DNA from: Gemmatimonadota bacterium
GTDB taxonomy: Bacteria; Gemmatimonadota; Gemmatimonadetes; Longimicrobiales; Gaopeijiaceae
Assembly: GCA_027623325.1 (NCBI GenBank)
Contig: JAQBXY010000017.1
Span: forward strand, 1 to 64,000
Direction: 5' to 3'
DNA: 64,000 bases
Below the pieces are notes generated by a model that had not been told where the DNA came from, ran no database searches, and was given only the letters and a program-made list of their open reading frames with translations. The translations under genes were made by a program, and so were the position numbers. Of this stretch, positions 1 to 64,000 are shown in pieces. The stretch's first letter is position 1; each line of letters starts with the position of its first letter.

Positions 1-57
1 CCCCCGCCGAGTGTTACTTCACCAAAACCGCCCGTTAACTGCTGTTGCACTTCAAAC

Positions 58-420
58 TTGATGTCACAGGGGCCGCCGCGGGCAGTCCTTGATGCCTGGG
101 TTGAGGGACGACTTGAGGCGATCCTCACACCCTCGATTTTCGACGAGTACCTGAGGGTCTGCGACCGCCTCAGGAGGTCGTACCCCGAGGCCGATTATCA
201 GGCGATGCTCACTGACCTCTTGGCTCACGGAACGCTTGTGCCCGACGTAGACCACGACGAGTCCATCACGGCGGACCCGGACGACGACAAGTTCATGCTT
301 TGCGCACTCGAAGCCGGCGCAGTCGTCGTTTAAGGAGATCGGCATCTTATCGATGTCGACGGCTGGAAGGCCGTACGCGTCCTGACTCCGAGCGCGCTCT
401 TGGCAGGCCTCTCCGGGTAA
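58..420 (+). pseudogene. Decayed PIN-domain (VapC/PIN_3-like) protein
   Basis: ORF 58-333 reads ...PPRAVLDAWVEGRLEAILTPSIFDEYLRVCDRL...DPDDDKFMLCALEAGAVVV then TAA (331-333). The same frame continues GDRHLIDVDGWKAVRVLTPSALLAGLSG* to 420, the usual PIN C-terminus. The N-terminal VLDTNV segment is not found upstream. Confidence 0.75.
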
Positions 421-446
421 GGAAGTTGGGCAACCTAACGAATAAG

Positions 447-512
447 GATTGTTTCCACACTCTAGGCGCCCAAGGCCTCGGGAGCGAGGGTCAAGAGAGT
501 GTGGAAACGATC
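447..512. repeat. Inverted repeat, 17-bp arms with one mismatch and a 32-nt loop
   Basis: gattgtttccacactct (447-463) versus agagtgtggaaacgatc (496-512). Confidence 0.8.
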
Positions 513-513
513 A

Positions 514-539
514 GTTGAGCTGAGCCGCTACGCGGTGGG
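514..539 (+). repeat. 26-bp repeat copy 1
   Basis: gttgagctgagccgctacgcggtggg; matches the reverse complement of 926-951 at 23 of 26 positions. Confidence 0.7.
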
Positions 540-925
540 GGGAGTGGGCCTGCGTGGCGGATTGCGGGACGGAGAGCCTCTATGGGTATTTCTTCAAGTC
601 GCAGGTCGTCTCCGGGCAGGCCCCGGCCCGGCGTCGCGGGGAGTGGCGACGCTCGGGCGAGCCGACATCGTTATGCACGACATCGGGTTGGGACTTCCAC
701 CACTGGCCTGAGCGACCTGACCTGCGTCAACGCCGTTATCCCGACTGCCACGGGACCGGTGGGTTAGCCCGCGATGCGTCCACGGGGGCAGCAAGACCGA
801 CAGTATCGCTGGGCCCCGTCAGGAGGCAAGCCACGGGCGGCATGCGGGGCAGAACGTGCTCGAACCGACGACACTCAACTCCATCGGGCGGAGTCTGCCG
901 GACATTGGACTGCGTCGATGCGGCA

Positions 926-951
926 CCCACCGCGTAGCGGTTTAGTTCAAC
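926..951 (-). repeat. 26-bp repeat copy 2, inverted
   Basis: Reverse complement gttgaactaaaccgctacgcggtggg. Confidence 0.7.
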
Positions 952-1203
952 TCCCTTTATTTCACCGCATCGGTCCGCATTCGCAACCGCCAATCGCGCG
1001 TGGAGGGTGCCGTCTACCGACGACGAAGGCCACCTGACCGCGGCCATCCATCACCCTCTGGGCGAGCAGTGGCGCGATTGGTGTGGAGCGAGAGCGCCTC
1101 GCAAGGGCCTGAGTTTAGGCGGAATCACTGCGTTTGGCTTTAGGCGAAATTGCAGCGCGCATCCTAACCGGACCGGTTGAGCGCGAGCGGCGGTCGGGCC
1201 GCG

Positions 1204-2823
1204 CTAGAACTCTCGCCAATCTCCGTCCAGCACTTTCCGGTAGACCTCGCTGGCCGCGAACAGGTCGACGATGTCCTGGTCGAGCATGCCGTCTTTGGCC
1301 TCCCACTGGAGGATCTGGATCGCCTTCTCGACCGGCATGGCCTTCTTGTACGGGCGATCCGAGGCGGTGAGGGCGTCGAAGATGTCGCACACGGTCATGA
1401 TCCGGGTTTCGAGCGACAGGGTGTCGCCCGTTACGCCGTCCGGATATCCGGATCCATCGAGCTTCTCGTGATGCCCGCGCACGATCTCCGCGATTCGGGA
1501 TAGTTCCTCGGTCCAGGGAATATTGAGGAGGAAGTCATACGAGTGGACGACGTGCGACTGAATTTGGAGTCGCTCGCTTTCATCGAGTGAGCCCCGCCGG
1601 ATCTCGAGGAAGTGGAGCTCGTGGGGCGTAAGGAAGGTCTGTTGGTTGCCGTCGGGATCTACGAAGACGGTGCGCGATATCTCCTGGAGGATCTCGGCGG
1701 CGTCCTCGTCGAGCACACGGGGGACGTTTGCCTCCTGAACGGCGGCCCAGTAGCGATCGGCCTTCTCCAGTTCGACTTGGAGTTGGGCGTCGATGGCCGC
1801 GATGTCCTCGGCGGCGCCTTCCGGACCCTTTTCGGCGATGGCGGCCGCGCGGGCTTCGGCCGCCTGAAGGCGGAGCGTGATACGAATCAGGACGAAGCGT
1901 GCTTCGACCTGGGCGCCCAGCACGGGCGACAGCTTGTTTTGCTTGACGAGCGTCTCCTCGCGTACCCCGACCTTGCCGAAGTCGTGGAGGAGGCCGGCAT
2001 AGCGTAGCTGCTTCATCTCGGCATCTGTGAAGAACGAGTCGGCGAACGGGCCTTCGGTCTGCTCATTGATCAGGTTGGCGACGTCGCAGGTCAGTTCGGT
2101 CACGCGAACGGAGTGACCGGAGGTGGTCGGATCCCGTCGGTCGATCGCGGTGACGGCCGCCTTGATGAAGCCGGCGAACAGGTTTTCGATGTCCTGGTAG
2201 AGTCTGCCGTTCTCGATCGCAACGGCGGCTTGGCCGGCCAAGGACGAGACGATTTCGACTTCGCGATCGGTATACGGGAGCACCCAGCGGTCGGAGTCCT
2301 CATCCGTTCGGATCTTCGCGGATCGATCACTCTTTCGATTGATCAATTGGAGCACGCCGACGACGTTGTCCCGGTGATCGATCATGGGGACGACGAGCAT
2401 TGATTTGGCCCGGTAGCCGTACTTCTCGTCGTACACGGCTCGATTGAACGAGAAGGGTACGTTGTCGGGGAGTTCGTACACGTCCTCCAGCACCAGCGGC
2501 CGGCCATTCGTGGCGGCGTACCCGGCGATGGAATGCTCGTTGAGTGGAAGTCGGAACGTCGGGGATGGGATTTCCGGCAGTGTATCCGTCTGAGACGCGA
2601 TGAAGTGGAGCAGGGGAGAGCCGTCCTCCCCCTTCTCGACGAGGTAGAGACTGCCGGCGTCCGATCCCGTAAGCGATCGCGACTGAGACAGGATGAGGTC
2701 GAAGAGTGACAGAGGGTCACGCTCACCCATGAGCGCCATCCCCACCTTGCTCATCTCACGGAGTGACCACCGCGAGAATTCGAGCTCGGCTTTCAGCTCT
2801 TCGATGGTGCCCTCAACGGTCAT
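1204..2823 (-). CDS. GAF domain - HD-GYP domain phosphodiesterase
   Basis: N-terminal GAF-like (SLTGSDAGSLYLVE...MLVVPMIDHRDNVVGVLQLINRK); HDFGKVGVRE and HHEKLDGSGYPDG...TRIMTVCDIFDALTASDRPYKKAM are HD-GYP motifs. Confidence 0.9.
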   Translation of the reverse strand: MTVEGTIEELKAELEFSRWSLREMSKVGMALMGERDPLSLFDLILSQSRSLTGSDAGSLYLVEKGEDGSPLLHFIASQTDTLPEIPSPTFRLPLNEHSIAGYAATNGRPLVLEDVYELPDNVPFSFNRAVYDEKYGYRAKSMLVVPMIDHRDNVVGVLQLINRKSDRSAKIRTDEDSDRWVLPYTDREVEIVSSLAGQAAVAIENGRLYQDIENLFAGFIKAAVTAIDRRDPTTSGHSVRVTELTCDVANLINEQTEGPFADSFFTDAEMKQLRYAGLLHDFGKVGVREETLVKQNKLSPVLGAQVEARFVLIRITLRLQAAEARAAAIAEKGPEGAAEDIAAIDAQLQVELEKADRYWAAVQEANVPRVLDEDAAEILQEISRTVFVDPDGNQQTFLTPHELHFLEIRRGSLDESERLQIQSHVVHSYDFLLNIPWTEELSRIAEIVRGHHEKLDGSGYPDGVTGDTLSLETRIMTVCDIFDALTASDRPYKKAMPVEKAIQILQWEAKDGMLDQDIVDLFAASEVYRKVLDGDWREF

Positions 2824-3737
2824 CGCATCAACTCATCGGCCTTGTCAAACGCCGCTCGTGCGGCTTCTTCGTGCCCTAGCTCGGTGAGGATCTCACCCTT
2901 GAGCAAGTAGAGGTCTGCACTCAGGCTGGCCTGGCGTTCGACCGAGTCCAGGGCCTCTTGGGCGTCATAAAAGAGCCCGAGGTCCCGAAACGCAACTACG
3001 GTCAGGAAGAGCCCGTCCGTCATGGGGTCGAGTCCGAAGACGGAGATCTCTTCCATATAGTCCTCGAGGTCCACCGACTCCTCGAGGCTCATGACGCGGA
3101 ACTCCTGTTGCGGAATGGGGCGGCCGCTGCGCCGGCCCCCGACGAATACGGTCCATGCGTAGGTGGCGCCTGCGTCGAGCTCCTCCTCGTCCGGCAGGAT
3201 GAAGATCGTGTCCGCACCCAACTCATAGATCTGGGGCGGGCCCCCGCTCACTTTGCGGAGCATGAGGTCGTAGCTCTGGTTCGGAGTGGCGGTCCAAGTG
3301 AAGGTGGGGCGTTGGCTCGCGACGAGCAGTCGGTTTCGCGGAGCGACAAGGACCGAGCTGCCCGGAATCGGCCGAATCATTCCTTGCCGCCCACCGGCCG
3401 TCGCGTCGGTCGACGCGGCTTGGGCCAGGGTACTCATGGCGCGGGCGAAGATGTCCGGGTTCCCGGCCCCTCGCGGCTCGGCGACGGTGGTCGCCTCCGT
3501 GACGACTTGTTGGCCGCCGGTTCGAGTGATCAGGATGGCGCGCGCGCCTGCCGCGGGCAGGACGTCGTCCCCCACGAACATGCGTTCGCCGACGGTGGCC
3601 GGGGTCGGGGCTGCATCGCCCCGCTTCACCGCGACGTCGCCCTGGACCCGGATTACGAGCGCGACCGGGTCCTGGGCGGCGATAGGAACGGCCACAACAA
3701 GCGCCGCGAGCAGTGCCAAAGTTCCGTGTTTCCTCAT
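2820..3737 (-). CDS. Secreted FecR-domain-like protein
   Basis: Signal peptide MRKHGTLALLAALVVAVPIAAQ; VQGDVAVKRGDAAPTPATVGERMFVGDDVLPAAGARAILI is FecR-like. 4-bp overlap with the downstream HD-GYP gene. Confidence 0.75.
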   Translation of the reverse strand: MRKHGTLALLAALVVAVPIAAQDPVALVIRVQGDVAVKRGDAAPTPATVGERMFVGDDVLPAAGARAILITRTGGQQVVTEATTVAEPRGAGNPDIFARAMSTLAQAASTDATAGGRQGMIRPIPGSSVLVAPRNRLLVASQRPTFTWTATPNQSYDLMLRKVSGGPPQIYELGADTIFILPDEEELDAGATYAWTVFVGGRRSGRPIPQQEFRVMSLEESVDLEDYMEEISVFGLDPMTDGLFLTVVAFRDLGLFYDAQEALDSVERQASLSADLYLLKGEILTELGHEEAARAAFDKADELMR

Positions 3738-3792
3738 GCCTCATCTCCACTCAGATCGGGGCCGGTTCGAATCGGGCCCACAATTCAATCTT

Positions 3793-6093
3793 CTACTTTT
3801 CGGTCCTGCGCACCACGAAATCCCAGTCCGCAGGAGGCGGGTCGGCCATGTTCTCGGTACACCGAGTGACATAAAGTCGGCTCGGACCATCCTCGGGACA
3901 CGCGCTTACGGCGGTCGCGAAATGCTCCCTCGCAGTGGCCCAGTCGTGTTGCTTGTAAGCCGTCATACCGAGTTCGTAGTGCTTGAGTGCCGCCTCCTTC
4001 GAGGGTTCGAGTTCCACACCGGCCAACTCGAGCAACTCGAAGACCTTCACGGGGGCCTCCTTGCCCTTTACGGCAATGAGGTCGAGCTCCCGAACACGGT
4101 AGGATCCCTGACCGGCGGTCAACGTCACCTCGGACACCATGTTCAGTGTGTCGTACGTCTTGTTCGCGGGCTCGAGCCGAGCCGCGAGATTGACCGAGTC
4201 ACCGATGGCCGAATAGTCGAAGCGATCTTCGCCGCCGACGTTGCCGACCACGACCTCTCCGCTGTGTACCCCGATTCGCACCTTGAGGGGTTCGTGAAGA
4301 GGGTTTTTCGCGGCCCAGCCCTCGTTCAGCGCGTTCATGCGACGCTGCATGAGGATCGCGGTGCGCATGGCACGATCGTGGTGATCCGGCTGTTCCTTCG
4401 GTGCGTTCCAGAACGCCATGATCGCGTCGCCGATGTATTTGTCGAGATACCCACCCTCATCGAACACGACATGGGTCATGTCGTTCAGGTACTCGTTCAG
4501 GAGCGCGATGAGGTCCTGCGCGTCCATCTCTTCCGACATCGTGGTGAAGCCGGAGAGATCGGAAAACAGAAGGCTCAAAGGGCGCTTCTCGCCGCCGAGT
4601 TGGAGCGCCGACGGGTCTTCGGAAATTTCCGCGACGACGTCCGGCGAGAGGTACTTGCCGAAGGCACCTTTGATGAAGCGTTTCTCCTTCCCTTCGATGA
4701 TCGAGACGTACGCGACGGCTAGAACGTAGGAGGACAGGGCCGCGAGGATCGGCGTTCCGATCGGAACCCAGCTCGCCGGCGCGCCGATCGAAAACAACTC
4801 TGCGCCGGGCACGTAGACGACTCCCGCCCACGCCCAGAAAGCGATCGTCCATGTGCCGGCGATGGCGATCACTGCGGCCGCCGCTCCCCATGTGGCCCCG
4901 TACCAGAACGCTACTCCGCCGGTGAGCCCGGCCAGCAGAAAGAGGAGGACGGTCCGGCCCGCGGCACCCAGCGGGCGAACGTAGGCGCCGTCAATGAGGT
5001 TCTGGAGCGCATTCGCGTGGATCTCGACGCCGTACATCCACTCGTACTCATCCGTGGACGCATCGCCCGAGACTGCTGGCGCGGCGTAGCCGAAGAATGG
5101 TGTGCGGAAACGGTCCTCGGCGTGGAACCCTGTACCGAGCAGCACGATCTTGTCCTCGAACAGCTCGGGGCTGATCGCCGCCATGAAGGAGACGGACGAC
5201 GAGGCCGACGACTGGAATGTGCCGGGCGGATCCGTCGCATCCGTGCTCGAGGGCGGACCGAGGTAGCGGATTCTGAACGGGACGATTGAACCGCCCGAGG
5301 GCTTACGCCCGTCGAACCATCCCGTGGGGATCACGCCCTGGCTTGCGGGCAGGCCCGGAAGATTGAAGCGCCCCCGTCGGCGTGCATCCTCGAGGAGGGA
5401 GTCGACATCCAGGCCTCGCGAGTGGGCATACATCGCCAATGCGAACGAGGGGACGAGGTCGTTGCCCGACCGCACGGCGAGTGAGCCGTCGCGGAAGGTC
5501 TCGAACGACGACGGCAGTTCTGCGGAACCCACGCCAGCCGCGACTTCGGCGAAGAAGGGGTGCGGGGCCGTAACGATGGGACCGGAGTCCGTCTGCTCGA
5601 CGGGAGCCACGATGATGACGTTGCCGGCCCTCTCCATCGCATCGCGCAACAGATCGTTGCCACCGTCGATGAGGTTGAGCCCGGGGAAGAGTTCCCCGAG
5701 GAAGACGTCGACGCCGATTGTCTTGGCGCCGGCCATGGAGAGGGCGTCGATCAATTCCGCGAGCGGCGCTCGGGGAAACGGTGTGATCCACTTCCACCCG
5801 TCGATCGTGTCGAGTACCGAAAACTCGTCGAAGAGCACGAGGACGACTTCGCTTTCGCGATCCCCCAGCCCGGCCTGAAACGACTCGGGTGTCGTCTGCT
5901 GGCGAAGGTCGAGCGTCGAGTCCTCGAACTGACGGATTCCGGTGAGGTCTCCCAACGTGTCGCCTACCACGACAGCGAGCGCGACCGCGGCGAGCACGAT
6001 GAGCGAGAACGCGACGAGTCGTCGCGTCTTCTTCAGCCATTGGCGCTTGGGCGCCCGTGAACTGGCGCCGGAACGGGCAGCCTTATCTACCAC
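3793..6093 (-). CDS. CHASE2 domain-containing adenylate cyclase (class III)
   Basis: N-terminal CHASE2 with TM helices; cyclase motifs LFSDLSGFT, DKYIGDAIMAFWNAP, RIGVHSGEVVVGNVG, DYSAIGDSVNLAARLE. Confidence 0.92.
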   Translation of the reverse strand: MVDKAARSGASSRAPKRQWLKKTRRLVAFSLIVLAAVALAVVVGDTLGDLTGIRQFEDSTLDLRQQTTPESFQAGLGDRESEVVLVLFDEFSVLDTIDGWKWITPFPRAPLAELIDALSMAGAKTIGVDVFLGELFPGLNLIDGGNDLLRDAMERAGNVIIVAPVEQTDSGPIVTAPHPFFAEVAAGVGSAELPSSFETFRDGSLAVRSGNDLVPSFALAMYAHSRGLDVDSLLEDARRRGRFNLPGLPASQGVIPTGWFDGRKPSGGSIVPFRIRYLGPPSSTDATDPPGTFQSSASSSVSFMAAISPELFEDKIVLLGTGFHAEDRFRTPFFGYAAPAVSGDASTDEYEWMYGVEIHANALQNLIDGAYVRPLGAAGRTVLLFLLAGLTGGVAFWYGATWGAAAAVIAIAGTWTIAFWAWAGVVYVPGAELFSIGAPASWVPIGTPILAALSSYVLAVAYVSIIEGKEKRFIKGAFGKYLSPDVVAEISEDPSALQLGGEKRPLSLLFSDLSGFTTMSEEMDAQDLIALLNEYLNDMTHVVFDEGGYLDKYIGDAIMAFWNAPKEQPDHHDRAMRTAILMQRRMNALNEGWAAKNPLHEPLKVRIGVHSGEVVVGNVGGEDRFDYSAIGDSVNLAARLEPANKTYDTLNMVSEVTLTAGQGSYRVRELDLIAVKGKEAPVKVFELLELAGVELEPSKEAALKHYELGMTAYKQHDWATAREHFATAVSACPEDGPSRLYVTRCTENMADPPPADWDFVVRRTEK

Positions 6094-6106
6094 GGGCTGG
6101 CTGGGA

Positions 6107-8002
6107 TCAATTGGTGATTTCGTAGACGATCGAAGCCGTTCCCCAAGAATTCAGACGCACAGCGCCATTCTCCAGGCCCGCCGCTCGCTTGAGCGCTTCG
6201 GCGACGGCAGCCGCGAACCCCTCGCCACCGGACGCATAGAGTTCCCCCGCAGGGATCGTGATGTCGAGCGGCCGTTCCGTTAGGAAGGCGCGCACCATGC
6301 CACCGCCGACGGGCGGGAGCGCGGTGAAGGCCAGGTCGGCACCAGGATACTCGAGGCGTCGGCCCGCCCGAATCTGCATCGACGGGTCGTCCTGATTGGG
6401 CAACAGCATCGCCACGGTCCCGTCGGTCCCGATGTCTACAAGCGTGACGAAGCCGTCACGATCGGACTCGACGATGAACGCGATGTCCTCCCCGACCCCA
6501 AACTTTGTTTTGCCTCCCAGAAGCTGGAGCGTGAGCCCGAACGACTGCGCGGGGTTGTCCATGTCCCCGAGGCTCTTCGCGGCGGCTTCGGTACGGAGGA
6601 TCGATCCAAGTGCTGCCATCGCCGACGGGGTGGTCCCAATCGCCTCGTGGCGCGCAAAACCGTCCGAACCGATCACTCGGAGCTCGTCGCCACGGCGCCT
6701 GACGATCAAATGGCTGAACAAGTTCTCGTCGTCGATGATCCGGATGGCGGGCGCGCCGGCGAGCGCAGTACGAAGGGCCTCGGTCAGACGCGTATCGATC
6801 GAGGCCATGTTCACGAGGAGTGGGATCTCCAAGTAGACGTGCGCCGTCAGTCGCGCTTGGTCACCGTCACGGACCGAGCCGGAAACCACGTCGACGGTCG
6901 TCGTCCGCTGTCCGACCGACGCGACGACGAGCCGTGCCCCCGAAGGCGTCTCGAAGGTCGATCCCGGCGTAATCCCGAGCGCGAGGCCAGCACCCAGTTG
7001 TGCGGTGCGACCAGACGTGGATACGACGGGAAGGGCCATCTCGCCACTGCCCGACGGACCACCATCGACGAAGAAGAGCGGGAAGTCCTTGAGCGAGACG
7101 TCTTCCGAGATGTAAGGGTCCTGCTGGAAGCGATTGCGCTTGAGTGCCTCGTAGGCGTCCTCGAACACGTTCTCGTAGGTCACGTTTTCCGGGGCGCGCC
7201 ACAGCTGTTGGACCAGGAAGGTCGTGAACGCACCGCCGTGGAACGCTTCCTGGCCGTTTGCCGCCGGGAAATAGGCATCGACGGCCACCTGGAAGGGTTG
7301 GGCGGCCGCGAGTTCGAGGACCCGCGTTTCCTGCGGATCGAAACCGGTAACGTCACCGGCTTGGCCGGGCAGCGCGCGGCGCGTGACCCCCGCCGGACGA
7401 TCGACGTCGTTGATGTCGCGGCCCAGTAGCCGGCCCCGGCTGAATGGCGTCACATCGCGCGTGCCGGTGCCGGAATTGCAGTTGTCGAGAACGACCAAGA
7501 CGTTGTCGGTGGGTAGCAAGCCGAGCCAATCGTTGAACTCGTCATCGCTGATATCGAACTCGGTGCTGGTTGGATTGGCGTCGGCGGGCGCGAGCGTCTC
7601 GTCAAGCCCGTCGTCTTCGTCGCCGCTCTCGTCCCACATCTGCGAGCCGTGTCCGGCGAAGAAAATCACGACGTTGTCGCCGGGCCGCGCATTCTGCACG
7701 AGCCAGCCGGTGATCCCCTCGCGGATCGCGCTCTTCGTGGCGTCGTGGTTCAAGACCAGACGAACGTTCTCCTCCGGGAAACCACGGCGCATAACCAGTG
7801 CGTCTCGGATGCGGCGCGCATCGTGCTCGGCACCTGGAAGATCGCCGCCCTCGACGTCCTCGAAGTGAATGTAGTCACTCACACCCACGATGAAGGCCCA
7901 GCGGGTGAGGGCTGTCCGCTCCTGAGGCCCGAAGGCGAGGAGCGGGAGGATGGCCACCATGGTCGCGATGTATGCGACCCGTCGATTCAGCAACTGTTTC
8001 AC
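6107..8002 (-). CDS. Caspase family (peptidase C14-like) protein with C-terminal DUF4384-like domain
   Basis: AFIVGVSDY, VVIFFAGHGSQ (His), LVVLDNCNSGTG (Cys) His/Cys dyad; C-terminal GEDIAFIVESDRDGFVTLVDIGTDGTVAMLLPN. Confidence 0.88.
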   Translation of the reverse strand: MKQLLNRRVAYIATMVAILPLLAFGPQERTALTRWAFIVGVSDYIHFEDVEGGDLPGAEHDARRIRDALVMRRGFPEENVRLVLNHDATKSAIREGITGWLVQNARPGDNVVIFFAGHGSQMWDESGDEDDGLDETLAPADANPTSTEFDISDDEFNDWLGLLPTDNVLVVLDNCNSGTGTRDVTPFSRGRLLGRDINDVDRPAGVTRRALPGQAGDVTGFDPQETRVLELAAAQPFQVAVDAYFPAANGQEAFHGGAFTTFLVQQLWRAPENVTYENVFEDAYEALKRNRFQQDPYISEDVSLKDFPLFFVDGGPSGSGEMALPVVSTSGRTAQLGAGLALGITPGSTFETPSGARLVVASVGQRTTTVDVVSGSVRDGDQARLTAHVYLEIPLLVNMASIDTRLTEALRTALAGAPAIRIIDDENLFSHLIVRRRGDELRVIGSDGFARHEAIGTTPSAMAALGSILRTEAAAKSLGDMDNPAQSFGLTLQLLGGKTKFGVGEDIAFIVESDRDGFVTLVDIGTDGTVAMLLPNQDDPSMQIRAGRRLEYPGADLAFTALPPVGGGMVRAFLTERPLDITIPAGELYASGGEGFAAAVAEALKRAAGLENGAVRLNSWGTASIVYEITN

Positions 8003-8997
8003 TTCGATCTCTCCAGCGTGTAGTCGATCCCCTCCATCGCCGCGCCAACTTCGAGGCCGCTTCCGCTTCGCGCGGCAGCCTCTCGCATTTTGGCGACGAG
8101 GGCATCCACTTCGTAGTCGGTCCGAGTCGGGTCGTGGTGGGAGAAGAGCAATCGCTTCACGCCACCTTCCTTCGCGAGGCGGAGTGACTGCTCGAACGTC
8201 GAGTGTCCCCAGCCCAACCGTTTCGGGTACTCCACTTCTGTATACATCGAATCATGGATCAGAAGATCCGCGTCGCCCACGAAGTCTACGATCCTCTTGT
8301 CGAATCCCGGCTCCAAGTCATACACGGTCCCGTCGAGTTCGTTGTCGGGGATAAAGCAAATGACCCGGCCCGCCACCTTGATGCGGTATCCAATGACGAA
8401 GGACGGATGCCGGACCCGCATCACGTCGAGCTCGAATTCACCGACCTCGTAACTGCCCTCATTGAGGTGCTCGAATTCCATGACCGCAGCAACGACGCTG
8501 AAGGGGACCGGGAAGTAGATGGGGCCCATCTGTCCCGCGAAAAGATTCTGGACGTCGATGTCCTTCTGTTTCGGTCCGATGACCTTGATCGAGTCCTCGG
8601 GATCGTACAACGGCGAGAAGAAGGGGAAGCCCTGGATGTGATCCCAATGGAAGTGCGTCAGGAAGATGTGGATCGCGTTCGGCCCCTTCTCGACGATGTC
8701 CAAGCCGAGAGGCCGAATCCCCGACCCGGCGTCGAAGATAATCCGCTGGTCTGCGCCGCAGACTTCCAGGCACGTGGTATTACCGCCGTACCGCGTGGTG
8801 TCCGGGCCGGGCGACGGGATCGATCCCCGTGTTCCCCAACAGCGAACTGAGATGCCATCGGCGGCCTTCACCCGCGAGGCCGGCGTGTTCTCGTTGGATG
8901 TGGAATCCAAGCGTATGCTCCAGGGGACAGGGGGTGGCAGTCGCGACAGGTCCGCGCTTGTCCAATGTACAGGGGGCATTGCCGGGGTCGCGAGCAT
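7999..8997 (-). CDS. MBL-fold metallo-hydrolase (PhnP/RNase Z-like)
   Basis: WGTRGSIPSPGPDTTRYGGNTTCLEV; THFHWDHIQGFPFF (HxHxDH). 4-bp overlap with the caspase gene. Start may lie further downstream. Confidence 0.85.
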   Translation of the reverse strand: MLATPAMPPVHWTSADLSRLPPPVPWSIRLDSTSNENTPASRVKAADGISVRCWGTRGSIPSPGPDTTRYGGNTTCLEVCGADQRIIFDAGSGIRPLGLDIVEKGPNAIHIFLTHFHWDHIQGFPFFSPLYDPEDSIKVIGPKQKDIDVQNLFAGQMGPIYFPVPFSVVAAVMEFEHLNEGSYEVGEFELDVMRVRHPSFVIGYRIKVAGRVICFIPDNELDGTVYDLEPGFDKRIVDFVGDADLLIHDSMYTEVEYPKRLGWGHSTFEQSLRLAKEGGVKRLLFSHHDPTRTDYEVDALVAKMREAAARSGSGLEVGAAMEGIDYTLERSK

Positions 8998-9085
8998 TTT
9001 TCGTTGCCGGGGGTGATTCTCGCGGTGTTCCGGCGCTGTAGATAGCTTTGTCCATCCGGAGTATGTCGCTCAGAACCCCGATTCC

Positions 9086-10309
9086 ATGGATCATTCAACA
9101 GGCGCAGTGGCCCCCGGAGGGCCACCCGCAACCCTGACGCGAGAGCAGATCAGCGTCCGGTTGCGTGAGGTCGCCCTGTTTCAAGGTCTCGGCGAATCGG
9201 ATCTGACCGAGATTCTCCGCATCTCGGAGGCGGTTCGCGTTGATGCGAGCGAGTGTGTCTTCGAAGAAGGTGAGCGTGGAGACCACTTCTACATCATCGT
9301 CCACGGAAGCATCGAACTCCGAAAGTCCTCGGGTGCCGATGCGAAACGATTGGCCGTGCTCCGAGCAGGGCAGGCGTTCGGTGAGATGGCTCTTCTCAAC
9401 CAGACACCCCGCTCCGCCTCGGCTTATGCGATCGAAGACACGTACCTCCTCTCCGTGTCGCGCGCCGCCTTCAGTCGTATGCTCGGCGGTGACACCCTCT
9501 CGGTCCGGCTCTTGAAGAACCTGTCCAAGGCGCTGTGGGCGACCTCGGTCCGCCTCGCGGCCCAGCAGGCGAAGGCGCCCGCGGAGGCGGAGGCCGGCCA
9601 GGAGACACTCTCGGAGTTCAATCGCCTGTTGCGGGCACGCCTGCTGCCCCGCGTGACCCCGCGGGTGAGCGGATACGAGCTGTCCGCATCGACGCTGGCA
9701 CCCCGGCAGGGCTCGGGATCGACGACGTGGGATTGGTTCGTTCTCACGGATGGCCGACCCGCGTTTGCGGTCCTGAGGGCCACGAGCAGTGACCTCTTTT
9801 CGGCGCAGCGCCTGGCGGCGGTCCGAATGCTGCTGCGGAGCGCCGCGGCGGAGCCGCACGCAACGCTTGGCGCCATGCTCACGAAGGTGGCACGGAATCT
9901 GAGGGCCGGCTGGATCGAAGGCCTGTCCGGGTCTGTGATCGTCGGCGTCGCCGCTCTCGCCGACGGGGCCGCCGAATGGGTCGAAGCGGGCCCCGTCACG
10001 GGTGTGATCGTCAGGGCGCGCGGTACCGCCGAAGATTTGAGTTCCCATTCCCCTCCTATCGGCGAGGAAGCGGACCGGGTGTACGAGTCGACGATGATCG
10101 TCCTCGGCACCGGCGATCGGATCGCGGCGATCACCGACACGCATTCGGAATCGGCGCGCACGGTGGCCACGACCCTCCTGAACGGACAGCTTTCGAACTC
10201 ACGCGACGCGCTCACAACCGTGCTCGCTGCGCTCGAGCCGGTCGGAGCTGGCGATGAGCCTTCGGACGTGAGCGCCGTACTCATTACGCGCACCACGACA
10301 TCACGCTGA
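9086..10309 (+). CDS. Cyclic nucleotide-binding domain protein with C-terminal SpoIIE/PP2C-like domain
   Basis: ALFQGLGESDLTEIL...FEEGERGDHFYIIVHGSIEL...AGQAFGEMALLNQTPRSASAYA is a CAP_ED domain; the C-terminal half resembles a PP2C fold. Confidence 0.8.
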   Translation: MDHSTGAVAPGGPPATLTREQISVRLREVALFQGLGESDLTEILRISEAVRVDASECVFEEGERGDHFYIIVHGSIELRKSSGADAKRLAVLRAGQAFGEMALLNQTPRSASAYAIEDTYLLSVSRAAFSRMLGGDTLSVRLLKNLSKALWATSVRLAAQQAKAPAEAEAGQETLSEFNRLLRARLLPRVTPRVSGYELSASTLAPRQGSGSTTWDWFVLTDGRPAFAVLRATSSDLFSAQRLAAVRMLLRSAAAEPHATLGAMLTKVARNLRAGWIEGLSGSVIVGVAALADGAAEWVEAGPVTGVIVRARGTAEDLSSHSPPIGEEADRVYESTMIVLGTGDRIAAITDTHSESARTVATTLLNGQLSNSRDALTTVLAALEPVGAGDEPSDVSAVLITRTTTSR

Positions 10310-10322
10310 CCCTGGACATACC

Positions 10323-10622
10323 ATGCAGGTAACGGAAAAGGACGTTCGAAACGCCTTGAAGAAGGTCAAGGACCCGGAGCTGGGCCTCGACCTCGTGGTT
10401 CTGGGCTTGATCTACGACATCGACATCGAAGGCGATGCGGTGAAGGCCACGATCTCGCTCACGTCGCCCTTCTGCCCGGTGGCCGGTCAGATCGTCGACG
10501 AGGTGAAGGCTGCCATCGAGGGGGTCGAAGGTGTCGCGAGCGCGCAGGTTGACCTGACGTTCAGCCCCCCCTGGACGGCCGACCGCATTGCCCCCCTCAT
10601 TCGCGCTTCACTGGGGTTATGA
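10323..10622 (+). CDS. MIP18/DUF59 family metal-sulfur cluster assembly factor
   Basis: KDPELGLDLVVLGLIYDIDI...ISLTSPFCPVAGQIVDEV. Confidence 0.85.
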   Translation: MQVTEKDVRNALKKVKDPELGLDLVVLGLIYDIDIEGDAVKATISLTSPFCPVAGQIVDEVKAAIEGVEGVASAQVDLTFSPPWTADRIAPLIRASLGL

Positions 10623-10676
10623 TTTTCTACACTCCTTCGTCCGTCGGGGCGAAGGCGTCATAAACACGAGAGGACG

Positions 10677-11630
10677 ATGAGCCGATTCACCGACGATGAG
10701 CTCAAGCAGAAGGTCAATGAAGGCTTCATGGTCGAGAGTCTGGAGGACATGACCGAGGGCTACCGGAAGGCCCTGTGTGTCCAATTGACCGTACAAGCCG
10801 ACACGGAGCTCATGAGCGCACCGTCCTATTGGATGGCCGCTCGCTACGCGCCTTCCACGAACACTCAGGTGAGCGCTCACGCGATCATCCAGGACGAGCT
10901 CGCGCATGCGAACATCGCCTATCGACTTCTTGAGGATATCGGGGAGTCGAAGGAGCATCTCGTCTACGGCCGTCAGCCGCACGAGTTCAAGCACCCGTAT
11001 GGCTTCGACCAGCCGCTCGACAACTGGGCGGAGCTGGTTGTGGCGAACGGCTTCTTCGATCGCGCCGGGATCACGTTGCTGTCTGACGTCTACCAGAACA
11101 CGTCCTACGCCCCGCTGAAGAGAGCGCTGGTGAAGGTCGACATGGAGGAGACCTTCCACCTGCGCCATGGCGAGGTCTGGATGCGCCGCTTGGCCAAGGC
11201 GGGCGGCGAGGCGAAGGAAATGGTCCAGCGCGCGGTGGATTGGATGTTCCCCATGACCATCGAGTGGTTCGGTCTACCCGACGACCGCAAGCGTCATTCG
11301 GGTCAGCTCGACTACAAGCTCAAGGGGCTCACGAACGATCAGCTCCGACAGGTCTGGATGGCGTCGACCGTTCCGCTTTGTGAACAGTTGGGTCTTTCGG
11401 CGCCCGCGCACTTCGACGAAGCCACGGGGCAGTACGTCTTGGATTACCCGTTCCCCTGCCAGTACGACGCCATCGCAAAACGGTGGGCCACGGACGAAGG
11501 CGAGATCTCCTGGGAGACGGTTTTCGAGCGCTGGAAGGGGCGTGGCCCCATGAACGAGATCTACGTCGAATCGGTGCAGCGCTCGCGAATGGACGTCTCT
11601 CGTTGGCTCAACGGGAAAGCGGCGGCCTGA
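10677..11630 (+). CDS. paaA: 1,2-phenylacetyl-CoA epoxidase subunit PaaA-like (ferritin-like diiron)
   Basis: IIQDELAHANIAYRLLEDIGE and KVDMEETFHLRHGEVWM (ExxH motifs); ...LDYKLKGLTNDQLRQVWMASTVPLCEQLGL as in PaaA. Confidence 0.85.
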   Translation: MSRFTDDELKQKVNEGFMVESLEDMTEGYRKALCVQLTVQADTELMSAPSYWMAARYAPSTNTQVSAHAIIQDELAHANIAYRLLEDIGESKEHLVYGRQPHEFKHPYGFDQPLDNWAELVVANGFFDRAGITLLSDVYQNTSYAPLKRALVKVDMEETFHLRHGEVWMRRLAKAGGEAKEMVQRAVDWMFPMTIEWFGLPDDRKRHSGQLDYKLKGLTNDQLRQVWMASTVPLCEQLGLSAPAHFDEATGQYVLDYPFPCQYDAIAKRWATDEGEISWETVFERWKGRGPMNEIYVESVQRSRMDVSRWLNGKAAA

Positions 11631-11631
11631 C

Positions 11632-12057
11632 GTGTCTTCGGCTCTCCCTGTTGTGGGTCGTCTCGACGTCGGCCTACCCGTGCACATCTCCGTTCACAAG
11701 AGCGGGGGACGCGACGTGTGGTCCGCTCCGCTCGAGTCGGCTCCTGAAGATGCGGTTCAGGCTACATGGGACGCACTCAACGAAGTCCTTGATCCGGAGA
11801 TTCCGATCAGTTTGCCGGAGTTGGGACTGGTGTACGGCGTCGAGGTCGAGGGTGGCGTAGCTACGGTCAGTCTGACCTACACCGCGACCGCGTGTCCCTG
11901 CATGGAGTTCATCCGTGAGGACATCACGGATCGGCTCATCTCGGAGTCCTGGATCGATTCCGTGGAACTCGTTGAACTCTGGGATCCTCCGTGGACCAGT
12001 GAAAGAATCACACCTGAGGGTCGAGCGAAGCTGAAACTACTCGGCGTGAGCGCATGA
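11632..12057 (+). CDS. paaD: PaaD-like DUF59 protein lacking the C-terminal zinc ribbon
   Basis: VLDPEIPISLPELGLVYGVEVEG...TYTATACPCMEFIREDI...LWDPPWTSERITPEGRAKLKLLGVSA*. GTG start. Confidence 0.8.
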   Translation: MSSALPVVGRLDVGLPVHISVHKSGGRDVWSAPLESAPEDAVQATWDALNEVLDPEIPISLPELGLVYGVEVEGGVATVSLTYTATACPCMEFIREDITDRLISESWIDSVELVELWDPPWTSERITPEGRAKLKLLGVSA

Positions 12058-12115
12058 GCGTCGACCCCCAGGCCGCCGAAATCCTGCCCGGACATGAGGC
12101 ATAGGAAAGGAAACG

Positions 12116-12340
12116 ATGCGAGAGATCGTGTACGACGTATTTGCTCGGAAGGACCGAGGTGATCAGTTGGTCCACATCGGCTATGTCGACGCCTTCGACG
12201 ACGAGACCGCGAAGGTCTATGCGTGGAAGACCTACGACGAAGAAAAGTGGTTCGAAATGTGTATCGTGGAGCGCAGCGCGATCATTCCGGTCAATCACGA
12301 TGATGGCGTCTTCGCGAAGGCCCGGAGGATCGCCGGATGA
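12116..12340 (+). CDS. paaB: PaaB-like subunit
   Basis: Small protein (YDVFARKDRGDQLVHIGYVDAFDDETAKVYAWKTYDEEKWFEMCIVERSAIIPV) between paaD and paaC; PaaB-like pattern. Confidence 0.7.
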   Translation: MREIVYDVFARKDRGDQLVHIGYVDAFDDETAKVYAWKTYDEEKWFEMCIVERSAIIPVNHDDGVFAKARRIAG

Positions 12341-13125
12341 GTGACGCACTGGATCCGGCAAAGATGGGCACCGCGGACAAGGCCGCTCTCGAACGACTGA
12401 TCCTCACGCTCGCGGACTCCAAGCGTCTGATGGGCATCCGTTATTCCGACTGGTTGCTCGGTGCCCCGTCGATCGAGACTGGTATCGCCGCGTCGTCGAT
12501 GGCACAGGACGAGTGGGGTCACGCGCGCCTTCTCTACTCGATGCTCAAGGACATGGGGATCGATCCGGGGCCCGTGGAGCACGATCGGCAGGCCGAGGAG
12601 TACGCGTCGATCGGCTCGCTCGATGAAGAGATGCCGGATTGGGCAGCCCTCGTGGCGGCGATCGTACTCGTCGATGGTGCGATCTCGGTGGTCCTGTCGT
12701 CGTTTGCGACCGGGTCGTTCGAGTCCGCGAGGGGTCGGGTACCGAAGATGCTCTCCGAGGAGGAGTTCCATTCCAGTCTGGGTGCGGCCTGGTACCGTCG
12801 CTTGGCCGCGGCCGGTGGTGAAGCCAAGGAACTGCTGACGGCTGCGACCAAGTCGATCCTGCCTCCCACCCTTGCCTGGGTCGGAGCGGCCGACGACTCG
12901 ACGGGACGGATGGTGGCGGCGGGAGTGATCGCCCCCGCCGAGGATCGGCTCGCCACCTTTCGCGGCGCCGCCCGGGAATTCACCGCGCTGGTCGGCATCG
13001 ACATCGACGCCGTTGATGCGACGCCCGAGTGGGACGGGGCGCGAGGGCGAACCCCGGGTCACCCGAACGAGGAAGCCGTTCAGCGCGCCCGCGGCGACCT
13101 CAACCGGGCGCTCTTCGTCGAGTAG
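12337..13125 (+). CDS. paaC: PaaC-like subunit (ferritin-like)
   Basis: YSDWLLGAPSIETGIAASSMAQDEWGHARLLYSML and MLSEEEFHSSLGAAWYRRLA; 4-bp overlap with paaB. Confidence 0.78.
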   Translation: MSDALDPAKMGTADKAALERLILTLADSKRLMGIRYSDWLLGAPSIETGIAASSMAQDEWGHARLLYSMLKDMGIDPGPVEHDRQAEEYASIGSLDEEMPDWAALVAAIVLVDGAISVVLSSFATGSFESARGRVPKMLSEEEFHSSLGAAWYRRLAAAGGEAKELLTAATKSILPPTLAWVGAADDSTGRMVAAGVIAPAEDRLATFRGAAREFTALVGIDIDAVDATPEWDGARGRTPGHPNEEAVQRARGDLNRALFVE

Positions 13126-13374
13126 ATGGCGATACCACCCCCCTTCCGGCGCGGAGCGCTCGGCGCCGACGGAAGGGGTCTCCCGTCTTCTGCCAGTCAG
13201 CGACGTGAGGAGACGCCCACCAGTCTCCCGACGGCGCCCGCGTGTCCATTCTGTGACGGGGTCGAAACCGAGATCATGAACTCGTTCGGGTCACACGCTT
13301 CGGTGAGCACCTACTGGTGCCGGGCGTGCGGAAGCCCCTTCGAGCTCATGAAGTGGAGAGGCAGCGGGGCCTAG
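13126..13374 (+). CDS. Stand-alone PaaD-type zinc ribbon protein
   Basis: CPFCDGVETEIMNSFGSHASVSTYWCRACGSPFELMKW matches the C-terminal CPxC...SxFGSxAxxxxYxCxxCxxPFexxK ribbon of canonical PaaD. Confidence 0.75.
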   Translation: MAIPPPFRRGALGADGRGLPSSASQRREETPTSLPTAPACPFCDGVETEIMNSFGSHASVSTYWCRACGSPFELMKWRGSGA

Positions 13375-13384
13375 GCCCCGCCGA

Positions 13385-13987
13385 TCAGGCGTCGATCAGC
13401 TCGACGTCTTCCAGGAAGTCCCGGAGCGGATTCGCCACGGCGACAGCCCGTTCCCGAATTGCCTCGGAAGTAGCGGCACGGGCTGCTTCCCCCATCATAT
13501 GCCGGGACACCGCTTCACCCAACTTGCCGTCGGACTCTGCCGCTGCCTGGTGGTATTCGGCGTAACGAGCGCTCACTCGTTGCTCGAAGAGCGGGAGCTG
13601 AGCCTTGGGCGTACCGTTCGCGACCATGTCCTCGAAGACAGCGCTGTGGAGAGCATCCAGGCCCTCACGGATGCGTTCGTCGGGGGCACGGCCCAGAAAT
13701 GCCAACTGGGCCCCACGCGTATGCGCCCACATGAAGAAGATCAGTGCTTCCTCGGCTGTGCGATGCGCGCTACCATCGTCGTCATATAGAGTGTCGACGT
13801 CCGGAAGGGGTGTTTCGACGTCTTCCTGAGACAGGAAGTCGGAAAAGCTCTCCCAAACGAGCCTGGCGAGATTGTCGCCGAGCTCATCGGTCGTCATCGT
13901 CTGAGGTGCGCGAAATTCGCGAATGTCGTCGGTAATCGTGCTCTGCACGGCACTATCCTGTGTCACGTTTGTTTGATGTAACACCAA
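13385..13987 (-). CDS. Hypothetical protein
   Basis: 200-aa ORF with normal composition; no motif recognised. Confidence 0.55.
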   Translation of the reverse strand: MVLHQTNVTQDSAVQSTITDDIREFRAPQTMTTDELGDNLARLVWESFSDFLSQEDVETPLPDVDTLYDDDGSAHRTAEEALIFFMWAHTRGAQLAFLGRAPDERIREGLDALHSAVFEDMVANGTPKAQLPLFEQRVSARYAEYHQAAAESDGKLGEAVSRHMMGEAARAATSEAIRERAVAVANPLRDFLEDVELIDA

Positions 13988-14007
13988 TTCGGAACAAGGA
14001 TCCTACT

Positions 14008-14751
14008 GTGTCAAGGTTGAAGATTTCGCGCGGAACGACCCCCTCGCGGCCTCGCGCTGCACGGTTGAGTCGCCGTGGGTCGAAAACCCTTGTGAGGCTT
14101 GGTGTCCTGGCGGTCGTGGCCGTCACCGGTGCCTGTGCTGCGTCCGCCCCCGACATCCCGCGACCGCGACCGATCATCATCCACTCCGGCGCTCGCATTC
14201 GGGCAGACCATGACAACATGCGGGAGGTCAACGAGTGGGTGCTGCGAGAGCAGCTCAACATTGAACAAGATCCATCGTTCTGGGTGATTGGGAGCAACAC
14301 GGTGACGGAGACCTTCCCCTGGGAGGGGTTGGTCGTCAGTTCCGACAGCGTGACGGTCCGCATTCCACTGGGTGGTCAGGACGCCAGTCTCGTGTACCAG
14401 ATCTATGGGCACCTCCACCTCATGACTACGATGGGTCGTCAGGAAGAATGGCTCCCGGAGGCGCCTGCGGCGGTGGGTTACGAACTCGAACGGGCCATTC
14501 TTACGAGGGTCGCGGATGCATGGATCCTCGGGCGAACCGTATTCGACACGCAGTCTTTCGCCCCGCTCGATGAGCTCGCGTATGCCAAGGATGCAGGCTT
14601 CCTCGACGCGTTCATCTTCACGGCTCGGCCCGGCGAGTTTGCTGCGAGTCGAACGACGTGGGCCAGAGCGAATCCTGGAGAGATCGATCGCTACCGGGAT
14701 TGGTTCGTGGACACCTTCAACCGCGAGCCGCCGGGTATTCGGGCCAACTAG
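14008..14751 (+). CDS. Hypothetical secreted/lipoprotein
   Basis: GTG start preceded by AAGGA; lipobox-like LGVLAVVAVTGACA. Confidence 0.6.
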   Translation: MSRLKISRGTTPSRPRAARLSRRGSKTLVRLGVLAVVAVTGACAASAPDIPRPRPIIIHSGARIRADHDNMREVNEWVLREQLNIEQDPSFWVIGSNTVTETFPWEGLVVSSDSVTVRIPLGGQDASLVYQIYGHLHLMTTMGRQEEWLPEAPAAVGYELERAILTRVADAWILGRTVFDTQSFAPLDELAYAKDAGFLDAFIFTARPGEFAASRTTWARANPGEIDRYRDWFVDTFNREPPGIRAN

Positions 14752-15062
14752 ATCGACATTTCCCAGCGGAGCCCAATCGGGCCACCCCCGTCCAACTCCT
14801 CGACGTGAACGTCGAGTCGGCCCGTCCGGGCGAGGCGATCGTTGCTGGGTTTGCCGCCGAACACGGCGAATCCGATGATCCGTACGCGGCACTCGTCGCC
14901 GGTCGGTGACACCGCGACTGCCTCGGCGCCCTTGAGCGACTTGATGGAGGGCGCTTCACCTGCCTGCAGGCGAAGGCGTAGAATACGGCCGGAATGCGGA
15001 GCGTCCATCGCGTCGAGGACGCGAAACGTGACGCTTCTGCTCGTGGTGGTTTCTGCTGACAT
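14748..15062 (-). CDS. Small hypothetical protein
   Basis: MSAETTTSRSVTFRVLDAMDAPHSGRILRLRLQAGEAP...; the longer ORF start (15203) would overlap the divergent gene. Confidence 0.5.
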   Translation of the reverse strand: MSAETTTSRSVTFRVLDAMDAPHSGRILRLRLQAGEAPSIKSLKGAEAVAVSPTGDECRVRIIGFAVFGGKPSNDRLARTGRLDVHVEELDGGGPIGLRWEMSI

Positions 15063-15080
15063 AAAAGGAAGAGTATCGGC

Positions 15081-16523
15081 ATGACGTTGCCGAAGGAAGA
15101 TATGCCCAGGAGCGAGCTGGAGTTGTCTCCGGAGCGGATGCTGGAGTTGGCTGCGCTCGCGTCCCAGCTCATCGTTGACCGCTTGGATGGCCTCGCGGAC
15201 CAACCCGCGTGGCGGGGAGGCTCTCGGGCGGAACTCGAGCCGATCATGCGGGAGCCGCCGCCGGAGGAAGGGCGAAACCCGGAAGACGTGTTACGGCGAG
15301 CGGCTGCAGAAATCCTGCCGATCGCCGGGCGCGTCGATCACCCGAAGTTCTTCGCGTTCGTGCCGTCGTCGGCCACCTGGCCCGGCGTGCTCGCCGACTA
15401 CATGGCGGCGGGCCACAACATCTTCCAAGGCACCTGGCTGGGGGCGAGTGGTCCGAGCCAGCTGGAGGTGGTCGTCATCGACTGGTTCCGGGAGTGGCTC
15501 GGATACCCCGAGACGGGTGGCGGACTCTTCACGAGTGGCGGCTCGGCGGCCAGCCTCGACGCTTTCGTCGCTGCTCGCGAAGCCGCAGGGGCGCCGGAAC
15601 GCGCCACCGTCTATATGAGCGACCAGAGCCACACAGCGTTGAGCCGTGCCGCGACGATTGTAGGTGTGCGCCCCGAACGGGTTCGAAAGGTGCCCAGCGA
15701 CGCGTACTTCCGCATGAAGATGGATGACCTGCAGCGGATGATCGATGAGGATCGCGCGGCCGGGCTGACCCCCATCGCGGTCTGCGGCAACGCAGGGACC
15801 ACGAATACAGGAGCCGTCGACCCTCTCGAGAGCCTCGCCGATCTCTGCGAGCGAGAGGGCATCTGGCTCCACATCGACGCGTCCTACGGTGGGTTTGCGA
15901 TCTTGACCGACACCGGCAAGGCGTTGTTCCGTGGCATCGAACGAGCCGACTCGATCGCGATGGATGCGCACAAGTGGCTCTTTCAGCCGTTCGAAGCGGG
16001 CTGCCTCATGGTTCGTGACGTGCGCAAGCTCGAAGAGGCGTTCTCGGTGCACCCCGAGTATCTCCAGGATACGCAGTGGGGTACGGACCATCCGAATTTC
16101 GGTGACCGGGGACTGCAGCTGAGCCGCTCGTTCCGAGCACTCAAGGTGTGGATGTCCATCCAGACGTTCGGGATGGCGGCGTTTCGACGCTCGGTCGGCA
16201 AGGGCATCGACCTGGCCTTGAAGGGCGAGGAATACGTTCGTGCCTCCCAGATTCTCCAGATTGCCAATCCGGCATCACTCGGTGTCGTGTGCTTCCGCGT
16301 GAATCCCAGGGACATGGATCTGGACGACGCGCTCCTCGAGAAAGTGAACGAGGCGGTTCAGGCCCGCGTCATCGAGACAGCGACGGCGATGATGTCGTCC
16401 ACGCGGCTCCGCGGTTTGTATTCGCTCCGGATGTGCATCCTGAACCACACGACCACGTGGGAGGACGTCCGGAGCACACTCGAGGCCATCGAACGGTTCG
16501 GGATGGAAGCGCTCGAAGCGTGA
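15081..16523 (+). CDS. PLP-dependent aromatic amino acid decarboxylase family (group II)
   Basis: HPKFFAFVPSSATWPGVLADY, GLFTSGGSAASLDAF, HIDASYGGFAIL, DSIAMDAHKWLFQPFEAGCLMV (PLP lysine). Confidence 0.9.
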   Translation: MTLPKEDMPRSELELSPERMLELAALASQLIVDRLDGLADQPAWRGGSRAELEPIMREPPPEEGRNPEDVLRRAAAEILPIAGRVDHPKFFAFVPSSATWPGVLADYMAAGHNIFQGTWLGASGPSQLEVVVIDWFREWLGYPETGGGLFTSGGSAASLDAFVAAREAAGAPERATVYMSDQSHTALSRAATIVGVRPERVRKVPSDAYFRMKMDDLQRMIDEDRAAGLTPIAVCGNAGTTNTGAVDPLESLADLCEREGIWLHIDASYGGFAILTDTGKALFRGIERADSIAMDAHKWLFQPFEAGCLMVRDVRKLEEAFSVHPEYLQDTQWGTDHPNFGDRGLQLSRSFRALKVWMSIQTFGMAAFRRSVGKGIDLALKGEEYVRASQILQIANPASLGVVCFRVNPRDMDLDDALLEKVNEAVQARVIETATAMMSSTRLRGLYSLRMCILNHTTTWEDVRSTLEAIERFGMEALEA

Positions 16524-17332
16524 GCCCATCGCACTCCCGACCGTTGGTCGTACGCCTCGTCACGTGGGGCGGGGTCGTGTCCTTCTGGGTCGTCCTCTTG
16601 GTACTGCGGTTCGTCGCGGGCCTCGAGGTCATCGACGCGATCCTGCTCTCCGTACTTCTCGCAGCGGTGCCGACCCTGTCCCTCGCGCAGGTTCCGCTCA
16701 TCGAGGGCTCCACGATCGAACGGCTCCCCGCCTATTGGGGATCGATCATCACGCTCTGGCTGCTCGGCAGCGCGTGTTGGTTCGTGGGTGGTCGGGAGGG
16801 AGGGCCCGCGGCGATGGGCCTCGTCGGGCTGCCCGTCGGGTCTCTCCTGGCGTGGACCGTGGCGCTGCTCGCCGCGGGCATGCTGACGATTCTCGTCTTC
16901 CAGCGGCTCGCCGCGTGGACTGGAATTCAGGAGAGCCCCCTTCTGCGGCAACTCCTGCCGAAAACACGGGACGAACGTCGTGTATTCGCTCTGCTCTCCG
17001 TGGCCGCCGGGACCGGAGAGGAGTTGGCGTACCGTGGTTATGCCATTCCGGTCCTCACTCCGCTGCTGGGCATCCCCGGTGCTGCGGTGCTCACCACGGT
17101 CGTCTTCGGACTTCTGCACAGCTATCAGGGATGGCTCGGCATTGTGCGTACCGCGATCATGGGAGGAATCCTCGCGTGGGGCTTCCTGGCTTCGGGAAGC
17201 CTGCTGCCATCGATGATCGCGCACACCTTGATCGATCTTCTGGCGGGCATCGTGCTCGGCGAGCGTCTCCTGTCACCCGCAGGCGTGGCGGGTGTAGAGC
17301 AATACGAAGATCCCATGACTCAAGAGGGCTGA
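16520..17332 (+). CDS. CPBP family intramembrane metalloprotease
   Basis: TGEELAYRGYAIPVL, VVFGLLHSYQGWLG, IAHTLIDLLAGIV; multiple TM helices; GTG start overlapping the upstream stop. Confidence 0.85.
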   Translation: MSPSHSRPLVVRLVTWGGVVSFWVVLLVLRFVAGLEVIDAILLSVLLAAVPTLSLAQVPLIEGSTIERLPAYWGSIITLWLLGSACWFVGGREGGPAAMGLVGLPVGSLLAWTVALLAAGMLTILVFQRLAAWTGIQESPLLRQLLPKTRDERRVFALLSVAAGTGEELAYRGYAIPVLTPLLGIPGAAVLTTVVFGLLHSYQGWLGIVRTAIMGGILAWGFLASGSLLPSMIAHTLIDLLAGIVLGERLLSPAGVAGVEQYEDPMTQEG

Positions 17333-17342
17333 CAGGGACGAT

Positions 17343-17756
17343 ATGGAAGTCGATCTCGCTCTACTCGCTGACGCCGCGACCATCGATGGTTCTGGCAAAC
17401 TCAACATCCTCGGGATCTTCGATCGCCTGGGGACGACATCGTTTCCTACGCGACATCCCCGGCTGAGTCTGGTGCTCCGCTTCGCGGCGGGTGTCCAAGA
17501 GGTCGGCAAGCACGACGTGGGCATCACGTTGAAAGGGCCTGGAGGCAAGGAGGTCGTGCGCATCGACGGTGAGATGAACCTCCACGCGGGACCGCGCGGC
17601 ATCGCGGAGGGCGTTCTGGTACCGCACATTCTCAACATGGACGGCCTCGTCTTTCCCGTGGCCGGACGGTATGCCTTCGATGTACGCGTCGACGGCGAGC
17701 ACCACGTTTCGATTCCGCTCACCGTCGAAGGACCGGCGAACTCCGCTCAGGCGTGA
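17343..17756 (+). CDS. DUF6941-like protein
   Basis: MEVDLALLADAATIDGSGKLNILGIFDRLGTTSFP...; family resemblance. Confidence 0.6.
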   Translation: MEVDLALLADAATIDGSGKLNILGIFDRLGTTSFPTRHPRLSLVLRFAAGVQEVGKHDVGITLKGPGGKEVVRIDGEMNLHAGPRGIAEGVLVPHILNMDGLVFPVAGRYAFDVRVDGEHHVSIPLTVEGPANSAQA

Positions 17757-17850
17757 TCGGCGATGGCTGGGGGCCTCGGGCGATGGTGCTTGCAGAAACT
17801 CCGGGGCACCTTGAATAGTACTATAGGCAGCGACGGCCGAAGGAGCCTCG

Positions 17851-18273
17851 GTGATCCTACATTTCAATTACGAAGAACTCTCGGCCCTTCGGGCCGGTGC
17901 CCAGACTTTTCTCGACCGAGAGGAGTCTGAGGGCGGGGGTGTGCTCGCTCCGCCTCGGGACCGGGCCCGCGTAGAGGCGTTGCTGCCCAGGTTGGAGGGA
18001 GACATCTCGCTGTCGACTCTCGCCGAGTTGCAGGGGATCGCGGCTGCGGTGGCCGCGATCGTTGATTGTCTCCGAGTCGAGATGGAGTCTGCCGTCGTGG
18101 CAACACACGCTGCCGACGAGGATGCGGTTGCGGCGTACTTCGACTTCGCGCACGGCTTCACGGTCGAGCATCGTCTTTCCGAGATGGCGTCGGAAATGGA
18201 AGCACTGATCGAGCTCATGACGGGTTCTCAAGCGACCACTGAGGCGGCCCGCTCGTTCCGATTCCCGGACTGA
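17851..18273 (+). CDS. Hypothetical protein
   Basis: 140-aa ORF co-oriented with neighbours. Confidence 0.55.
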   Translation: MILHFNYEELSALRAGAQTFLDREESEGGGVLAPPRDRARVEALLPRLEGDISLSTLAELQGIAAAVAAIVDCLRVEMESAVVATHAADEDAVAAYFDFAHGFTVEHRLSEMASEMEALIELMTGSQATTEAARSFRFPD

Positions 18274-18289
18274 GAGTCGGCAGCTCCTA

Positions 18290-18610
18290 GTGGCGTCCGT
18301 GGAGAGGCTCGCTGCGCTCGAGCGGATGCTCGGGAACCGACCCGACGACCTGAGGCTTCGGTTTGGGCTGGCGTTGGAATACCTGAACGCGGGCCGATCG
18401 GACGAAGGCGTTCGCGAACTCCGGATCTACCTCGAAGCTGCCGATGACGAGGGCAATGGTTGGGGGCGACTCGGTTCGGTGCTCCGAGAGCTGGGCCGTG
18501 AGGCGGAGGCGATCGAGGCGTTCCGGTTGGGGGTGGAAGCGGCCGAGCGGCACGGGCACCCGACGATGGCTGAGGAGTTCCTGCAGATCTTGAGAGACAT
18601 GGGTTCGTGA
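18290..18610 (+). CDS. TPR-repeat protein
   Basis: LRFGLALEYLNAGRSDEGVRELRIYLEA...GSVLRELGREAEAIEAFRLGVEAAE. Confidence 0.7.
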   Translation: MASVERLAALERMLGNRPDDLRLRFGLALEYLNAGRSDEGVRELRIYLEAADDEGNGWGRLGSVLRELGREAEAIEAFRLGVEAAERHGHPTMAEEFLQILRDMGS

Positions 18611-19206
18611 GCGAAGCAAAGTCGAACAGCCGATCCGGATTCGAGGAGGAGGCCCTTCCTCACCTGGATGCCGTATACCGCTTCGCACTCCGGCTGTCGG
18701 GGGCACCCGATCAGGCCGAAGATCTGGTGCAGGAGACCTACCTGCGTGCCTTCAATGCCTGGGGGCAGTACACGCGGGGCACGGCGGCCAAGAGTTGGTT
18801 GTTCACGATTTGTCGAAACGTCTTTCTCAGAAGGCGAGAGCGAAGCAGCCGGCACGACCAACTCGTCGCGGAGAACGTCGCGAGGACCGGCCCGGGTCCG
18901 AGTCCGGTGAATCCGGTTTGGTCCGCGGTCCTCGGGGTAGATCCCGAAGGTGATTTCTTCGAGTCGATCGTGGACGAACGGATCCTAGAGGCGATCGAGG
19001 CCCTGCCGGAGGAGTACCGCACGGCGGTCATCCTCTCGGATCTGGAGGGGCTTCCCTACGCGGACATCGCGGAGTTGATGGAGGTGCCGGTCGGGACGGT
19101 GAAGAGTCGGCTTTTTCGCGGTCGCCGCCAGCTGCAGAAGGTGTTGTACGAATACGCGGTCGAAACGGGATACATCTCGGCGCGCACCGGGACGGACGAA
19201 TCTTGA
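18607..19206 (+). CDS. ECF-type sigma-70 factor
   Basis: DQAEDLVQETYLRAFNAW; LPEEYRTAVILSDLEGLPYADIAELMEVPVGTVKSRLFRGRRQLQ. Confidence 0.93.
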   Translation: MSEAKSNSRSGFEEEALPHLDAVYRFALRLSGAPDQAEDLVQETYLRAFNAWGQYTRGTAAKSWLFTICRNVFLRRRERSSRHDQLVAENVARTGPGPSPVNPVWSAVLGVDPEGDFFESIVDERILEAIEALPEEYRTAVILSDLEGLPYADIAELMEVPVGTVKSRLFRGRRQLQKVLYEYAVETGYISARTGTDES

Positions 19207-19218
19207 TGGGCGGAACTC

Positions 19219-19551
19219 ATGGCGATCTTCGATAGACTCAAGGGCCTCTTCGGGGGCGTTCCTCAGAACGGGAACGCTGATTCGAGCGATTCGGACGTTG
19301 ACGCGTCGGGAATGATTTCCTGCGAGGACGCCCTTCGGCTCGTGAACGAGTACCTCGATGGTGAACTCGCGAGTGCGCCCGAGGACCAGGTGCGAAGCCA
19401 CTTCGACGCGTGCGAGCGTTGCTACCCTCACCTCCAATTCGAGTCCGCCTTCAAAGAGGCGGTACGGCGGGCGGCGGGTGGCCAGGCCGCTCCGAAGGAG
19501 CTTCGGGCGAAGTTGGTGGCGTTGCTGGCGCAGGCCGACACCGAGGGCTGA
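19219..19551 (+). CDS. Zinc-binding anti-sigma factor (ZAS, RsrA-like)
   Basis: HFDACERC matches HxxxCxxC; directly follows the sigma factor. Confidence 0.8.
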   Translation: MAIFDRLKGLFGGVPQNGNADSSDSDVDASGMISCEDALRLVNEYLDGELASAPEDQVRSHFDACERCYPHLQFESAFKEAVRRAAGGQAAPKELRAKLVALLAQADTEG

Positions 19552-19611
19552 CGACCCCGGTCAGGGTACTCGGCTGGCGGCTTGCCAGCCCCCAAGAAAT
19601 CTGAGAACCTA

Positions 19612-19628
19612 GGGCCGCGTAGCGGCCC
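19612..19628 (+). terminator. Putative intrinsic terminator
   Basis: gggccgc-gta-gcggccc followed by ttcttcaatttt. Confidence 0.5.
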
Positions 19629-19702
19629 TTCTTCAATTTTGCCGTTCGCGTCCACCCGCGGTGTTCGCCGCGTCCCATACGACAGAATTGCCCGGAGACG
19701 GA

Positions 19703-22240
19703 ATGGCCACGGCCTCCAAACGGGAACGAATCCTCCCGCGTACCCTCGAGGAGGAGATGCGCGAGTCGTTCCTCGACTACTCGATGAGCGTGATCGTCCA
19801 GCGCGCCCTGCCCGACGTGCGCGATGGGCTGAAGCCGGTGCATCGGCGGATCCTCTACGCCATGCATGAGATGGGGTTGACGCCCGACCGCCCCTACAAG
19901 AAGAGTGCGGCGGTCGTAGGAGACGTGCTCGGCAAGTACCATCCCCATGGCGACTCGGCGGTCTACGAAGCACTCGTCCGGATGGTCCAGGACTTCTCTC
20001 TGCGAATGCCGCTCATCGACGGCCAAGGCAACTACGGCTCCATCGACGGGGATCCGGCTGCGGCCTACCGCTACACCGAGGCTCGACTGCAAGCGATCGC
20101 TGTGGAACTCCTCTCCGACATCGAGAAGGAGACGGTCGATCACCAACCGAACTTCGATAGTCAGCGGGAAGAGCCGAAGGTCCTGCCGGCGCGTTTCCCC
20201 AATCTTCTGGTCAACGGCTCGTCGGGCATCGCGGTGGGCATGAGTACCAACGTGCCGCCGCACAATCTCGCCGAGATCGCGGCGGGTGTGCGCCAGCTCG
20301 TGGTCGACCCGGACTGCACCGTCGACGACCTGATGCGGCACATACCGGGTCCGGACTTCCCGACCGGCGGCTTCGTCGTGGGACGAGAGGGTATCGAGTC
20401 GATGTACAGGGAAGGCCGAGGCCGGGTGATCATGAGGGCGCGCGTCGTGAAGGAGTCGTTGCGCGGAGGCAAGGAGCAACTGGTCGTGACCGAGCTTCCG
20501 TACGCGGTCAACAAGACCCGACTAATCGAGCAGATTGCTGGCTTGGCCAAGAACGGCAAGGTCGAAGATCTCGCGGACATTCGGGACGAGACCGATCGCG
20601 ACGGGATCCGGCTCGTGGTGGAGCTCAAGCGCGGAGCGAATGCGGGCGCGGTACTGAAGATTCTGCTGCGCGGCACCAGCCTCCAGACGACATTCGGCGC
20701 TCACCTGCTGGCTCTCGATGGCGGCCAGCCGAAGGTGTTCGACCTCAAGCGAATGCTCGAGCGCTTTCGCGATCACCGGCTGGAGGTCATTCAGCGGAGG
20801 AGCCGCCACGATCTCGAGAAGGCGGAGGCCGAGAAGCACGTCGTCCAGGGCCTCCTCGCGGCACTGGATCATATCGACGAAGTCATCAAGATCATTCGTG
20901 CTTCGGCGCATCGGGCCGAGGCGTCCGAGCGCCTCCAGGATCGCCTGGGACTCAGTGCGGTTCAGGCCGACGCGATTCTCAACATGCGGCTCGCGAGGCT
21001 GACCGCTCTCGAGCGCACCCAGCTCGAGAATCGCCTCGCGGAGTTGGAGGCTCTCATCGCCGAGTTGAGGCAGATCCTGGCCTCCGAAGAAACGCAGCTT
21101 CAGATCATGCTGGAGGAGCTGGGTGAGGTCGTGAAGAAGTATGGAGACGCTCGCCGGACCGTGCTGCTCGACGACGAGGAGTCCGAGCTGGAAACACCAG
21201 TCATGGAGCGACAACTCGCCGACGAGGATGTCGTGGTGACGCTGTCCCACGAGGGGTTCGTAAAGCGAATACCGATGCATCTCTATCGACGTCGCGTGGG
21301 GTCCGGGAAGGCTCTCGCCGGAATGGAGAATTACGAGGACGACTATCTGGAGGGGATCTTCGTCGCTCGATCGCAGGGGTGGATTCTCACCTTCACGGAG
21401 AACGGACATTGTCACTTCCTCCCCGTGATGGATGTGCCGGAGAGTGCCCGGGCATCCCGGGGGCAATCCGTGTATGCCCTTCTCGAGGGTGCGGATCGGA
21501 AGGACCGAATCGTGTCGATGATCCCCATCGACGACCTGAACCAGGCCGACCGGGTTCTGGTGTTCCTTTCGCGGAAGGGCGTCATGAAGCGCACCGCCGT
21601 GTCGGACTTCTCGAACCCGCGCGTCGGGGGGGTTCGGGCGGCAGGTGTGAAGGAGGGAGACGGCATCAAGGACGTGGCGCTCTCGGACGGCACCGCAGAG
21701 ATCATGCTCCTCTCGCGGGGGGGGCGAGCCATTCGATTCCCGGAGGACCAGGTCGGCATCGTAGGTCGGACGGCGCAGGGTGTGAAGGGGATGTCATTGA
21801 AGGGCGACGATGAGGTTGCAGGCATGCTGCTCATCCGGCGCGACGCGACCGTGCTCACCGTGAGCGAGGACGGGCTGGCGAAGCGGACACCGATTGCCGA
21901 ATTCCCTCTTCAGAACCGAGGTGGCATGGGCAATCTCGCAGGACCGGGAGGCGCCAAGGATGCCGCGATCGTGTGCGCGCTGGAGGTTGTGGAGGCCGAC
22001 GAGGTCATGATCGTGACGAGCCGTGGTGCCGTCACTCGAGCCGCTGCGGATTCCGTTCCGGTTCAGGGGCGCCGGACGCAGGGTAAGCGGATGGCGGTGG
22101 TTGAGGCCGGCGACCGGGTTGTCGAAGTTACCCGTGCCGAGGGCAGGGGTGGGGCCCCGGCGGGGGATCCGTTGGCGAAGAAGGCACAGGACGATCCCGA
22201 CGACGATCCGGGGCTAGATCAGTTGGACCTGCTGGACTGA
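19703..22240 (+). CDS. gyrA: Type IIA DNA topoisomerase subunit A (GyrA family)
   Basis: [85 protein letters not shown]-terminal beta-pinwheel. Confidence 0.92.
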
Positions 22241-22296
22241 GCGCCGCTCACGTCCAGTTCATCCTTTCAAAGCGATCGACGTAAGGGTTACGATAC

Positions 22297-23442
22297 ATGA
22301 AGTTCTTGGTTCTGGGTGGAGGGAAGCAGGGCTCGGCGTGTGCGCTTGAGCTGGCTCGACGCAACGATGTAGACCTCGTGATCGTGGCCGATCTCGATGT
22401 GAGCAACCCGCCGTCGTTCCTCGAGCCCTGGGTCGGCTCGAAAGTCGAGCTGCGGGCCGTCGACGCCAACGACGACGAACAGGTCCGAGCCGTCATGCAG
22501 ACGGTCGACGGCGTCGCGTGCGCGCTTCCGTACTATTTCAACGTCCGGATGACCCGACTCGCCATCGAGTCGGGCTGCCATTTCTGCGATTTGGGCGGGA
22601 AGACCGAGTTGGTCGACGAGCAGAAGGAGTTGCACGAAGCGGCGGTCCAGGCCGGGGTGTCTATCGTGCCCGATTGCGGGCTCGCGCCCGGCATGGTCAA
22701 CGTGCTCGCCCGGGGCGGGATCGACTCCTTGGATGAGGTGTCGTCCGTCCAACTCTTCGTGGGAGGGCTCCCGCAGAACCCGAAGCCACCCCTGAACTAT
22801 CAAATCGTGTATTCGATGGAGGGCGTGCTCGACTACTACACGACACCGGTTCTTGTCCTCGAGGACGGTGAGGTCCGGGAAAAGGAGGCACTCACCGGTG
22901 TCGAGGAGGTCGACTTTCCGGCGCCGGTCGGTCGACTCGAGGCCTTCCTGACCGCCGGCGGAATCTCCCGGATGCCCTACCGGTACCAGGGCGAGATCCC
23001 GGAGATGACGTACAAGACTCTTCGGTACCCCGGGCACGCGACGCTCATGAAGGCCATGCGCGACCTCGGGCTCATGAGCCTCGACCCCATCGACGTGAAG
23101 GGAATCTCGGTGGTTCCGCGCGACGCGTTCATCGCGGCGGTTTCACCCATCCTTCGCAATCCCGAGGGCGATGACTTGGTCGCCATGCGTGTGGTCGTGA
23201 CCGGGACGAAGGGCGGAGCGCCGAAGACGATCACCTACCAGATGGTCGACTACTTCGACGAGCCCACGGGAGTGACCGCGATGATGCGAACGACCGGCTA
23301 TTCACTCGCCGCGACTGCGCGCTTGCAGGTGAGTCGCGTCATCGAAGTCGGGGTCTACACCCCCGCCGAGTGTATCCCGGTCGATGGCTACATCGCCGCG
23401 CTTGCGGAGTGCGGAGTCGTAATCGAGCGCACGGAGCGCTGA
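22297..23442 (+). CDS. Saccharopine dehydrogenase-family oxidoreductase
   Basis: MKFLVLGGGKQGSACALELARRNDVDLVIVADLD; DCGLAPGMVNVLA. Confidence 0.82.
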   Translation: MKFLVLGGGKQGSACALELARRNDVDLVIVADLDVSNPPSFLEPWVGSKVELRAVDANDDEQVRAVMQTVDGVACALPYYFNVRMTRLAIESGCHFCDLGGKTELVDEQKELHEAAVQAGVSIVPDCGLAPGMVNVLARGGIDSLDEVSSVQLFVGGLPQNPKPPLNYQIVYSMEGVLDYYTTPVLVLEDGEVREKEALTGVEEVDFPAPVGRLEAFLTAGGISRMPYRYQGEIPEMTYKTLRYPGHATLMKAMRDLGLMSLDPIDVKGISVVPRDAFIAAVSPILRNPEGDDLVAMRVVVTGTKGGAPKTITYQMVDYFDEPTGVTAMMRTTGYSLAATARLQVSRVIEVGVYTPAECIPVDGYIAALAECGVVIERTER

Positions 23443-23487
23443 CCGGAGGCGCCGCAGCTTGGCGCGCCCTGCTCGGGCAGCGTCTCC

Positions 23488-25242
23488 CTATCGGCGTTCA
23501 GCGAGCACAGCCCGCATCGTAACCCGCTCGCCGTCACGTTCCACGACGATCACCACCTCGTCGCCGGGTACCTTGTCGCGCAGCGCGTAGGTGTAGGCGT
23601 AGATGTCGGCGACGGCATGGCCGTCGAACTCGACGATCACGTCGCCCGACTGCAGGCCGGCGTCGTCAGCCGGACTCCCCTCACGCACCCCTGTGATCCG
23701 GAGCCCGAAATCCCGCGGGGTCATGTCGGGTATCGTTCCGAGGTACGGGCCGTACCCGCTGCTCGAAGACGATGACGTCGACGGCGCGGCCGGTGCCCGT
23801 TGCTCCTGCTGGATGGGTGTGAGTTGCACCACGTCGACTCCGCCCGCTGCGAGCCGGCGAGTTACTCCGACGGTCAGTTCAGCGACCCGCGCCAGACCGT
23901 CGGCATTGATCTTCGGCCAGTCGTCGGAGGGCCGATGGTAGTCGGCGTGGGTGTTCGAGAAGAAGTGGAGGACCGGAATGCCGGCGCCGTAAAACGATGA
24001 ATGATCCGAAGGCCCGTATCCGTCCGGTGCCTTCGAGATCGAGAGAGGTTGGGAGATCCCGGCGTTGGCGGCGTCGACGATGTCGTTCCACTCGCCGGCC
24101 GTGCCGAAGCCGAAGACCGTGAGCGCGTCTTGGTTGACTCGCCCGACCATGTCGAGGTTGAGCATCGCGACCGCGGAGGCGAGGTCGATGGTGGGCTGGG
24201 CAACGTAGAACGCCGATCCCCAAAGGCCACGCTCCTCGCCGGTGAACGCTAGGAAGAGGACGCTGCGTGCGGGTCGGGGGCCGGCAGCCAGGGCGCGAGC
24301 GATTTCCACGACCGCGGCGGTTCCGCTGGCATTGTCGTCCGCGCCGTTGTGGATCTCGTTCGCGTCGGGTGCCAGCGAGCCGTCGCCTCCCATGCCGAGA
24401 TGGTCGTAGTGTGCACCGACGATGACGTACTCGCCCCTCAGCGCGGGATCGGACCCAGGGAGTAGGGCCGCGACGTTACGGGCGTCCACACGCGTCTCAC
24501 GGACATCGGTCTGGAGACGCGCTCGAGAGGCTTGTTGGGCTGCCACACGAAAAGCCTCGGCTCGGTCCGCATGGACGATCGCGACTGGAATGTCGAGGGC
24601 ATTTCGGGTCTCGCCGTCCATCGCGGGGAGGCCCATGCCGCTCGGGGCCAGAATCAACACGCCCGCGGCATCGCGTCCCGCGGCGATCGTCGCCTTGAAG
24701 TGGGGGTCACCTCGGAGCGACGGACGGCCTGGCGCGTCGGGGTCACCCCATTCGAGCACCACGATCTTGCCGGAGATGTCCATGCGGGCGAAGCGATCTT
24801 CGGGATTCCCCGGGCTGCTCAGCCCCGAGCCACCAAAAATCAGGTCGCCCTGGAGGTCGGCGCTCGCAGAGAAGCCGAAGGGAGTCCAGTCCGTCCCCAA
24901 GGTGAAATCCGCGGTCGAAACGGCGAGTCGATTCGCGGAACCGAGCTCCGCACCTTTACGGATGGGGAACGGTTGGAAATAGTTACCTTCCGTACCTGCT
25001 GGCTCGAGGCCTAGGTCGCTGAACTGGCGGGCGATATAGTCTGCCGCACAGCGGGCACCGGGTGAGCCGACGGCACGGCCTTCGAGTCGATCGTCGGCCA
25101 GGTACTGAACGTGGGCCATGGCCCCGGTCAGGCCTGGGGTCGCCGCGGGACACGTCTGGGCCGAGGCCGACCCGAATGTGGCGAGAGTGAGAACGAGTAC
25201 GGACGAAAACGACTTGAACGAGGACTGTGTTTCGTGACTCAT
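23488..25242 (-). CDS. Secreted M28 family peptidase with C-terminal PDZ domain
   Basis: Signal peptide [87 protein letters not shown] (PDZ). Confidence 0.9.
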
Positions 25243-26316
25243 CGATTGATTGCGGTAGTAGCGTTGTCGGGATTCTTCGCGTCGGGCTGTGCAGAGACCG
25301 AGGCACCGGCGGCGAATCTGGCGGCTGACGGAGTGATACTCGCGATGGATGGCGAAGGTCACCTCGCGAATGTACGGCAACTGACGGCCGGAGGAGAGAA
25401 CGCCGAGGCATACTGGGCCTACGACGGTTCGAAGCTGATCTACCAGGCGCGCAAGCAGGGGATGGAGTGCGATCAGATCTTCGTCCTCGACCCGCATACC
25501 GCGGAGACGCATCGGGTCAGCAATGGCGAGGGCCGCACGACGTGCTCGTACTTCTATCCGTCCGGCGATCAGATTCTGTACTCGTCCACCCACCATCACG
25601 ACGCCTCGTGTCCGGCCAACCCCGACTTTTCGCTCGGGTACGTGTGGCCGGTGTACAACACCTACGATGTGTTCGTCGCGAACGCGGACGGCACCAACCT
25701 GCGCCAGCTAACGATCGAAGACGGTTACGACGCCGAGGCGACGTTCTCGCCCGTGGGCGATCGGATCGTTTTCACCTCGGTCCGCAACGGGGATCTCGAC
25801 CTGTTCGCCATGAATCCCGACGGTTCGGACGTGGTTCAGCTCACGGATCGCATAGGATACGATGGCGGCGCGTTCTATTCTCCCGACGGCTCGAAGATCA
25901 TCTGGCGCGCGCACTACCCGGAAGCGGGAGCGGAGCTCGACGACTACCAGAGGCTTCTCGGTGAAGGGCTACTCCGTCCCGGAGAGCTGGAGATTTGGGT
26001 GATGGACGCGGACGGGTCCAACCCGCGGCAGGTCACCAACGTGGGGGGCGCCAACTTCGCCCCGTATTGGCACCCGTCTGGCGATCGGATTCTGTTCAGT
26101 TCGAATCACAAGGATGAGACCGGGCGCGATTTCGACATCTTCATGATCAACCTCGATGGGACCGGGCTGGAGCAGATCACCCACGCGGAGGGTTTCGACG
26201 GATTCCCGGTGTTCAGCCCCGACGGACGGTATCTCGTGTTCGGCTCGAACCGGAACAACGGTGACTCCAGCGACACCAACGTCTTCATCGCGGAGTGGGT
26301 CGACGGGGGTTCCTGA
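25234..26316 (+). CDS. TolB/WD40-like (PD40) beta-propeller lipoprotein
   Basis: Lipobox [10 protein letters not shown]; repeated [13 protein letters not shown] motifs. GTG start inferred. Confidence 0.82.
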
Positions 26317-26345
26317 CCCTGGCGGTACGAAGAGTTCTCGAACGA

Positions 26346-26379
26346 AAGAGGGTCGGGCGGAGCACCGCCCGACCCTCTT
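26346..26379. terminator. Strong hairpin between convergent genes
   Basis: aagagggtcgggcgg-agca-ccgcccgaccctctt: 15-bp perfect stem, 4-nt loop. Confidence 0.8.
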
Positions 26380-26425
26380 GTCAGTACAAGGAAACCCTTA
26401 CGCCAGCTGGCTGAACTCCGATGGG

Positions 26426-27175
26426 CTAGCCGATCCGTTCGATTTCGATTGTTGCGACAGGGCTGTCCCAGCCGTGTATCCCAACCTGCAGATCGTCATC
26501 GCCCTCGATCCCGGTGTGGACACGCACAATCCCCCCTTCCGCGAGAGCGGGGTTGCTTGCGCCGGTCCCCGAGTCGGTGCTGGCGACGCCCGTGAGCGGC
26601 GCGCACGGCGGCACGAGATCCGCGAAGTCTTCGGTGTTCATTTCGGTGCCGGCGTCATAGGCGACGGCATCGATCGTCACCGTGTCACCGATTCGTTTGG
26701 GTAGTCGCTGCGCGTCGACCCCCGTGAAGCCGTCGTTCGTGCAGATGAGCATCGCGACGATCGAGAGGTACTTGGCTCCGGTGTCACCGGTGACGACGAA
26801 GGTGACGCTCTCGCTGGGAAGTACGGGAGGAAGGGTTGGACCCTGGGTCACCACAACCGCGTCTACGTGCTGGCTCTGTCCCAGTGCTTCGATCATCGGA
26901 TCGAGATTCCCGTTCTCCGCGATCTGCTGAACCTCGAAGCTGGCGGGCTGTCCCATCTCGAACAGATGAACGGGACTGCGATGGATCGCGGCCAAGGGTG
27001 GAGTGAGTGGCTGACCCGCCGTGAGGTTGGACACGGTCACGCGATAACTTGCGGTACCGGCTTCGCCGGTGGCCGCCGAGCTGGCGAACTGCGGACCGAC
27101 CGAGGTCTCCGATTCGTCCAGACATGCTCCTGAGCCGAGCACGAGGCCGAGCGCGATGACGGAAATACGACGCAT
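26426..27175 (-). CDS. Spondin-domain-like secreted protein
   Basis: Signal MRRISVIALGLVLGSGAC; YRVTVSNLTAGQPLTPPLAAIHRSPVHLFEMGQPAS is typical of bacterial spondin-domain proteins. Confidence 0.75.
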   Translation of the reverse strand: MRRISVIALGLVLGSGACLDESETSVGPQFASSAATGEAGTASYRVTVSNLTAGQPLTPPLAAIHRSPVHLFEMGQPASFEVQQIAENGNLDPMIEALGQSQHVDAVVVTQGPTLPPVLPSESVTFVVTGDTGAKYLSIVAMLICTNDGFTGVDAQRLPKRIGDTVTIDAVAYDAGTEMNTEDFADLVPPCAPLTGVASTDSGTGASNPALAEGGIVRVHTGIEGDDDLQVGIHGWDSPVATIEIERIG

Positions 27176-27297
27176 GATGCTTCTCCGAGCCTGAGGGGCG
27201 TTGCGACCGCTTGCTGCGATCGGGTGATAGACTCGATGAACGCAATGCCGGTGCCCGAGCGAACACGGTGCCGCCGACGAGGGCATCTCGTTGATCG

Positions 27298-27316
27298 CTA
27301 GGGGGTTAGCCCCTAG
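27298..27316. other. Intergenic hairpin
   Basis: ctagggg-gttag-cccctag: 7-bp stem, 5-nt loop. Confidence 0.45.
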
Positions 27317-27346
27317 GACACGGCGAGACCGCCGCCACCGGAAGCC

Positions 27347-27378
27347 GTTTCACGAAACGTCTAACTGTTTCACGAAAC
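27347..27378. promoter_or_regulatory. Tandem near-palindromic operator-like sites
   Basis: GTTTCACGAAAC at 27347-27358 and again at 27367-27378, exactly 20 bp apart. Confidence 0.5.
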
Positions 27379-27403
27379 GTTCAGGCGGGGGTCCCCCCTT
27401 CGC

Positions 27404-28039
27404 TCAGAGTTTCCCGGGAGCCTCGATTTCGGGCTTCGGGTACTGCTCGAGAAAGTGCGAGAGAATCCGGTGCGTCAGGCCCCAAACGTGTCCACCCGCG
27501 AGTTGATAGCTCGGGTAGGCTTGCACCCCAATCGGGAAATCGACGTCGATCGAGCTCCGTGTTTCCGGCAAGCGGAGCGTATCGAGCGAGATCCAGAAGA
27601 CGCCGTCGAGCTCATGACTCGCCACGATTGCTTCCGTCTCCGCCGGCACCGCGAAGACGAAGGGGGCGATACGGAGCTTCGGGAGTCGCGCGCTGACCGG
27701 CGCGACATCGTCGAGGCGCCCCAGCGGCATGCCGATGCGCTGGAGGTCCACGCCGGTCTCCTCCATCGTCTCACGCATGGCGGTATGGAGGAGGCCCGAA
27801 TCCGTGCGGTCCCAACGGCCTCCCGGAAGGGCCATTTGGCCGGACCAGGGATCCCGTTCCGAAACCGCGCGCCTGATCAATAGGAAGTCGACCTCCTCGC
27901 GTGCCCGCAGGATGACGGAGACCGCGGCCTCCATTCTGTCGCCTCCCGTCACGGGCCCACTCAGCTTCCGGGTCGGGCGGGATGCCAACGCTTCGCGCAA
28001 CGCGCGGAATCGGGGATCGGGCTCGAGAGGTTGAATCAC
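27404..28039 (-). CDS. NUDIX hydrolase (CoA pyrophosphatase-like)
   Basis: GGRWDRTDSGLLHTAMRETMEETGV Nudix box; GTG start overlapping the queE stop. Confidence 0.88.
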   Translation of the reverse strand: MIQPLEPDPRFRALREALASRPTRKLSGPVTGGDRMEAAVSVILRAREEVDFLLIRRAVSERDPWSGQMALPGGRWDRTDSGLLHTAMRETMEETGVDLQRIGMPLGRLDDVAPVSARLPKLRIAPFVFAVPAETEAIVASHELDGVFWISLDTLRLPETRSSIDVDFPIGVQAYPSYQLAGGHVWGLTHRILSHFLEQYPKPEIEAPGKL

Positions 28040-28704
28040 ACGCCCGTCGCCTCCGCTCCCCAAATGAGCTTGTGGACCTGGATTTGAAAGCGGACCGGTA
28101 ACCCATCGGCCAGGATCCAGGCTGCGAGAGCCTCCAGATCGACCTCGCCCCACACCGGAGATATTAGCAAGGCGCGTAGCGAGCCCGACCGCACTCGGTC
28201 GTCCAGGCCGCGGGTCTGGATCGCCTCTCTCGCCCACTCATAATCCTCGCGGTCCTTCACCACGAACTTCACCTCGTCCCTCTCGGTCAGGTGTTCGAGG
28301 TTCGTCCAGAGGTTCCGGGCACTCTCCCCCGAGCCGGGACATTTGAGGTCCATGATCTTGTGCACACGAGGATCGAGCGGACCGACGTCGAAGGCTCCTG
28401 AGGTCTCGACCAGAACGGTATAGCCCTCGCCGAGGAGTCGATCGGCCAGATCGAATGCGCCGGCGTGGGCGAGGGGCTCGCCGCCCGTGATCTCGACGAG
28501 TTGTGTGGGGTGACGTTGGACTTCGGCGAGGATCTCGTCGAAGGTCATGCGCTTCCCACCCTGAAACGCATATGCCGTGTCGCACCAGGTGCAGCGGAGG
28601 GGGCAGCCTGTAAGGCGCACGAAGGTGCACGGCAGGCCCGCCCACGTCGACTCACCCTGAATCGAGTGGAAGATCTCGGTAATGCGCAGGAACGGCTCAG
28701 TCAT
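28036..28704 (-). CDS. queE: 7-carboxy-7-deazaguanine synthase QueE (radical SAM)
   Basis: ITEIFHSIQGESTWAGLPCTFVRLTGCPLRCTWCDTAYAF; VEITGGEPLAH. Confidence 0.93.
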   Translation of the reverse strand: MTEPFLRITEIFHSIQGESTWAGLPCTFVRLTGCPLRCTWCDTAYAFQGGKRMTFDEILAEVQRHPTQLVEITGGEPLAHAGAFDLADRLLGEGYTVLVETSGAFDVGPLDPRVHKIMDLKCPGSGESARNLWTNLEHLTERDEVKFVVKDREDYEWAREAIQTRGLDDRVRSGSLRALLISPVWGEVDLEALAAWILADGLPVRFQIQVHKLIWGAEATGV

Positions 28705-29062
28705 CGGATTCGGCCTGTTGTCGCTGTATGGCCTCTTCGAGCAGGTGCTGCACTTCGAGCAGCGTCTTCAGGCCTAAGCGTTCCGTCGCCTGCTCCGGAC
28801 TGTTGCACTCAACCAGCGTCGGAGTCTCGACGTGGCCAACGATCCCGACGCCGTTCTGGGCCCATCGCGGAAAGACGAGGTATCCGGCGACCGGGTTCCG
28901 AAGGTTCGCAGTCCTCTCGGTCTCGACCGAGACTGTGTACGGATGCCCGTCCGAGCCTTCGTAGGCGGGCGGACGGTCATGCACACGAAAGTAGCCCCCG
29001 AGCGTCGTGTCATCCTCGCCCGTGGGCACGAGCGCTTCGGATTCGGGATCTACGTGGGACAT
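28697..29062 (-). CDS. Hypothetical protein
   Basis: 121-aa ORF whose 3' end overlaps queE. Confidence 0.6.
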   Translation of the reverse strand: MSHVDPESEALVPTGEDDTTLGGYFRVHDRPPAYEGSDGHPYTVSVETERTANLRNPVAGYLVFPRWAQNGVGIVGHVETPTLVECNSPEQATERLGLKTLLEVQHLLEEAIQRQQAESDD

Positions 29063-29243
29063 GCCAGCCTATTGGGTTCGGGAGCGGAGCGATCGTCGGC
29101 CGCCCATCGGGACGCGGAGTTCACAGACTATTCGGGAAGCTAGAATAACGTTTCCGGCCGAGCTACCGACCGGGTCGGTTGTGAGTCCCCTCTGCGGCGG
29201 CGTAGTTTCGGGCCCTGCGGAAATCCCTGTGCCAGGCGACCCG

Positions 29244-30281
29244 ATGGCCAAAATGATGCGCGCTGCGGTGTTCGAGGACTTTGGCGGTCCCGGTGTGGTG
29301 GAAATCCGGAAGGTGCCCATACCCGAGCCGGGTCCGGGAGAGGTCCGGATCAAGGTCGAGGCGGCCGCCATGAATCACCTGGACCTCTGGGTACGCCGGG
29401 GCCTGCCGATCGAAACCCCCATGCCGCACATCGGTGGGTCCGACATTGCTGGCACGGTCCACGCGGTGGGGCTCGGCGCCGAAGACGTGCCGATCGGGAC
29501 GCGGGTCGTTGTCGATCCTTCACTCGCCTACGGGTGGTATGACGGTCAGGACCGGGGGGAGTCGTTCGATGAACTGCCGTTCCGCATTATCGGCGAGCAT
29601 ACCCAGGGCGGATTCGCCGAGTACGCGGTCGTGCCCGCCGAGAACCTCCTCGAGATCCCGGACGGCTTTCCGGCCGCTCAGGCGGCGGCGGCCGGGTTGG
29701 TCTTTGTGACGGCCTGGAGGGCGCTCATCACGAGGGGGCGGCTTCGCGTGGGCGAGCGCGTTCTGATCACTGGGGCATCGGGCGGAGTCGGCACGGCAGC
29801 TGTTCAGGTCGCGGATCGTGCCGGAGCCAAGGTCTTTGCGGTCACCGGTGGTGCCGAGAAGGTCCGTTTGCTGTCCGAGCTCGGTGCAGACATCGTCTAT
29901 GATCGCCACCAGGTCGACTTCTCTCGGGAGGTCTGGCGTGATACGTACAAAGAGGGGGTCGACGTCGTCTTCGACACGGTCGGAGAAGAGATTTGGCCCA
30001 AGTGTCTTCGGGCGTTGTCGAAGGGTGGCAGGCTCGTGACATCAGGTGCGACCACGGGCAGCCGCGGTGTGACCGAACTCCGGCTGGTGTTCTGGAAGCA
30101 GCTGGAGATTCTCGGCAGCACGATGGGCACCCCGACCGAGTTCCGGGAGGTCATGCGCCTCGTGTTCGACGGGACCTTTTCTCCGGTCATTCAGGAGATC
30201 CTCCCGCTCGACCAGGCGAGACGAGCGCACGAGATCCTCGAGGCGGGGAAAATTTTCGGAAAGCTTGTTCTGGTACCGTGA
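29244..30281 (+). CDS. Zinc-type alcohol dehydrogenase / quinone oxidoreductase (MDR family)
   Basis: MRAAVFEDFGGPGVVEIRKVPIPEPGPGEVRIKVEAAAMNHLDLWVRRG; VLITGASGGVGTAAVQVADRAGAKVFAVTG. Confidence 0.9.
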   Translation: MAKMMRAAVFEDFGGPGVVEIRKVPIPEPGPGEVRIKVEAAAMNHLDLWVRRGLPIETPMPHIGGSDIAGTVHAVGLGAEDVPIGTRVVVDPSLAYGWYDGQDRGESFDELPFRIIGEHTQGGFAEYAVVPAENLLEIPDGFPAAQAAAAGLVFVTAWRALITRGRLRVGERVLITGASGGVGTAAVQVADRAGAKVFAVTGGAEKVRLLSELGADIVYDRHQVDFSREVWRDTYKEGVDVVFDTVGEEIWPKCLRALSKGGRLVTSGATTGSRGVTELRLVFWKQLEILGSTMGTPTEFREVMRLVFDGTFSPVIQEILPLDQARRAHEILEAGKIFGKLVLVP

Positions 30282-30294
30282 GGGGACGCGACTG

Positions 30295-30615
30295 ATGGAG
30301 ATCAAGGAAGCGCAGGCGAGGGTCGACGAATGGATCTCCCAGTTCGAAGAGGGCTATTGGCCCCCCCTTACGAATCTGGCGCGGCTCACCGAGGAGGTCG
30401 GCGAGCTCGCGCGCGAGATGAACCACCGCTTCGGTCACAAGACCAAGCGGCCGGACGAGGCGGAACAGGATCTGGCGATTGAGCTCGCCGACGTTCTGTT
30501 CGTCCTGCTGGTGATCGCAAACGAACAGGGGATCCAGCTGGACGAGGCGCTCGAGCGAGTGCTGGAAAAGTACCGCACCCGTGACTCGGATCGTTGGACG
30601 CCGGTGGTAGGGTAG
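30295..30615 (+). CDS. MazG-like nucleotide pyrophosphohydrolase
   Basis: LARLTEEVGELAREMNHRF...DLAIELADVLFVLLVIANEQGIQLDEA. Confidence 0.88.
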   Translation: MEIKEAQARVDEWISQFEEGYWPPLTNLARLTEEVGELAREMNHRFGHKTKRPDEAEQDLAIELADVLFVLLVIANEQGIQLDEALERVLEKYRTRDSDRWTPVVG

Positions 30616-30633
30616 CCGCTTGGGCGTTCCGGG

Positions 30634-31761
30634 TTACCCCTTGTAGCTCGCGAGGACCTCAACACACCGATCGACCTCGGCCTCGCTGTTGTAGAAGTGA
30701 GGACTCACGCGGACGAACCCCGGTCGGTAGTCCACGATGATGTCGTGGCTCGCGAGATGCTTGACGGCACCGGGTGGATCATCGTGGTGAATCATCACGA
30801 TCGCGGTGCGGTGGTCCGCTTCGGCCGACCGGACCCGGAGCCCGGCGTCGCGGACACCGGCCATTAGGCGGTCGGTGAGCTCCCGGTTGCGGAGCGCGAT
30901 GTGTTCGATGCCAACTTCGTCTACGATCTCCTGGCCACCGAGCGCCGTATGCACGGTCGGCAGAGCGGGCGTGCCCAACTCGAAGCGTCGAGCATCAGGC
31001 CGATACTCGAAGCCCTCGAGGTCGAACTCGAATTGCCGGTTCGTTGCGAACCATGATGTGATGCGGGGCTCGAGCGCCTCGACGAGCTCGTCGCGTACGT
31101 AGAGGTAGGCGAGGCCTGGTCCTCCACAAAGCCACTTGAGCGGACCGTTGGTATAGAAATCGACTCCGGTAGACGGAAGCGTAACCGGGATCTGGCCCGC
31201 CCCTTGGTATCCATCGATGAGCGACAACGCTCCGACACCACGTGCGATCTCCGCAAGCGCGCCGAGGTCCTGCGCGTAGCCGGTGGTGAAGAAGACGTGG
31301 CTCGTGGCCAGAAACAGTGTGCGCTCGTCTACAACCGCTTCGAACTGTTCGGGGTCGATACGGATGCCGTCGGGGCTGCGCAGCACGACGAGTTCGATCT
31401 CGGGCTTCACCGCCCACTGGTACGCGAGCGTCGGGAAGTCGAGCTCGGTGCAGACCACGCGGTTGCGACCGCGGGCCGGTACGGATTCTGTAATGACAGC
31501 GAGCGCCGCCGAGGTGGAAGGGAGCAGCGCCAGCTCTCGCGGCGTCGTGCCAAGGAACGTGGCCACACGCCCCCTCAGGTCCTCCACCCGACCGAGCCAG
31601 TGCCGATACCAGGCGGACGCGCCCATGTCGTGCCAGCGCTCAGTGAACTCACCGAGGTATGCCTCGGACCGATGAGAGAGCGCTCCGAGGGAGCACGAGT
31701 TGAGATACGTGCGGCGCTCGAGGATCGGGAATTCGGCACGCACGGCGTTCAGGTCGAACAC
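30634..31761 (-). CDS. Class V aminotransferase-fold PLP enzyme
   Basis: RTYLNSCSLGALSHRSEAYL; SLIDGYQGAGQIPVTLPSTGVDFYTNGPLKWLCGGPGLAYLYV. Confidence 0.88.
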   Translation of the reverse strand: MFDLNAVRAEFPILERRTYLNSCSLGALSHRSEAYLGEFTERWHDMGASAWYRHWLGRVEDLRGRVATFLGTTPRELALLPSTSAALAVITESVPARGRNRVVCTELDFPTLAYQWAVKPEIELVVLRSPDGIRIDPEQFEAVVDERTLFLATSHVFFTTGYAQDLGALAEIARGVGALSLIDGYQGAGQIPVTLPSTGVDFYTNGPLKWLCGGPGLAYLYVRDELVEALEPRITSWFATNRQFEFDLEGFEYRPDARRFELGTPALPTVHTALGGQEIVDEVGIEHIALRNRELTDRLMAGVRDAGLRVRSAEADHRTAIVMIHHDDPPGAVKHLASHDIIVDYRPGFVRVSPHFYNSEAEVDRCVEVLASYKG

Positions 31762-31898
31762 TCGACCTCCTGGGACGGAAACGGTCGCAGACGATACCGC
31801 CAGGTGGTGCGCCCTCGCTACCTCCCTTTGCGCCTTCAGGGGCGTGTCCCGACCTTCGACCTCAACGCCCCCTCGCTACACTGCCCCGTGACACCGTC

Positions 31899-33071
31899 AT
31901 GACGCCGTTCCTCTTCGCGCTCCCTTGGCTGGGGATCCTCGTCTTCCTGCTCTTTGTCGTGCGCGTGCCGCGCGAGCTCCCGAGTGGAGATCGGGCCGAT
32001 GCAGACCGACCGTTCGTCAGCATCATCGTCCCCGCCAGGAACGAGTCCATCAACATCGAGAATTGCCTCACATCGCTCACCGCCTCGACCTACCCCGCGT
32101 TCGAGGTGATCGTGGTCGACGACCGGAGTGAGGACGGCACCGCCGATATCGCTCGGAGTGTGTCGCATGGTTACGCGCGTGACCTGCGCGTGGTGGCCGG
32201 AGCCGATCTGCCCGAGGGGTGGCTCGGCAAGCCGTGGGCGTGCCACCAGGGCGCGCTCGTCGCGAGGGGCGACCTTCTGTTGTTCACGGATGCCGACACC
32301 ACACATGGCCCGCCCCTCCTGAGTCGGGCGGTCGCCGGCATGGATGAAGAGGGTGCAGACCTCCTCACCATCGTCGGCCGTCAGCTCATGGAGACCTTCT
32401 GGGAGCGGCTGGTCCAGCCTCAGATCTTCCTCGTCATGCTCTTCCGCTTCCCGAATTTCGAGAAGAGCGTCCGCAACAAGCGGTGGCGCGATGCGATCGC
32501 CAACGGCCAGTTCTTACTCTACCAACGTGAAGCATACGATGCGCTCGGTGGACACGAGGCGGTCCGCGACCAGGTCGTCGAAGATCTGGCGCTCGCACAG
32601 ATTACGAAACGTGAGGGTCGGCGACTGCGCATGCGATCCGCGGAGGCTGACTTCGCGACGCGTATGTACCGGTCACTCGGAGAGCTCGTCGCGGGGTGGT
32701 CCAAGAACCTCGTGCTGGGTGGACTCCAGAGCGTTCCCGCTCCGCTCCGCCCGATCGTCGCCCCCGCTTCACTGGTGGCGGGCGTCGGCCTCTGGCTCGT
32801 TCCTCCGTTCGCGCTGCTTGTGGCGAGTCTCGGTTGGGCCGGCGGTCTCGCCGGACCGGTGTTCCTATGGTCGATCGCAGTTTGTGCAGTCAGCGCGCTG
32901 GCCTTCGCGCTCTTCACGAGCAAGATGGGAGCCCCGGCAGCATACGGCCTTCTTTACCCGCTCGGAGCCGCGGTCGGCACCTACATCTTCCTCCGCTCAT
33001 GGATCCGCGGAAGGAACGTCGAATGGAAAGGGCGCCGGTACCGGGTCCGCCCTCTCTCGGACCGCGCGTGA
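31899..33071 (+). CDS. Family 2 glycosyltransferase, membrane-associated
   Basis: PFVSIIVPARNESINIENCLTSL...VIVVDDRSEDGTADIA; C-terminal TM helices. Confidence 0.88.
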   Translation: MTPFLFALPWLGILVFLLFVVRVPRELPSGDRADADRPFVSIIVPARNESINIENCLTSLTASTYPAFEVIVVDDRSEDGTADIARSVSHGYARDLRVVAGADLPEGWLGKPWACHQGALVARGDLLLFTDADTTHGPPLLSRAVAGMDEEGADLLTIVGRQLMETFWERLVQPQIFLVMLFRFPNFEKSVRNKRWRDAIANGQFLLYQREAYDALGGHEAVRDQVVEDLALAQITKREGRRLRMRSAEADFATRMYRSLGELVAGWSKNLVLGGLQSVPAPLRPIVAPASLVAGVGLWLVPPFALLVASLGWAGGLAGPVFLWSIAVCAVSALAFALFTSKMGAPAAYGLLYPLGAAVGTYIFLRSWIRGRNVEWKGRRYRVRPLSDRA

Positions 33072-34219
33072 CGCTCACGGCCCGACTCCAAGAGCGCGCT
33101 AGAGAACTCGGCTTCACGCTGTGTGGTGTGGCCGACCCGAGCCCCAGTGAGCACGCCGTCTTCTACCAAGCTTGGTTGGACGCCGACCACCATGGAGCGA
33201 TGTCCTACCTGGCGAGGCCTGATGCGGTCGCGAGGCGTGGCGACCTAAAGGGTACTCTGGACGGTGTGCGGTCCGTGGTCGTGGTGGCCCACGAGTACTA
33301 CCGAGACGATAGCCCCGAGGCGGTCGCAGACCCTTCCCGCGGGGTGATCGCACGGTACGCCCGAGGCGACGACTATCACGATGTTGTCCACTCGAAACTC
33401 CGCGCGCTCCTCGGTTGGCTCGAAGCGTCGGAAGGGGGAGTGACCGGTCGCGTCTACGTCGACACAGGCCCGATTCTCGAACGAGAGCTGGCTCAGCGCG
33501 CCGGCCTGGGTTGGTTTGGTCGCAACACCATGCTCATCAATCCGCGGCGTGGCTCGTACTTCGTCCTCGGTGTGCTTCTGCTCGACAGCGAACTGCCGAG
33601 GAGCGAACCGTTCTCCGAGGACCGCTGTGGGTCCTGCCGTGCATGCCTGGACGCCTGCCCGACTGGAGCGCTCCTCGGACGTGATGCGGCCGGCGCCCCC
33701 ACGATCGACGCTCGGCGGTGTATCTCCTATCTCACGATCGAACTCCGAGGCGTCATCGAACCCGAGCTGCGTCCGTTGATGGGAAATCGTGTCTTTGGTT
33801 GTGACATCTGCCAGGAGGTGTGCCCGTGGAACGAACGCTTCGCACAGCCCTTCACCGAGCCCGCTTACGAGGCGCGTGAGGGCCTCGACGGACCCTCCCT
33901 CGTGGAACTTGCCGCCCGCCTCTCAGCGATGTCGGGAAAGGCGTTCAGCAGAGCCTACGCAGGCTCGCCCCTCGTGCGCACAGGGCGGGAGGGACTTCTC
34001 CGGAACGTCTGCGTGGCGCTCGGGAATTGGGGCGCGATGGACGCGGTGCCTGCGCTCGTCACGGCTCTTTCGGATCCCGCCCCCATCGTGCGTGGGCATG
34101 CCGCGTGGGCTCTGGGGCGTGTGGGCTCCTCCGAAGCGCTGTTTGCTCTCGGGTCACGACACCCGGCTGAGACCGACCCTTTCGTGCTGGAAGAGATCGC
34201 TCGGGCGCTGTCGGCCTAG
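33068..34219 (+). CDS. queG: Epoxyqueuosine reductase QueG
   Basis: CGSCRACLDACPTGALLG and FGCDICQEVCPWN ferredoxin motifs; RCISYLTIELRG; C-terminal HEAT-like repeat. Confidence 0.92.
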   Translation: MTLTARLQERARELGFTLCGVADPSPSEHAVFYQAWLDADHHGAMSYLARPDAVARRGDLKGTLDGVRSVVVVAHEYYRDDSPEAVADPSRGVIARYARGDDYHDVVHSKLRALLGWLEASEGGVTGRVYVDTGPILERELAQRAGLGWFGRNTMLINPRRGSYFVLGVLLLDSELPRSEPFSEDRCGSCRACLDACPTGALLGRDAAGAPTIDARRCISYLTIELRGVIEPELRPLMGNRVFGCDICQEVCPWNERFAQPFTEPAYEAREGLDGPSLVELAARLSAMSGKAFSRAYAGSPLVRTGREGLLRNVCVALGNWGAMDAVPALVTALSDPAPIVRGHAAWALGRVGSSEALFALGSRHPAETDPFVLEEIARALSA

Positions 34220-34329
34220 GGCTGACCCCGCTGTCTCCTCAGGCGCGACGTCAGGCGGCTCGGGCGCGGTTGACGGAGGTCATGACGGCGCGAAGATTCA
34301 CCTTCTCAGACAAGAGAGCCTCTCGGATA

Positions 34330-34349
34330 CTTGTAGACATGTCTACAAG
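34330..34349. promoter_or_regulatory. Perfect 20-bp palindrome
   Basis: cttgtagacatgtctacaag is identical to its reverse complement. Confidence 0.55.
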
Positions 34350-34466
34350 AGTGATGGGAGCTCAGATTGTCGCACGCAAGGAAGCAGGATTGCGGTTCCG
34401 CGTGGGCGCAAAAATGGCGGATCGGGCGTGTCTCGACGATCGATGCCGGACGTGAGTGCCGAGGTG

Positions 34467-37142
34467 CTAGTCCGTTTTGAGCACCTTGATCGGGTCGACG
34501 CGTGTCGCACGAATCGCGGGGATCATACTTGCAAGCACGGCGGCAGAGGCCATCACAGCCGACACGATGCCGAACGTGACGGCGTCAGTCGTGCCGACCC
34601 CGAAGAGCAGCCCCTCCATCAGTCGATTCACGGCTACCGAGCCGACTCCACCGATCACGATGCCCGCCGCGGCGAGGGCCAACGCCCAACGCAACACGAG
34701 CGCGCGGATCTGGCGAGTCTCCGCACCGAGAGCAATGCGCACGCCCATCTCCCGGAGTCGAGTGCTTACGCTGTACGAAACGACGCCGTATAAGCCGACG
34801 ATCGCGAGTAGTAACGCGACTGATGCGAATCCTCCGAGAAGGGAGGTCGTGAACCGATCGGTCGCGAGTGAGGCCGTGACCAGCTCCGCCATGGGTTGAA
34901 CGTCCGCCAACGCGATATTCGCATCCAGCTTCGAAATCTCGCCACGAATGACGTTGACCAACGACGTCGGTTCCACGCTGGTCCGGACCACCGTGAACAT
35001 GGAGGACGTCGGGGCCTGGGCGAAGGGCAGATACATCGCGTTCCGACTGTCTGCTCGGACACCGAAGTTCTTGATGTCGCGGACGACGCCGACGATCTCG
35101 CGCCACACTGGGTTCGCCGTGTTGTTTACGTTGAGGCGCTTCCCAACCGCGTGGCCGTCGAAGTAGTCTCGCTGCAGGGTCTCGTTGACGATGATCACGC
35201 GAGGGGCGTCCGGATCGTCAGAGTCGAGAAAGGCTCGACCGGTGACGAGTTGCAGGCCCATCGCGTCGAGATAGCCGGGCGTAATCCTCCGAAGCCAAAC
35301 GGACGGTTCCAGCCCGGGGCGCGGCGGAGTCGCCCCTTCTACGAAGAAATTCGTGTCGCCGTCGGCGCCCGCGAGGGGGAGGTTCGTTATCGAGCCCGCG
35401 AACTCGATGCCCGGTACTGCCGAGAGTTGTGCCTCTAGCGAACGGACGAATGTGAGACGGGTCGCGGCGTCAGGATACCCGACGGGCGAGAGCTGAATCT
35501 GAGTGGCGAGGACGTTCTCTGGATTGAATCCCAGATCGACCCTGTTGAGGTTCTGGAAGCTCCTCACCAATAGTCCCGCTCCGACCAGCAGCATGAGCGC
35601 CAGCGCGACCTGCCCAACGACGAGCGTGTTGCGGAGTCGCGAAGATGGGCCCGCGCCACTCCCGCGGCCGCCCTCCCTTAGGGCGACGGCCGGCTGGGCG
35701 CGTGAGGCGTGTACCGCCGGCAAGACACCAAACAGAGCGCCCGTCACGATCGTGACCAGAGCGGCGAAGAAGAGGATGCGTCCGTCCACCGCGACCTGTT
35801 CGAGTAGAGGCGTCCCGTCCGGGGCCAGCCTGACCAGCACATTCGTGCCGATGAACGCCAACGTCAGTCCCAGGAGGCCTCCGGTGAGGGCCAGGAGCAG
35901 ATTCTCGGTCACGAGCTGCGCAAGAATACGCCGACGGCCAGCGCCCATCGCGACCCGAACGGCCAGTTCTCCGTGCCGCGTGGCGCCCCTGGCGAGAAGT
36001 AGATTCGCCACGTTCACGCACGCGATCAGGAGCACGAAGCCGACCGCACCGAGGAGCACCCACAGAGCGGTTCGGGTCTGCCGCACCATGTCGAACTGAA
36101 GCGGATAGACGTTGAAGCCGGTATCGATATTCTCTAGCGGGTATTCCTCTTCCAGACGTGCGCCGAGCTGACGCGCCTGAGACTGGGCGAGTTCGAGCGC
36201 GCTGGGATCGGTGAGCCGGCCGACCGCCCGTAGGAACGCGCCCCCTCGGCCACCCCCGTTCGACAGATCGAACTGGAGCAGAGACCAGGCGTCAGTTCCC
36301 AGGAAGGGCGGTGGGGCGAAACTAGGCGGCATGATGCCGACGACCGTATACGGCTGGTCGTTCAAGCGGATAACCTGTCCTAGGATCTCCACATCTGCTG
36401 CGAAGGCCCGGCGCCAGAAGCCGTCGCTGAGGATCACCGCGACGGGTCCGCCCGGAAGATCCTCTTCCGGCAGGAAGCCTCTGCCGAGGGCCGGCTCGAC
36501 GCCGAGAACGTCGGAGAACATGCCGTGGCTGAACACGCCGCCGCTCAGGCGCTGTGCGTCGCCAGTACCGGTCAGCGTGGGATTCCAGTCGGAGAACGCA
36601 GAGATCGACTCCACCGCAGAGACCTGGCCTCGAAAGTCGGAGAAGTTGGGCCAGGACAGCCACTCGCGGCGCTTATCGGGCAAGACGACGTCTCGGCGCG
36701 TGTAGTCGGCCCAGACCATGACCAGCTCGTCGGCATCGGCGAACGGCAGCGCGCGAAACATGATCCCGTCCACGACGCTGTAGATGGCCGTGGTGGCTCC
36801 GATGGCGATCGCGATCGTGAGAACGGCTACGCTGCTGAACCCTGGGTTGCTGAGAATCTGGCGGCCCGCAAATGCTACGTCTCGCCGCAGATCGTCGATC
36901 CTGTCCGATTGTTGCATGGCCTTCTGCCTCCTCGTCATCATCGCCTCCACGTCAGATCGTACGCGTTCGATGTCACCGAACCGTCGCTCCGCTTCCGCGC
37001 GGGCCTCGGCCGGCGACATGCCGGCTCGCTCGTACTTCGCAGCACACTCTTCCAGGTGGAAACGCAGCTCCTCGTCGACCTCGTCGCGGAGTCCCTCGCG
37101 GCGAGTCGGAAGGCGAAAGAGTCTCCGGGGCCTCTCCGTCAC
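34467..37142 (-). CDS. ADOP-type ABC transporter permease (FtsX/MacB-like)
   Basis: N-terminal RLPTRREGLRDEVDEELRFHLEECAAKYERAGMSPAEARAEAERRFGD; MacB periplasmic core; two FtsX domains. GTG start overlaps the padR stop. Confidence 0.92.
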   Translation of the reverse strand: MTERPRRLFRLPTRREGLRDEVDEELRFHLEECAAKYERAGMSPAEARAEAERRFGDIERVRSDVEAMMTRRQKAMQQSDRIDDLRRDVAFAGRQILSNPGFSSVAVLTIAIAIGATTAIYSVVDGIMFRALPFADADELVMVWADYTRRDVVLPDKRREWLSWPNFSDFRGQVSAVESISAFSDWNPTLTGTGDAQRLSGGVFSHGMFSDVLGVEPALGRGFLPEEDLPGGPVAVILSDGFWRRAFAADVEILGQVIRLNDQPYTVVGIMPPSFAPPPFLGTDAWSLLQFDLSNGGGRGGAFLRAVGRLTDPSALELAQSQARQLGARLEEEYPLENIDTGFNVYPLQFDMVRQTRTALWVLLGAVGFVLLIACVNVANLLLARGATRHGELAVRVAMGAGRRRILAQLVTENLLLALTGGLLGLTLAFIGTNVLVRLAPDGTPLLEQVAVDGRILFFAALVTIVTGALFGVLPAVHASRAQPAVALREGGRGSGAGPSSRLRNTLVVGQVALALMLLVGAGLLVRSFQNLNRVDLGFNPENVLATQIQLSPVGYPDAATRLTFVRSLEAQLSAVPGIEFAGSITNLPLAGADGDTNFFVEGATPPRPGLEPSVWLRRITPGYLDAMGLQLVTGRAFLDSDDPDAPRVIIVNETLQRDYFDGHAVGKRLNVNNTANPVWREIVGVVRDIKNFGVRADSRNAMYLPFAQAPTSSMFTVVRTSVEPTSLVNVIRGEISKLDANIALADVQPMAELVTASLATDRFTTSLLGGFASVALLLAIVGLYGVVSYSVSTRLREMGVRIALGAETRQIRALVLRWALALAAAGIVIGGVGSVAVNRLMEGLLFGVGTTDAVTFGIVSAVMASAAVLASMIPAIRATRVDPIKVLKTD

Positions 37143-37480
37143 GGCTGCGGCGACTCCAACGCGAGTGCCCGGGCCACGACGTTGGTATACCGGACCCAGG
37201 AGTCGGCCTCCACCGCCAGGTGGCGGATGCCCTCCCGGGTGAGCCTGTAGTACTTGGCTCGGCGGTTGTTCTCGGAGAGGCCCCACTCCGACTCGATCCA
37301 TCCCTTGCCCTGAAGACGGTGAAGTGCCGGGTAGAGCGTGCCCTCTTCCATGAGGAGTGATCCATCGGTCACCGATGAGATCCACTCACTCACGCCATAT
37401 CCGTGCAGCGGCTTCCACGTGAGCGCCTTCAAGATCAGAAGGTCGAGGGTTCCGCGAAGCAGATTTGAATTCTGTGCCAT
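37139..37480 (-). CDS. PadR family transcriptional regulator
   Basis: LLRGTLDLLILKALTWKPLHGYGVSEWI...GTLYPALHRLQGKGWIESEWGLSENNRRAKYYRLT. Confidence 0.94.
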   Translation of the reverse strand: MAQNSNLLRGTLDLLILKALTWKPLHGYGVSEWISSVTDGSLLMEEGTLYPALHRLQGKGWIESEWGLSENNRRAKYYRLTREGIRHLAVEADSWVRYTNVVARALALESPQP

Positions 37481-37562
37481 GCCATCCCCTTGTGTGTCTA
37501 GGGGAGTATCGTATCCCTACCCCTTGCGACGCAAGGGGAAGGTCGAGGAGCTACGAGACGAC

Positions 37563-38357
37563 TCAGGCGAGAAACCAGTCCAGCGCCTGCGACGCGACTT
37601 CGGGCGGGATCTCATGCAGTCCTTCGAACTCGACGTACGCCACAGCGTACCCGTCCATCTCGAACATGGGCACGAGTCCCGTCCGGCTGATGGCCACGGG
37701 GAGCACTCGGTCCGCGCTGCCGTGCGAGATGAAGACCTTAGGAGATCCGACGATCGGCTCCTCGGGGTCCGAGAATCCCGGTGACAAGGCAGCGATATGC
37801 GTGAAAAGGTCGCCGTTCGAGACGCCGAGGGAGAGCGCATACGATGCACCGTCTGAAAAACCGAACAAGCCGATCCTTTCGGGTTGTATCGCGCAACGCT
37901 CGAACGTGTACGTCAGGGCGGAGTCGATGAAACGTACGTCCGGGCCGAACGCCCCATGGACGCGGTCCCACGTGGAGGCTCGCGAGTCGGGCGCCATGAG
38001 AACGATCCCACGTTCCTCGCATGCATCGAACAGGCGGGACCACGACCCCGCGAAGCCTCCGGATCCGTGCAGCGCTACCAAGAGGGGAGCGGGCGAGTCT
38101 GGAGAATAGCTGGCTGGGACGTAGATAAGTCCACCGCGAACCAAGTCTTCTCCGATCCTCGTGAGGCCGTGAGCCGCCTCTCGTGTGGGCGGACTCGGGC
38201 GAGCTCTGAGGCGTGGGTCACGCGCTGTCGTGGCGCTTCGGCCTCTGTGCCCGATGGCGGCAGATCGGGTCGAACCGAGGAGCGCGGAAGCCCCTGTCAG
38301 GACGAACGCTCGGCGGGTCATGCGACCGCTGGATTTCATGCCTGCGAAGACGCTCAT
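37563..38357 (-). CDS. Alpha/beta hydrolase (esterase/polyhydroxybutyrate depolymerase-like), Tat-like signal
   Basis: MTRRAFVLTGASALLG; LLVALHGSGG; GLFGFSDGASYAL; VFISHGSADRVLP. Confidence 0.8.
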   Translation of the reverse strand: MSVFAGMKSSGRMTRRAFVLTGASALLGSTRSAAIGHRGRSATTARDPRLRARPSPPTREAAHGLTRIGEDLVRGGLIYVPASYSPDSPAPLLVALHGSGGFAGSWSRLFDACEERGIVLMAPDSRASTWDRVHGAFGPDVRFIDSALTYTFERCAIQPERIGLFGFSDGASYALSLGVSNGDLFTHIAALSPGFSDPEEPIVGSPKVFISHGSADRVLPVAISRTGLVPMFEMDGYAVAYVEFEGLHEIPPEVASQALDWFLA

Positions 38358-38373
38358 ACGCTACACGCCGCCT

Positions 38374-39615
38374 CTACACGCCGCGACCGGCGGCACGCCC
38401 GGTCGCCCAGGCCCAGAGAAAGTTGTGTCCGCCGATCGGACCGAAGGCGTCGAGAATCTCACCGCACAGGAACAGGCCTGATGCACGTCGCGACTCCATG
38501 GTTCGGGAATCGATCTCGGAGAGGGCTACCCCGCCCCCGGTGACCTCGGCCTTCTTGTACCCCTCGTCGCCGGTCCACGGTAGCCGATACTCGGTCAGGA
38601 CCTGTACGACCGCTCGGCGGTGTTCCTTTCGCAACTGCGACAGCGGAGTGGCTCCATCCACATCGATCTCCGCGAGCAGTCCGTCGACGAGCCGACGGGG
38701 AAGGTGTTCGGTGATCGAGGAGCGCACCGTGCCTTGAGGACTCTGTAGTATCTCGTGCCAGTCGTCGGGCGACGTGTCCGTCCAGGCAACGAGGAGCTCC
38801 TGGCGGGTGCCGGCGGGCCGGCCACGAATCGCGAGGTGAGATGCGTCGAGGACGGAGGGCCCGCTCCAGCCACGGTGGGTTATCAGGAAGCCGCCGGTCG
38901 TGAGAAACGGTGGTTTCGTTCCGGGTGCGAAAATCGTCACGGGCTTCGAGATGCCCGCCAGGTCCGCGTGTGGGTGTGGATCGGCCGTCAAAGGGGTGAG
39001 GGCAGGGTAGGTCGGGTTCAGTGTATGGCCGAGCGCCTCGACGATCTGGAGCCCTCGGCCGTCGCTCCCCGTCGCGGGCACGGAGAGGCCGCCCGTCGCC
39101 ACGATGACCGCTCTCGCCTGGAGCGGAAGCGCCCCCGCGATGTCGATCGTCCAGCGCGGGCTCTCTGGCCCATGATCCGGCGCGGGGCTGACGTCGGTTA
39201 CCTGAGCGCCGAACCAGATCTTGGCACCCGCGGCTCGAACCGCCGAGACGAGACCGTCTCGGACATCCCTCGCCTTTTGGCTGGCGGGAAAGAGTTTGCC
39301 CGACTCTTCCTCGAGGACGAGCGGGAGGGATAGCTCCTGCTCAAAGAACGCCCGCTGTTCCTCGAGGGGCCAAGAATGGAGGATGTTGCGCAGTGTGTTG
39401 GGCGAAGAGTCCGTGACGTACCGTTCGGGCTGAGCCACGGAGGGGAGGACATTGCAGCGCCCGCCACCGCTAATGAGGATTTTCCGACCCCCGTCCGCGG
39501 TGCTCTCCAGGAGGATCACCTCCGATCCCGCCCGAGCAGCGCACAGGGCCGCCATCAATCCGGCGGCTCCCGCGCCGATGACCGCCACGGGCAAAGACTC
39601 AGTGTCGGGCGTCAT
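38374..39615 (-). CDS. HI0933/YhiN-like FAD-dependent oxidoreductase
   Basis: VAVIGAGAAGLMAALCAARAGSEVILLEST; KILISGGGRCNVLP; GGHNFLWAWATGRAAG. Confidence 0.9.
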   Translation of the reverse strand: MTPDTESLPVAVIGAGAAGLMAALCAARAGSEVILLESTADGGRKILISGGGRCNVLPSVAQPERYVTDSSPNTLRNILHSWPLEEQRAFFEQELSLPLVLEEESGKLFPASQKARDVRDGLVSAVRAAGAKIWFGAQVTDVSPAPDHGPESPRWTIDIAGALPLQARAVIVATGGLSVPATGSDGRGLQIVEALGHTLNPTYPALTPLTADPHPHADLAGISKPVTIFAPGTKPPFLTTGGFLITHRGWSGPSVLDASHLAIRGRPAGTRQELLVAWTDTSPDDWHEILQSPQGTVRSSITEHLPRRLVDGLLAEIDVDGATPLSQLRKEHRRAVVQVLTEYRLPWTGDEGYKKAEVTGGGVALSEIDSRTMESRRASGLFLCGEILDAFGPIGGHNFLWAWATGRAAGRGV

Positions 39616-39692
39616 GAATCTGTGGCCTTCGACCTCTCGGATGGGCGGTTCCAGCGCTGGCGCGGTGCTCGGGGCCGTGCCAAGCTGCCGAC

Positions 39693-40529
39693 ATGACATC
39701 TTCGTTACAAGCGGCGCGAGCGAATTCGTATATCCTAGAGGTGTGCTGTGGCTCCGCGCATTTTGCGGCGACGGCCGCCGAGGCCGGGGCAGATCGACTC
39801 GAGCTGTGCGACAACCTGGTCGAAGGTGGTACTACACCGAGCGCCGGTTCGATTCAACTCGTCCTGGAGCGTGTCGCGGTCCCGCTCATGATCATGATTC
39901 GGCCTCGCGGCGGTGACTTCTTGTACTCGGAGATCGAGTTCGAGGTGATGCTACGCGACATCACCGTGGTCAAGGAACTCGGGGTCCACGGCGTCGTGTT
40001 CGGCGTCCTGACCGAGGACGGTCGGATCGATCGCGAACGCACGTCCCGACTCGTCGATGCCGCGCGCCCCATGGCCGTGACCTTTCATCGAGCGTTCGAC
40101 GTGTCGCGAGATCCCTGGGAGAGCCTCGATGTTCTGGTGGGCCTCGGAGTAGATCGAATCCTCACGTCAGCGCAGCGGGCCTCCGTGTTCGAGGATTTGC
40201 CGCTCCTGTCCCGACTCGTAGATATGGCCGGCGGCGGCCTCACGATCCTGCCAGGAGGAGGCATTCGCGCCGATAACGTCGGACAGGTACTGGCAGTGCC
40301 CGGCGTGCGAGAGGTCCACATTGGCGCCTCGCGGAGGGTGCCTAGCGGCATGGTGTATCGTGCCCCGGGAGTCTCCATGGGGGAGCCGTACCAACCCGAC
40401 GAGTACATGCGCGAAGAGGCCGATGCCGACCGAATCAAGAGTGTCTCTGCGGCCTTGGCTGCGCACGTGGGCGATCCCGACCGAGGCGATCCGCACCGAG
40501 GGGATCTCCAGCGAAGCCGTCGCCCATGA
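39693..40529 (+). CDS. cutC: CutC family protein
   Basis: LEVCCGSAHFAATAAEAGADRLELCDNLVEGGTTPSAG; IMIRPRGGDFLYSEIE; VTFHRAFDV. Confidence 0.93.
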   Translation: MTSSLQAARANSYILEVCCGSAHFAATAAEAGADRLELCDNLVEGGTTPSAGSIQLVLERVAVPLMIMIRPRGGDFLYSEIEFEVMLRDITVVKELGVHGVVFGVLTEDGRIDRERTSRLVDAARPMAVTFHRAFDVSRDPWESLDVLVGLGVDRILTSAQRASVFEDLPLLSRLVDMAGGGLTILPGGGIRADNVGQVLAVPGVREVHIGASRRVPSGMVYRAPGVSMGEPYQPDEYMREEADADRIKSVSAALAAHVGDPDRGDPHRGDLQRSRRP

Positions 40530-41236
40530 GGGGCCTCGAGGGCGATCAGGGCCGGAGGGCGTTTCTCAAACGGCTCGCGATACTCGGCGCGGGCGGATCA
40601 GCGATGTCGCTCGCCGCTTGTAGTGACCGAAACGAGGCAGAGCGGCTCGCAGCCGCACAACCGACGATCGCGCCGATGTCGCGGCCGCTCCTACTTCCGT
40701 GGTCCGCCGATGTGATCCGTATCGCTTCGGCCCCGGCGGAACTCCCCGGCGCGTACGTATCGATGGCGACCATGAAGGTGTTCGTCGACCGGGCGTTCCG
40801 CGATCGAGCGAGTTGGTTGCTCAATGCGCACATCTCCGTGAGCACCGCGCTCTGGCGGATCCCACTCCTGGGCGACCCGTTGAACCAGCCCGTCACTCCG
40901 GGCGACGAACTTCGCGAGTTCGAAGAGATCAGCATTCGGGAGTGGGACCCGAATGCTCCAACCGCGCTCCACGACATACGCATTCGGCGAGGGGCGCGCG
41001 CCACCCGCGGGGTCCATTTCGCTTGTGTGCCTCGAAGCACGTCGGGGACCGACGTCGAGAACGGCGCCTGGTATTCCGCGGGGCCCTGGACCATGGATGT
41101 GTGCGACGGGCGGCCGGGTGACTCCACGCGTGAAGATTTCCGACTGGTCGGCGCGGGCCTTCGGTATAGAACGCGCGAATGTGACGACGGAGGCGAGCGG
41201 GTTCAGTACGTCACGTGGGCGTGTAATCCCACCTGA
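40526..41236 (+). CDS. Tat-signal hypothetical lipoprotein
   Basis: GRRAFLKRLAILGAGGSAMSLAAC; 4-bp overlap with cutC. Confidence 0.6.
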   Translation: MRGLEGDQGRRAFLKRLAILGAGGSAMSLAACSDRNEAERLAAAQPTIAPMSRPLLLPWSADVIRIASAPAELPGAYVSMATMKVFVDRAFRDRASWLLNAHISVSTALWRIPLLGDPLNQPVTPGDELREFEEISIREWDPNAPTALHDIRIRRGARATRGVHFACVPRSTSGTDVENGAWYSAGPWTMDVCDGRPGDSTREDFRLVGAGLRYRTRECDDGGERVQYVTWACNPT

Positions 41237-41272
41237 TTGATGGCCATGACGCTGTCGCTACACCACTCCACC

Positions 41273-42082
41273 CTACCAACGCCGGATGCCTCGCCCGAGC
41301 TGCCGGCCCCAGCGACTTCGACTCTCCAAAGCGAGCAACTTTCCTAGGATCTGGGTGGCGTCGAGATGCGTCGACCCGAGCAACGCCTCCGCTTCCTCGA
41401 CGGACAACGGCGACTCGTCACCGACTACGGCGGATGATTCGTTCTCACCCTCGGCGGGCGGGTCCTCCGCGAACTCATCTTCAGCCGCATCCGGCACGTT
41501 TTGCGATCGGACCACGACGTCCGCCTGGACGGCTCCGTCCGCCATCTCTCTCCCACTGCGGCGCTGCGCTGCGGTAATCGAGTCGAGGAGGCGCAGTCCC
41601 ATGGCCAGATTCCACCGGGCGTCCTGATCACCGGGCTGAAGGCGCAGGGCGTTTCGGTTCGCTGCGACGGAGACTTCGGCATGGATCCGGATCGAGTCAC
41701 TCTCACTCGCCGCGAGGGCCCGGGTCAGCCGTGAAAAGCCCATGTTGTATTGCGCTCGCCCCCTCACTTCCGAAGCAGCGCTGCCCATGCCTTCGATCAA
41801 CTCCGGCTCAGCGGATGGGCTGTCCTGCCGCAGCAGCGACGTCCCCAGGTTGTAGCGGGTAGCCGGAGCCGCGTCATCGCGGGCCGCCCTCTTCTGGTAG
41901 ATGTCCGTAGCCTCTTCGACCCTACCCGCTCGAAAGAGGCGATTGGCTCGTGCGACGCCCTCGCGCTCATTCGTCCACGACAGTGCGAGCCCCGCCCCGG
42001 CCGCGACGACCAGGAGCGCACGGAGCCAGGGAAGCCGAGCCGCTCCGAGTCGGCCGCCGACCCGTTTCAAGTCGACCTTCAT
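41273..42082 (-). CDS. TPR-repeat protein (BatC-like)
   Basis: ANRLFRAGRVEEATDIYQKRAARDDAAPATRYNLGTSLL...; last gene of the bat-type operon. Confidence 0.75.
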   Translation of the reverse strand: MKVDLKRVGGRLGAARLPWLRALLVVAAGAGLALSWTNEREGVARANRLFRAGRVEEATDIYQKRAARDDAAPATRYNLGTSLLRQDSPSAEPELIEGMGSAASEVRGRAQYNMGFSRLTRALAASESDSIRIHAEVSVAANRNALRLQPGDQDARWNLAMGLRLLDSITAAQRRSGREMADGAVQADVVVRSQNVPDAAEDEFAEDPPAEGENESSAVVGDESPLSVEEAEALLGSTHLDATQILGKLLALESRSRWGRQLGRGIRRW

Positions 42083-43122
42083 GCCGCTTTCCCGAAGGGC
42101 AGGCGGACCAGCCGACGCCCGGAGTCGGACACGGCATCCCAAAGGAGGAGCGGCAAAACCAGCAGGGGTAACCAGGGAAGCGGCGCCTCGTCTTGGTCGT
42201 CCGCTTCGACCGTACCCGAGACGTCTCCGAGAGCTCGCACCAACGCCCGGACACCTCCGTCGTCCGAGATGTCATGGAATTCGCCGCCACCCGCGGACGC
42301 CATGGCTGCGAGGAGTGATGGGTCGTACCCGGCGACCACCTGCTCGCCCGCCGGATCCAGTAATGGCGCACCGTCGCTTCCCGGTGTGTAGAGTGGGGCA
42401 CCTCCGGCGGTGCCTACCCCGGCCGTCCAAAGCGTAGTGCCCAAGCTGACCAACGCCGAAACCGAGTCCATGACGACATCGGTCTGCCCGTGCGACTCTC
42501 CGTCCGTGACGAGCAGGACGATGCGCCGAACCTCCGGGCGCGGCCGAGCCTCGAGCGTTCGCTGTGCGTGGGTAATCGCCGAAGCCAGCGATGTCCCCTG
42601 ATCTCGCAGCGCCATCAACTCAGGAGCGAGCGACGGCGTGAAAAAGGTGACGACTGCCGGATCGTCCGTGAGCGGGATAAGCCGGTAGGGCCAGTCCGCG
42701 AACAGAGAGACCGCGATACGATCGGCGGGCAGCGCCTCGGTGAGTCGATCGAGCAACTCCTTGGCTCTGCCGAGCCGTCCACCGGCGACGTCGTTGGCCG
42801 ACATGGAGAGCGAGACGTCGATCGTCACCACCAGGTCTACCGGCGTTACCGGTTCCATCACCTGACCGGCTTCACGCTCCGGACCTGCCGCAGCGATCGT
42901 CAGGCCGCTCGCGGCGATGAGCAGGCAGGCGGCGCGGACCCACGGAAAGCGGTCGAGGGACCGACCCGTCAGACGCCGCGCAGCCTTCACGCCACCGTAC
43001 GCGTCCACGAGACGCCGGGTCCGGCGCCACTGGGCGACGATGGCCGTCAACATGAGCAGTACGGCGGCGGGGCCGAAGATGAGCAGGTCGGGGCGCGAAA
43101 ACGTCACGGAAGGACTCCCCAT
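42079..43122 (-). CDS. VWA domain protein (BatB-like)
   Basis: VDLVVTIDVSLSMSANDVAGGRLGRAKELLD MIDAS-like DxSxS. Confidence 0.85.
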   Translation of the reverse strand: MGSPSVTFSRPDLLIFGPAAVLLMLTAIVAQWRRTRRLVDAYGGVKAARRLTGRSLDRFPWVRAACLLIAASGLTIAAAGPEREAGQVMEPVTPVDLVVTIDVSLSMSANDVAGGRLGRAKELLDRLTEALPADRIAVSLFADWPYRLIPLTDDPAVVTFFTPSLAPELMALRDQGTSLASAITHAQRTLEARPRPEVRRIVLLVTDGESHGQTDVVMDSVSALVSLGTTLWTAGVGTAGGAPLYTPGSDGAPLLDPAGEQVVAGYDPSLLAAMASAGGGEFHDISDDGGVRALVRALGDVSGTVEADDQDEAPLPWLPLLVLPLLLWDAVSDSGRRLVRLPFGKAA

Positions 43123-44039
43123 CGCGAGCCACGCAGCAGGGTCGCGAGCGTCATCATCCCGAGCGCGGCGAGAAGGAAGATCCAGCCGAGAGGGATGGAC
43201 TCGACCCGTTGCACGATTTGCTCCGACGGCCGGACGAGGCGGTCGATCTCCGCGTAGATCGCCTCCAACGAAGCGACATCGGTCGCCTTGAAGTACCGTC
43301 CCCCCGTAATCCGAGCGGCTTGCGTCAGCACCGTCTGCATCGACTCGGAGTCTCTGCCTTCCTCACGACCGATCGCCACGGGAAAGACCCTGACGCCCAC
43401 CGCCGCCGCGGCCCGAGCGGCGAGCGCGGGGATCACGCCGGCTTTGTTGTGCGCTCCGTCGGTCACCAGAATCAGAACCTTCGAAGCGTGCGGAGAATCT
43501 TTCAGGAGCCCCGCCCCAGCAGCGATCGCGCCGGCGATATCCGTGCCGTCGATGAGCAATCCGACCTGAAGGGCCTCCACCGCCTCACGGACGACATAGC
43601 CGTCGTGCGTGAGGGGGAGCCGGGTGAGCGCCTCTCCGGCAAACGACACGAGTCCGATATCGTCGGAGCGGTTGTCGATGAAGGTGAGCACGGTGGCTTT
43701 GGCAACGTCCAGTCGACTCTGTCGCGCGGCCATGTCTTCGGCCCACATGGACGTCGAGAGGTCCATCGCGATCGCGATCCCGACCCCTTCAACCACGGGC
43801 TCCTCGAACGTACGCAGGAGACGAGGCCCGGCCAGGGCGACGAGGAGAAGTGCGATCGAGGCCATCCGCAGCGCCAAAGGGACTGATTCGAGCAGAGAGG
43901 CGCGGAATCTCTGTGAAGTCGGCGCCACCGCTCGAGCCGCGATGAGCCCCTCGTCTGCCCTCGGCATCAGCCACCAAGCCAAGGGGGGCAGGAGTAGTGC
44001 CACGAACAGCCAAGCCGGAGTCGTGAGCCCGATGTTCAT
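43104..44039 (-). CDS. VWA domain protein (BatA-like)
   Basis: GVGIAIAMDLSTSMWAEDM...RLDVAKATVLTFIDNRSDDIGLVSFAGEA...VLILVTDGAHNKAG. Confidence 0.88.
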   Translation of the reverse strand: MNIGLTTPAWLFVALLLPPLAWWLMPRADEGLIAARAVAPTSQRFRASLLESVPLALRMASIALLLVALAGPRLLRTFEEPVVEGVGIAIAMDLSTSMWAEDMAARQSRLDVAKATVLTFIDNRSDDIGLVSFAGEALTRLPLTHDGYVVREAVEALQVGLLIDGTDIAGAIAAGAGLLKDSPHASKVLILVTDGAHNKAGVIPALAARAAAAVGVRVFPVAIGREEGRDSESMQTVLTQAARITGGRYFKATDVASLEAIYAEIDRLVRPSEQIVQRVESIPLGWIFLLAALGMMTLATLLRGSRWGVLP

Positions 44040-45049
44040 GAGCCTGGGCCCTCAGCTCCAGCGACCCAGTCGCGCAATACACGCCAGTGAGACTCCGCGA
44101 CCTCTGAGGGCGGACGCCGCCGCCCGAACTTCACCGCTTCGGCTGCGCCCATCTCCGCTTCCAACAGGGCTTCCGACTGTTTGTCACGATGGGCACTCAA
44201 CGCGCGCATCAGTTCGGTACTCGTGAGCGCCGATCCCCAGGCTTCGTCCAGGGACTCCACGTACCGACGGAGGATGTCGCTCGTCTCGTGATAGAACTCG
44301 TCCACTCGACCGTCGCTATGGAGCCCTCGTGCCAGGAGCCGATCGAATAGGTCGAGCGCTTGTTCACGAGGGGGGACCGGTGCGCGCGCTTCCGAACGGG
44401 TGCGCCCCTGATAGGCCAGCAGATCTCTCGCACTGACTGTCAGTACGCCGCCGAGGAGCAGGGTGGATGCCACGATCCAGAAGATGGACGGCCCGTGCCA
44501 ATCGCCTCCCCATACATCTGCGGCCGGACGCGGTACGATACCCTGGGTGATGTCTTCCATGAGGAGCACGGAGGCCACGAAGAGACGTTGTTCCGGCACG
44601 GCGACTCGGAGCAGACCCCCTGTCGTTGCATCAGCCTCTCCCACGGCGTACACGGGGATCACCGCAGGCGCGTCGAGCGGCCCCCCGGAACCGACAAGGA
44701 TCTCGAATCGCGGAACCGTCACGACGCCCACGTCGAGCGCGATCAGAGGGTACGTCACCTCCAAGGACCTGACGCCGTCGGAGACCCGTTCGGCCCACAC
44801 GACGCGACCTGCTGGCGCGAGCGCGTCTGTGGAATCCAGCGAGTCGGGGAGAAAGAGTGTTTGACCCGACGGAAGGAGCACCGTGATCTGCAGATCGAAG
44901 GCGTCCCCGATCGCGATGGTGTCGGCCGAAAGTGTGGCGGTCACGGACGGACTCTGTGCCGCGGGCGACCCCCCGGCTGTCTGAGCCGCGGCGTGAGTGG
45001 GCGTGAGGAGCGCGAGGCCCAACAACCCTGCCTCCGCGATGCCTCTCAA
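44036..45049 (-). CDS. BatD-like membrane protein
   Basis: Signal peptide; SVTATLSADTIAIGDAFDLQITV; one TM helix; operon position. Confidence 0.65.
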   Translation of the reverse strand: MRGIAEAGLLGLALLTPTHAAAQTAGGSPAAQSPSVTATLSADTIAIGDAFDLQITVLLPSGQTLFLPDSLDSTDALAPAGRVVWAERVSDGVRSLEVTYPLIALDVGVVTVPRFEILVGSGGPLDAPAVIPVYAVGEADATTGGLLRVAVPEQRLFVASVLLMEDITQGIVPRPAADVWGGDWHGPSIFWIVASTLLLGGVLTVSARDLLAYQGRTRSEARAPVPPREQALDLFDRLLARGLHSDGRVDEFYHETSDILRRYVESLDEAWGSALTSTELMRALSAHRDKQSEALLEAEMGAAEAVKFGRRRPPSEVAESHWRVLRDWVAGAEGPGS

Positions 45050-45957
45050 CGGAGAACCCTGGCGCGTCGACGGAAGAAGCCGATGAGCGGGGGCAGATAT
45101 TCTTCCGTCGTCGTGATCTCGACGACGTCGAGGCGAAGGTCGCGGAAGGTGTCGTCTATGGCCTTCCGCCCGGCAGCCTCCTGAGCCTGGAATCGCTCAC
45201 GGACCTTTCGGTCGCTCGTGTTCACGACGCGGCGTTGACCACTCTCGGGATCGGTCATCGCGAGCATGCCGACGTTCGGGAGTGTAGCTGCCGCGGGGTC
45301 GCTGAGTCTGATCGGCACGAGGTCGTGGTCCCACGCCAACTTGCGGGCCGCGTGCGTGAACCCGGGGTCCGTTGACTCACTCGTGAGGAAATCGCTGATC
45401 AGGAACACCGTCGACCGCTGTCGCAGCACTTTCTCCGCGTAGCCGAGACCCTTCGAGAGCGCCGTCCCCCGCCCGGCCGGGCTAAAGGCGAGCAGCTGCA
45501 GGACGAGCCGAAGGGCGTGGCGACGTCCGGTGTCGGGAGGGATGAAGTGCTCGACCCGGTCGGTCACGAGAAGAAGTCCGACCCGGTCGTTGTTCGTGGT
45601 GGCGGCCAGAGCGAGAATCGCCGCGATCTCTGCTGCTATGAGTGCGTTGTGCTTGGTGCCGGTCCCGAAGGCCTTGGACCCCGACAGGTCGACCATGACC
45701 AGGGCGCTCAACTGCCGCTCTTCGACGAACTCCTTGATGAACGGACGTCCCCGTCGCGCGGTGACGTTCCAGTCGATGGCGCGCACGTCGTCGCCGGGCT
45801 GATACTCGCGTACGTCGGAGAATTCGAGACCCCAGCCCTTGAAGACCGAGTGGTACTCTCCACTGAACAGGGACTCGACCAACCCGCGGGTCGACAACTC
45901 GATCCGTCTGAGTTGAGCCGTGACCTCGGGGGTGAAGACGTGGTGGGGCCCGGACAT
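45046..45957 (-). CDS. DUF58 domain protein
   Basis: GEYHSVFKGWGLEFSDVREYQPGDDVRAIDWNVTARRGRPFIKEFVEERQ. Confidence 0.93.
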   Translation of the reverse strand: MSGPHHVFTPEVTAQLRRIELSTRGLVESLFSGEYHSVFKGWGLEFSDVREYQPGDDVRAIDWNVTARRGRPFIKEFVEERQLSALVMVDLSGSKAFGTGTKHNALIAAEIAAILALAATTNNDRVGLLLVTDRVEHFIPPDTGRRHALRLVLQLLAFSPAGRGTALSKGLGYAEKVLRQRSTVFLISDFLTSESTDPGFTHAARKLAWDHDLVPIRLSDPAAATLPNVGMLAMTDPESGQRRVVNTSDRKVRERFQAQEAAGRKAIDDTFRDLRLDVVEITTTEEYLPPLIGFFRRRARVLR

Positions 45958-46928
45958 CAGGGCGCTGGCACCGCCTCGAGCACACGCTGGACGATCTGGC
46001 CGGAGTCGATGCCACGAGCGTCGGCTTCGTACGTGGTTCGGAGCCGATGGCACATGACCTTGGGCGCCATCGCCTTCACGTCGTCCGGCATCACGAAGTC
46101 GCGCCCAAGAAGAAACGCGCGCGCTCGGGCGGTCCGAGTCAGGAAGATCGACGCGCGCGGGGAAGCTCCGAACTCGAGGAGGCCCTCGAGATCCGCAAGC
46201 CCATAGTCCGCAGGTTCTCGAGTCGCGAAAATCAGCTCCACGATGTAGTCGAGGACATCGTCCTCTAAGTGAACCGACTCGACTTCGAGGCGCGCGCCCG
46301 CGATCTGGTCGACCGACATCACCGGCTCGACGGGGACGCGATCACCGTGTGCCACGCGTCGAACGATCGTCTTCTCCTCACTCCGTGTCGGATAACCGAT
46401 CTCGAGTTTCATGGCGAAACGATCGAGCTGTGCTTCAGCGAGCGGATAGGTGCCGTGGAGTTCGACAGGGTTCTGTGTGGCCAGCACCATGAACGGCTGA
46501 TCGAGGGTGTGCGTGTCACCTGCGATCGTTACCTGACGCTCCTCCATCGCCTCGAGGAGTGCCGCCTGAACTTTCGGCGGAGCGCGATTGATTTCGTCGG
46601 CGAGGACGATGTTCGAGAAGATCGGACCCTTCTGGACTCGGAACTGGCCGGTGGACTGGTCGAAGACCGGCGTCCCGACGATGTCCGTTGGCAAGAGATC
46701 CGGAGTGAACTGGATGCGCCGAAAGTCCGTATGCAGCGCTTCGGCCAGGGTGCGGACCATGAGCGTCTTGGCGAGTCCTGGTAGACCCTCCAGCAGAATG
46801 TGCCCTCCCGTCAGAAGGGCGACGAGTAGGCCCTCGACGGCCTCCTCCTGCCCCACGACCCGTTCGTGCACAGCCCCCGCCACCGACGCAAGAAGCTCCG
46901 ACCCCGCACCCACAGTTGCCTGTTCCAA
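45957..46928 (-). CDS. MoxR family AAA ATPase
   Basis: GHILLEGLPGLAKTLMVRTLAEALHTDFRRIQFTPDLLPTDIVGT; ATQNPVELHGTYPLAEAQLDRFAMKLEIGYP. Confidence 0.95.
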   Translation of the reverse strand: MEQATVGAGSELLASVAGAVHERVVGQEEAVEGLLVALLTGGHILLEGLPGLAKTLMVRTLAEALHTDFRRIQFTPDLLPTDIVGTPVFDQSTGQFRVQKGPIFSNIVLADEINRAPPKVQAALLEAMEERQVTIAGDTHTLDQPFMVLATQNPVELHGTYPLAEAQLDRFAMKLEIGYPTRSEEKTIVRRVAHGDRVPVEPVMSVDQIAGARLEVESVHLEDDVLDYIVELIFATREPADYGLADLEGLLEFGASPRASIFLTRTARARAFLLGRDFVMPDDVKAMAPKVMCHRLRTTYEADARGIDSGQIVQRVLEAVPAP

Positions 46929-46936
46929 GCGAACTC

Positions 46937-48079
46937 CTATCGCTGGCGGGCGTGCCAGGCGGCCAGTACTTCCGCCTCACGCTCCGCTGAAATGCCAGCG
47001 CTCAACGCAGCCTGGCGCTCGAGCGGACGTGAATAATGGAAGTCGAGCGTGTCTCGGGCGGTCACCGCCAGAGGTCGGAAGGTCAGGCCGGATTCGACCT
47101 CCGGTGTGAGATCGAAGCGCGCGAATCCTTCGTTCCCGGGGGTTGGCGGGCGCCACACGGGCATGTGTGAGTAGGGCCGGACGCCGACCTCGGAGAGGAA
47201 GTCTCCGTTCACCCAGGTGAAGGTGGTCTCGGCGGTAGTTACGGCGCGGATGCCGTACAGAAGCTCGGAAATGGGGCGGGGGGTGTGGGGACCGACGCCG
47301 TTGAACTTCCCCATGGTCCCATCCTCGCCGAGACGGATCATCCATTCGGTGAGGTCCCTGACGTCGATGATCTGAATCGGATCGGACGGATCACCCGGAG
47401 CCAGAACTTCGCCGCCCCGGTCGATGCGCACGGGCCAATAGGTGAAACGGTCCGTGTCGTCCTCTGGGCCGATGATCAAGCCGGGCCGGACAATGGTCGT
47501 ACGGCCGGGCATGATCCGCATGGCGATCCTCTCGGACTCGGCCTTGGCGAGACCGTACGGGAGGTTGTCACCCGGGGTGAGCCCGGCCGTTTCATACGTC
47601 CAGGTCGGAGCGTCCGCGGTCATGGGCACGGTGCTCAAGTCCGCGTAGGCGGAACGCGATGAGACGTACAGGAACTGAGCGACGGAATCCTTCAGGAAGT
47701 TTGCCGCGATCTCGACCCAGTCCGGATTCGAGCGCGAATTGTCGATGACCAGGTCCCACCGGCGCCCTCGCAGTGATTCCAAGTCCCCGTTTCGATCGCC
47801 GATCAGCGTCTCGACGTTCGGGAACATCTCCCTCCCGGATCCCCGGTTGAACAGCGTCACATTGTGACCCCGCGCAAGCGCGTAGTTCACTTGGAACGGT
47901 CCGATGAAACCGGTGCCGCCGAGAATCAGAACGTCGATCTTCCGGGGAGCTACTTGAGATCGGCCTGCGAGCGCTCCAGGCCGAAACGCAGCGCTGACCT
48001 GATCGGGAGTGAGGCCGAGTCCCAGCGCGCCGCTCGCGGCGGCCGAGAGCTTCAAGAAGTCTTTGCGAGTGGTACTCAT
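46937..48079 (-). CDS. NAD-dependent epimerase/dehydratase family protein with twin-arginine-like leader
   Basis: MSTTRKDFLKLSAAASGALGLG leader; KIDVLILGGTGFIGPFQVNYALARGHNVTLFNRG. Confidence 0.82.
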   Translation of the reverse strand: MSTTRKDFLKLSAAASGALGLGLTPDQVSAAFRPGALAGRSQVAPRKIDVLILGGTGFIGPFQVNYALARGHNVTLFNRGSGREMFPNVETLIGDRNGDLESLRGRRWDLVIDNSRSNPDWVEIAANFLKDSVAQFLYVSSRSAYADLSTVPMTADAPTWTYETAGLTPGDNLPYGLAKAESERIAMRIMPGRTTIVRPGLIIGPEDDTDRFTYWPVRIDRGGEVLAPGDPSDPIQIIDVRDLTEWMIRLGEDGTMGKFNGVGPHTPRPISELLYGIRAVTTAETTFTWVNGDFLSEVGVRPYSHMPVWRPPTPGNEGFARFDLTPEVESGLTFRPLAVTARDTLDFHYSRPLERQAALSAGISAEREAEVLAAWHARQR

Positions 48080-48245
48080 GATCCGTTGCCCCGAGTATGC
48101 GTTGCTCCAGCGGTAGGTCGGAGGCCGAATCTGCCGCGTGATGGGCAGTCCCGCAAAGGGGTCCCGTCGGCCGGCGATGATTGCCGATTGATTGGGCTCG
48201 ACCGATGTTGCGCCAGTCTGCACCACCTATCCGAGGGGTATTTCA

Positions 48246-50279
48246 TTGAGCATCGATCGCAGGGTCCTTCTAGCCGCGTGCACCGCCGCACTCCTCACAG
48301 CGAGCCCCCTCTTGGGCCAAGCGGTCGCTCCGGAGAGCACGAAGAAGAGAATGACGATGGAAGAGTCACTCATGCTTCCGGCGTGGGGCGGATACCAGAT
48401 CTCCCCGGACAACACCAAGCTCTTGTTCACCAAGCGCGAAATGGACCGGGAAGAGTGGGAGAGCGTGACGCACGTGTGGGTCCACGACCTCGTCACCGAG
48501 GAGTCGATCCAGCTCACCAATTCGGTGAAAGGCGAGAGCGACGCCCGCTGGCTCCCCGACGGCCGTGTGCTGTTCACGTCACGCCGAGGGGAGGACAGCG
48601 ATGCGGAGAACCGACTGTGGGTGATTTCGCTCCGGGGGGGCGAGGCGGTGCCCTTCTTCGAGGACGAGGAGGCGCCTGCCACCGGATCGTTCACCGAGGA
48701 CTATTCCAGGGTGGCCTATACCGAGGAGTCTGATCGCGTAGACAAGGAAGAATGGGAGGAGCGTCGGAAGACCAAGGACGACGGATACTACGCTGAGGCC
48801 AAGCTCACCTGGACGCACGTCTGGGTCTACGATGTGGAGAGCGGGGAGAAGACACAGGTGACTCAGGGTGAGTTCGACCACCAGGGTCCGCAGTGGTCCC
48901 CCGATGGACAGTGGATCGCCTTCACCTCCAATCGCACCCAGTCACAGATGGGGGATCCCGATCGTAGCGACAACACCGATGTGCTGGTCGTCTCCGCCGA
49001 CGGTGGCGAGCCCCGAAATCTCTCGGCGAATAATTCGGGAGCGGATCGTGGCCCGGTGTGGTCACCCGACGGTACACGGATCGCGTACACCGGGAGTCTG
49101 CAGGAGAACAGCGGTGCCGCCCAGAGCGATGTGTTCGTCGTCGATGTGGCTGGAGGCTCGCCGCGGAATCTGACCGCGGACATGGATTTCTCCGCGTCGG
49201 GAGTCGAGTGGTCCGCGGATGGGCGCACGGTCCTCTTTACCGTGGCGAACGGCCTCACTTCCCACCTCTATCGGGTCCCGGCGAGTGGCGGTCGGGCGGA
49301 GACCGTGCTGCCCGACGACGAGTACATCTACGGCGGCACATCAATCTCGGAAGATGGAACGAAGCTCGTCTTCACCGGGAGTTCGCCGCGCACAACGGGC
49401 GAGGTGTTCGTTTCCGATGTCGATGGTTCGAACATCAGGCACGTGTTGAGTCCGACGAACCAGATGGAGGACTTCGACCTCGGTCGCGCGGAGCTCCTGA
49501 CCTGGCAGGGTGCGGACGGGTGGGACATCGACGGCGTCCTCACGTACCCCGTCGGCTATGTGGAAGGGCAGCGTTACCCGATGATTCTGCAGGTGCACGG
49601 CGGTCCACACGGTCGCTTCTCCAAGGGGTTCAACTCGGGCTCACAAATCTGGGCGGCACGCGGATACGCCGTGCTCCAGGGGAACCCCCGGGGCAGCTCA
49701 GGCCGCACGCTCGAGTTCTCCAACGCCAACTACATGGATTGGGGTGGCAAGGACTTCGAGGATCTCATGGCTGGCGTCGACCTCATCGTGGAGCGCGGGA
49801 TCGCCGATCCCGAAATGCTGGCCATCATGGGAGGCAGCTACGGCGGCTTCATGACGTTCTGGGGTGTCACGCAGACCGATCGTTTCAAGGCTGCGATCGG
49901 GCACGCCGCGATTTCGGACTGGTATTCGTTCTACGGTCAGACCGACATCCCCTTCCTGCTCGAATTCGGTTTCGGCGGATTGCCCTGGGAGACCAAAGAA
50001 ACCTTCGAGCGGTTCTCTCCCATCGAGTTCGCCGAAAACGTGACCACACCCTTGCTCATTACACACGGTGAGGAGGACCGACGGGTCCCGATCGCTCAGG
50101 GCGAGCAGTACTTCCGGACGCTCAAGAAGATGGGTAACGACGTCGAGTTCCTGAGATTTCCACGAGAGGGGCATGGAATTCAGGAGCCCCGCCACCGGAT
50201 CTTCCTGGATCAGGAACAGGCCAAGTGGTTCGAGCGCTGGGTACGGTCACCCCGAGCCGTCACGGACGGCGAGAGGTAG
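48246..50279 (+). CDS. S9 family (prolyl oligopeptidase-type) peptidase
   Basis: TolB-like propeller; HGGPHGRFSKGFN; IMGGSYGGFMTFW (GxSxG); THGEEDRRVPIAQGEQYFRTLK. TTG start inferred. Confidence 0.9.
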   Translation: MSIDRRVLLAACTAALLTASPLLGQAVAPESTKKRMTMEESLMLPAWGGYQISPDNTKLLFTKREMDREEWESVTHVWVHDLVTEESIQLTNSVKGESDARWLPDGRVLFTSRRGEDSDAENRLWVISLRGGEAVPFFEDEEAPATGSFTEDYSRVAYTEESDRVDKEEWEERRKTKDDGYYAEAKLTWTHVWVYDVESGEKTQVTQGEFDHQGPQWSPDGQWIAFTSNRTQSQMGDPDRSDNTDVLVVSADGGEPRNLSANNSGADRGPVWSPDGTRIAYTGSLQENSGAAQSDVFVVDVAGGSPRNLTADMDFSASGVEWSADGRTVLFTVANGLTSHLYRVPASGGRAETVLPDDEYIYGGTSISEDGTKLVFTGSSPRTTGEVFVSDVDGSNIRHVLSPTNQMEDFDLGRAELLTWQGADGWDIDGVLTYPVGYVEGQRYPMILQVHGGPHGRFSKGFNSGSQIWAARGYAVLQGNPRGSSGRTLEFSNANYMDWGGKDFEDLMAGVDLIVERGIADPEMLAIMGGSYGGFMTFWGVTQTDRFKAAIGHAAISDWYSFYGQTDIPFLLEFGFGGLPWETKETFERFSPIEFAENVTTPLLITHGEEDRRVPIAQGEQYFRTLKKMGNDVEFLRFPREGHGIQEPRHRIFLDQEQAKWFERWVRSPRAVTDGER

Positions 50280-50294
50280 TCCGACGACTCGAGA

Positions 50295-51473
50295 CTAGCC
50301 GCGGCTTCCGCTCATCGCCCGTGTCTTGGTGATATCCTCGAACGCGGTCATGAATCGGCTCATCTCGTCTTCGGTCCCGATCGAGACGCGGAGATGGTTG
50401 AGCAGAGGCGGGAAGTCCCGGCCGACAGCGACGCCTCGTTCCCTGAACGCCTGACGGATCGGGGCGACCGGGGTCCGGCAGTCCAGCATGAAGAAGTTCG
50501 TCTCCGGAGGAATGCACTCGTAGCCGAGCCCGGCCAGGTCCGCTACGGTCTGGTCGCGGAGGCGGAGCGTGGTGTTCCGCACGAAGTCGTACGCCGCCGT
50601 GTCCTCCATCGAGGCGACCGCGCCCCACTTGGCGAGGACGTTCACGCTGCCGGTGCTATAGGTCGCCATTTCCTGGATCATTTCGGGTGGCGCAATCGCG
50701 AAGCCGATACGAATCGCGGCCATGCCGTAAATCTTCGAGAACGTCCGTGCGACGATGACCTTGCGTCCGTCGATGACATGCTTGATCGACTCTTCGTAGG
50801 CGGGGTCGCGGACGAAGTGATGGTAGGCCTCGTCGATGAGAACGGGCACGTCCTCCGGGATGTTCTCGAGAAGGTATTGGATTTCCGCGGCGCTTACGGT
50901 ACGGCCGGTCGGGTTGTTCGGGTTGCAAAGGTAGACGAAGCCGACGTCGCGGTAGTTCCGGTTCGTGGCGTCGACCATCCTCTGAATGTTCTGGCTGTGG
51001 TCGGCCTCGAGCGGAAGCAGGACCGAATCTGCGTCGATCCCGCTGGCGTGCGAGTAGACCTGCCCATACGACGGCTCCACACCGATCACCTTCTTGCCCT
51101 GACCGAGGTACGTCAGGCCCACGACTTCGAGGATTTCACCCGAACCCGCGCCGATCAATAGCTGGTTTCGGTGGACGCCGTGGAAGTCCGCGACCGCCTG
51201 AGTCACGCCAGCATCGGGGTAGCCATAGCGCATCGAGTACTTGAACGCGTAGGTCATCGCCTCGAGCGCCTTCTCGGACGGACCGTACGGGTTCTCGTTG
51301 AACGAAATCTTCGCGAGGGCATCGTACGCGTCGTCCTCGGCCCAGAAGCGAGGGCCGCCGGGACGCAGCGGAATGCCTCTGGCCAGGGCGGCCTGTGGAT
51401 TGAGGGCTACGGTGCCGAGCGCTGCGGCTGCACCTCCAACGAAACCTCGACGGGAGACGTGCTGCTTGATCAT
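50295..51473 (-). CDS. Class I/II PLP aminotransferase (HisC-like) with Tat-type signal peptide
   Basis: MIKQHVSRRGFVGGAAAALGTVALNPQAALA leader; FNENPYGPSEKALEAM; NPNNPTGRTVS; RTFSKIYGMAAIRIGF. Confidence 0.88.
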   Translation of the reverse strand: MIKQHVSRRGFVGGAAAALGTVALNPQAALARGIPLRPGGPRFWAEDDAYDALAKISFNENPYGPSEKALEAMTYAFKYSMRYGYPDAGVTQAVADFHGVHRNQLLIGAGSGEILEVVGLTYLGQGKKVIGVEPSYGQVYSHASGIDADSVLLPLEADHSQNIQRMVDATNRNYRDVGFVYLCNPNNPTGRTVSAAEIQYLLENIPEDVPVLIDEAYHHFVRDPAYEESIKHVIDGRKVIVARTFSKIYGMAAIRIGFAIAPPEMIQEMATYSTGSVNVLAKWGAVASMEDTAAYDFVRNTTLRLRDQTVADLAGLGYECIPPETNFFMLDCRTPVAPIRQAFRERGVAVGRDFPPLLNHLRVSIGTEDEMSRFMTAFEDITKTRAMSGSRG

Positions 51474-51596
51474 GATCGCAACCTCCGTAGCATGCGTGGC
51501 CAACTCCAAGCAATCAGAATCCGCTCTCGGGCGCCGATACGCAACCAGGGAGCCTTGTGCGGAGGTTCCCTAGGAGGGGGTTATTCGCGCCGCCAC

Positions 51597-52133
51597 CTAC
51601 CAGGGGTTTACCCGATACCCACGCTCCTGAAGCATCAGGAAGGCGGTCATCGCAGACAGCGCTACCTGGACTCCGGGAATCAGGTCCTCCTTCACGATGC
51701 CCCGCGACGCCGCACTTTGGCCGCACAAGATGACGGGCTGGCCCGCGTCCAGGAGTTCTCGAATGAGCTGCGCGTTCGGATTGTCCACGCCATGACGAGC
51801 CCGATACGCCGCATCGTTGAGCAGTTCAAATGAGGCCCCGCCGTGGGCGACGATCGCCCCACTGAGATGGTCTTCGGCGACACCGGCCTGCGCGTGCATG
51901 TTCAGGAATCGGGCTACGGTATTGATGGTCTGGTTCATAGCCTCAGGCGAGGAGGCAGGCGTCGCGATCTCGAACGCGACCTTGTAGTACTGATTCTTGT
52001 CGACCGCGATATCGGGGTCGACCGAGAATACGGCGCCTGCCGACTCGATCATGGGTCCCGCGGATGGGCGTTGCTGGGCGGAGGCGGAAGATGCGAGCGC
52101 GAGGAGCGCGAACACTGGCAGACGAAGACGCAT
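51597..52133 (-). CDS. Secreted DsrE family protein
   Basis: Signal MRLRLPVFALLALASSASAQ; VILCGQSAASRGIVKEDLIPGVQVALSAMTAFLMLQERGYRVNPW. Confidence 0.75.
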   Translation of the reverse strand: MRLRLPVFALLALASSASAQQRPSAGPMIESAGAVFSVDPDIAVDKNQYYKVAFEIATPASSPEAMNQTINTVARFLNMHAQAGVAEDHLSGAIVAHGGASFELLNDAAYRARHGVDNPNAQLIRELLDAGQPVILCGQSAASRGIVKEDLIPGVQVALSAMTAFLMLQERGYRVNPW

Positions 52134-52167
52134 GAGAGAGCCTCGATGAGTGGCCGAAACGGGCCTG

Positions 52168-52803
52168 TTAGTGCGCGTGATGGTGGGGATGGTCGTGGTC
52201 GTGCTGGTGATCGTGCCTGCCCTGATGGAAGACCACGTGCACGAGTGAACCGCTGACGAAGGCTTGATAGAGCTCGACGGTGGGGCCGTGCACTGTACCA
52301 AGAAACTCCACGCCCAGCCCGTAGCCCGCCAGGGTCCCGACCACGATCGACCCAACGCCCGCAGCGGCGGCGATCGATCCGAAGCGCGGGCAGATCAACC
52401 ACCAGATGACCAGGCTCACCGGAATTCTGTGCAGGATGACGGCCATCGCGAATGGCGTAGCGACGGCGCCTTCGAGGGGCACGAATGCAGCTCCCTCGAG
52501 CACTGCGTGCATCACGAGTCCGGAGAGGCCTCCCACCAACGCCATGTTGTCGGCGCGGTGCTCCAATGCGTGCGACAGCCGCTCGAGCACGGCCGGCACC
52601 AGGAAGCCGATTCCCAGGGCCGCGACGGTGACGAAGCTCCGCTCCGCCCAGGCGTGGGGGAGCACCTGCCAGGCGACGAGCAGTGGGACGGCCAGATACA
52701 CGAAGCCGTCTACGAAACGGACCGCAGTCGGGTGCTCGTGGAGGGACCGATACAGCACCGGTCCAAAGACCGGTGCCACGAGCGCTGCAATCAGGTATCC
52801 CAC
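52168..52803 (-). CDS. ZIP-like metal transporter with His-rich C-terminal tail
   Basis: Multiple TM helices; LSHALEHRADNMALVGGLSGLVMHAVLEGAAF; VILHRIPVSLVIWW; tail HQGRHDHQHDHDHPHHHAH*. GTG start inferred. Confidence 0.68.
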   Translation of the reverse strand: MGYLIAALVAPVFGPVLYRSLHEHPTAVRFVDGFVYLAVPLLVAWQVLPHAWAERSFVTVAALGIGFLVPAVLERLSHALEHRADNMALVGGLSGLVMHAVLEGAAFVPLEGAVATPFAMAVILHRIPVSLVIWWLICPRFGSIAAAAGVGSIVVGTLAGYGLGVEFLGTVHGPTVELYQAFVSGSLVHVVFHQGRHDHQHDHDHPHHHAH

Positions 52804-52825
52804 GATACTCGGGTCTGGGTTGGGC

Positions 52826-54226
52826 TCAGCGGATTCCCACCACGCCCCGGATGGACTCGATGAGCTTCTTCGAGTCCCAGCCGACGCCATGGCGGAAGAC
52901 GATGCTGGTAGCGTGCAGATTTCCGACGGCCTCGAGATCCGCTTCGATGACGACGAGGTCCGCGACCTTGCCGACGGTCACGCTACCCACGTCCTGGTCG
53001 ATATCCAGAACTCGCGCCCCGTTCAGGCTCATGATCTGAACGACCTCCGGAGCCGTGAACCCTGCTTCGAGCAGGAGCTCGTAGTTGCGTTGGTCCCCGT
53101 ACCCGGGCGGTGCGGCGCCGTATCCTGTCGGATCGACGCCGGCACCCAACAGCCCGCCCGCGGCGACGAATGCCCGCTCGTACTCCATGGCCTTCGCGAA
53201 GACCGCCGGGTCGATGGACCCGCGGCCCGCGCGACGGTCGATCGCGATCGCTCGTACTTCGGCCGCGATCTCCGGCGCGAGGACATCGTAGACCCGCTCG
53301 TCGATCGGCGGCCGCCCCGAGACGGAAATTTCGTAGACCACCAGCGTCGACGTCATCGCGACGCCGGCCTCGATCATGTCACGAAACGTCGCCTGGACCT
53401 CGGGGCCGTTCACGTCCAGATCGGCGTAACCTCCGCGGAAGCCGGGTGGGCACTCGTCCGGTCGCTTGTTCGGGTCGTACTCGCTGTTGGCGAACAGGCC
53501 GTGTTCGAGATTGTCGATGCCGAGTGCCACAGCCTCTCGATAGCCGACCGAACACAAGTGCGCGGTCACCTTCACTCCGTTCGCATGTGCTTCGTCGATC
53601 GCAGCCCCCAACTCGGCGCGCGAAATCCACGTGTAGGCCTTGAACCAGGTCACGCCTTCTTCGGCCCAGTACCGAACGACGCGTCGGGCCTGGTCGGGCC
53701 CCTCGAGGCGCGTCATGGTCTCGGCCCCCTGTTCGCCGGTCAGATAAGGGCCCGTCGGGAACATCGTGGGCCCGACCACCCGCCCGGCGTCGATCTCCCG
53801 CTTGAGGTTCAGTTCGGCATAGGGTTGTTGGGCGCCCGTCGTGCGGATTGTCGTGACTCCGGACGCGAGGTACAGACGCGATCCTGAGAACGACAGCTGC
53901 GCCGCTCGTCCGTTCCCCCCCGTGTAGTAGCTGTGATCGTGGAGGCCCACGAGTCCCGGGATCACCGTCTGACCTGACAAGTCGACGATCGTGGCGTTCT
54001 GGGGCACACGGACCGTCCCGGACGCACCGATGGCGGTGATCCGATCCCCCTCGATCAGAATCGTCTGGTCCAGCTTCGCCGGGGCTCCCGTCCCGTCGAT
54101 GACCTTCGCGTGTGTGAGCGCGATCGTCGGGCCGCGCACGGCGACGAACTCGCTGAAATTCTGCGTGGATGCGGGGTGAGGCAGGAGCAGGGCCAGGGCG
54201 ATACAGACGACCGCAGAAGATCTCAT
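52826..54226 (-). CDS. Secreted amidohydrolase family protein
   Basis: ALTHAKVIDGTGAPAKLDQTILIEGDRITAIG; VIPGLVGLHDHSYY; DIDQDVGSVTVGKVADLVVIEADLE. Confidence 0.92.
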   Translation of the reverse strand: MRSSAVVCIALALLLPHPASTQNFSEFVAVRGPTIALTHAKVIDGTGAPAKLDQTILIEGDRITAIGASGTVRVPQNATIVDLSGQTVIPGLVGLHDHSYYTGGNGRAAQLSFSGSRLYLASGVTTIRTTGAQQPYAELNLKREIDAGRVVGPTMFPTGPYLTGEQGAETMTRLEGPDQARRVVRYWAEEGVTWFKAYTWISRAELGAAIDEAHANGVKVTAHLCSVGYREAVALGIDNLEHGLFANSEYDPNKRPDECPPGFRGGYADLDVNGPEVQATFRDMIEAGVAMTSTLVVYEISVSGRPPIDERVYDVLAPEIAAEVRAIAIDRRAGRGSIDPAVFAKAMEYERAFVAAGGLLGAGVDPTGYGAAPPGYGDQRNYELLLEAGFTAPEVVQIMSLNGARVLDIDQDVGSVTVGKVADLVVIEADLEAVGNLHATSIVFRHGVGWDSKKLIESIRGVVGIR

Positions 54227-54227
54227 G

Positions 54228-56534
54228 TCAGTTTCCTTCGACGTCGAAGACGAATTTCATGCCGGACTCCAGATGCTCCGCGATGTGGCAGTGCACCATC
54301 CAGCGTCCTGGATTGGACAGCTCGAGGAGGATGTCTGTCGTGGAGCCTGTCGGCAACAGAACGGTGTCCTTCCACACCATGTTCTCGTTGCGAACGCCGT
54401 TCTGTTCGAGCACGAGAAACCGCTGGCCGTGGATGTGAAGGGGATGCTGCATGGCGTGAAACGCCTCGCGGTCGTTGACCACTCGGACCTTGACCACATC
54501 ACCGACCCGGAAGCGCCAGTCGATGTCTTCATTCTCGGCGCCGGTGCGAGGATCTCGAATGAGCCACGCGATCTCGGGACTGCTCGTCGCCCAATTCATG
54601 ATCGGCATCGTGCCGGTCCACTCCACCGGATTGAAGTACACCCAGTCGAGACTCATCGACTGCGCGATGACCATCGGTAGGCTGTCGACTTCCAGCGTGA
54701 GCACGAGTTCGTGGTCCGGCTCGGAGTCGAATCGATCGCGGTACCGGTCGATGTCCGCGATCACCTCCGGATATGCCCGCAGCGTGGCGAACGGGTGACT
54801 GTGAGTCTCGGCGAGCGGGTCTGCTGCGCCTTGGGGCGAGACACCTGATACGGCCACCGTGCCGAGGTGGGACACCTCCTCCAGAAAGATGCCCTGTCGG
54901 TGGTTAATGCCCTGGACGTGGTTGGTCAGCGTGTAGGCGCCGGCTTCGGGGAAGTGCACTTCGATGACGTAGCGCTCGGCTGGCGCGAGCACGGCGCTCC
55001 CGGCCATCGTCTCTCGCTCGAATCTGCCGACGTCCGATGCGACGACTTTCAGAGGCAGGGGTGGTGCGTCCGGATTCGCGGTTGAGCGGAACGACAGATT
55101 GAACGTGCGCGTATTCGACGCATTGGTGAGGTGAAAGCGCACGACCTCCCCAGCATCGACGTCGAGCCCGTACTCTGGCTCTCCGTTGGTCAGGAAGATG
55201 TTTCCGAAGCGCCCCATCAGCATGTAGTTCGCAGCCGCTGCCCCGAAGGCGACGACGTCATCGTCCGACAAGAGAAGGTCGTCGAGCATCAGGACTTCCT
55301 CCTTGTCGACGGAGTTGTAGTAAGACTCCGAGATGGGCTCGACGAGCATGTTGCCGGCGAGTCCGAGTTCTTGCTGTACGTCTTCCCGGTGATGAGGGTG
55401 GTACCAGTAGATCCCCGGGTCCTTGAAGTGGATCTGGTATCGGAACGTCTGACCGGGTTGGACGGCTTCCTGCGTGACGCCGGGCACTCCGTCGAAGCGA
55501 TTGTCGAGGCGAATGCCGTGCCAATGAACGGCGGTGGGCATCGGAGTCTCGTTCGTGAAGTTCACGAAGATCGTGGACGCTTCGCCGACCCGGACCAACG
55601 GGCCTGGGATCTGCCCATTGAAGGCCATCATCACGATGTCACGCCCGTCGATTCGTTTCTTCACGAAGCCCGACGTCAGGTCCAGCGTCCCGCCATCAGG
55701 GAGGTCGACAACCGTCCGGGGCAGCGCAGAGGGTAGGAGTGCGGGGTCGACGGGCGTTGGTCGGAACGGTGTCCCCCTGGGGCGCGATTCCATGACTCCC
55801 GGGAGCATGGGGACACCTTCATACGAGGGGGGCAGCGGCCAGGGGTCGTCGTCGGCGGAGCCCATCGCGCCCATGTCATGGCCGGGGGCCATGGGCCCGG
55901 TCACGACGCCTTCCTCTGCTGCGGGTGCAAGCGCCATCAGGTCGTGTGCCTCCATCCGACTCGAGGGCGAGCGTCCCCGAATGATGATGGGCCCGGTGCG
56001 CTCGGTGACATCCGTCGAGACCTCGGCCGTCACGAGAATGAGGTACTTATTGAACGCTACTTCGCCCAGCGCGTTTCGCCCGTTCCCTACCACTCCCAGC
56101 TTCACGACGGGATCAAGCGCCAGGGGCGTCGCCCACGCGATGTAGGTGGTGTATGGCCCGAGCGTCGTCGGGTCCGGGAGGCGTTCGATCCATGCTGTGA
56201 GTGCGTGGCGATGCCTCCCTTCGGGCGTCACCGTCACTCCGAAGGGTGACCACGGTCGTCCAAGGGCGACCACTCCGGCTGCATCGCCCCCTCGGACCGT
56301 CGAGAACAGTTCGATGCAATAGAGGTCCGTCGCCGCCTGGCCCTGACGGGAGTCGGCGGCCACAGGCACGGCCGCATCCTCTGTGAAGAGCGAGGCCCCC
56401 GTCGCCTGGGGAGTGGCCGCACACAGGGGAGACACATCGGAGATCTGACCCGAAAGCGGCCCGGCACTGGCTCCCACGGCGAGTACGGCTGCCACGACTT
56501 CGGCGAGCCCAGCCGCCTTCCGTTTGTTCGACAT
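54228..56534 (-). CDS. Multicopper oxidase
   Basis: AVHWHGIRLDNRFDGVPGVTQ; GIYWYHPHHREDVQQELGLAG; HPLHIHGQRFLVLE; GRWMVHCHIAEHLESGM. Confidence 0.93.
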   Translation of the reverse strand: MSNKRKAAGLAEVVAAVLAVGASAGPLSGQISDVSPLCAATPQATGASLFTEDAAVPVAADSRQGQAATDLYCIELFSTVRGGDAAGVVALGRPWSPFGVTVTPEGRHRHALTAWIERLPDPTTLGPYTTYIAWATPLALDPVVKLGVVGNGRNALGEVAFNKYLILVTAEVSTDVTERTGPIIIRGRSPSSRMEAHDLMALAPAAEEGVVTGPMAPGHDMGAMGSADDDPWPLPPSYEGVPMLPGVMESRPRGTPFRPTPVDPALLPSALPRTVVDLPDGGTLDLTSGFVKKRIDGRDIVMMAFNGQIPGPLVRVGEASTIFVNFTNETPMPTAVHWHGIRLDNRFDGVPGVTQEAVQPGQTFRYQIHFKDPGIYWYHPHHREDVQQELGLAGNMLVEPISESYYNSVDKEEVLMLDDLLLSDDDVVAFGAAAANYMLMGRFGNIFLTNGEPEYGLDVDAGEVVRFHLTNASNTRTFNLSFRSTANPDAPPLPLKVVASDVGRFERETMAGSAVLAPAERYVIEVHFPEAGAYTLTNHVQGINHRQGIFLEEVSHLGTVAVSGVSPQGAADPLAETHSHPFATLRAYPEVIADIDRYRDRFDSEPDHELVLTLEVDSLPMVIAQSMSLDWVYFNPVEWTGTMPIMNWATSSPEIAWLIRDPRTGAENEDIDWRFRVGDVVKVRVVNDREAFHAMQHPLHIHGQRFLVLEQNGVRNENMVWKDTVLLPTGSTTDILLELSNPGRWMVHCHIAEHLESGMKFVFDVEGN

Positions 56535-56605
56535 GACCACAGCTTCGCCGGAGCCCCGGCGAGGGGCAACGGGGCGCCTGCTTGACATTGCCGTGCCTGG
56601 GTAGA

Positions 56606-56625
56606 AATTTAGGCTAGCCTAAATT
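56606..56625. promoter_or_regulatory. DtxR/IdeR-type iron box (perfect 20-bp palindrome)
   Basis: AATTTAGGCTAGCCTAAATT, close to the TTAGGTTAGSCTAACCTAA consensus; in the divergent promoter region. Confidence 0.8.
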
Positions 56626-56644
56626 ACTTGAAACCGTCGAACCC

Positions 56645-57685
56645 ATGGTCGATCCCGTACTCGCACTCTCGGTCTTCGCAACACTGGTCCTCGTGGCCGT
56701 ATTGCTGTTCTGGCCTCGGCTCGGACTCGTCATGCGACTGCTCCGCATGTCCGACCACAGCGAACAGGTGCTCCTCGAAGACGCTCTCAAACACGTCTAC
56801 ACGTGCGAGAGCATGGGGCGTGAGTGCACGTTGGAGAGTCTCGCGGGGCAGCTCGAAGTATCGACCGGGCGGGCGGCGGCACTGCACAGGCGCCTTGCGG
56901 AGGCCGAGTTGATCCGGAGCGAGGAAGCCGGTCCCCGCCTCACCGCCGCAGGACGTGACTCCGCGTTGCGCTTGGTCCGCTCCCATCGTCTGTGGGAGCG
57001 TTACCTCGCGGACCGTACAGGCGTCCCTCCGGGCGAGTGGCACGCCGAGGCGGAGCGAATGGAGCATGCTCTTTCGGTCGAGGAGACCGAGGTCCTAGCG
57101 GCTCGGCTCGGCCACCCGGCATGGGACCCTCATGGAGACCCGATCCCGACCGCGGGCGGCCATATTCCGAGGACCGAGCGGCTGTCACTCGCGGGGGCAG
57201 AGGCAGGTCGGACGGTCGAGATCGTTCATCTCGAGGACGAGCCGAGTGAGATCTACGACGCCCTTCTCGAGGATGGTCTGGACCTCGGCGCGCGCCTCGC
57301 GGTCATCGAACGGTCGGATCGGGACGTGAAGGTGCGGGCGCGAGGCCGTGAGTGGTCGATCGACGTTGTGATTGCTCGAAATGTCACGGTGAGGATGCTC
57401 CCGAAAGGGGAGAGTGCAGACACGGCCGTCGCCACGCTCCACGACGTTCGGCCGGGGTCAGAGGCCCGCGTGGTTGGAATCTCACCGGCATGCCAAGGCT
57501 CTCAGCGCCGCCGCCTCCTCGACCTGGGCGTCGTCCGTGGCACCGTCATCGGTGCCGCCTTTGGCAGCGCGGCAGGAGATCCCGTCGCCTATCGTATTCG
57601 CGGAGCGCTCATTGCTCTGCGGCGAGAACAAGCAGAGTGGATTCGAGTCGACGATCAGCAACTGAGCAGTGAGGAGGTGGCCTGA
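56645..57685 (+). CDS. Membrane-anchored DtxR-family regulator fused to FeoA domain
   Basis: N-terminal TM (LALSVFATLVLVAVLLFW); DtxR-like HTH and SHRLWERYLADRTGVPPGEWHAEAERMEHALS...HGDPIPTAGG; C-terminal FeoA-like LLDLGVVRGTVIGAAFGSAAGDPVAYRIRGALIALRREQAEWI. Confidence 0.85.
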   Translation: MVDPVLALSVFATLVLVAVLLFWPRLGLVMRLLRMSDHSEQVLLEDALKHVYTCESMGRECTLESLAGQLEVSTGRAAALHRRLAEAELIRSEEAGPRLTAAGRDSALRLVRSHRLWERYLADRTGVPPGEWHAEAERMEHALSVEETEVLAARLGHPAWDPHGDPIPTAGGHIPRTERLSLAGAEAGRTVEIVHLEDEPSEIYDALLEDGLDLGARLAVIERSDRDVKVRARGREWSIDVVIARNVTVRMLPKGESADTAVATLHDVRPGSEARVVGISPACQGSQRRRLLDLGVVRGTVIGAAFGSAAGDPVAYRIRGALIALRREQAEWIRVDDQQLSSEEVA

Positions 57686-59907
57686 TGGCGTCGCTCGCCC
57701 TGGACTCGTGTGGGTCGTGCGCGCAGCATCGCACCCAAAGCCTCGTCCGGCTCGGTCTTAGCCCGGACAAGTGGGATTACCTGGTCGCCTTGGCTGGAAA
57801 TCCCAACGTGGGCAAAAGCACTGTCTTTAATGAATTGACAGGCCTGCGACAGCACACGGGTAATTGGCCCGGCAAGACGGTCGTCCGCGCCGAGGGTGCG
57901 TTTGGGCACGAAGGGCAACGAGTAAAGGTCGTCGATCTCCCCGGGACCTATTCACTACAAGCCGGTAGTGAGGACGAAGAGGTGGCGCGTGATTTCGTGC
58001 TCTTCGGCCGGCCGGATGTGACCGTCGTCGTCGTCGACGCGACCCGTCTCGAGAGAAACCTGAACCTGGTCCTTCAGATTCTTGAGATCACCGATCGAGT
58101 GGTCGTTTACCTCAACCTCATGGACGAAGCCCGCCGGCATGGGATCGCCGTCGATCCGGGGAAATTGGAGAAGGAACTCGGGGTGCCCGTGGTACCCGGA
58201 ACGGCCAGGGAGGGCATCGGCATTCCCGAGCTACTCGCCGCGGCGCACGACGTAGCGTTGGGTAAGCGAGACACAAAACCGTTCCGCCTCGCGCAACACG
58301 CTCCAGACGTCGAGCACGCGATCGAGCGACTCGTGCCCGTGGTCGAGGAGGTTTTCCCTGAGGTGCCGAACAGCCGATGGGTGGCGCTTCGGCTGCTCAA
58401 CGCGGACGAAGCCGTACAGGAAGCGGTCACCTCGGGAGAACTCGGGCAGCTCGGGAGACACGACTCGGTGACCGAGATGGATCCGCCACCGGAGTATGCG
58501 CGCCAAAAGGTTCTCGATGCCGCCACGCGGTTGCGCTGGGAGCTTCCCCCGGACTTCCACGATCTGGTTACGGAGCACGTCTACAGTGCCGCCGAGACGA
58601 TCGCGAACGCAGCGCAGAAGCGCGGCCTCGCCAAGGCTGGCTTCGCGTTCGACAGAAAGCTCGATGACCTCCTAACGAGCCGCATATTCGGTTTTCCCCT
58701 CATGCTGATGATTCTCGCAGTCGTCTTCTGGCTGACGATCGAGGGGGCCAACGTACCGTCTGCGATGCTCGCGACGCTGCTCATCGACAACGGTCACACC
58801 TGGCTCAAGGGTATCGCGGCGGCGATGTCGATACCGTGGTGGCTCGATGGCTTCCTGCTGGATGGCGTGTATCTCGCGACCGCTTGGGTGATCAGCGTGA
58901 TGCTGCCACCCATGGCCATTTTCTTTCCGCTGTTCACGCTACTCGAAGACTTCGGCTACTTGCCGCGCGTCGCGTTCAATCTCGACTCGATGTTCAAGAA
59001 GGCGGGCGCGCACGGAAAGCAGGCGCTCACGATGTGCATGGGCTTCGGCTGCAACGCTGCAGGTGTGGTCGCGACACGTGTCATTGACAGTCCACGAGAG
59101 CGCCTGATCGCGATCATCACGAACAACTTCTCGCTGTGTAACGGGCGGTGGCCGACTCAGATCCTGATCGCGACGATCTTCATCGGGGCCCTGGCGCCCT
59201 CGCAACTCGGGGGCCTCGTGAGCGCGGCGGCCGTCGTGGGCATCGCACTGCTCGGGATCGTCATGATGTTCGTTTCGTCCTGGCTGCTGTCGCGGACGGT
59301 CCTTCGTGGTGAGGCCACGAGCTTCAGCCTCGAGCTTCCGCCGTATCGTCCTCCCCGCATCCTTCAGACCCTCTACACCTCCCTCATCGACCGGACCATG
59401 ATCGTCCTGTGGCGGGCGGTCGTCTTTGCGATCCCAGCCGGCGCCGTGATCTGGCTGGTCTCGAATATCACAGTCGGCGGGGTGAGTCTCGCACAGCACG
59501 CGGTTAGTTGGCTCGATCCCTTTGGGCTCCTGCTGGGCATGAACGGCGTGATCTTGCTGGCCTACGTCGTCGCGATTCCGGCCAACGAGATCGTCATCCC
59601 GACCGTGCTCATGTTGACGGTGCTGACGAGCGGTGGAGACGGTGGCGCGGGTGCCGGCGTCATGTTCGAGCTGGATTCGGTCGCCGCGACGGGTGACCTG
59701 CTTCGGGCCGGGGGATGGACTCTACTGACCGCGGTGAGCCTCATGCTCTTCAGCCTCCTCCACAATCCGTGCTCGACGACGATCTATACGATCTACAAGG
59801 AAACTCGGAGCGCGCGATGGACCACGGTGGCGACGATGTTGCCCGTGGTGCTCGGAGTCGTCGTCTGCTTTCTCGTCGCCCAGGTCTGGAGACTACTCGC
59901 CGCCTGA
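57685..59907 (+). CDS. feoB: Ferrous iron transporter FeoB (copy 1)
   Basis: LAGNPNVGKSTVFNELTGLRQHTGNWPGKTV; VVDLPGTYSL; GFGCNAAGVVATRVID gate region; 1-bp overlap with the upstream gene. Confidence 0.95.
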   Translation: MASLALDSCGSCAQHRTQSLVRLGLSPDKWDYLVALAGNPNVGKSTVFNELTGLRQHTGNWPGKTVVRAEGAFGHEGQRVKVVDLPGTYSLQAGSEDEEVARDFVLFGRPDVTVVVVDATRLERNLNLVLQILEITDRVVVYLNLMDEARRHGIAVDPGKLEKELGVPVVPGTAREGIGIPELLAAAHDVALGKRDTKPFRLAQHAPDVEHAIERLVPVVEEVFPEVPNSRWVALRLLNADEAVQEAVTSGELGQLGRHDSVTEMDPPPEYARQKVLDAATRLRWELPPDFHDLVTEHVYSAAETIANAAQKRGLAKAGFAFDRKLDDLLTSRIFGFPLMLMILAVVFWLTIEGANVPSAMLATLLIDNGHTWLKGIAAAMSIPWWLDGFLLDGVYLATAWVISVMLPPMAIFFPLFTLLEDFGYLPRVAFNLDSMFKKAGAHGKQALTMCMGFGCNAAGVVATRVIDSPRERLIAIITNNFSLCNGRWPTQILIATIFIGALAPSQLGGLVSAAAVVGIALLGIVMMFVSSWLLSRTVLRGEATSFSLELPPYRPPRILQTLYTSLIDRTMIVLWRAVVFAIPAGAVIWLVSNITVGGVSLAQHAVSWLDPFGLLLGMNGVILLAYVVAIPANEIVIPTVLMLTVLTSGGDGGAGAGVMFELDSVAATGDLLRAGGWTLLTAVSLMLFSLLHNPCSTTIYTIYKETRSARWTTVATMLPVVLGVVVCFLVAQVWRLLAA

Positions 59908-60008
59908 GTCAGTTTCGGGCCGACACTGTCCGGGATGATCCACCTATCGATTATGGCGGGGCGAGATTCGTTCAACTGGTGCGGGCCGGGAGCGTGGTGT
60001 ACCTTAGT

Positions 60009-60029
60009 TGAGAGTCAATTTCATTCTCA
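60009..60029. promoter_or_regulatory. Fur-like box upstream of second feo operon
   Basis: TGAGAGTCAATTTCATTCTCA, an imperfect inverted repeat resembling overlapping 7-1-7 Fur motifs. Confidence 0.5.
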
Positions 60030-60068
60030 TCTTCGACTCGATCTGAAGGTGAGTTCATAGGAACCTCC

Positions 60069-60374
60069 GTGGATTCAATGGCGCGAGCACTGCCAGTCGT
60101 GAAGAGCGCCCCTACGGGCGGCTTGGGCTCGTTGCGCCTCGGCGACATTCCCCTTCGGCAAGAAGTGGAACTGGTGTCTATTGATCTGCCGTTGGAGCTT
60201 GCCGAACCACTCCTGGAGCGCGGTTTGCTGCCGGGGTGCCGCATCTGCCCGGTTCGCATCTCGCCTTCGGGCGACCCGATCGTTTCGATCGATGGTTCGT
60301 TGCTCGCCCTACGCCGAGAGACCGCCGATTGCCTGTGCGTCCGGATCCTATCCCATTTGCAGGACGCGGACTGA
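60069..60374 (+). CDS. feoA: FeoA-domain protein
   Basis: LGDIPLRQEVELVSIDLPLELAEPLLERGLLPGCRICPVRISPSGDPIVSIDGSLLALRRETADCLCV. Confidence 0.85.
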   Translation: MDSMARALPVVKSAPTGGLGSLRLGDIPLRQEVELVSIDLPLELAEPLLERGLLPGCRICPVRISPSGDPIVSIDGSLLALRRETADCLCVRILSHLQDAD

Positions 60375-60389
60375 GGCGCTTCCCCAGTC

Positions 60390-62324
60390 TTGGATCAATT
60401 TGAGTCTGTCGGTATCACCCCCGGCGACCGTGCTGGTGGCACCGCCCTCGAAGATCCGGATCGTGCCCCGGTCGTAGCCCTCGTCGGGCCGCCCAACTCG
60501 GGCAAGACCACGCTTTTCAACCAGCTGACAGGGCTTCGCCAGAAGGTCGCGAACTATCCAGGGGTCACCGTCGAGAAGCACGTTGGCCGGGTCCGCCTTC
60601 TGGACGGCAAGGAGGTCGATGTCGTCGACTTGCCCGGCGTACATGGCTTCTCCGCGCGCACGCTGGATGAGAAAGTCACGCGAGATGTTCTCGAAGGCAG
60701 GGTAGCCGGCGTTCGACCACCCGACGCGCTGATCCTCATCGTCGATGCGACTCGGTTGGAGAACCAGCTCATGCTGGTGGAGCCAGTCCTCGAGCTCGAT
60801 GTGCCGACGCTCCTCGTCCTGAACATGTCGGACGAGTTGGAGAGCCGCGGCGGTCGTATCGTCGACGCAGCGCTGGCCGAACACCTTGGGGTCGAGATCG
60901 CTCGCACGAGTGCGCGCACAGGCCAGGGCCTCGATTCGGTACGGGCCTTCCTGTCCCGGGCTCGACCCCTCGACCCCTCGGAACCCGGAAGTCCGCGGAC
61001 GCTGTCGAACGTGCCCCGAGGCCAGTCCTTGCCGATGCTCGACGCCTTTGCCGCCCGACGGAACATGGTGCGCGAGGCCGTACGTGTGGCTGGTTTCGTT
61101 CCACCGGGACCTTCCCGGTTCAGCGAACGGCTGGACTCGCTCTTCCTGCATCGCTGGGGGGGTCCGCTCGTCTTCCTCGCGGTAATCATCCTCGTCTTCG
61201 AGTCGATCTTCACATGGGCCGTTCCGCTAATGGACGGAGTCGAATTCCTCGTGTCTTCGTCGGGGAACTGGGTCGCCGGAGCGATGCCCGATACCTGGCT
61301 TCGCTCCCTGCTTGTCGACGGTGTGTGGGCGGGCGTTGGCTCGGTCGTCGTATTTCTTCCCCAGATTCTGATCTTGTTTCTCTTCCTCGGAATCCTCGAG
61401 GACTCGGGCTACATGGCGCGAGCAGCCGTGATCGCCGATCGCATGATGTATCGGGCTGGCCTACAGGGTCGAGCGTTCCTTCCGCTCCTTTCCGGATATG
61501 CGTGTGCCGTGCCTGCGATTCTGGCGGCTCGCACCATCGAGGACGATCGGGACCGACTCGCTACGATCTTCGTGACCCCATTCATGACGTGCTCGGCTCG
61601 ACTTCCGGTGTACGCGTTGCTGATCGCGGCGTTTATTCCCGACGAGCAGCTCCTCGGGCCGTTCATGAGCAAGCGCGCGGCGGTACTGCTTGGTCTCTAT
61701 GCGCTCGGGATCATCGCGGCGGTGGGGACCGCCTTCCTCCTGAAGCGGACATTGCTGAAGGCGCAACCGTCCTCTTTTCTGATGGAGTTGCCACCCTATC
61801 GGCTTCCCTCACCGAAGACGCTTGCACTCCGCCTACTTGATCGGAGCAAGGTGTTCCTGCGCCGTGCGGGGCGAATCATTTTTGCGGTGGCCATCGTGCT
61901 CTGGGTGCTCATGCAGTTCCCCAGGACCGAGTTGGGCGCGCCCGACATCGAAGAGAGTGCGCTCGGCATGATCGGGCACGCTATCGAGCCTGCGATCGCT
62001 CCTCTTGGCTTCGACTGGCGCATAGGTATCGGACTCGTGACCTCGCTGGCTGCCCGTGAAGTCATCGTCGGAACGTTGGGGACGATCTATGGAGTCGAGA
62101 CCGCGGACGAAGAGTCGGTGGCTCTCCAAGAGGTGTTGCGCAGGGATCTTAGTCCCGGTGCCGCGATCGGACTGCTGGTCTTCTTCGCCTTTGCCTTGCA
62201 GTGCATGTCCACGGTCGCGGTCATGAGGCGCGAGACAGGGGGCTGGAAGTGGCCCGCCGCGCAGTTCGGATACATGCTGATGCTGGGGTACCTCGGCGCC
62301 TTCGTGGCTGTTCGGATCTTCTGA
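60390..62324 (+). CDS. feoB: Ferrous iron transporter FeoB (copy 2)
   Basis: VALVGPPNSGKTTLFNQLTGLRQKVANYPGVTVEKHVG; DLPGVHGFSA; SGYACAVPAILAARTIEDDRDRLATI; TTG start. Confidence 0.94.
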   Translation: MDQFESVGITPGDRAGGTALEDPDRAPVVALVGPPNSGKTTLFNQLTGLRQKVANYPGVTVEKHVGRVRLLDGKEVDVVDLPGVHGFSARTLDEKVTRDVLEGRVAGVRPPDALILIVDATRLENQLMLVEPVLELDVPTLLVLNMSDELESRGGRIVDAALAEHLGVEIARTSARTGQGLDSVRAFLSRARPLDPSEPGSPRTLSNVPRGQSLPMLDAFAARRNMVREAVRVAGFVPPGPSRFSERLDSLFLHRWGGPLVFLAVIILVFESIFTWAVPLMDGVEFLVSSSGNWVAGAMPDTWLRSLLVDGVWAGVGSVVVFLPQILILFLFLGILEDSGYMARAAVIADRMMYRAGLQGRAFLPLLSGYACAVPAILAARTIEDDRDRLATIFVTPFMTCSARLPVYALLIAAFIPDEQLLGPFMSKRAAVLLGLYALGIIAAVGTAFLLKRTLLKAQPSSFLMELPPYRLPSPKTLALRLLDRSKVFLRRAGRIIFAVAIVLWVLMQFPRTELGAPDIEESALGMIGHAIEPAIAPLGFDWRIGIGLVTSLAAREVIVGTLGTIYGVETADEESVALQEVLRRDLSPGAAIGLLVFFAFALQCMSTVAVMRRETGGWKWPAAQFGYMLMLGYLGAFVAVRIF

Positions 62325-62327
62325 GCC

Positions 62328-63005
62328 ATGCCGCCCATTTCCGAACACCGTTTTGTCGCGACCGATTCGTCGGGAGAGGTATCAGGACTCCTGATGCGAC
62401 CGACAGGTGCGAAGTGTCTCTACGTGTTCGGCCACGGAGCCGGGGCCGGCATGAGCCACTCCTTCATGGAGGGGTGTAGCGTTCGGCTCGCCGAGCGGGG
62501 CGTGGCCACCTTCCGGTATCAGTTCCCGTACACGGAGTCGGGGCGGAAGCTGCCCAATCCGGCTCCGATACTCGTGAAAACGGTGCGGTCTGCGGCGGCC
62601 GAGGCGGCTCGACTCGCGCCGGATCTGCCCCTGGTCGCCGGGGGCAAGTCCATGGGTGGCCGGATGACGTCCACGGCGGCGTCGACACAGGCGCTGCCCG
62701 GCGTTCTGGGTCTCGCATTTTTCGGCTTTCCGCTCCACGCACCCGGGAGAGACTCCGCCGACCGAGGTGCTCATCTCGCTACCGTCGGGCTCCCCATGCT
62801 CTTCCTGCAGGGGACGCGCGACAAGCTGGCGAACCTCGAGCTCCTGGCGCCGCTACTGGAGGGAGTGACGCCACGGCCGACGCTCCACATTGTGGAAGAC
62901 GCCGACCATGGCTTTCACGTTCCGAAACGATCGGGTCGCACCGATGACCAGGTTCTGGACGCGTTGTGCGACACGTTCGCGCTCTGGGCGTTGAGCCTGC
63001 TCTAG
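62328..63005 (+). CDS. Alpha/beta-family hydrolase (dienelactone hydrolase-like)
   Basis: LYVFGHGAGAGMSHSFMEG; VAGGKSMGGRMTST; MLFLQGTRDKLANLE; DADHGFHVPKRSG. Confidence 0.88.
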   Translation: MPPISEHRFVATDSSGEVSGLLMRPTGAKCLYVFGHGAGAGMSHSFMEGCSVRLAERGVATFRYQFPYTESGRKLPNPAPILVKTVRSAAAEAARLAPDLPLVAGGKSMGGRMTSTAASTQALPGVLGLAFFGFPLHAPGRDSADRGAHLATVGLPMLFLQGTRDKLANLELLAPLLEGVTPRPTLHIVEDADHGFHVPKRSGRTDDQVLDALCDTFALWALSLL

Positions 63006-63057
63006 CATTGCAGCGAAAGCGTTGAGGCCAGGCGATCGCCGCGCGCTCCGTCCGACA

Positions 63058-64000
63058 TTATTCGGCCGCCAGCGCGCGGACGGGATCTATCTGAGACGCT
63101 TTCTTCGCCGGGACGTACAGGCCGAAGAAGGAAATGCCCGACAGAAGGACTAGGACCACGCCGAAGGTCATGGGGTCTCGCGGGCTCACCCCGATGAGGA
63201 TTCTGGACATCGCTCCGCCCATCAAGGCCGCGAGTCCCATCCCGACCGTGAGTCCGAGGACGGTCCGCCGAGCTCCCTGGCCGACCACCATGCGGACGAC
63301 GTCGGCACGCTCCGCGCCCATGGCCAACCGAACCCCGATCTCATTCGTCCGCTGACCGGCCGTGAACGCCGTGACGCCGTAGATGCCGACGGCGCCGAGC
63401 AGCAGGGATATCACAGCGAAGACGCCCATCAGATTGCCGATCACGGCGAATCCACCGACTCGATCGTCGATAACGGTGCGCATGGTCTGCACCTGGTAGA
63501 TCGGCAGGTCCGCGTCCACGGCCCAGACCGCTTCCTGTACGGCCGAGACCATGGCCGTTGGATCTGCGGCGGTGCGCAGCACGAGCGACCGCGTCCGAAT
63601 ATCTGATTGCGCGATGGGCAGGTAGAGTGCCGGCTCCGAGGGGTCATCGACCCCTCGTTCAATGACATTGTGCACGACACCAATCACCGACGCCTCGAAC
63701 ATCTCTCCGGACAGCAACGTCTGCGCCAACGGATCGTCGTTGGGACCGAGATAGCGTTCGACGAACGCTTCATTCACGATCGCTACCTGGGGTGCATCGG
63801 GGCCGTCGTCGTCGGAGAAGACTCGACCCTGAACCATGCCGAACCTGAGCGCCTCGAAAAGGCCCGGGGAAGCGAGCGTGAGGCGGACGGTGCGGGCCTG
63901 GTCTTCCGCCAGGTCTTGTCCGGCGATCGTAACGGTCCGGCCCCAGTTGGATCCCATCAGCGGATGGCTCTGAGTGGTTCCGGCCGACAGTACGCCGGGG
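63058..64000 (-). CDS. ADOP-type ABC transporter permease, 5' part beyond window
   Basis: C-terminal FtsX domain; frame stays open upstream of the listed ATG (PGVLSAGTTQSHPLMGSNWGRTV...) to the window edge. Confidence 0.88.
   Translation of the reverse strand, partial: PGVLSAGTTQSHPLMGSNWGRTVTIAGQDLAEDQARTVRLTLASPGLFEALRFGMVQGRVFSDDDGPDAPQVAIVNEAFVERYLGPNDDPLAQTLLSGEMFEASVIGVVHNVIERGVDDPSEPALYLPIAQSDIRTRSLVLRTAADPTAMVSAVQEAVWAVDADLPIYQVQTMRTVIDDRVGGFAVIGNLMGVFAVISLLLGAVGIYGVTAFTAGQRTNEIGVRLAMGAERADVVRMVVGQGARRTVLGLTVGMGLAALMGGAMSRILIGVSPRDPMTFGVVLVLLSGISFFGLYVPAKKASQIDPVRALAAE

Follow-up and report, generated by a model that had tools for sequence, protein, structure and literature searches.

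A predicted exported caspase co-inherited with a CHASE2-cyclase and a FecR-like protein in Gemmatimonadota, a possible envelope-sensing module

Bacterial caspase homologues are widespread and are usually treated as death proteases, although to our knowledge most of their physiological substrates and roles have yet to be established; the same, as far as we know, holds for the signals of CHASE2-cyclases. A locus in which both proteins are encoded side by side raises the question of whether the protease acts downstream of the cyclic nucleotide or upstream of it. This was studied in a Gemmatimonadota MAG, in a stretch of 64,000 nucleotides (the window) that begins at contig base 1, so that only 1203 bp lie past the stop codon of the HD-GYP gene. 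Open reading frame coordinates and Pfam searches confirmed the layout given in the earlier note, namely, five minus-strand genes with 4-bp overlaps and a divergent CAP_ED gene (Table 1). The overlaps (gtga) were located between the HD-GYP and FecR-like genes and between the caspase and MBL genes, where the GTG start codon of the caspase overlaps the MBL stop codon; the remaining junctions of the run had gaps of 55 bp and 13 bp. Neighbourhood comparison found the arrangement again in the genus, family and order of the host. Because it was seen in many genomes, the arrangement is far beyond chance, and across relatives the genes formed a conserved unit and were not scattered.

Table 1. Positions of genes, domains and motifs in the window
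Feature	Position	Strand	Basis
GAF-HD-GYP gene	1204..2823	-	Pfam HD_5 9e-32, GAF 3e-17
FecR/MtxA-like exported protein gene, 305 aa	2820..3737	-	Model, similarity to MtxA 4z29, TPR
Linker RQGMIRP, residues 117-123	3369..3389	-	7/7 columns invariant in alignment
FecR-like signal peptide MRKHGTLALLAALVVAVPIAA	3675..3737	-	Hydropathy script
CHASE2 class III nucleotide cyclase gene, 766 aa	3793..6093	-	Pfam, TM scan, alignment
Class III cyclase catalytic domain	4054..4581	-	PF00211 (Guanylate_cyc) E 3.4e-24
CHASE2 sensor domain (residues 40-390), predicted extracytoplasmic	4924..5976	-	PF05226 E 1.7e-27
Caspase-DUF4384 gene, 631 aa	6107..8002	-	Pfam, orthologue alignment
Caspase DUF4384 domain, C-terminal	residues 501-578	-	Pfam E 6e-14
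Caspase Peptidase_C14 domain	residues 33-300	-	PF00656 E 2e-16
Catalytic Cys175 codon (DNCNSG)	7478..7480	-	Invariant; aligned to metacaspase active-site Cys
Catalytic His118 codon (AGHGSQ)	7649..7651	-	Invariant; aligned to metacaspase active-site His
Caspase N-terminal export signal VKQLLNRRVAYIATMVAILPLLAFG	7928..8002	-	Hydropathy script
MBL-fold hydrolase gene (RNase Z/PhnP-like, HxHxDH)	7999..8997	-	Pfam Lactamase_B_2 8e-16, NCBIfam
Divergent CAP_ED receptor gene	9086..10309	+	Pfam cNMP_binding 6e-21, SpoIIE 3e-12

Full-length orthologues of the caspase and of the CHASE2-cyclase were found in the identical 9 of 298 Gemmatimonadota genomes, and those of the FecR-like protein in the same 9 and, as a remnant, in one decaying locus. 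The cyclase search had a wide gap in E-value, from 1e-283 to 1e-100. Co-occurrence of the three genes gave a Fisher value of 2e-17 without correction for phylogeny, the counts taking no account of relatedness. HD-GYP orthologues, in contrast, were present in 96 of the 298 genomes; MBL adjoined HD-GYP in the absence of the trio, and this pair was present class-wide without it. Two genomes lacking the trio (G006, in which a FecR stub remained, and G016) kept MBL and HD-GYP, while in a genome of another family (G032) the trio was intact and MBL and HD-GYP lay apart on the other strand. Judged by gene content, the unit of inheritance comprises three genes (caspase-DUF4384, CHASE2-cyclase and FecR-like), and MBL/HD-GYP is an older, wider pair that outlives deletion of the trio. 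The proposal that MBL and HD-GYP are the hydrolases of the pathway is not supported, since the pair is far wider and is retained without the trio. The HD-GYP protein itself had intact HD and HHE...GYP motifs in the alignment and is predicted to be a phosphodiesterase.

The caspase orthologues were 37-74% identical, and H118, C175, D61 and D173 were invariant in the alignment of 9 full-length sequences. The His/Cys dyad aligned with those of AtMC4 and Yca1, as in the p20 domain of C14B orthocaspases/metacaspases. D61 and D173 occupied the motif positions of the S1-pocket residues Asp95 and Asp211 of TbMCA2, an equivalence inferred via the AtMC4/Yca1 alignments. The S1 pocket of TbMCA2 is acidic owing to these residues, and metacaspases prefer Arg/Lys (PMC4357240). 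The structure model of the caspase had a pLDDT of 65 with a poorly modelled p20 region; a fold search with it returned metacaspases, and F1-ATPase matches were disregarded because of low TM scores. In nearly all orthologues with an available N terminus, it consisted of a basic region and a hydrophobic stretch, mostly ending in LLAFGP, and export was judged from this by hydropathy alone, not by SignalP. Because a proline comes directly after the best cleavage position, the signal may be an uncleaved anchor. The protein thus shares its p20 fold, dyad and acidic pocket residues with the metacaspases and orthocaspases (MEROPS C14B; TbMCA2, AtMC4, Yca1) and differs from them in the export signal, the C-terminal DUF4384 domain and the operon with a CHASE2-cyclase.

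The FecR-like protein was composed of a signal peptide, an N-terminal beta domain, an FN3/Ig-like domain and a C-terminal TPR region (AlphaFold2 model, pLDDT 85). Its nearest solved relative is MtxA (4z29), a remote homologue (profile E 0.0011; TMt 0.61, TMq 0.39); similarity to DUF928 was weak (hhalign probability 41%). The FecR-like gene of the earlier note was present, but membership in the Pfam FecR family was not borne out: none of 12 orthologues matched, with E up to 1. The linker RQGMIRP was found in all 20 distinct trio-type loci, whereas four homologues that do not belong to a trio lacked it; one genome (G041) kept it without the caspase, in a decaying locus. Despite its invariance, the linker was modelled as disordered: residues 112-123 were the sole internal segment with pLDDT below 50, in one AlphaFold2 model built on 12 sequences. 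Because the caspase retains the Cys/His dyad and both S1-pocket Asp residues, Arg117 is a candidate cleavage site.

In the CHASE2-cyclase, Pfam and the TM scan placed a TM segment before the CHASE2 ectodomain, followed by three TM segments, the cyclase domain and TPR. An ectodomain between TM segments is combined with a catalytically complete cyclase domain, D512, D556, K552, N635 and R639 being invariant in 12 sequences. The closest solved relatives of this domain were adenylate cyclases, e.g., CyaB, and the product is probably cAMP and less likely cGMP. The gene adjoins that of an exported FecR-type/TPR protein, with FecR similarity at the level of MtxA only.

No TM segments were detected by the scan in the MBL, HD-GYP and CAP_ED proteins. 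The caspase and the FecR-like protein, in contrast, are predicted to lie on the side of the CHASE2 ectodomain, apart from the cyclic nucleotide, because both have N-terminal export signals. This location makes a role of the caspase as a downstream cytosolic death effector unlikely. Inheritance of an exported caspase together with an envelope sensor and a small exported partner carrying an invariant arginine motif suggests a part for the caspase in sensing at the surface, and not in killing the cell from within. As the best of the explanations considered, it is quite possible, though tentative, that the trio is an envelope-sensing module in which the caspase processes the FecR-like protein to set the output of the CHASE2-cyclase.

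In this module, whose genes lie between those of the older MBL/HD-GYP pair, an envelope signal or Ca2+, which activates many metacaspases, would activate the caspase. Cleavage after Arg117 would part the N-terminal domain of the FecR-like protein from FN3-TPR and alter its engagement of the CHASE2 ectodomain, so that synthesis of cAMP (less likely cGMP) inside the cell would change; the nucleotide would then be read by CAP_ED proteins, the divergent neighbour among them. The protease would be an input to cyclic-nucleotide signalling, not an executioner. This specific form, in which a cut of the FecR/MtxA-like protein at the RQGMIRP arginine gates the cyclase across the membrane, is offered more hesitantly. 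The caspase substrate could instead be CHASE2 or an unlinked protein, and the linker may serve for docking. Since the locus names a protease together with a candidate substrate and residue, and has the cyclic nucleotide as an output that can be measured, a role in signal input, as opposed to execution, becomes directly testable, and CHASE2-cyclases gain possible proteolytic control.

Somewhat unlikely, but consistent with the same co-inheritance and topology, is a single envelope complex in which RQGMIRP docks onto the CHASE2 ectodomain or the caspase, the targets of the protease are other envelope proteins, in quality control or remodelling, and cAMP serves as a parallel or feedback output. 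Invariance of a peptide within a flexible linker fits a binding motif equally well, and the gene of an MtxA-type protein neighbours a CHASE2-cyclase gene at a locus for which the available part of the source reports no caspase (PMC4439547). However, the four homologues outside the trio do not have RQGMIRP, it occurs without a caspase only in the decaying G041 locus, and the position at which a protease of the metacaspase type would need a basic residue has a conserved one.

The earlier note had proposed a stress or cell-death pathway signalled by a nucleotide, in which the caspase is an effector downstream of the cyclase. This protease superfamily is associated with cell death (PMC3501461, PMC7475262), and a cyclase gene neighbours a CAP_ED receptor gene here; nevertheless, the proposal is improbable, and the export signal found by hydropathy speaks against such an effector. 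In addition, the Pfam scan of the caspase revealed neither a CNB domain nor another evident input for a nucleotide, and the CAP_ED gene persists in G006 and G016, both of which have lost the caspase. Even when exported, a caspase could act on neighbours or at the cell surface (PMC3501461).

It is doubtful, too, that the genes are only loosely linked, inherited vertically as neighbours but not functionally coupled. Among all five genes, pairwise identities were correlated (Spearman 0.68-0.85), as expected from one vertically inherited locus, but the caspase, cyclase and FecR-like genes are present or absent as a block while their neighbours stay, the trio is intact in G032 although MBL and HD-GYP lie apart from it there, and the trio-linked RQGMIRP motif argues for coupling. 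Anti-phage defence of the Pycsar or caspase type is very improbable: PADLOC returned PycC (E 2e-32, cyclase domain), PycTIR (1e-10, CNB domain) and caspase (6e-15), but all these matches were domain-level, the cyclase forms part of a CHASE2 membrane sensor, the caspase has an export signal, and in most relatives the locus, unlike mobile defence genes, keeps a stable position next to the same metabolic genes. Pycsar itself, with a soluble PycC and a CNB effector carrying TIR/TM, was rejected, as the cyclase here is membrane-bound and the CNB protein is SpoIIE-like without TIR/TM; the earlier statement that no defence function is evident thus held.

Association of CHASE2, cyclase and FecR elsewhere in bacteria, also claimed earlier, agrees with published clusters. 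In Campylobacterota, a CHASE2-adenylate cyclase/FecR/TPR/phosphodiesterase cluster likewise has a CHASE2 class III cyclase beside FecR-type and TPR proteins and was interpreted by its authors as one signal transduction pathway; the portion of that paper available describes no caspase, whereas in the window FecR-like and TPR parts are fused and an exported caspase-DUF4384 is co-inherited (PMC9239204). At the magnetotactic mtxA locus, the gene of an exported Ig-like/TPR protein adjoins a CHASE2-cyclase gene, as here, but the homology is remote and the accessible text describes no caspase (PMC4439547; PDB 4z29). The Burkholderia BiofilmReg operon similarly encodes an exported LysM-FecR protein beside a CHASE2 membrane sensor, but there CHASE2 belongs to a histidine kinase that is accompanied by a response regulator, and neither a cyclase nor a caspase is mentioned (PMC5192318). 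CHASE2 cyclases of S. meliloti respond to a signal sensed via an outer-membrane protein (PMC13001267). A caspase domain is tied to a CHASE2 sensor in the Trichodesmium metacaspase-CHASE2 fusion (PMC3501461, PMC2853523), which is a single protein without a cyclase and with the caspase predicted to be cytoplasmic, whereas the window encodes separate proteins, of which the caspase is predicted to be exported. Nostocales clusters of CHAT-CHASE2, DUF928, TPR-CHAT and caspase-DUF4384 (L140, L142, L145, L158) combine, like the window, a CHASE2 sensor, an exported beta-rich protein and an exported caspase-DUF4384, but have no cyclase and a Tat-like rather than Sec-like caspase signal. In 33 non-Gemmatimonadota genomes, CHASE2 and caspase genes lay less than 10 kb apart in few cases, little above chance, so it is the conserved Nostocales clusters alone that carry the cyanobacterial parallel. 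The trio was found in none of 48 non-Gemmatimonadota caspase loci scanned by the motifs of this subfamily, many of them on short contigs. CHASE2-cyclase/FecR clusters are thus already published, while for CHASE2, FecR and a caspase jointly, or for a co-inherited exported caspase, no account was found in the literature.

The divergent gene was described earlier as a CAP_ED receptor with a PP2C-like domain. Both domains were found, with relatives of solved structure for the CNB domain, but in the SpoIIE/PP2C-like domain Thr and Arg replace the metal-binding Asp residues of GGD and DxSGHG, as read by eye against the textbook motif in the window and close relatives, and this domain looks catalytically degenerate. 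A class III cyclase was present in all 17 genomes with a CAP_ED orthologue, and within the genus the 7 genomes lacking the orthologue had none, which suggests that CAP_ED is linked to class III cyclases. The synthesis of a cyclic nucleotide proposed in the earlier note is supported by the catalytic residues that the cyclase retains. Class-wide CAP_ED matches were rejected as orthologues, since they covered the CNB domain only and the one scanned was a CRP-type regulator. The CAP_ED gene tends to remain with paa-like neighbours.

The six genes, their coordinates and their overlaps were borne out, and the observation proved sound and stronger than first stated. Five of them were on the minus strand, with 4-bp overlaps between the caspase and MBL genes (gtga) and, as derived from the coordinates, between the HD-GYP and FecR-like genes, and with gaps of 55 bp and 13 bp elsewhere in the run; the CAP_ED gene was divergent, 88 bp away. 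The window opened contig C58 of a 3.35-Mb draft genome in 60 contigs, which named relatives place in the phylum Gemmatimonadota; a truncated ORF at the contig end resembled, by eye, a PIN-domain protein.

Comparison of neighbourhoods demonstrated a conserved run. The contiguous order MBL-caspase-CHASE2 cyclase-FecR-like-HD-GYP was counted by us at 12 distinct loci (the window; genomes G005, G007, G008, G018, G015, G046, G308 and G057; MAG loci L120, L121 and L127), and contig ends broke the run at further loci. In G032, from a different family, the caspase, cyclase and FecR-like genes (the trio) were on the strand opposite to MBL and HD-GYP. Among 298 Gemmatimonadota genomes searched, full-length orthologues of the caspase (including some genes split across two contigs) and of the CHASE2-cyclase were found in the identical nine genomes (G000, G015, G027, G032, G046, G047, G226, G308 and G309), and the FecR-like orthologue (E <= 1e-68) in these nine and in G041, whose locus is decaying and retains a stub of the cyclase. 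Because the Fisher value for trio co-occurrence (2e-17) ignores relatedness, the weight of the case for co-inheritance lies on separate losses. In G006, the caspase and the cyclase were gone and the FecR-like gene was reduced to a 70-aa stub, and MBL, HD-GYP and CAP_ED were kept; G016 likewise lacked the trio, and the loci of G011 and G001 were eroded.

Topology was studied by hydropathy rather than SignalP. The caspase began with a basic and then a hydrophobic stretch, mostly ending LLAFGP, a pattern that recurred in almost every orthologue for which the N terminus was covered and that is possibly an uncleaved anchor. The FecR-like protein had a signal peptide, and the cyclase had one TM segment, the CHASE2 ectodomain, three TM segments and then the cyclase domain; no TM segment was found in MBL, HD-GYP or CAP_ED. 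Therefore, the genes kept or lost together were the three whose products are predicted to lie at least partly outside the cytoplasm. The predicted export signal of the caspase weakened the proposal of the earlier note that this protease is a downstream death effector. The reading with most support is that of an envelope sensor in which proteolysis would act as an input to the synthesis of a cyclic nucleotide; both the cleavage and the control of synthesis are inferred.

In alignment, the cyclase retained both metal Asp, the adenine-pocket Lys and the transition-state Asn and Arg, roles assigned as is usual for class III cyclases; its second specificity position was Ser/Thr. Since these residues were kept, an adenylate cyclase is more likely than a guanylate cyclase. 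Caspase residues His118, Cys175, Asp61 and Asp173 were invariant among orthologues, Asp61 and Asp173 being at the positions of two S1-pocket residues described for the metacaspase TbMCA2 (PMC4357240). Metacaspases cleave after Arg or Lys (PMC4357240), and orthocaspases cleave after positively charged residues (PMC6426788).

Pfam FecR matched none of the 12 orthologues of the supposed FecR protein, so that membership of this family was not upheld and the label "FecR-like" rests on the model fold and on similarity to MtxA, an exported Ig-like/TPR protein (PDB 4z29; profile E 0.0011, TMt 0.61). In the confident model (pLDDT 85), a beta domain at the N terminus was followed by an FN3/Ig-like domain and TPR. 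No invariant run in the alignment was longer than RQGMIRP from R117 (seven columns at 100%), which lay after the N-terminal part and before the FN3 domain, within 112-123, the sole internal segment with pLDDT below 50. It occurred in 20/20 distinct trio-type loci counted (the 12 aligned and G010, G041, G226, G308, G309, L120, L121 and L127) and was absent from four more distant homologues outside the trio in which the region was covered (L187-L190; a fifth was truncated). The main alternative is that RQGMIRP is a docking motif. Because the run is conserved without predicted order, begins with Arg and is confined to partners of the caspase, Arg117 is a candidate site of cleavage by the caspase.

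CHASE2-cyclases adjoin FecR/TPR genes in Campylobacterota and mtxA in magnetotactic bacteria (PMC9239204 and PMC4439547, respectively), in Burkholderia FecR accompanies a CHASE2 kinase (PMC5192318), and a metacaspase-CHASE2 fusion is known in Trichodesmium (PMC3501461); no account uniting CHASE2, FecR and caspase was found in the open-access papers searched. Four Nostocales loci (L140, L142, L145 and L158), which encode a CHAT-CHASE2 protein, a DUF928 or DUF928-like protein, a DUF4384-type caspase with a Tat-like (twin-arginine-like) start and, where scanned, TPR-CHAT, may be a parallel to the trio.

Both domains ascribed to the CAP_ED receptor were present, the CAP_ED domain being typical. 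The PP2C-like (SpoIIE/PP2C-like) domain is probably not an active phosphatase since two metal Asp were, by eye, missing, with Thr and Arg instead; the second was retained in some distant orthologues. A class III cyclase was found in 17/17 genomes with a CAP_ED orthologue versus 19/42 without (Fisher 5e-5, uncorrected), and within the genus of the window in 7/7 versus 0/7, an association that may stem from few events. The pattern is consistent with a cyclic-nucleotide receptor that is not dedicated to this one cyclase. In this genus (G001-G013 and the window's genome), 7/14 genomes lacked both the receptor and any detectable class III cyclase.

HD-GYP orthologues were found in 96/298 Gemmatimonadota genomes, and an MBL gene was beside or near HD-GYP in 14/17 sampled loci outside the trio. 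Therefore, the trio sits inside an older MBL/HD-GYP neighbourhood, two modules rather than one, and position alone cannot tie these hydrolases to the trio's nucleotide, as had been suggested. In the non-trio loci read, a CsgG-like gene was typically between MBL and HD-GYP, in some cases together with ABC-transporter genes, and upstream was a gene for a CNB-domain protein (a CRP-type regulator in the one scanned). This Gemmatimonadota-wide set around GAF-HD-GYP (L194-L200, L202-L205, L208 and L209) seems to represent the ancestral context of MBL and HD-GYP in the window. The HD-GYP protein carried an insertion of ~80-90 residues, present in relatives, between its HD and HHE...GYP parts. In several family or order members, a second caspase gene was convergent to HD-GYP; its product had a C-terminal p20 and, in some, a visible signal peptide, and in L184 a second cyclase gene came next.

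Coordinates of the window's features and of second caspase genes at other loci
Feature	Location	Strand
Truncated ORF, putative PIN-domain protein	window 1-333	
HD-GYP	window 1204-2823	-
FecR-like	window 2820-3737	-
CHASE2-cyclase	window 3793-6093	-
Caspase	window 6107-8002	-
MBL	window 7999-8997	-
CAP_ED	window 9086-10309	+
PP2C-like domain of CAP_ED protein	window 9779-10288	
Second caspase	L089:1440-3311	
Second caspase	L092:199-2193	
Second caspase	L103:882-2825	
Second caspase	L104:5112-7193	
Second caspase	L107:1423-3930	
Second caspase	L184:3-1394
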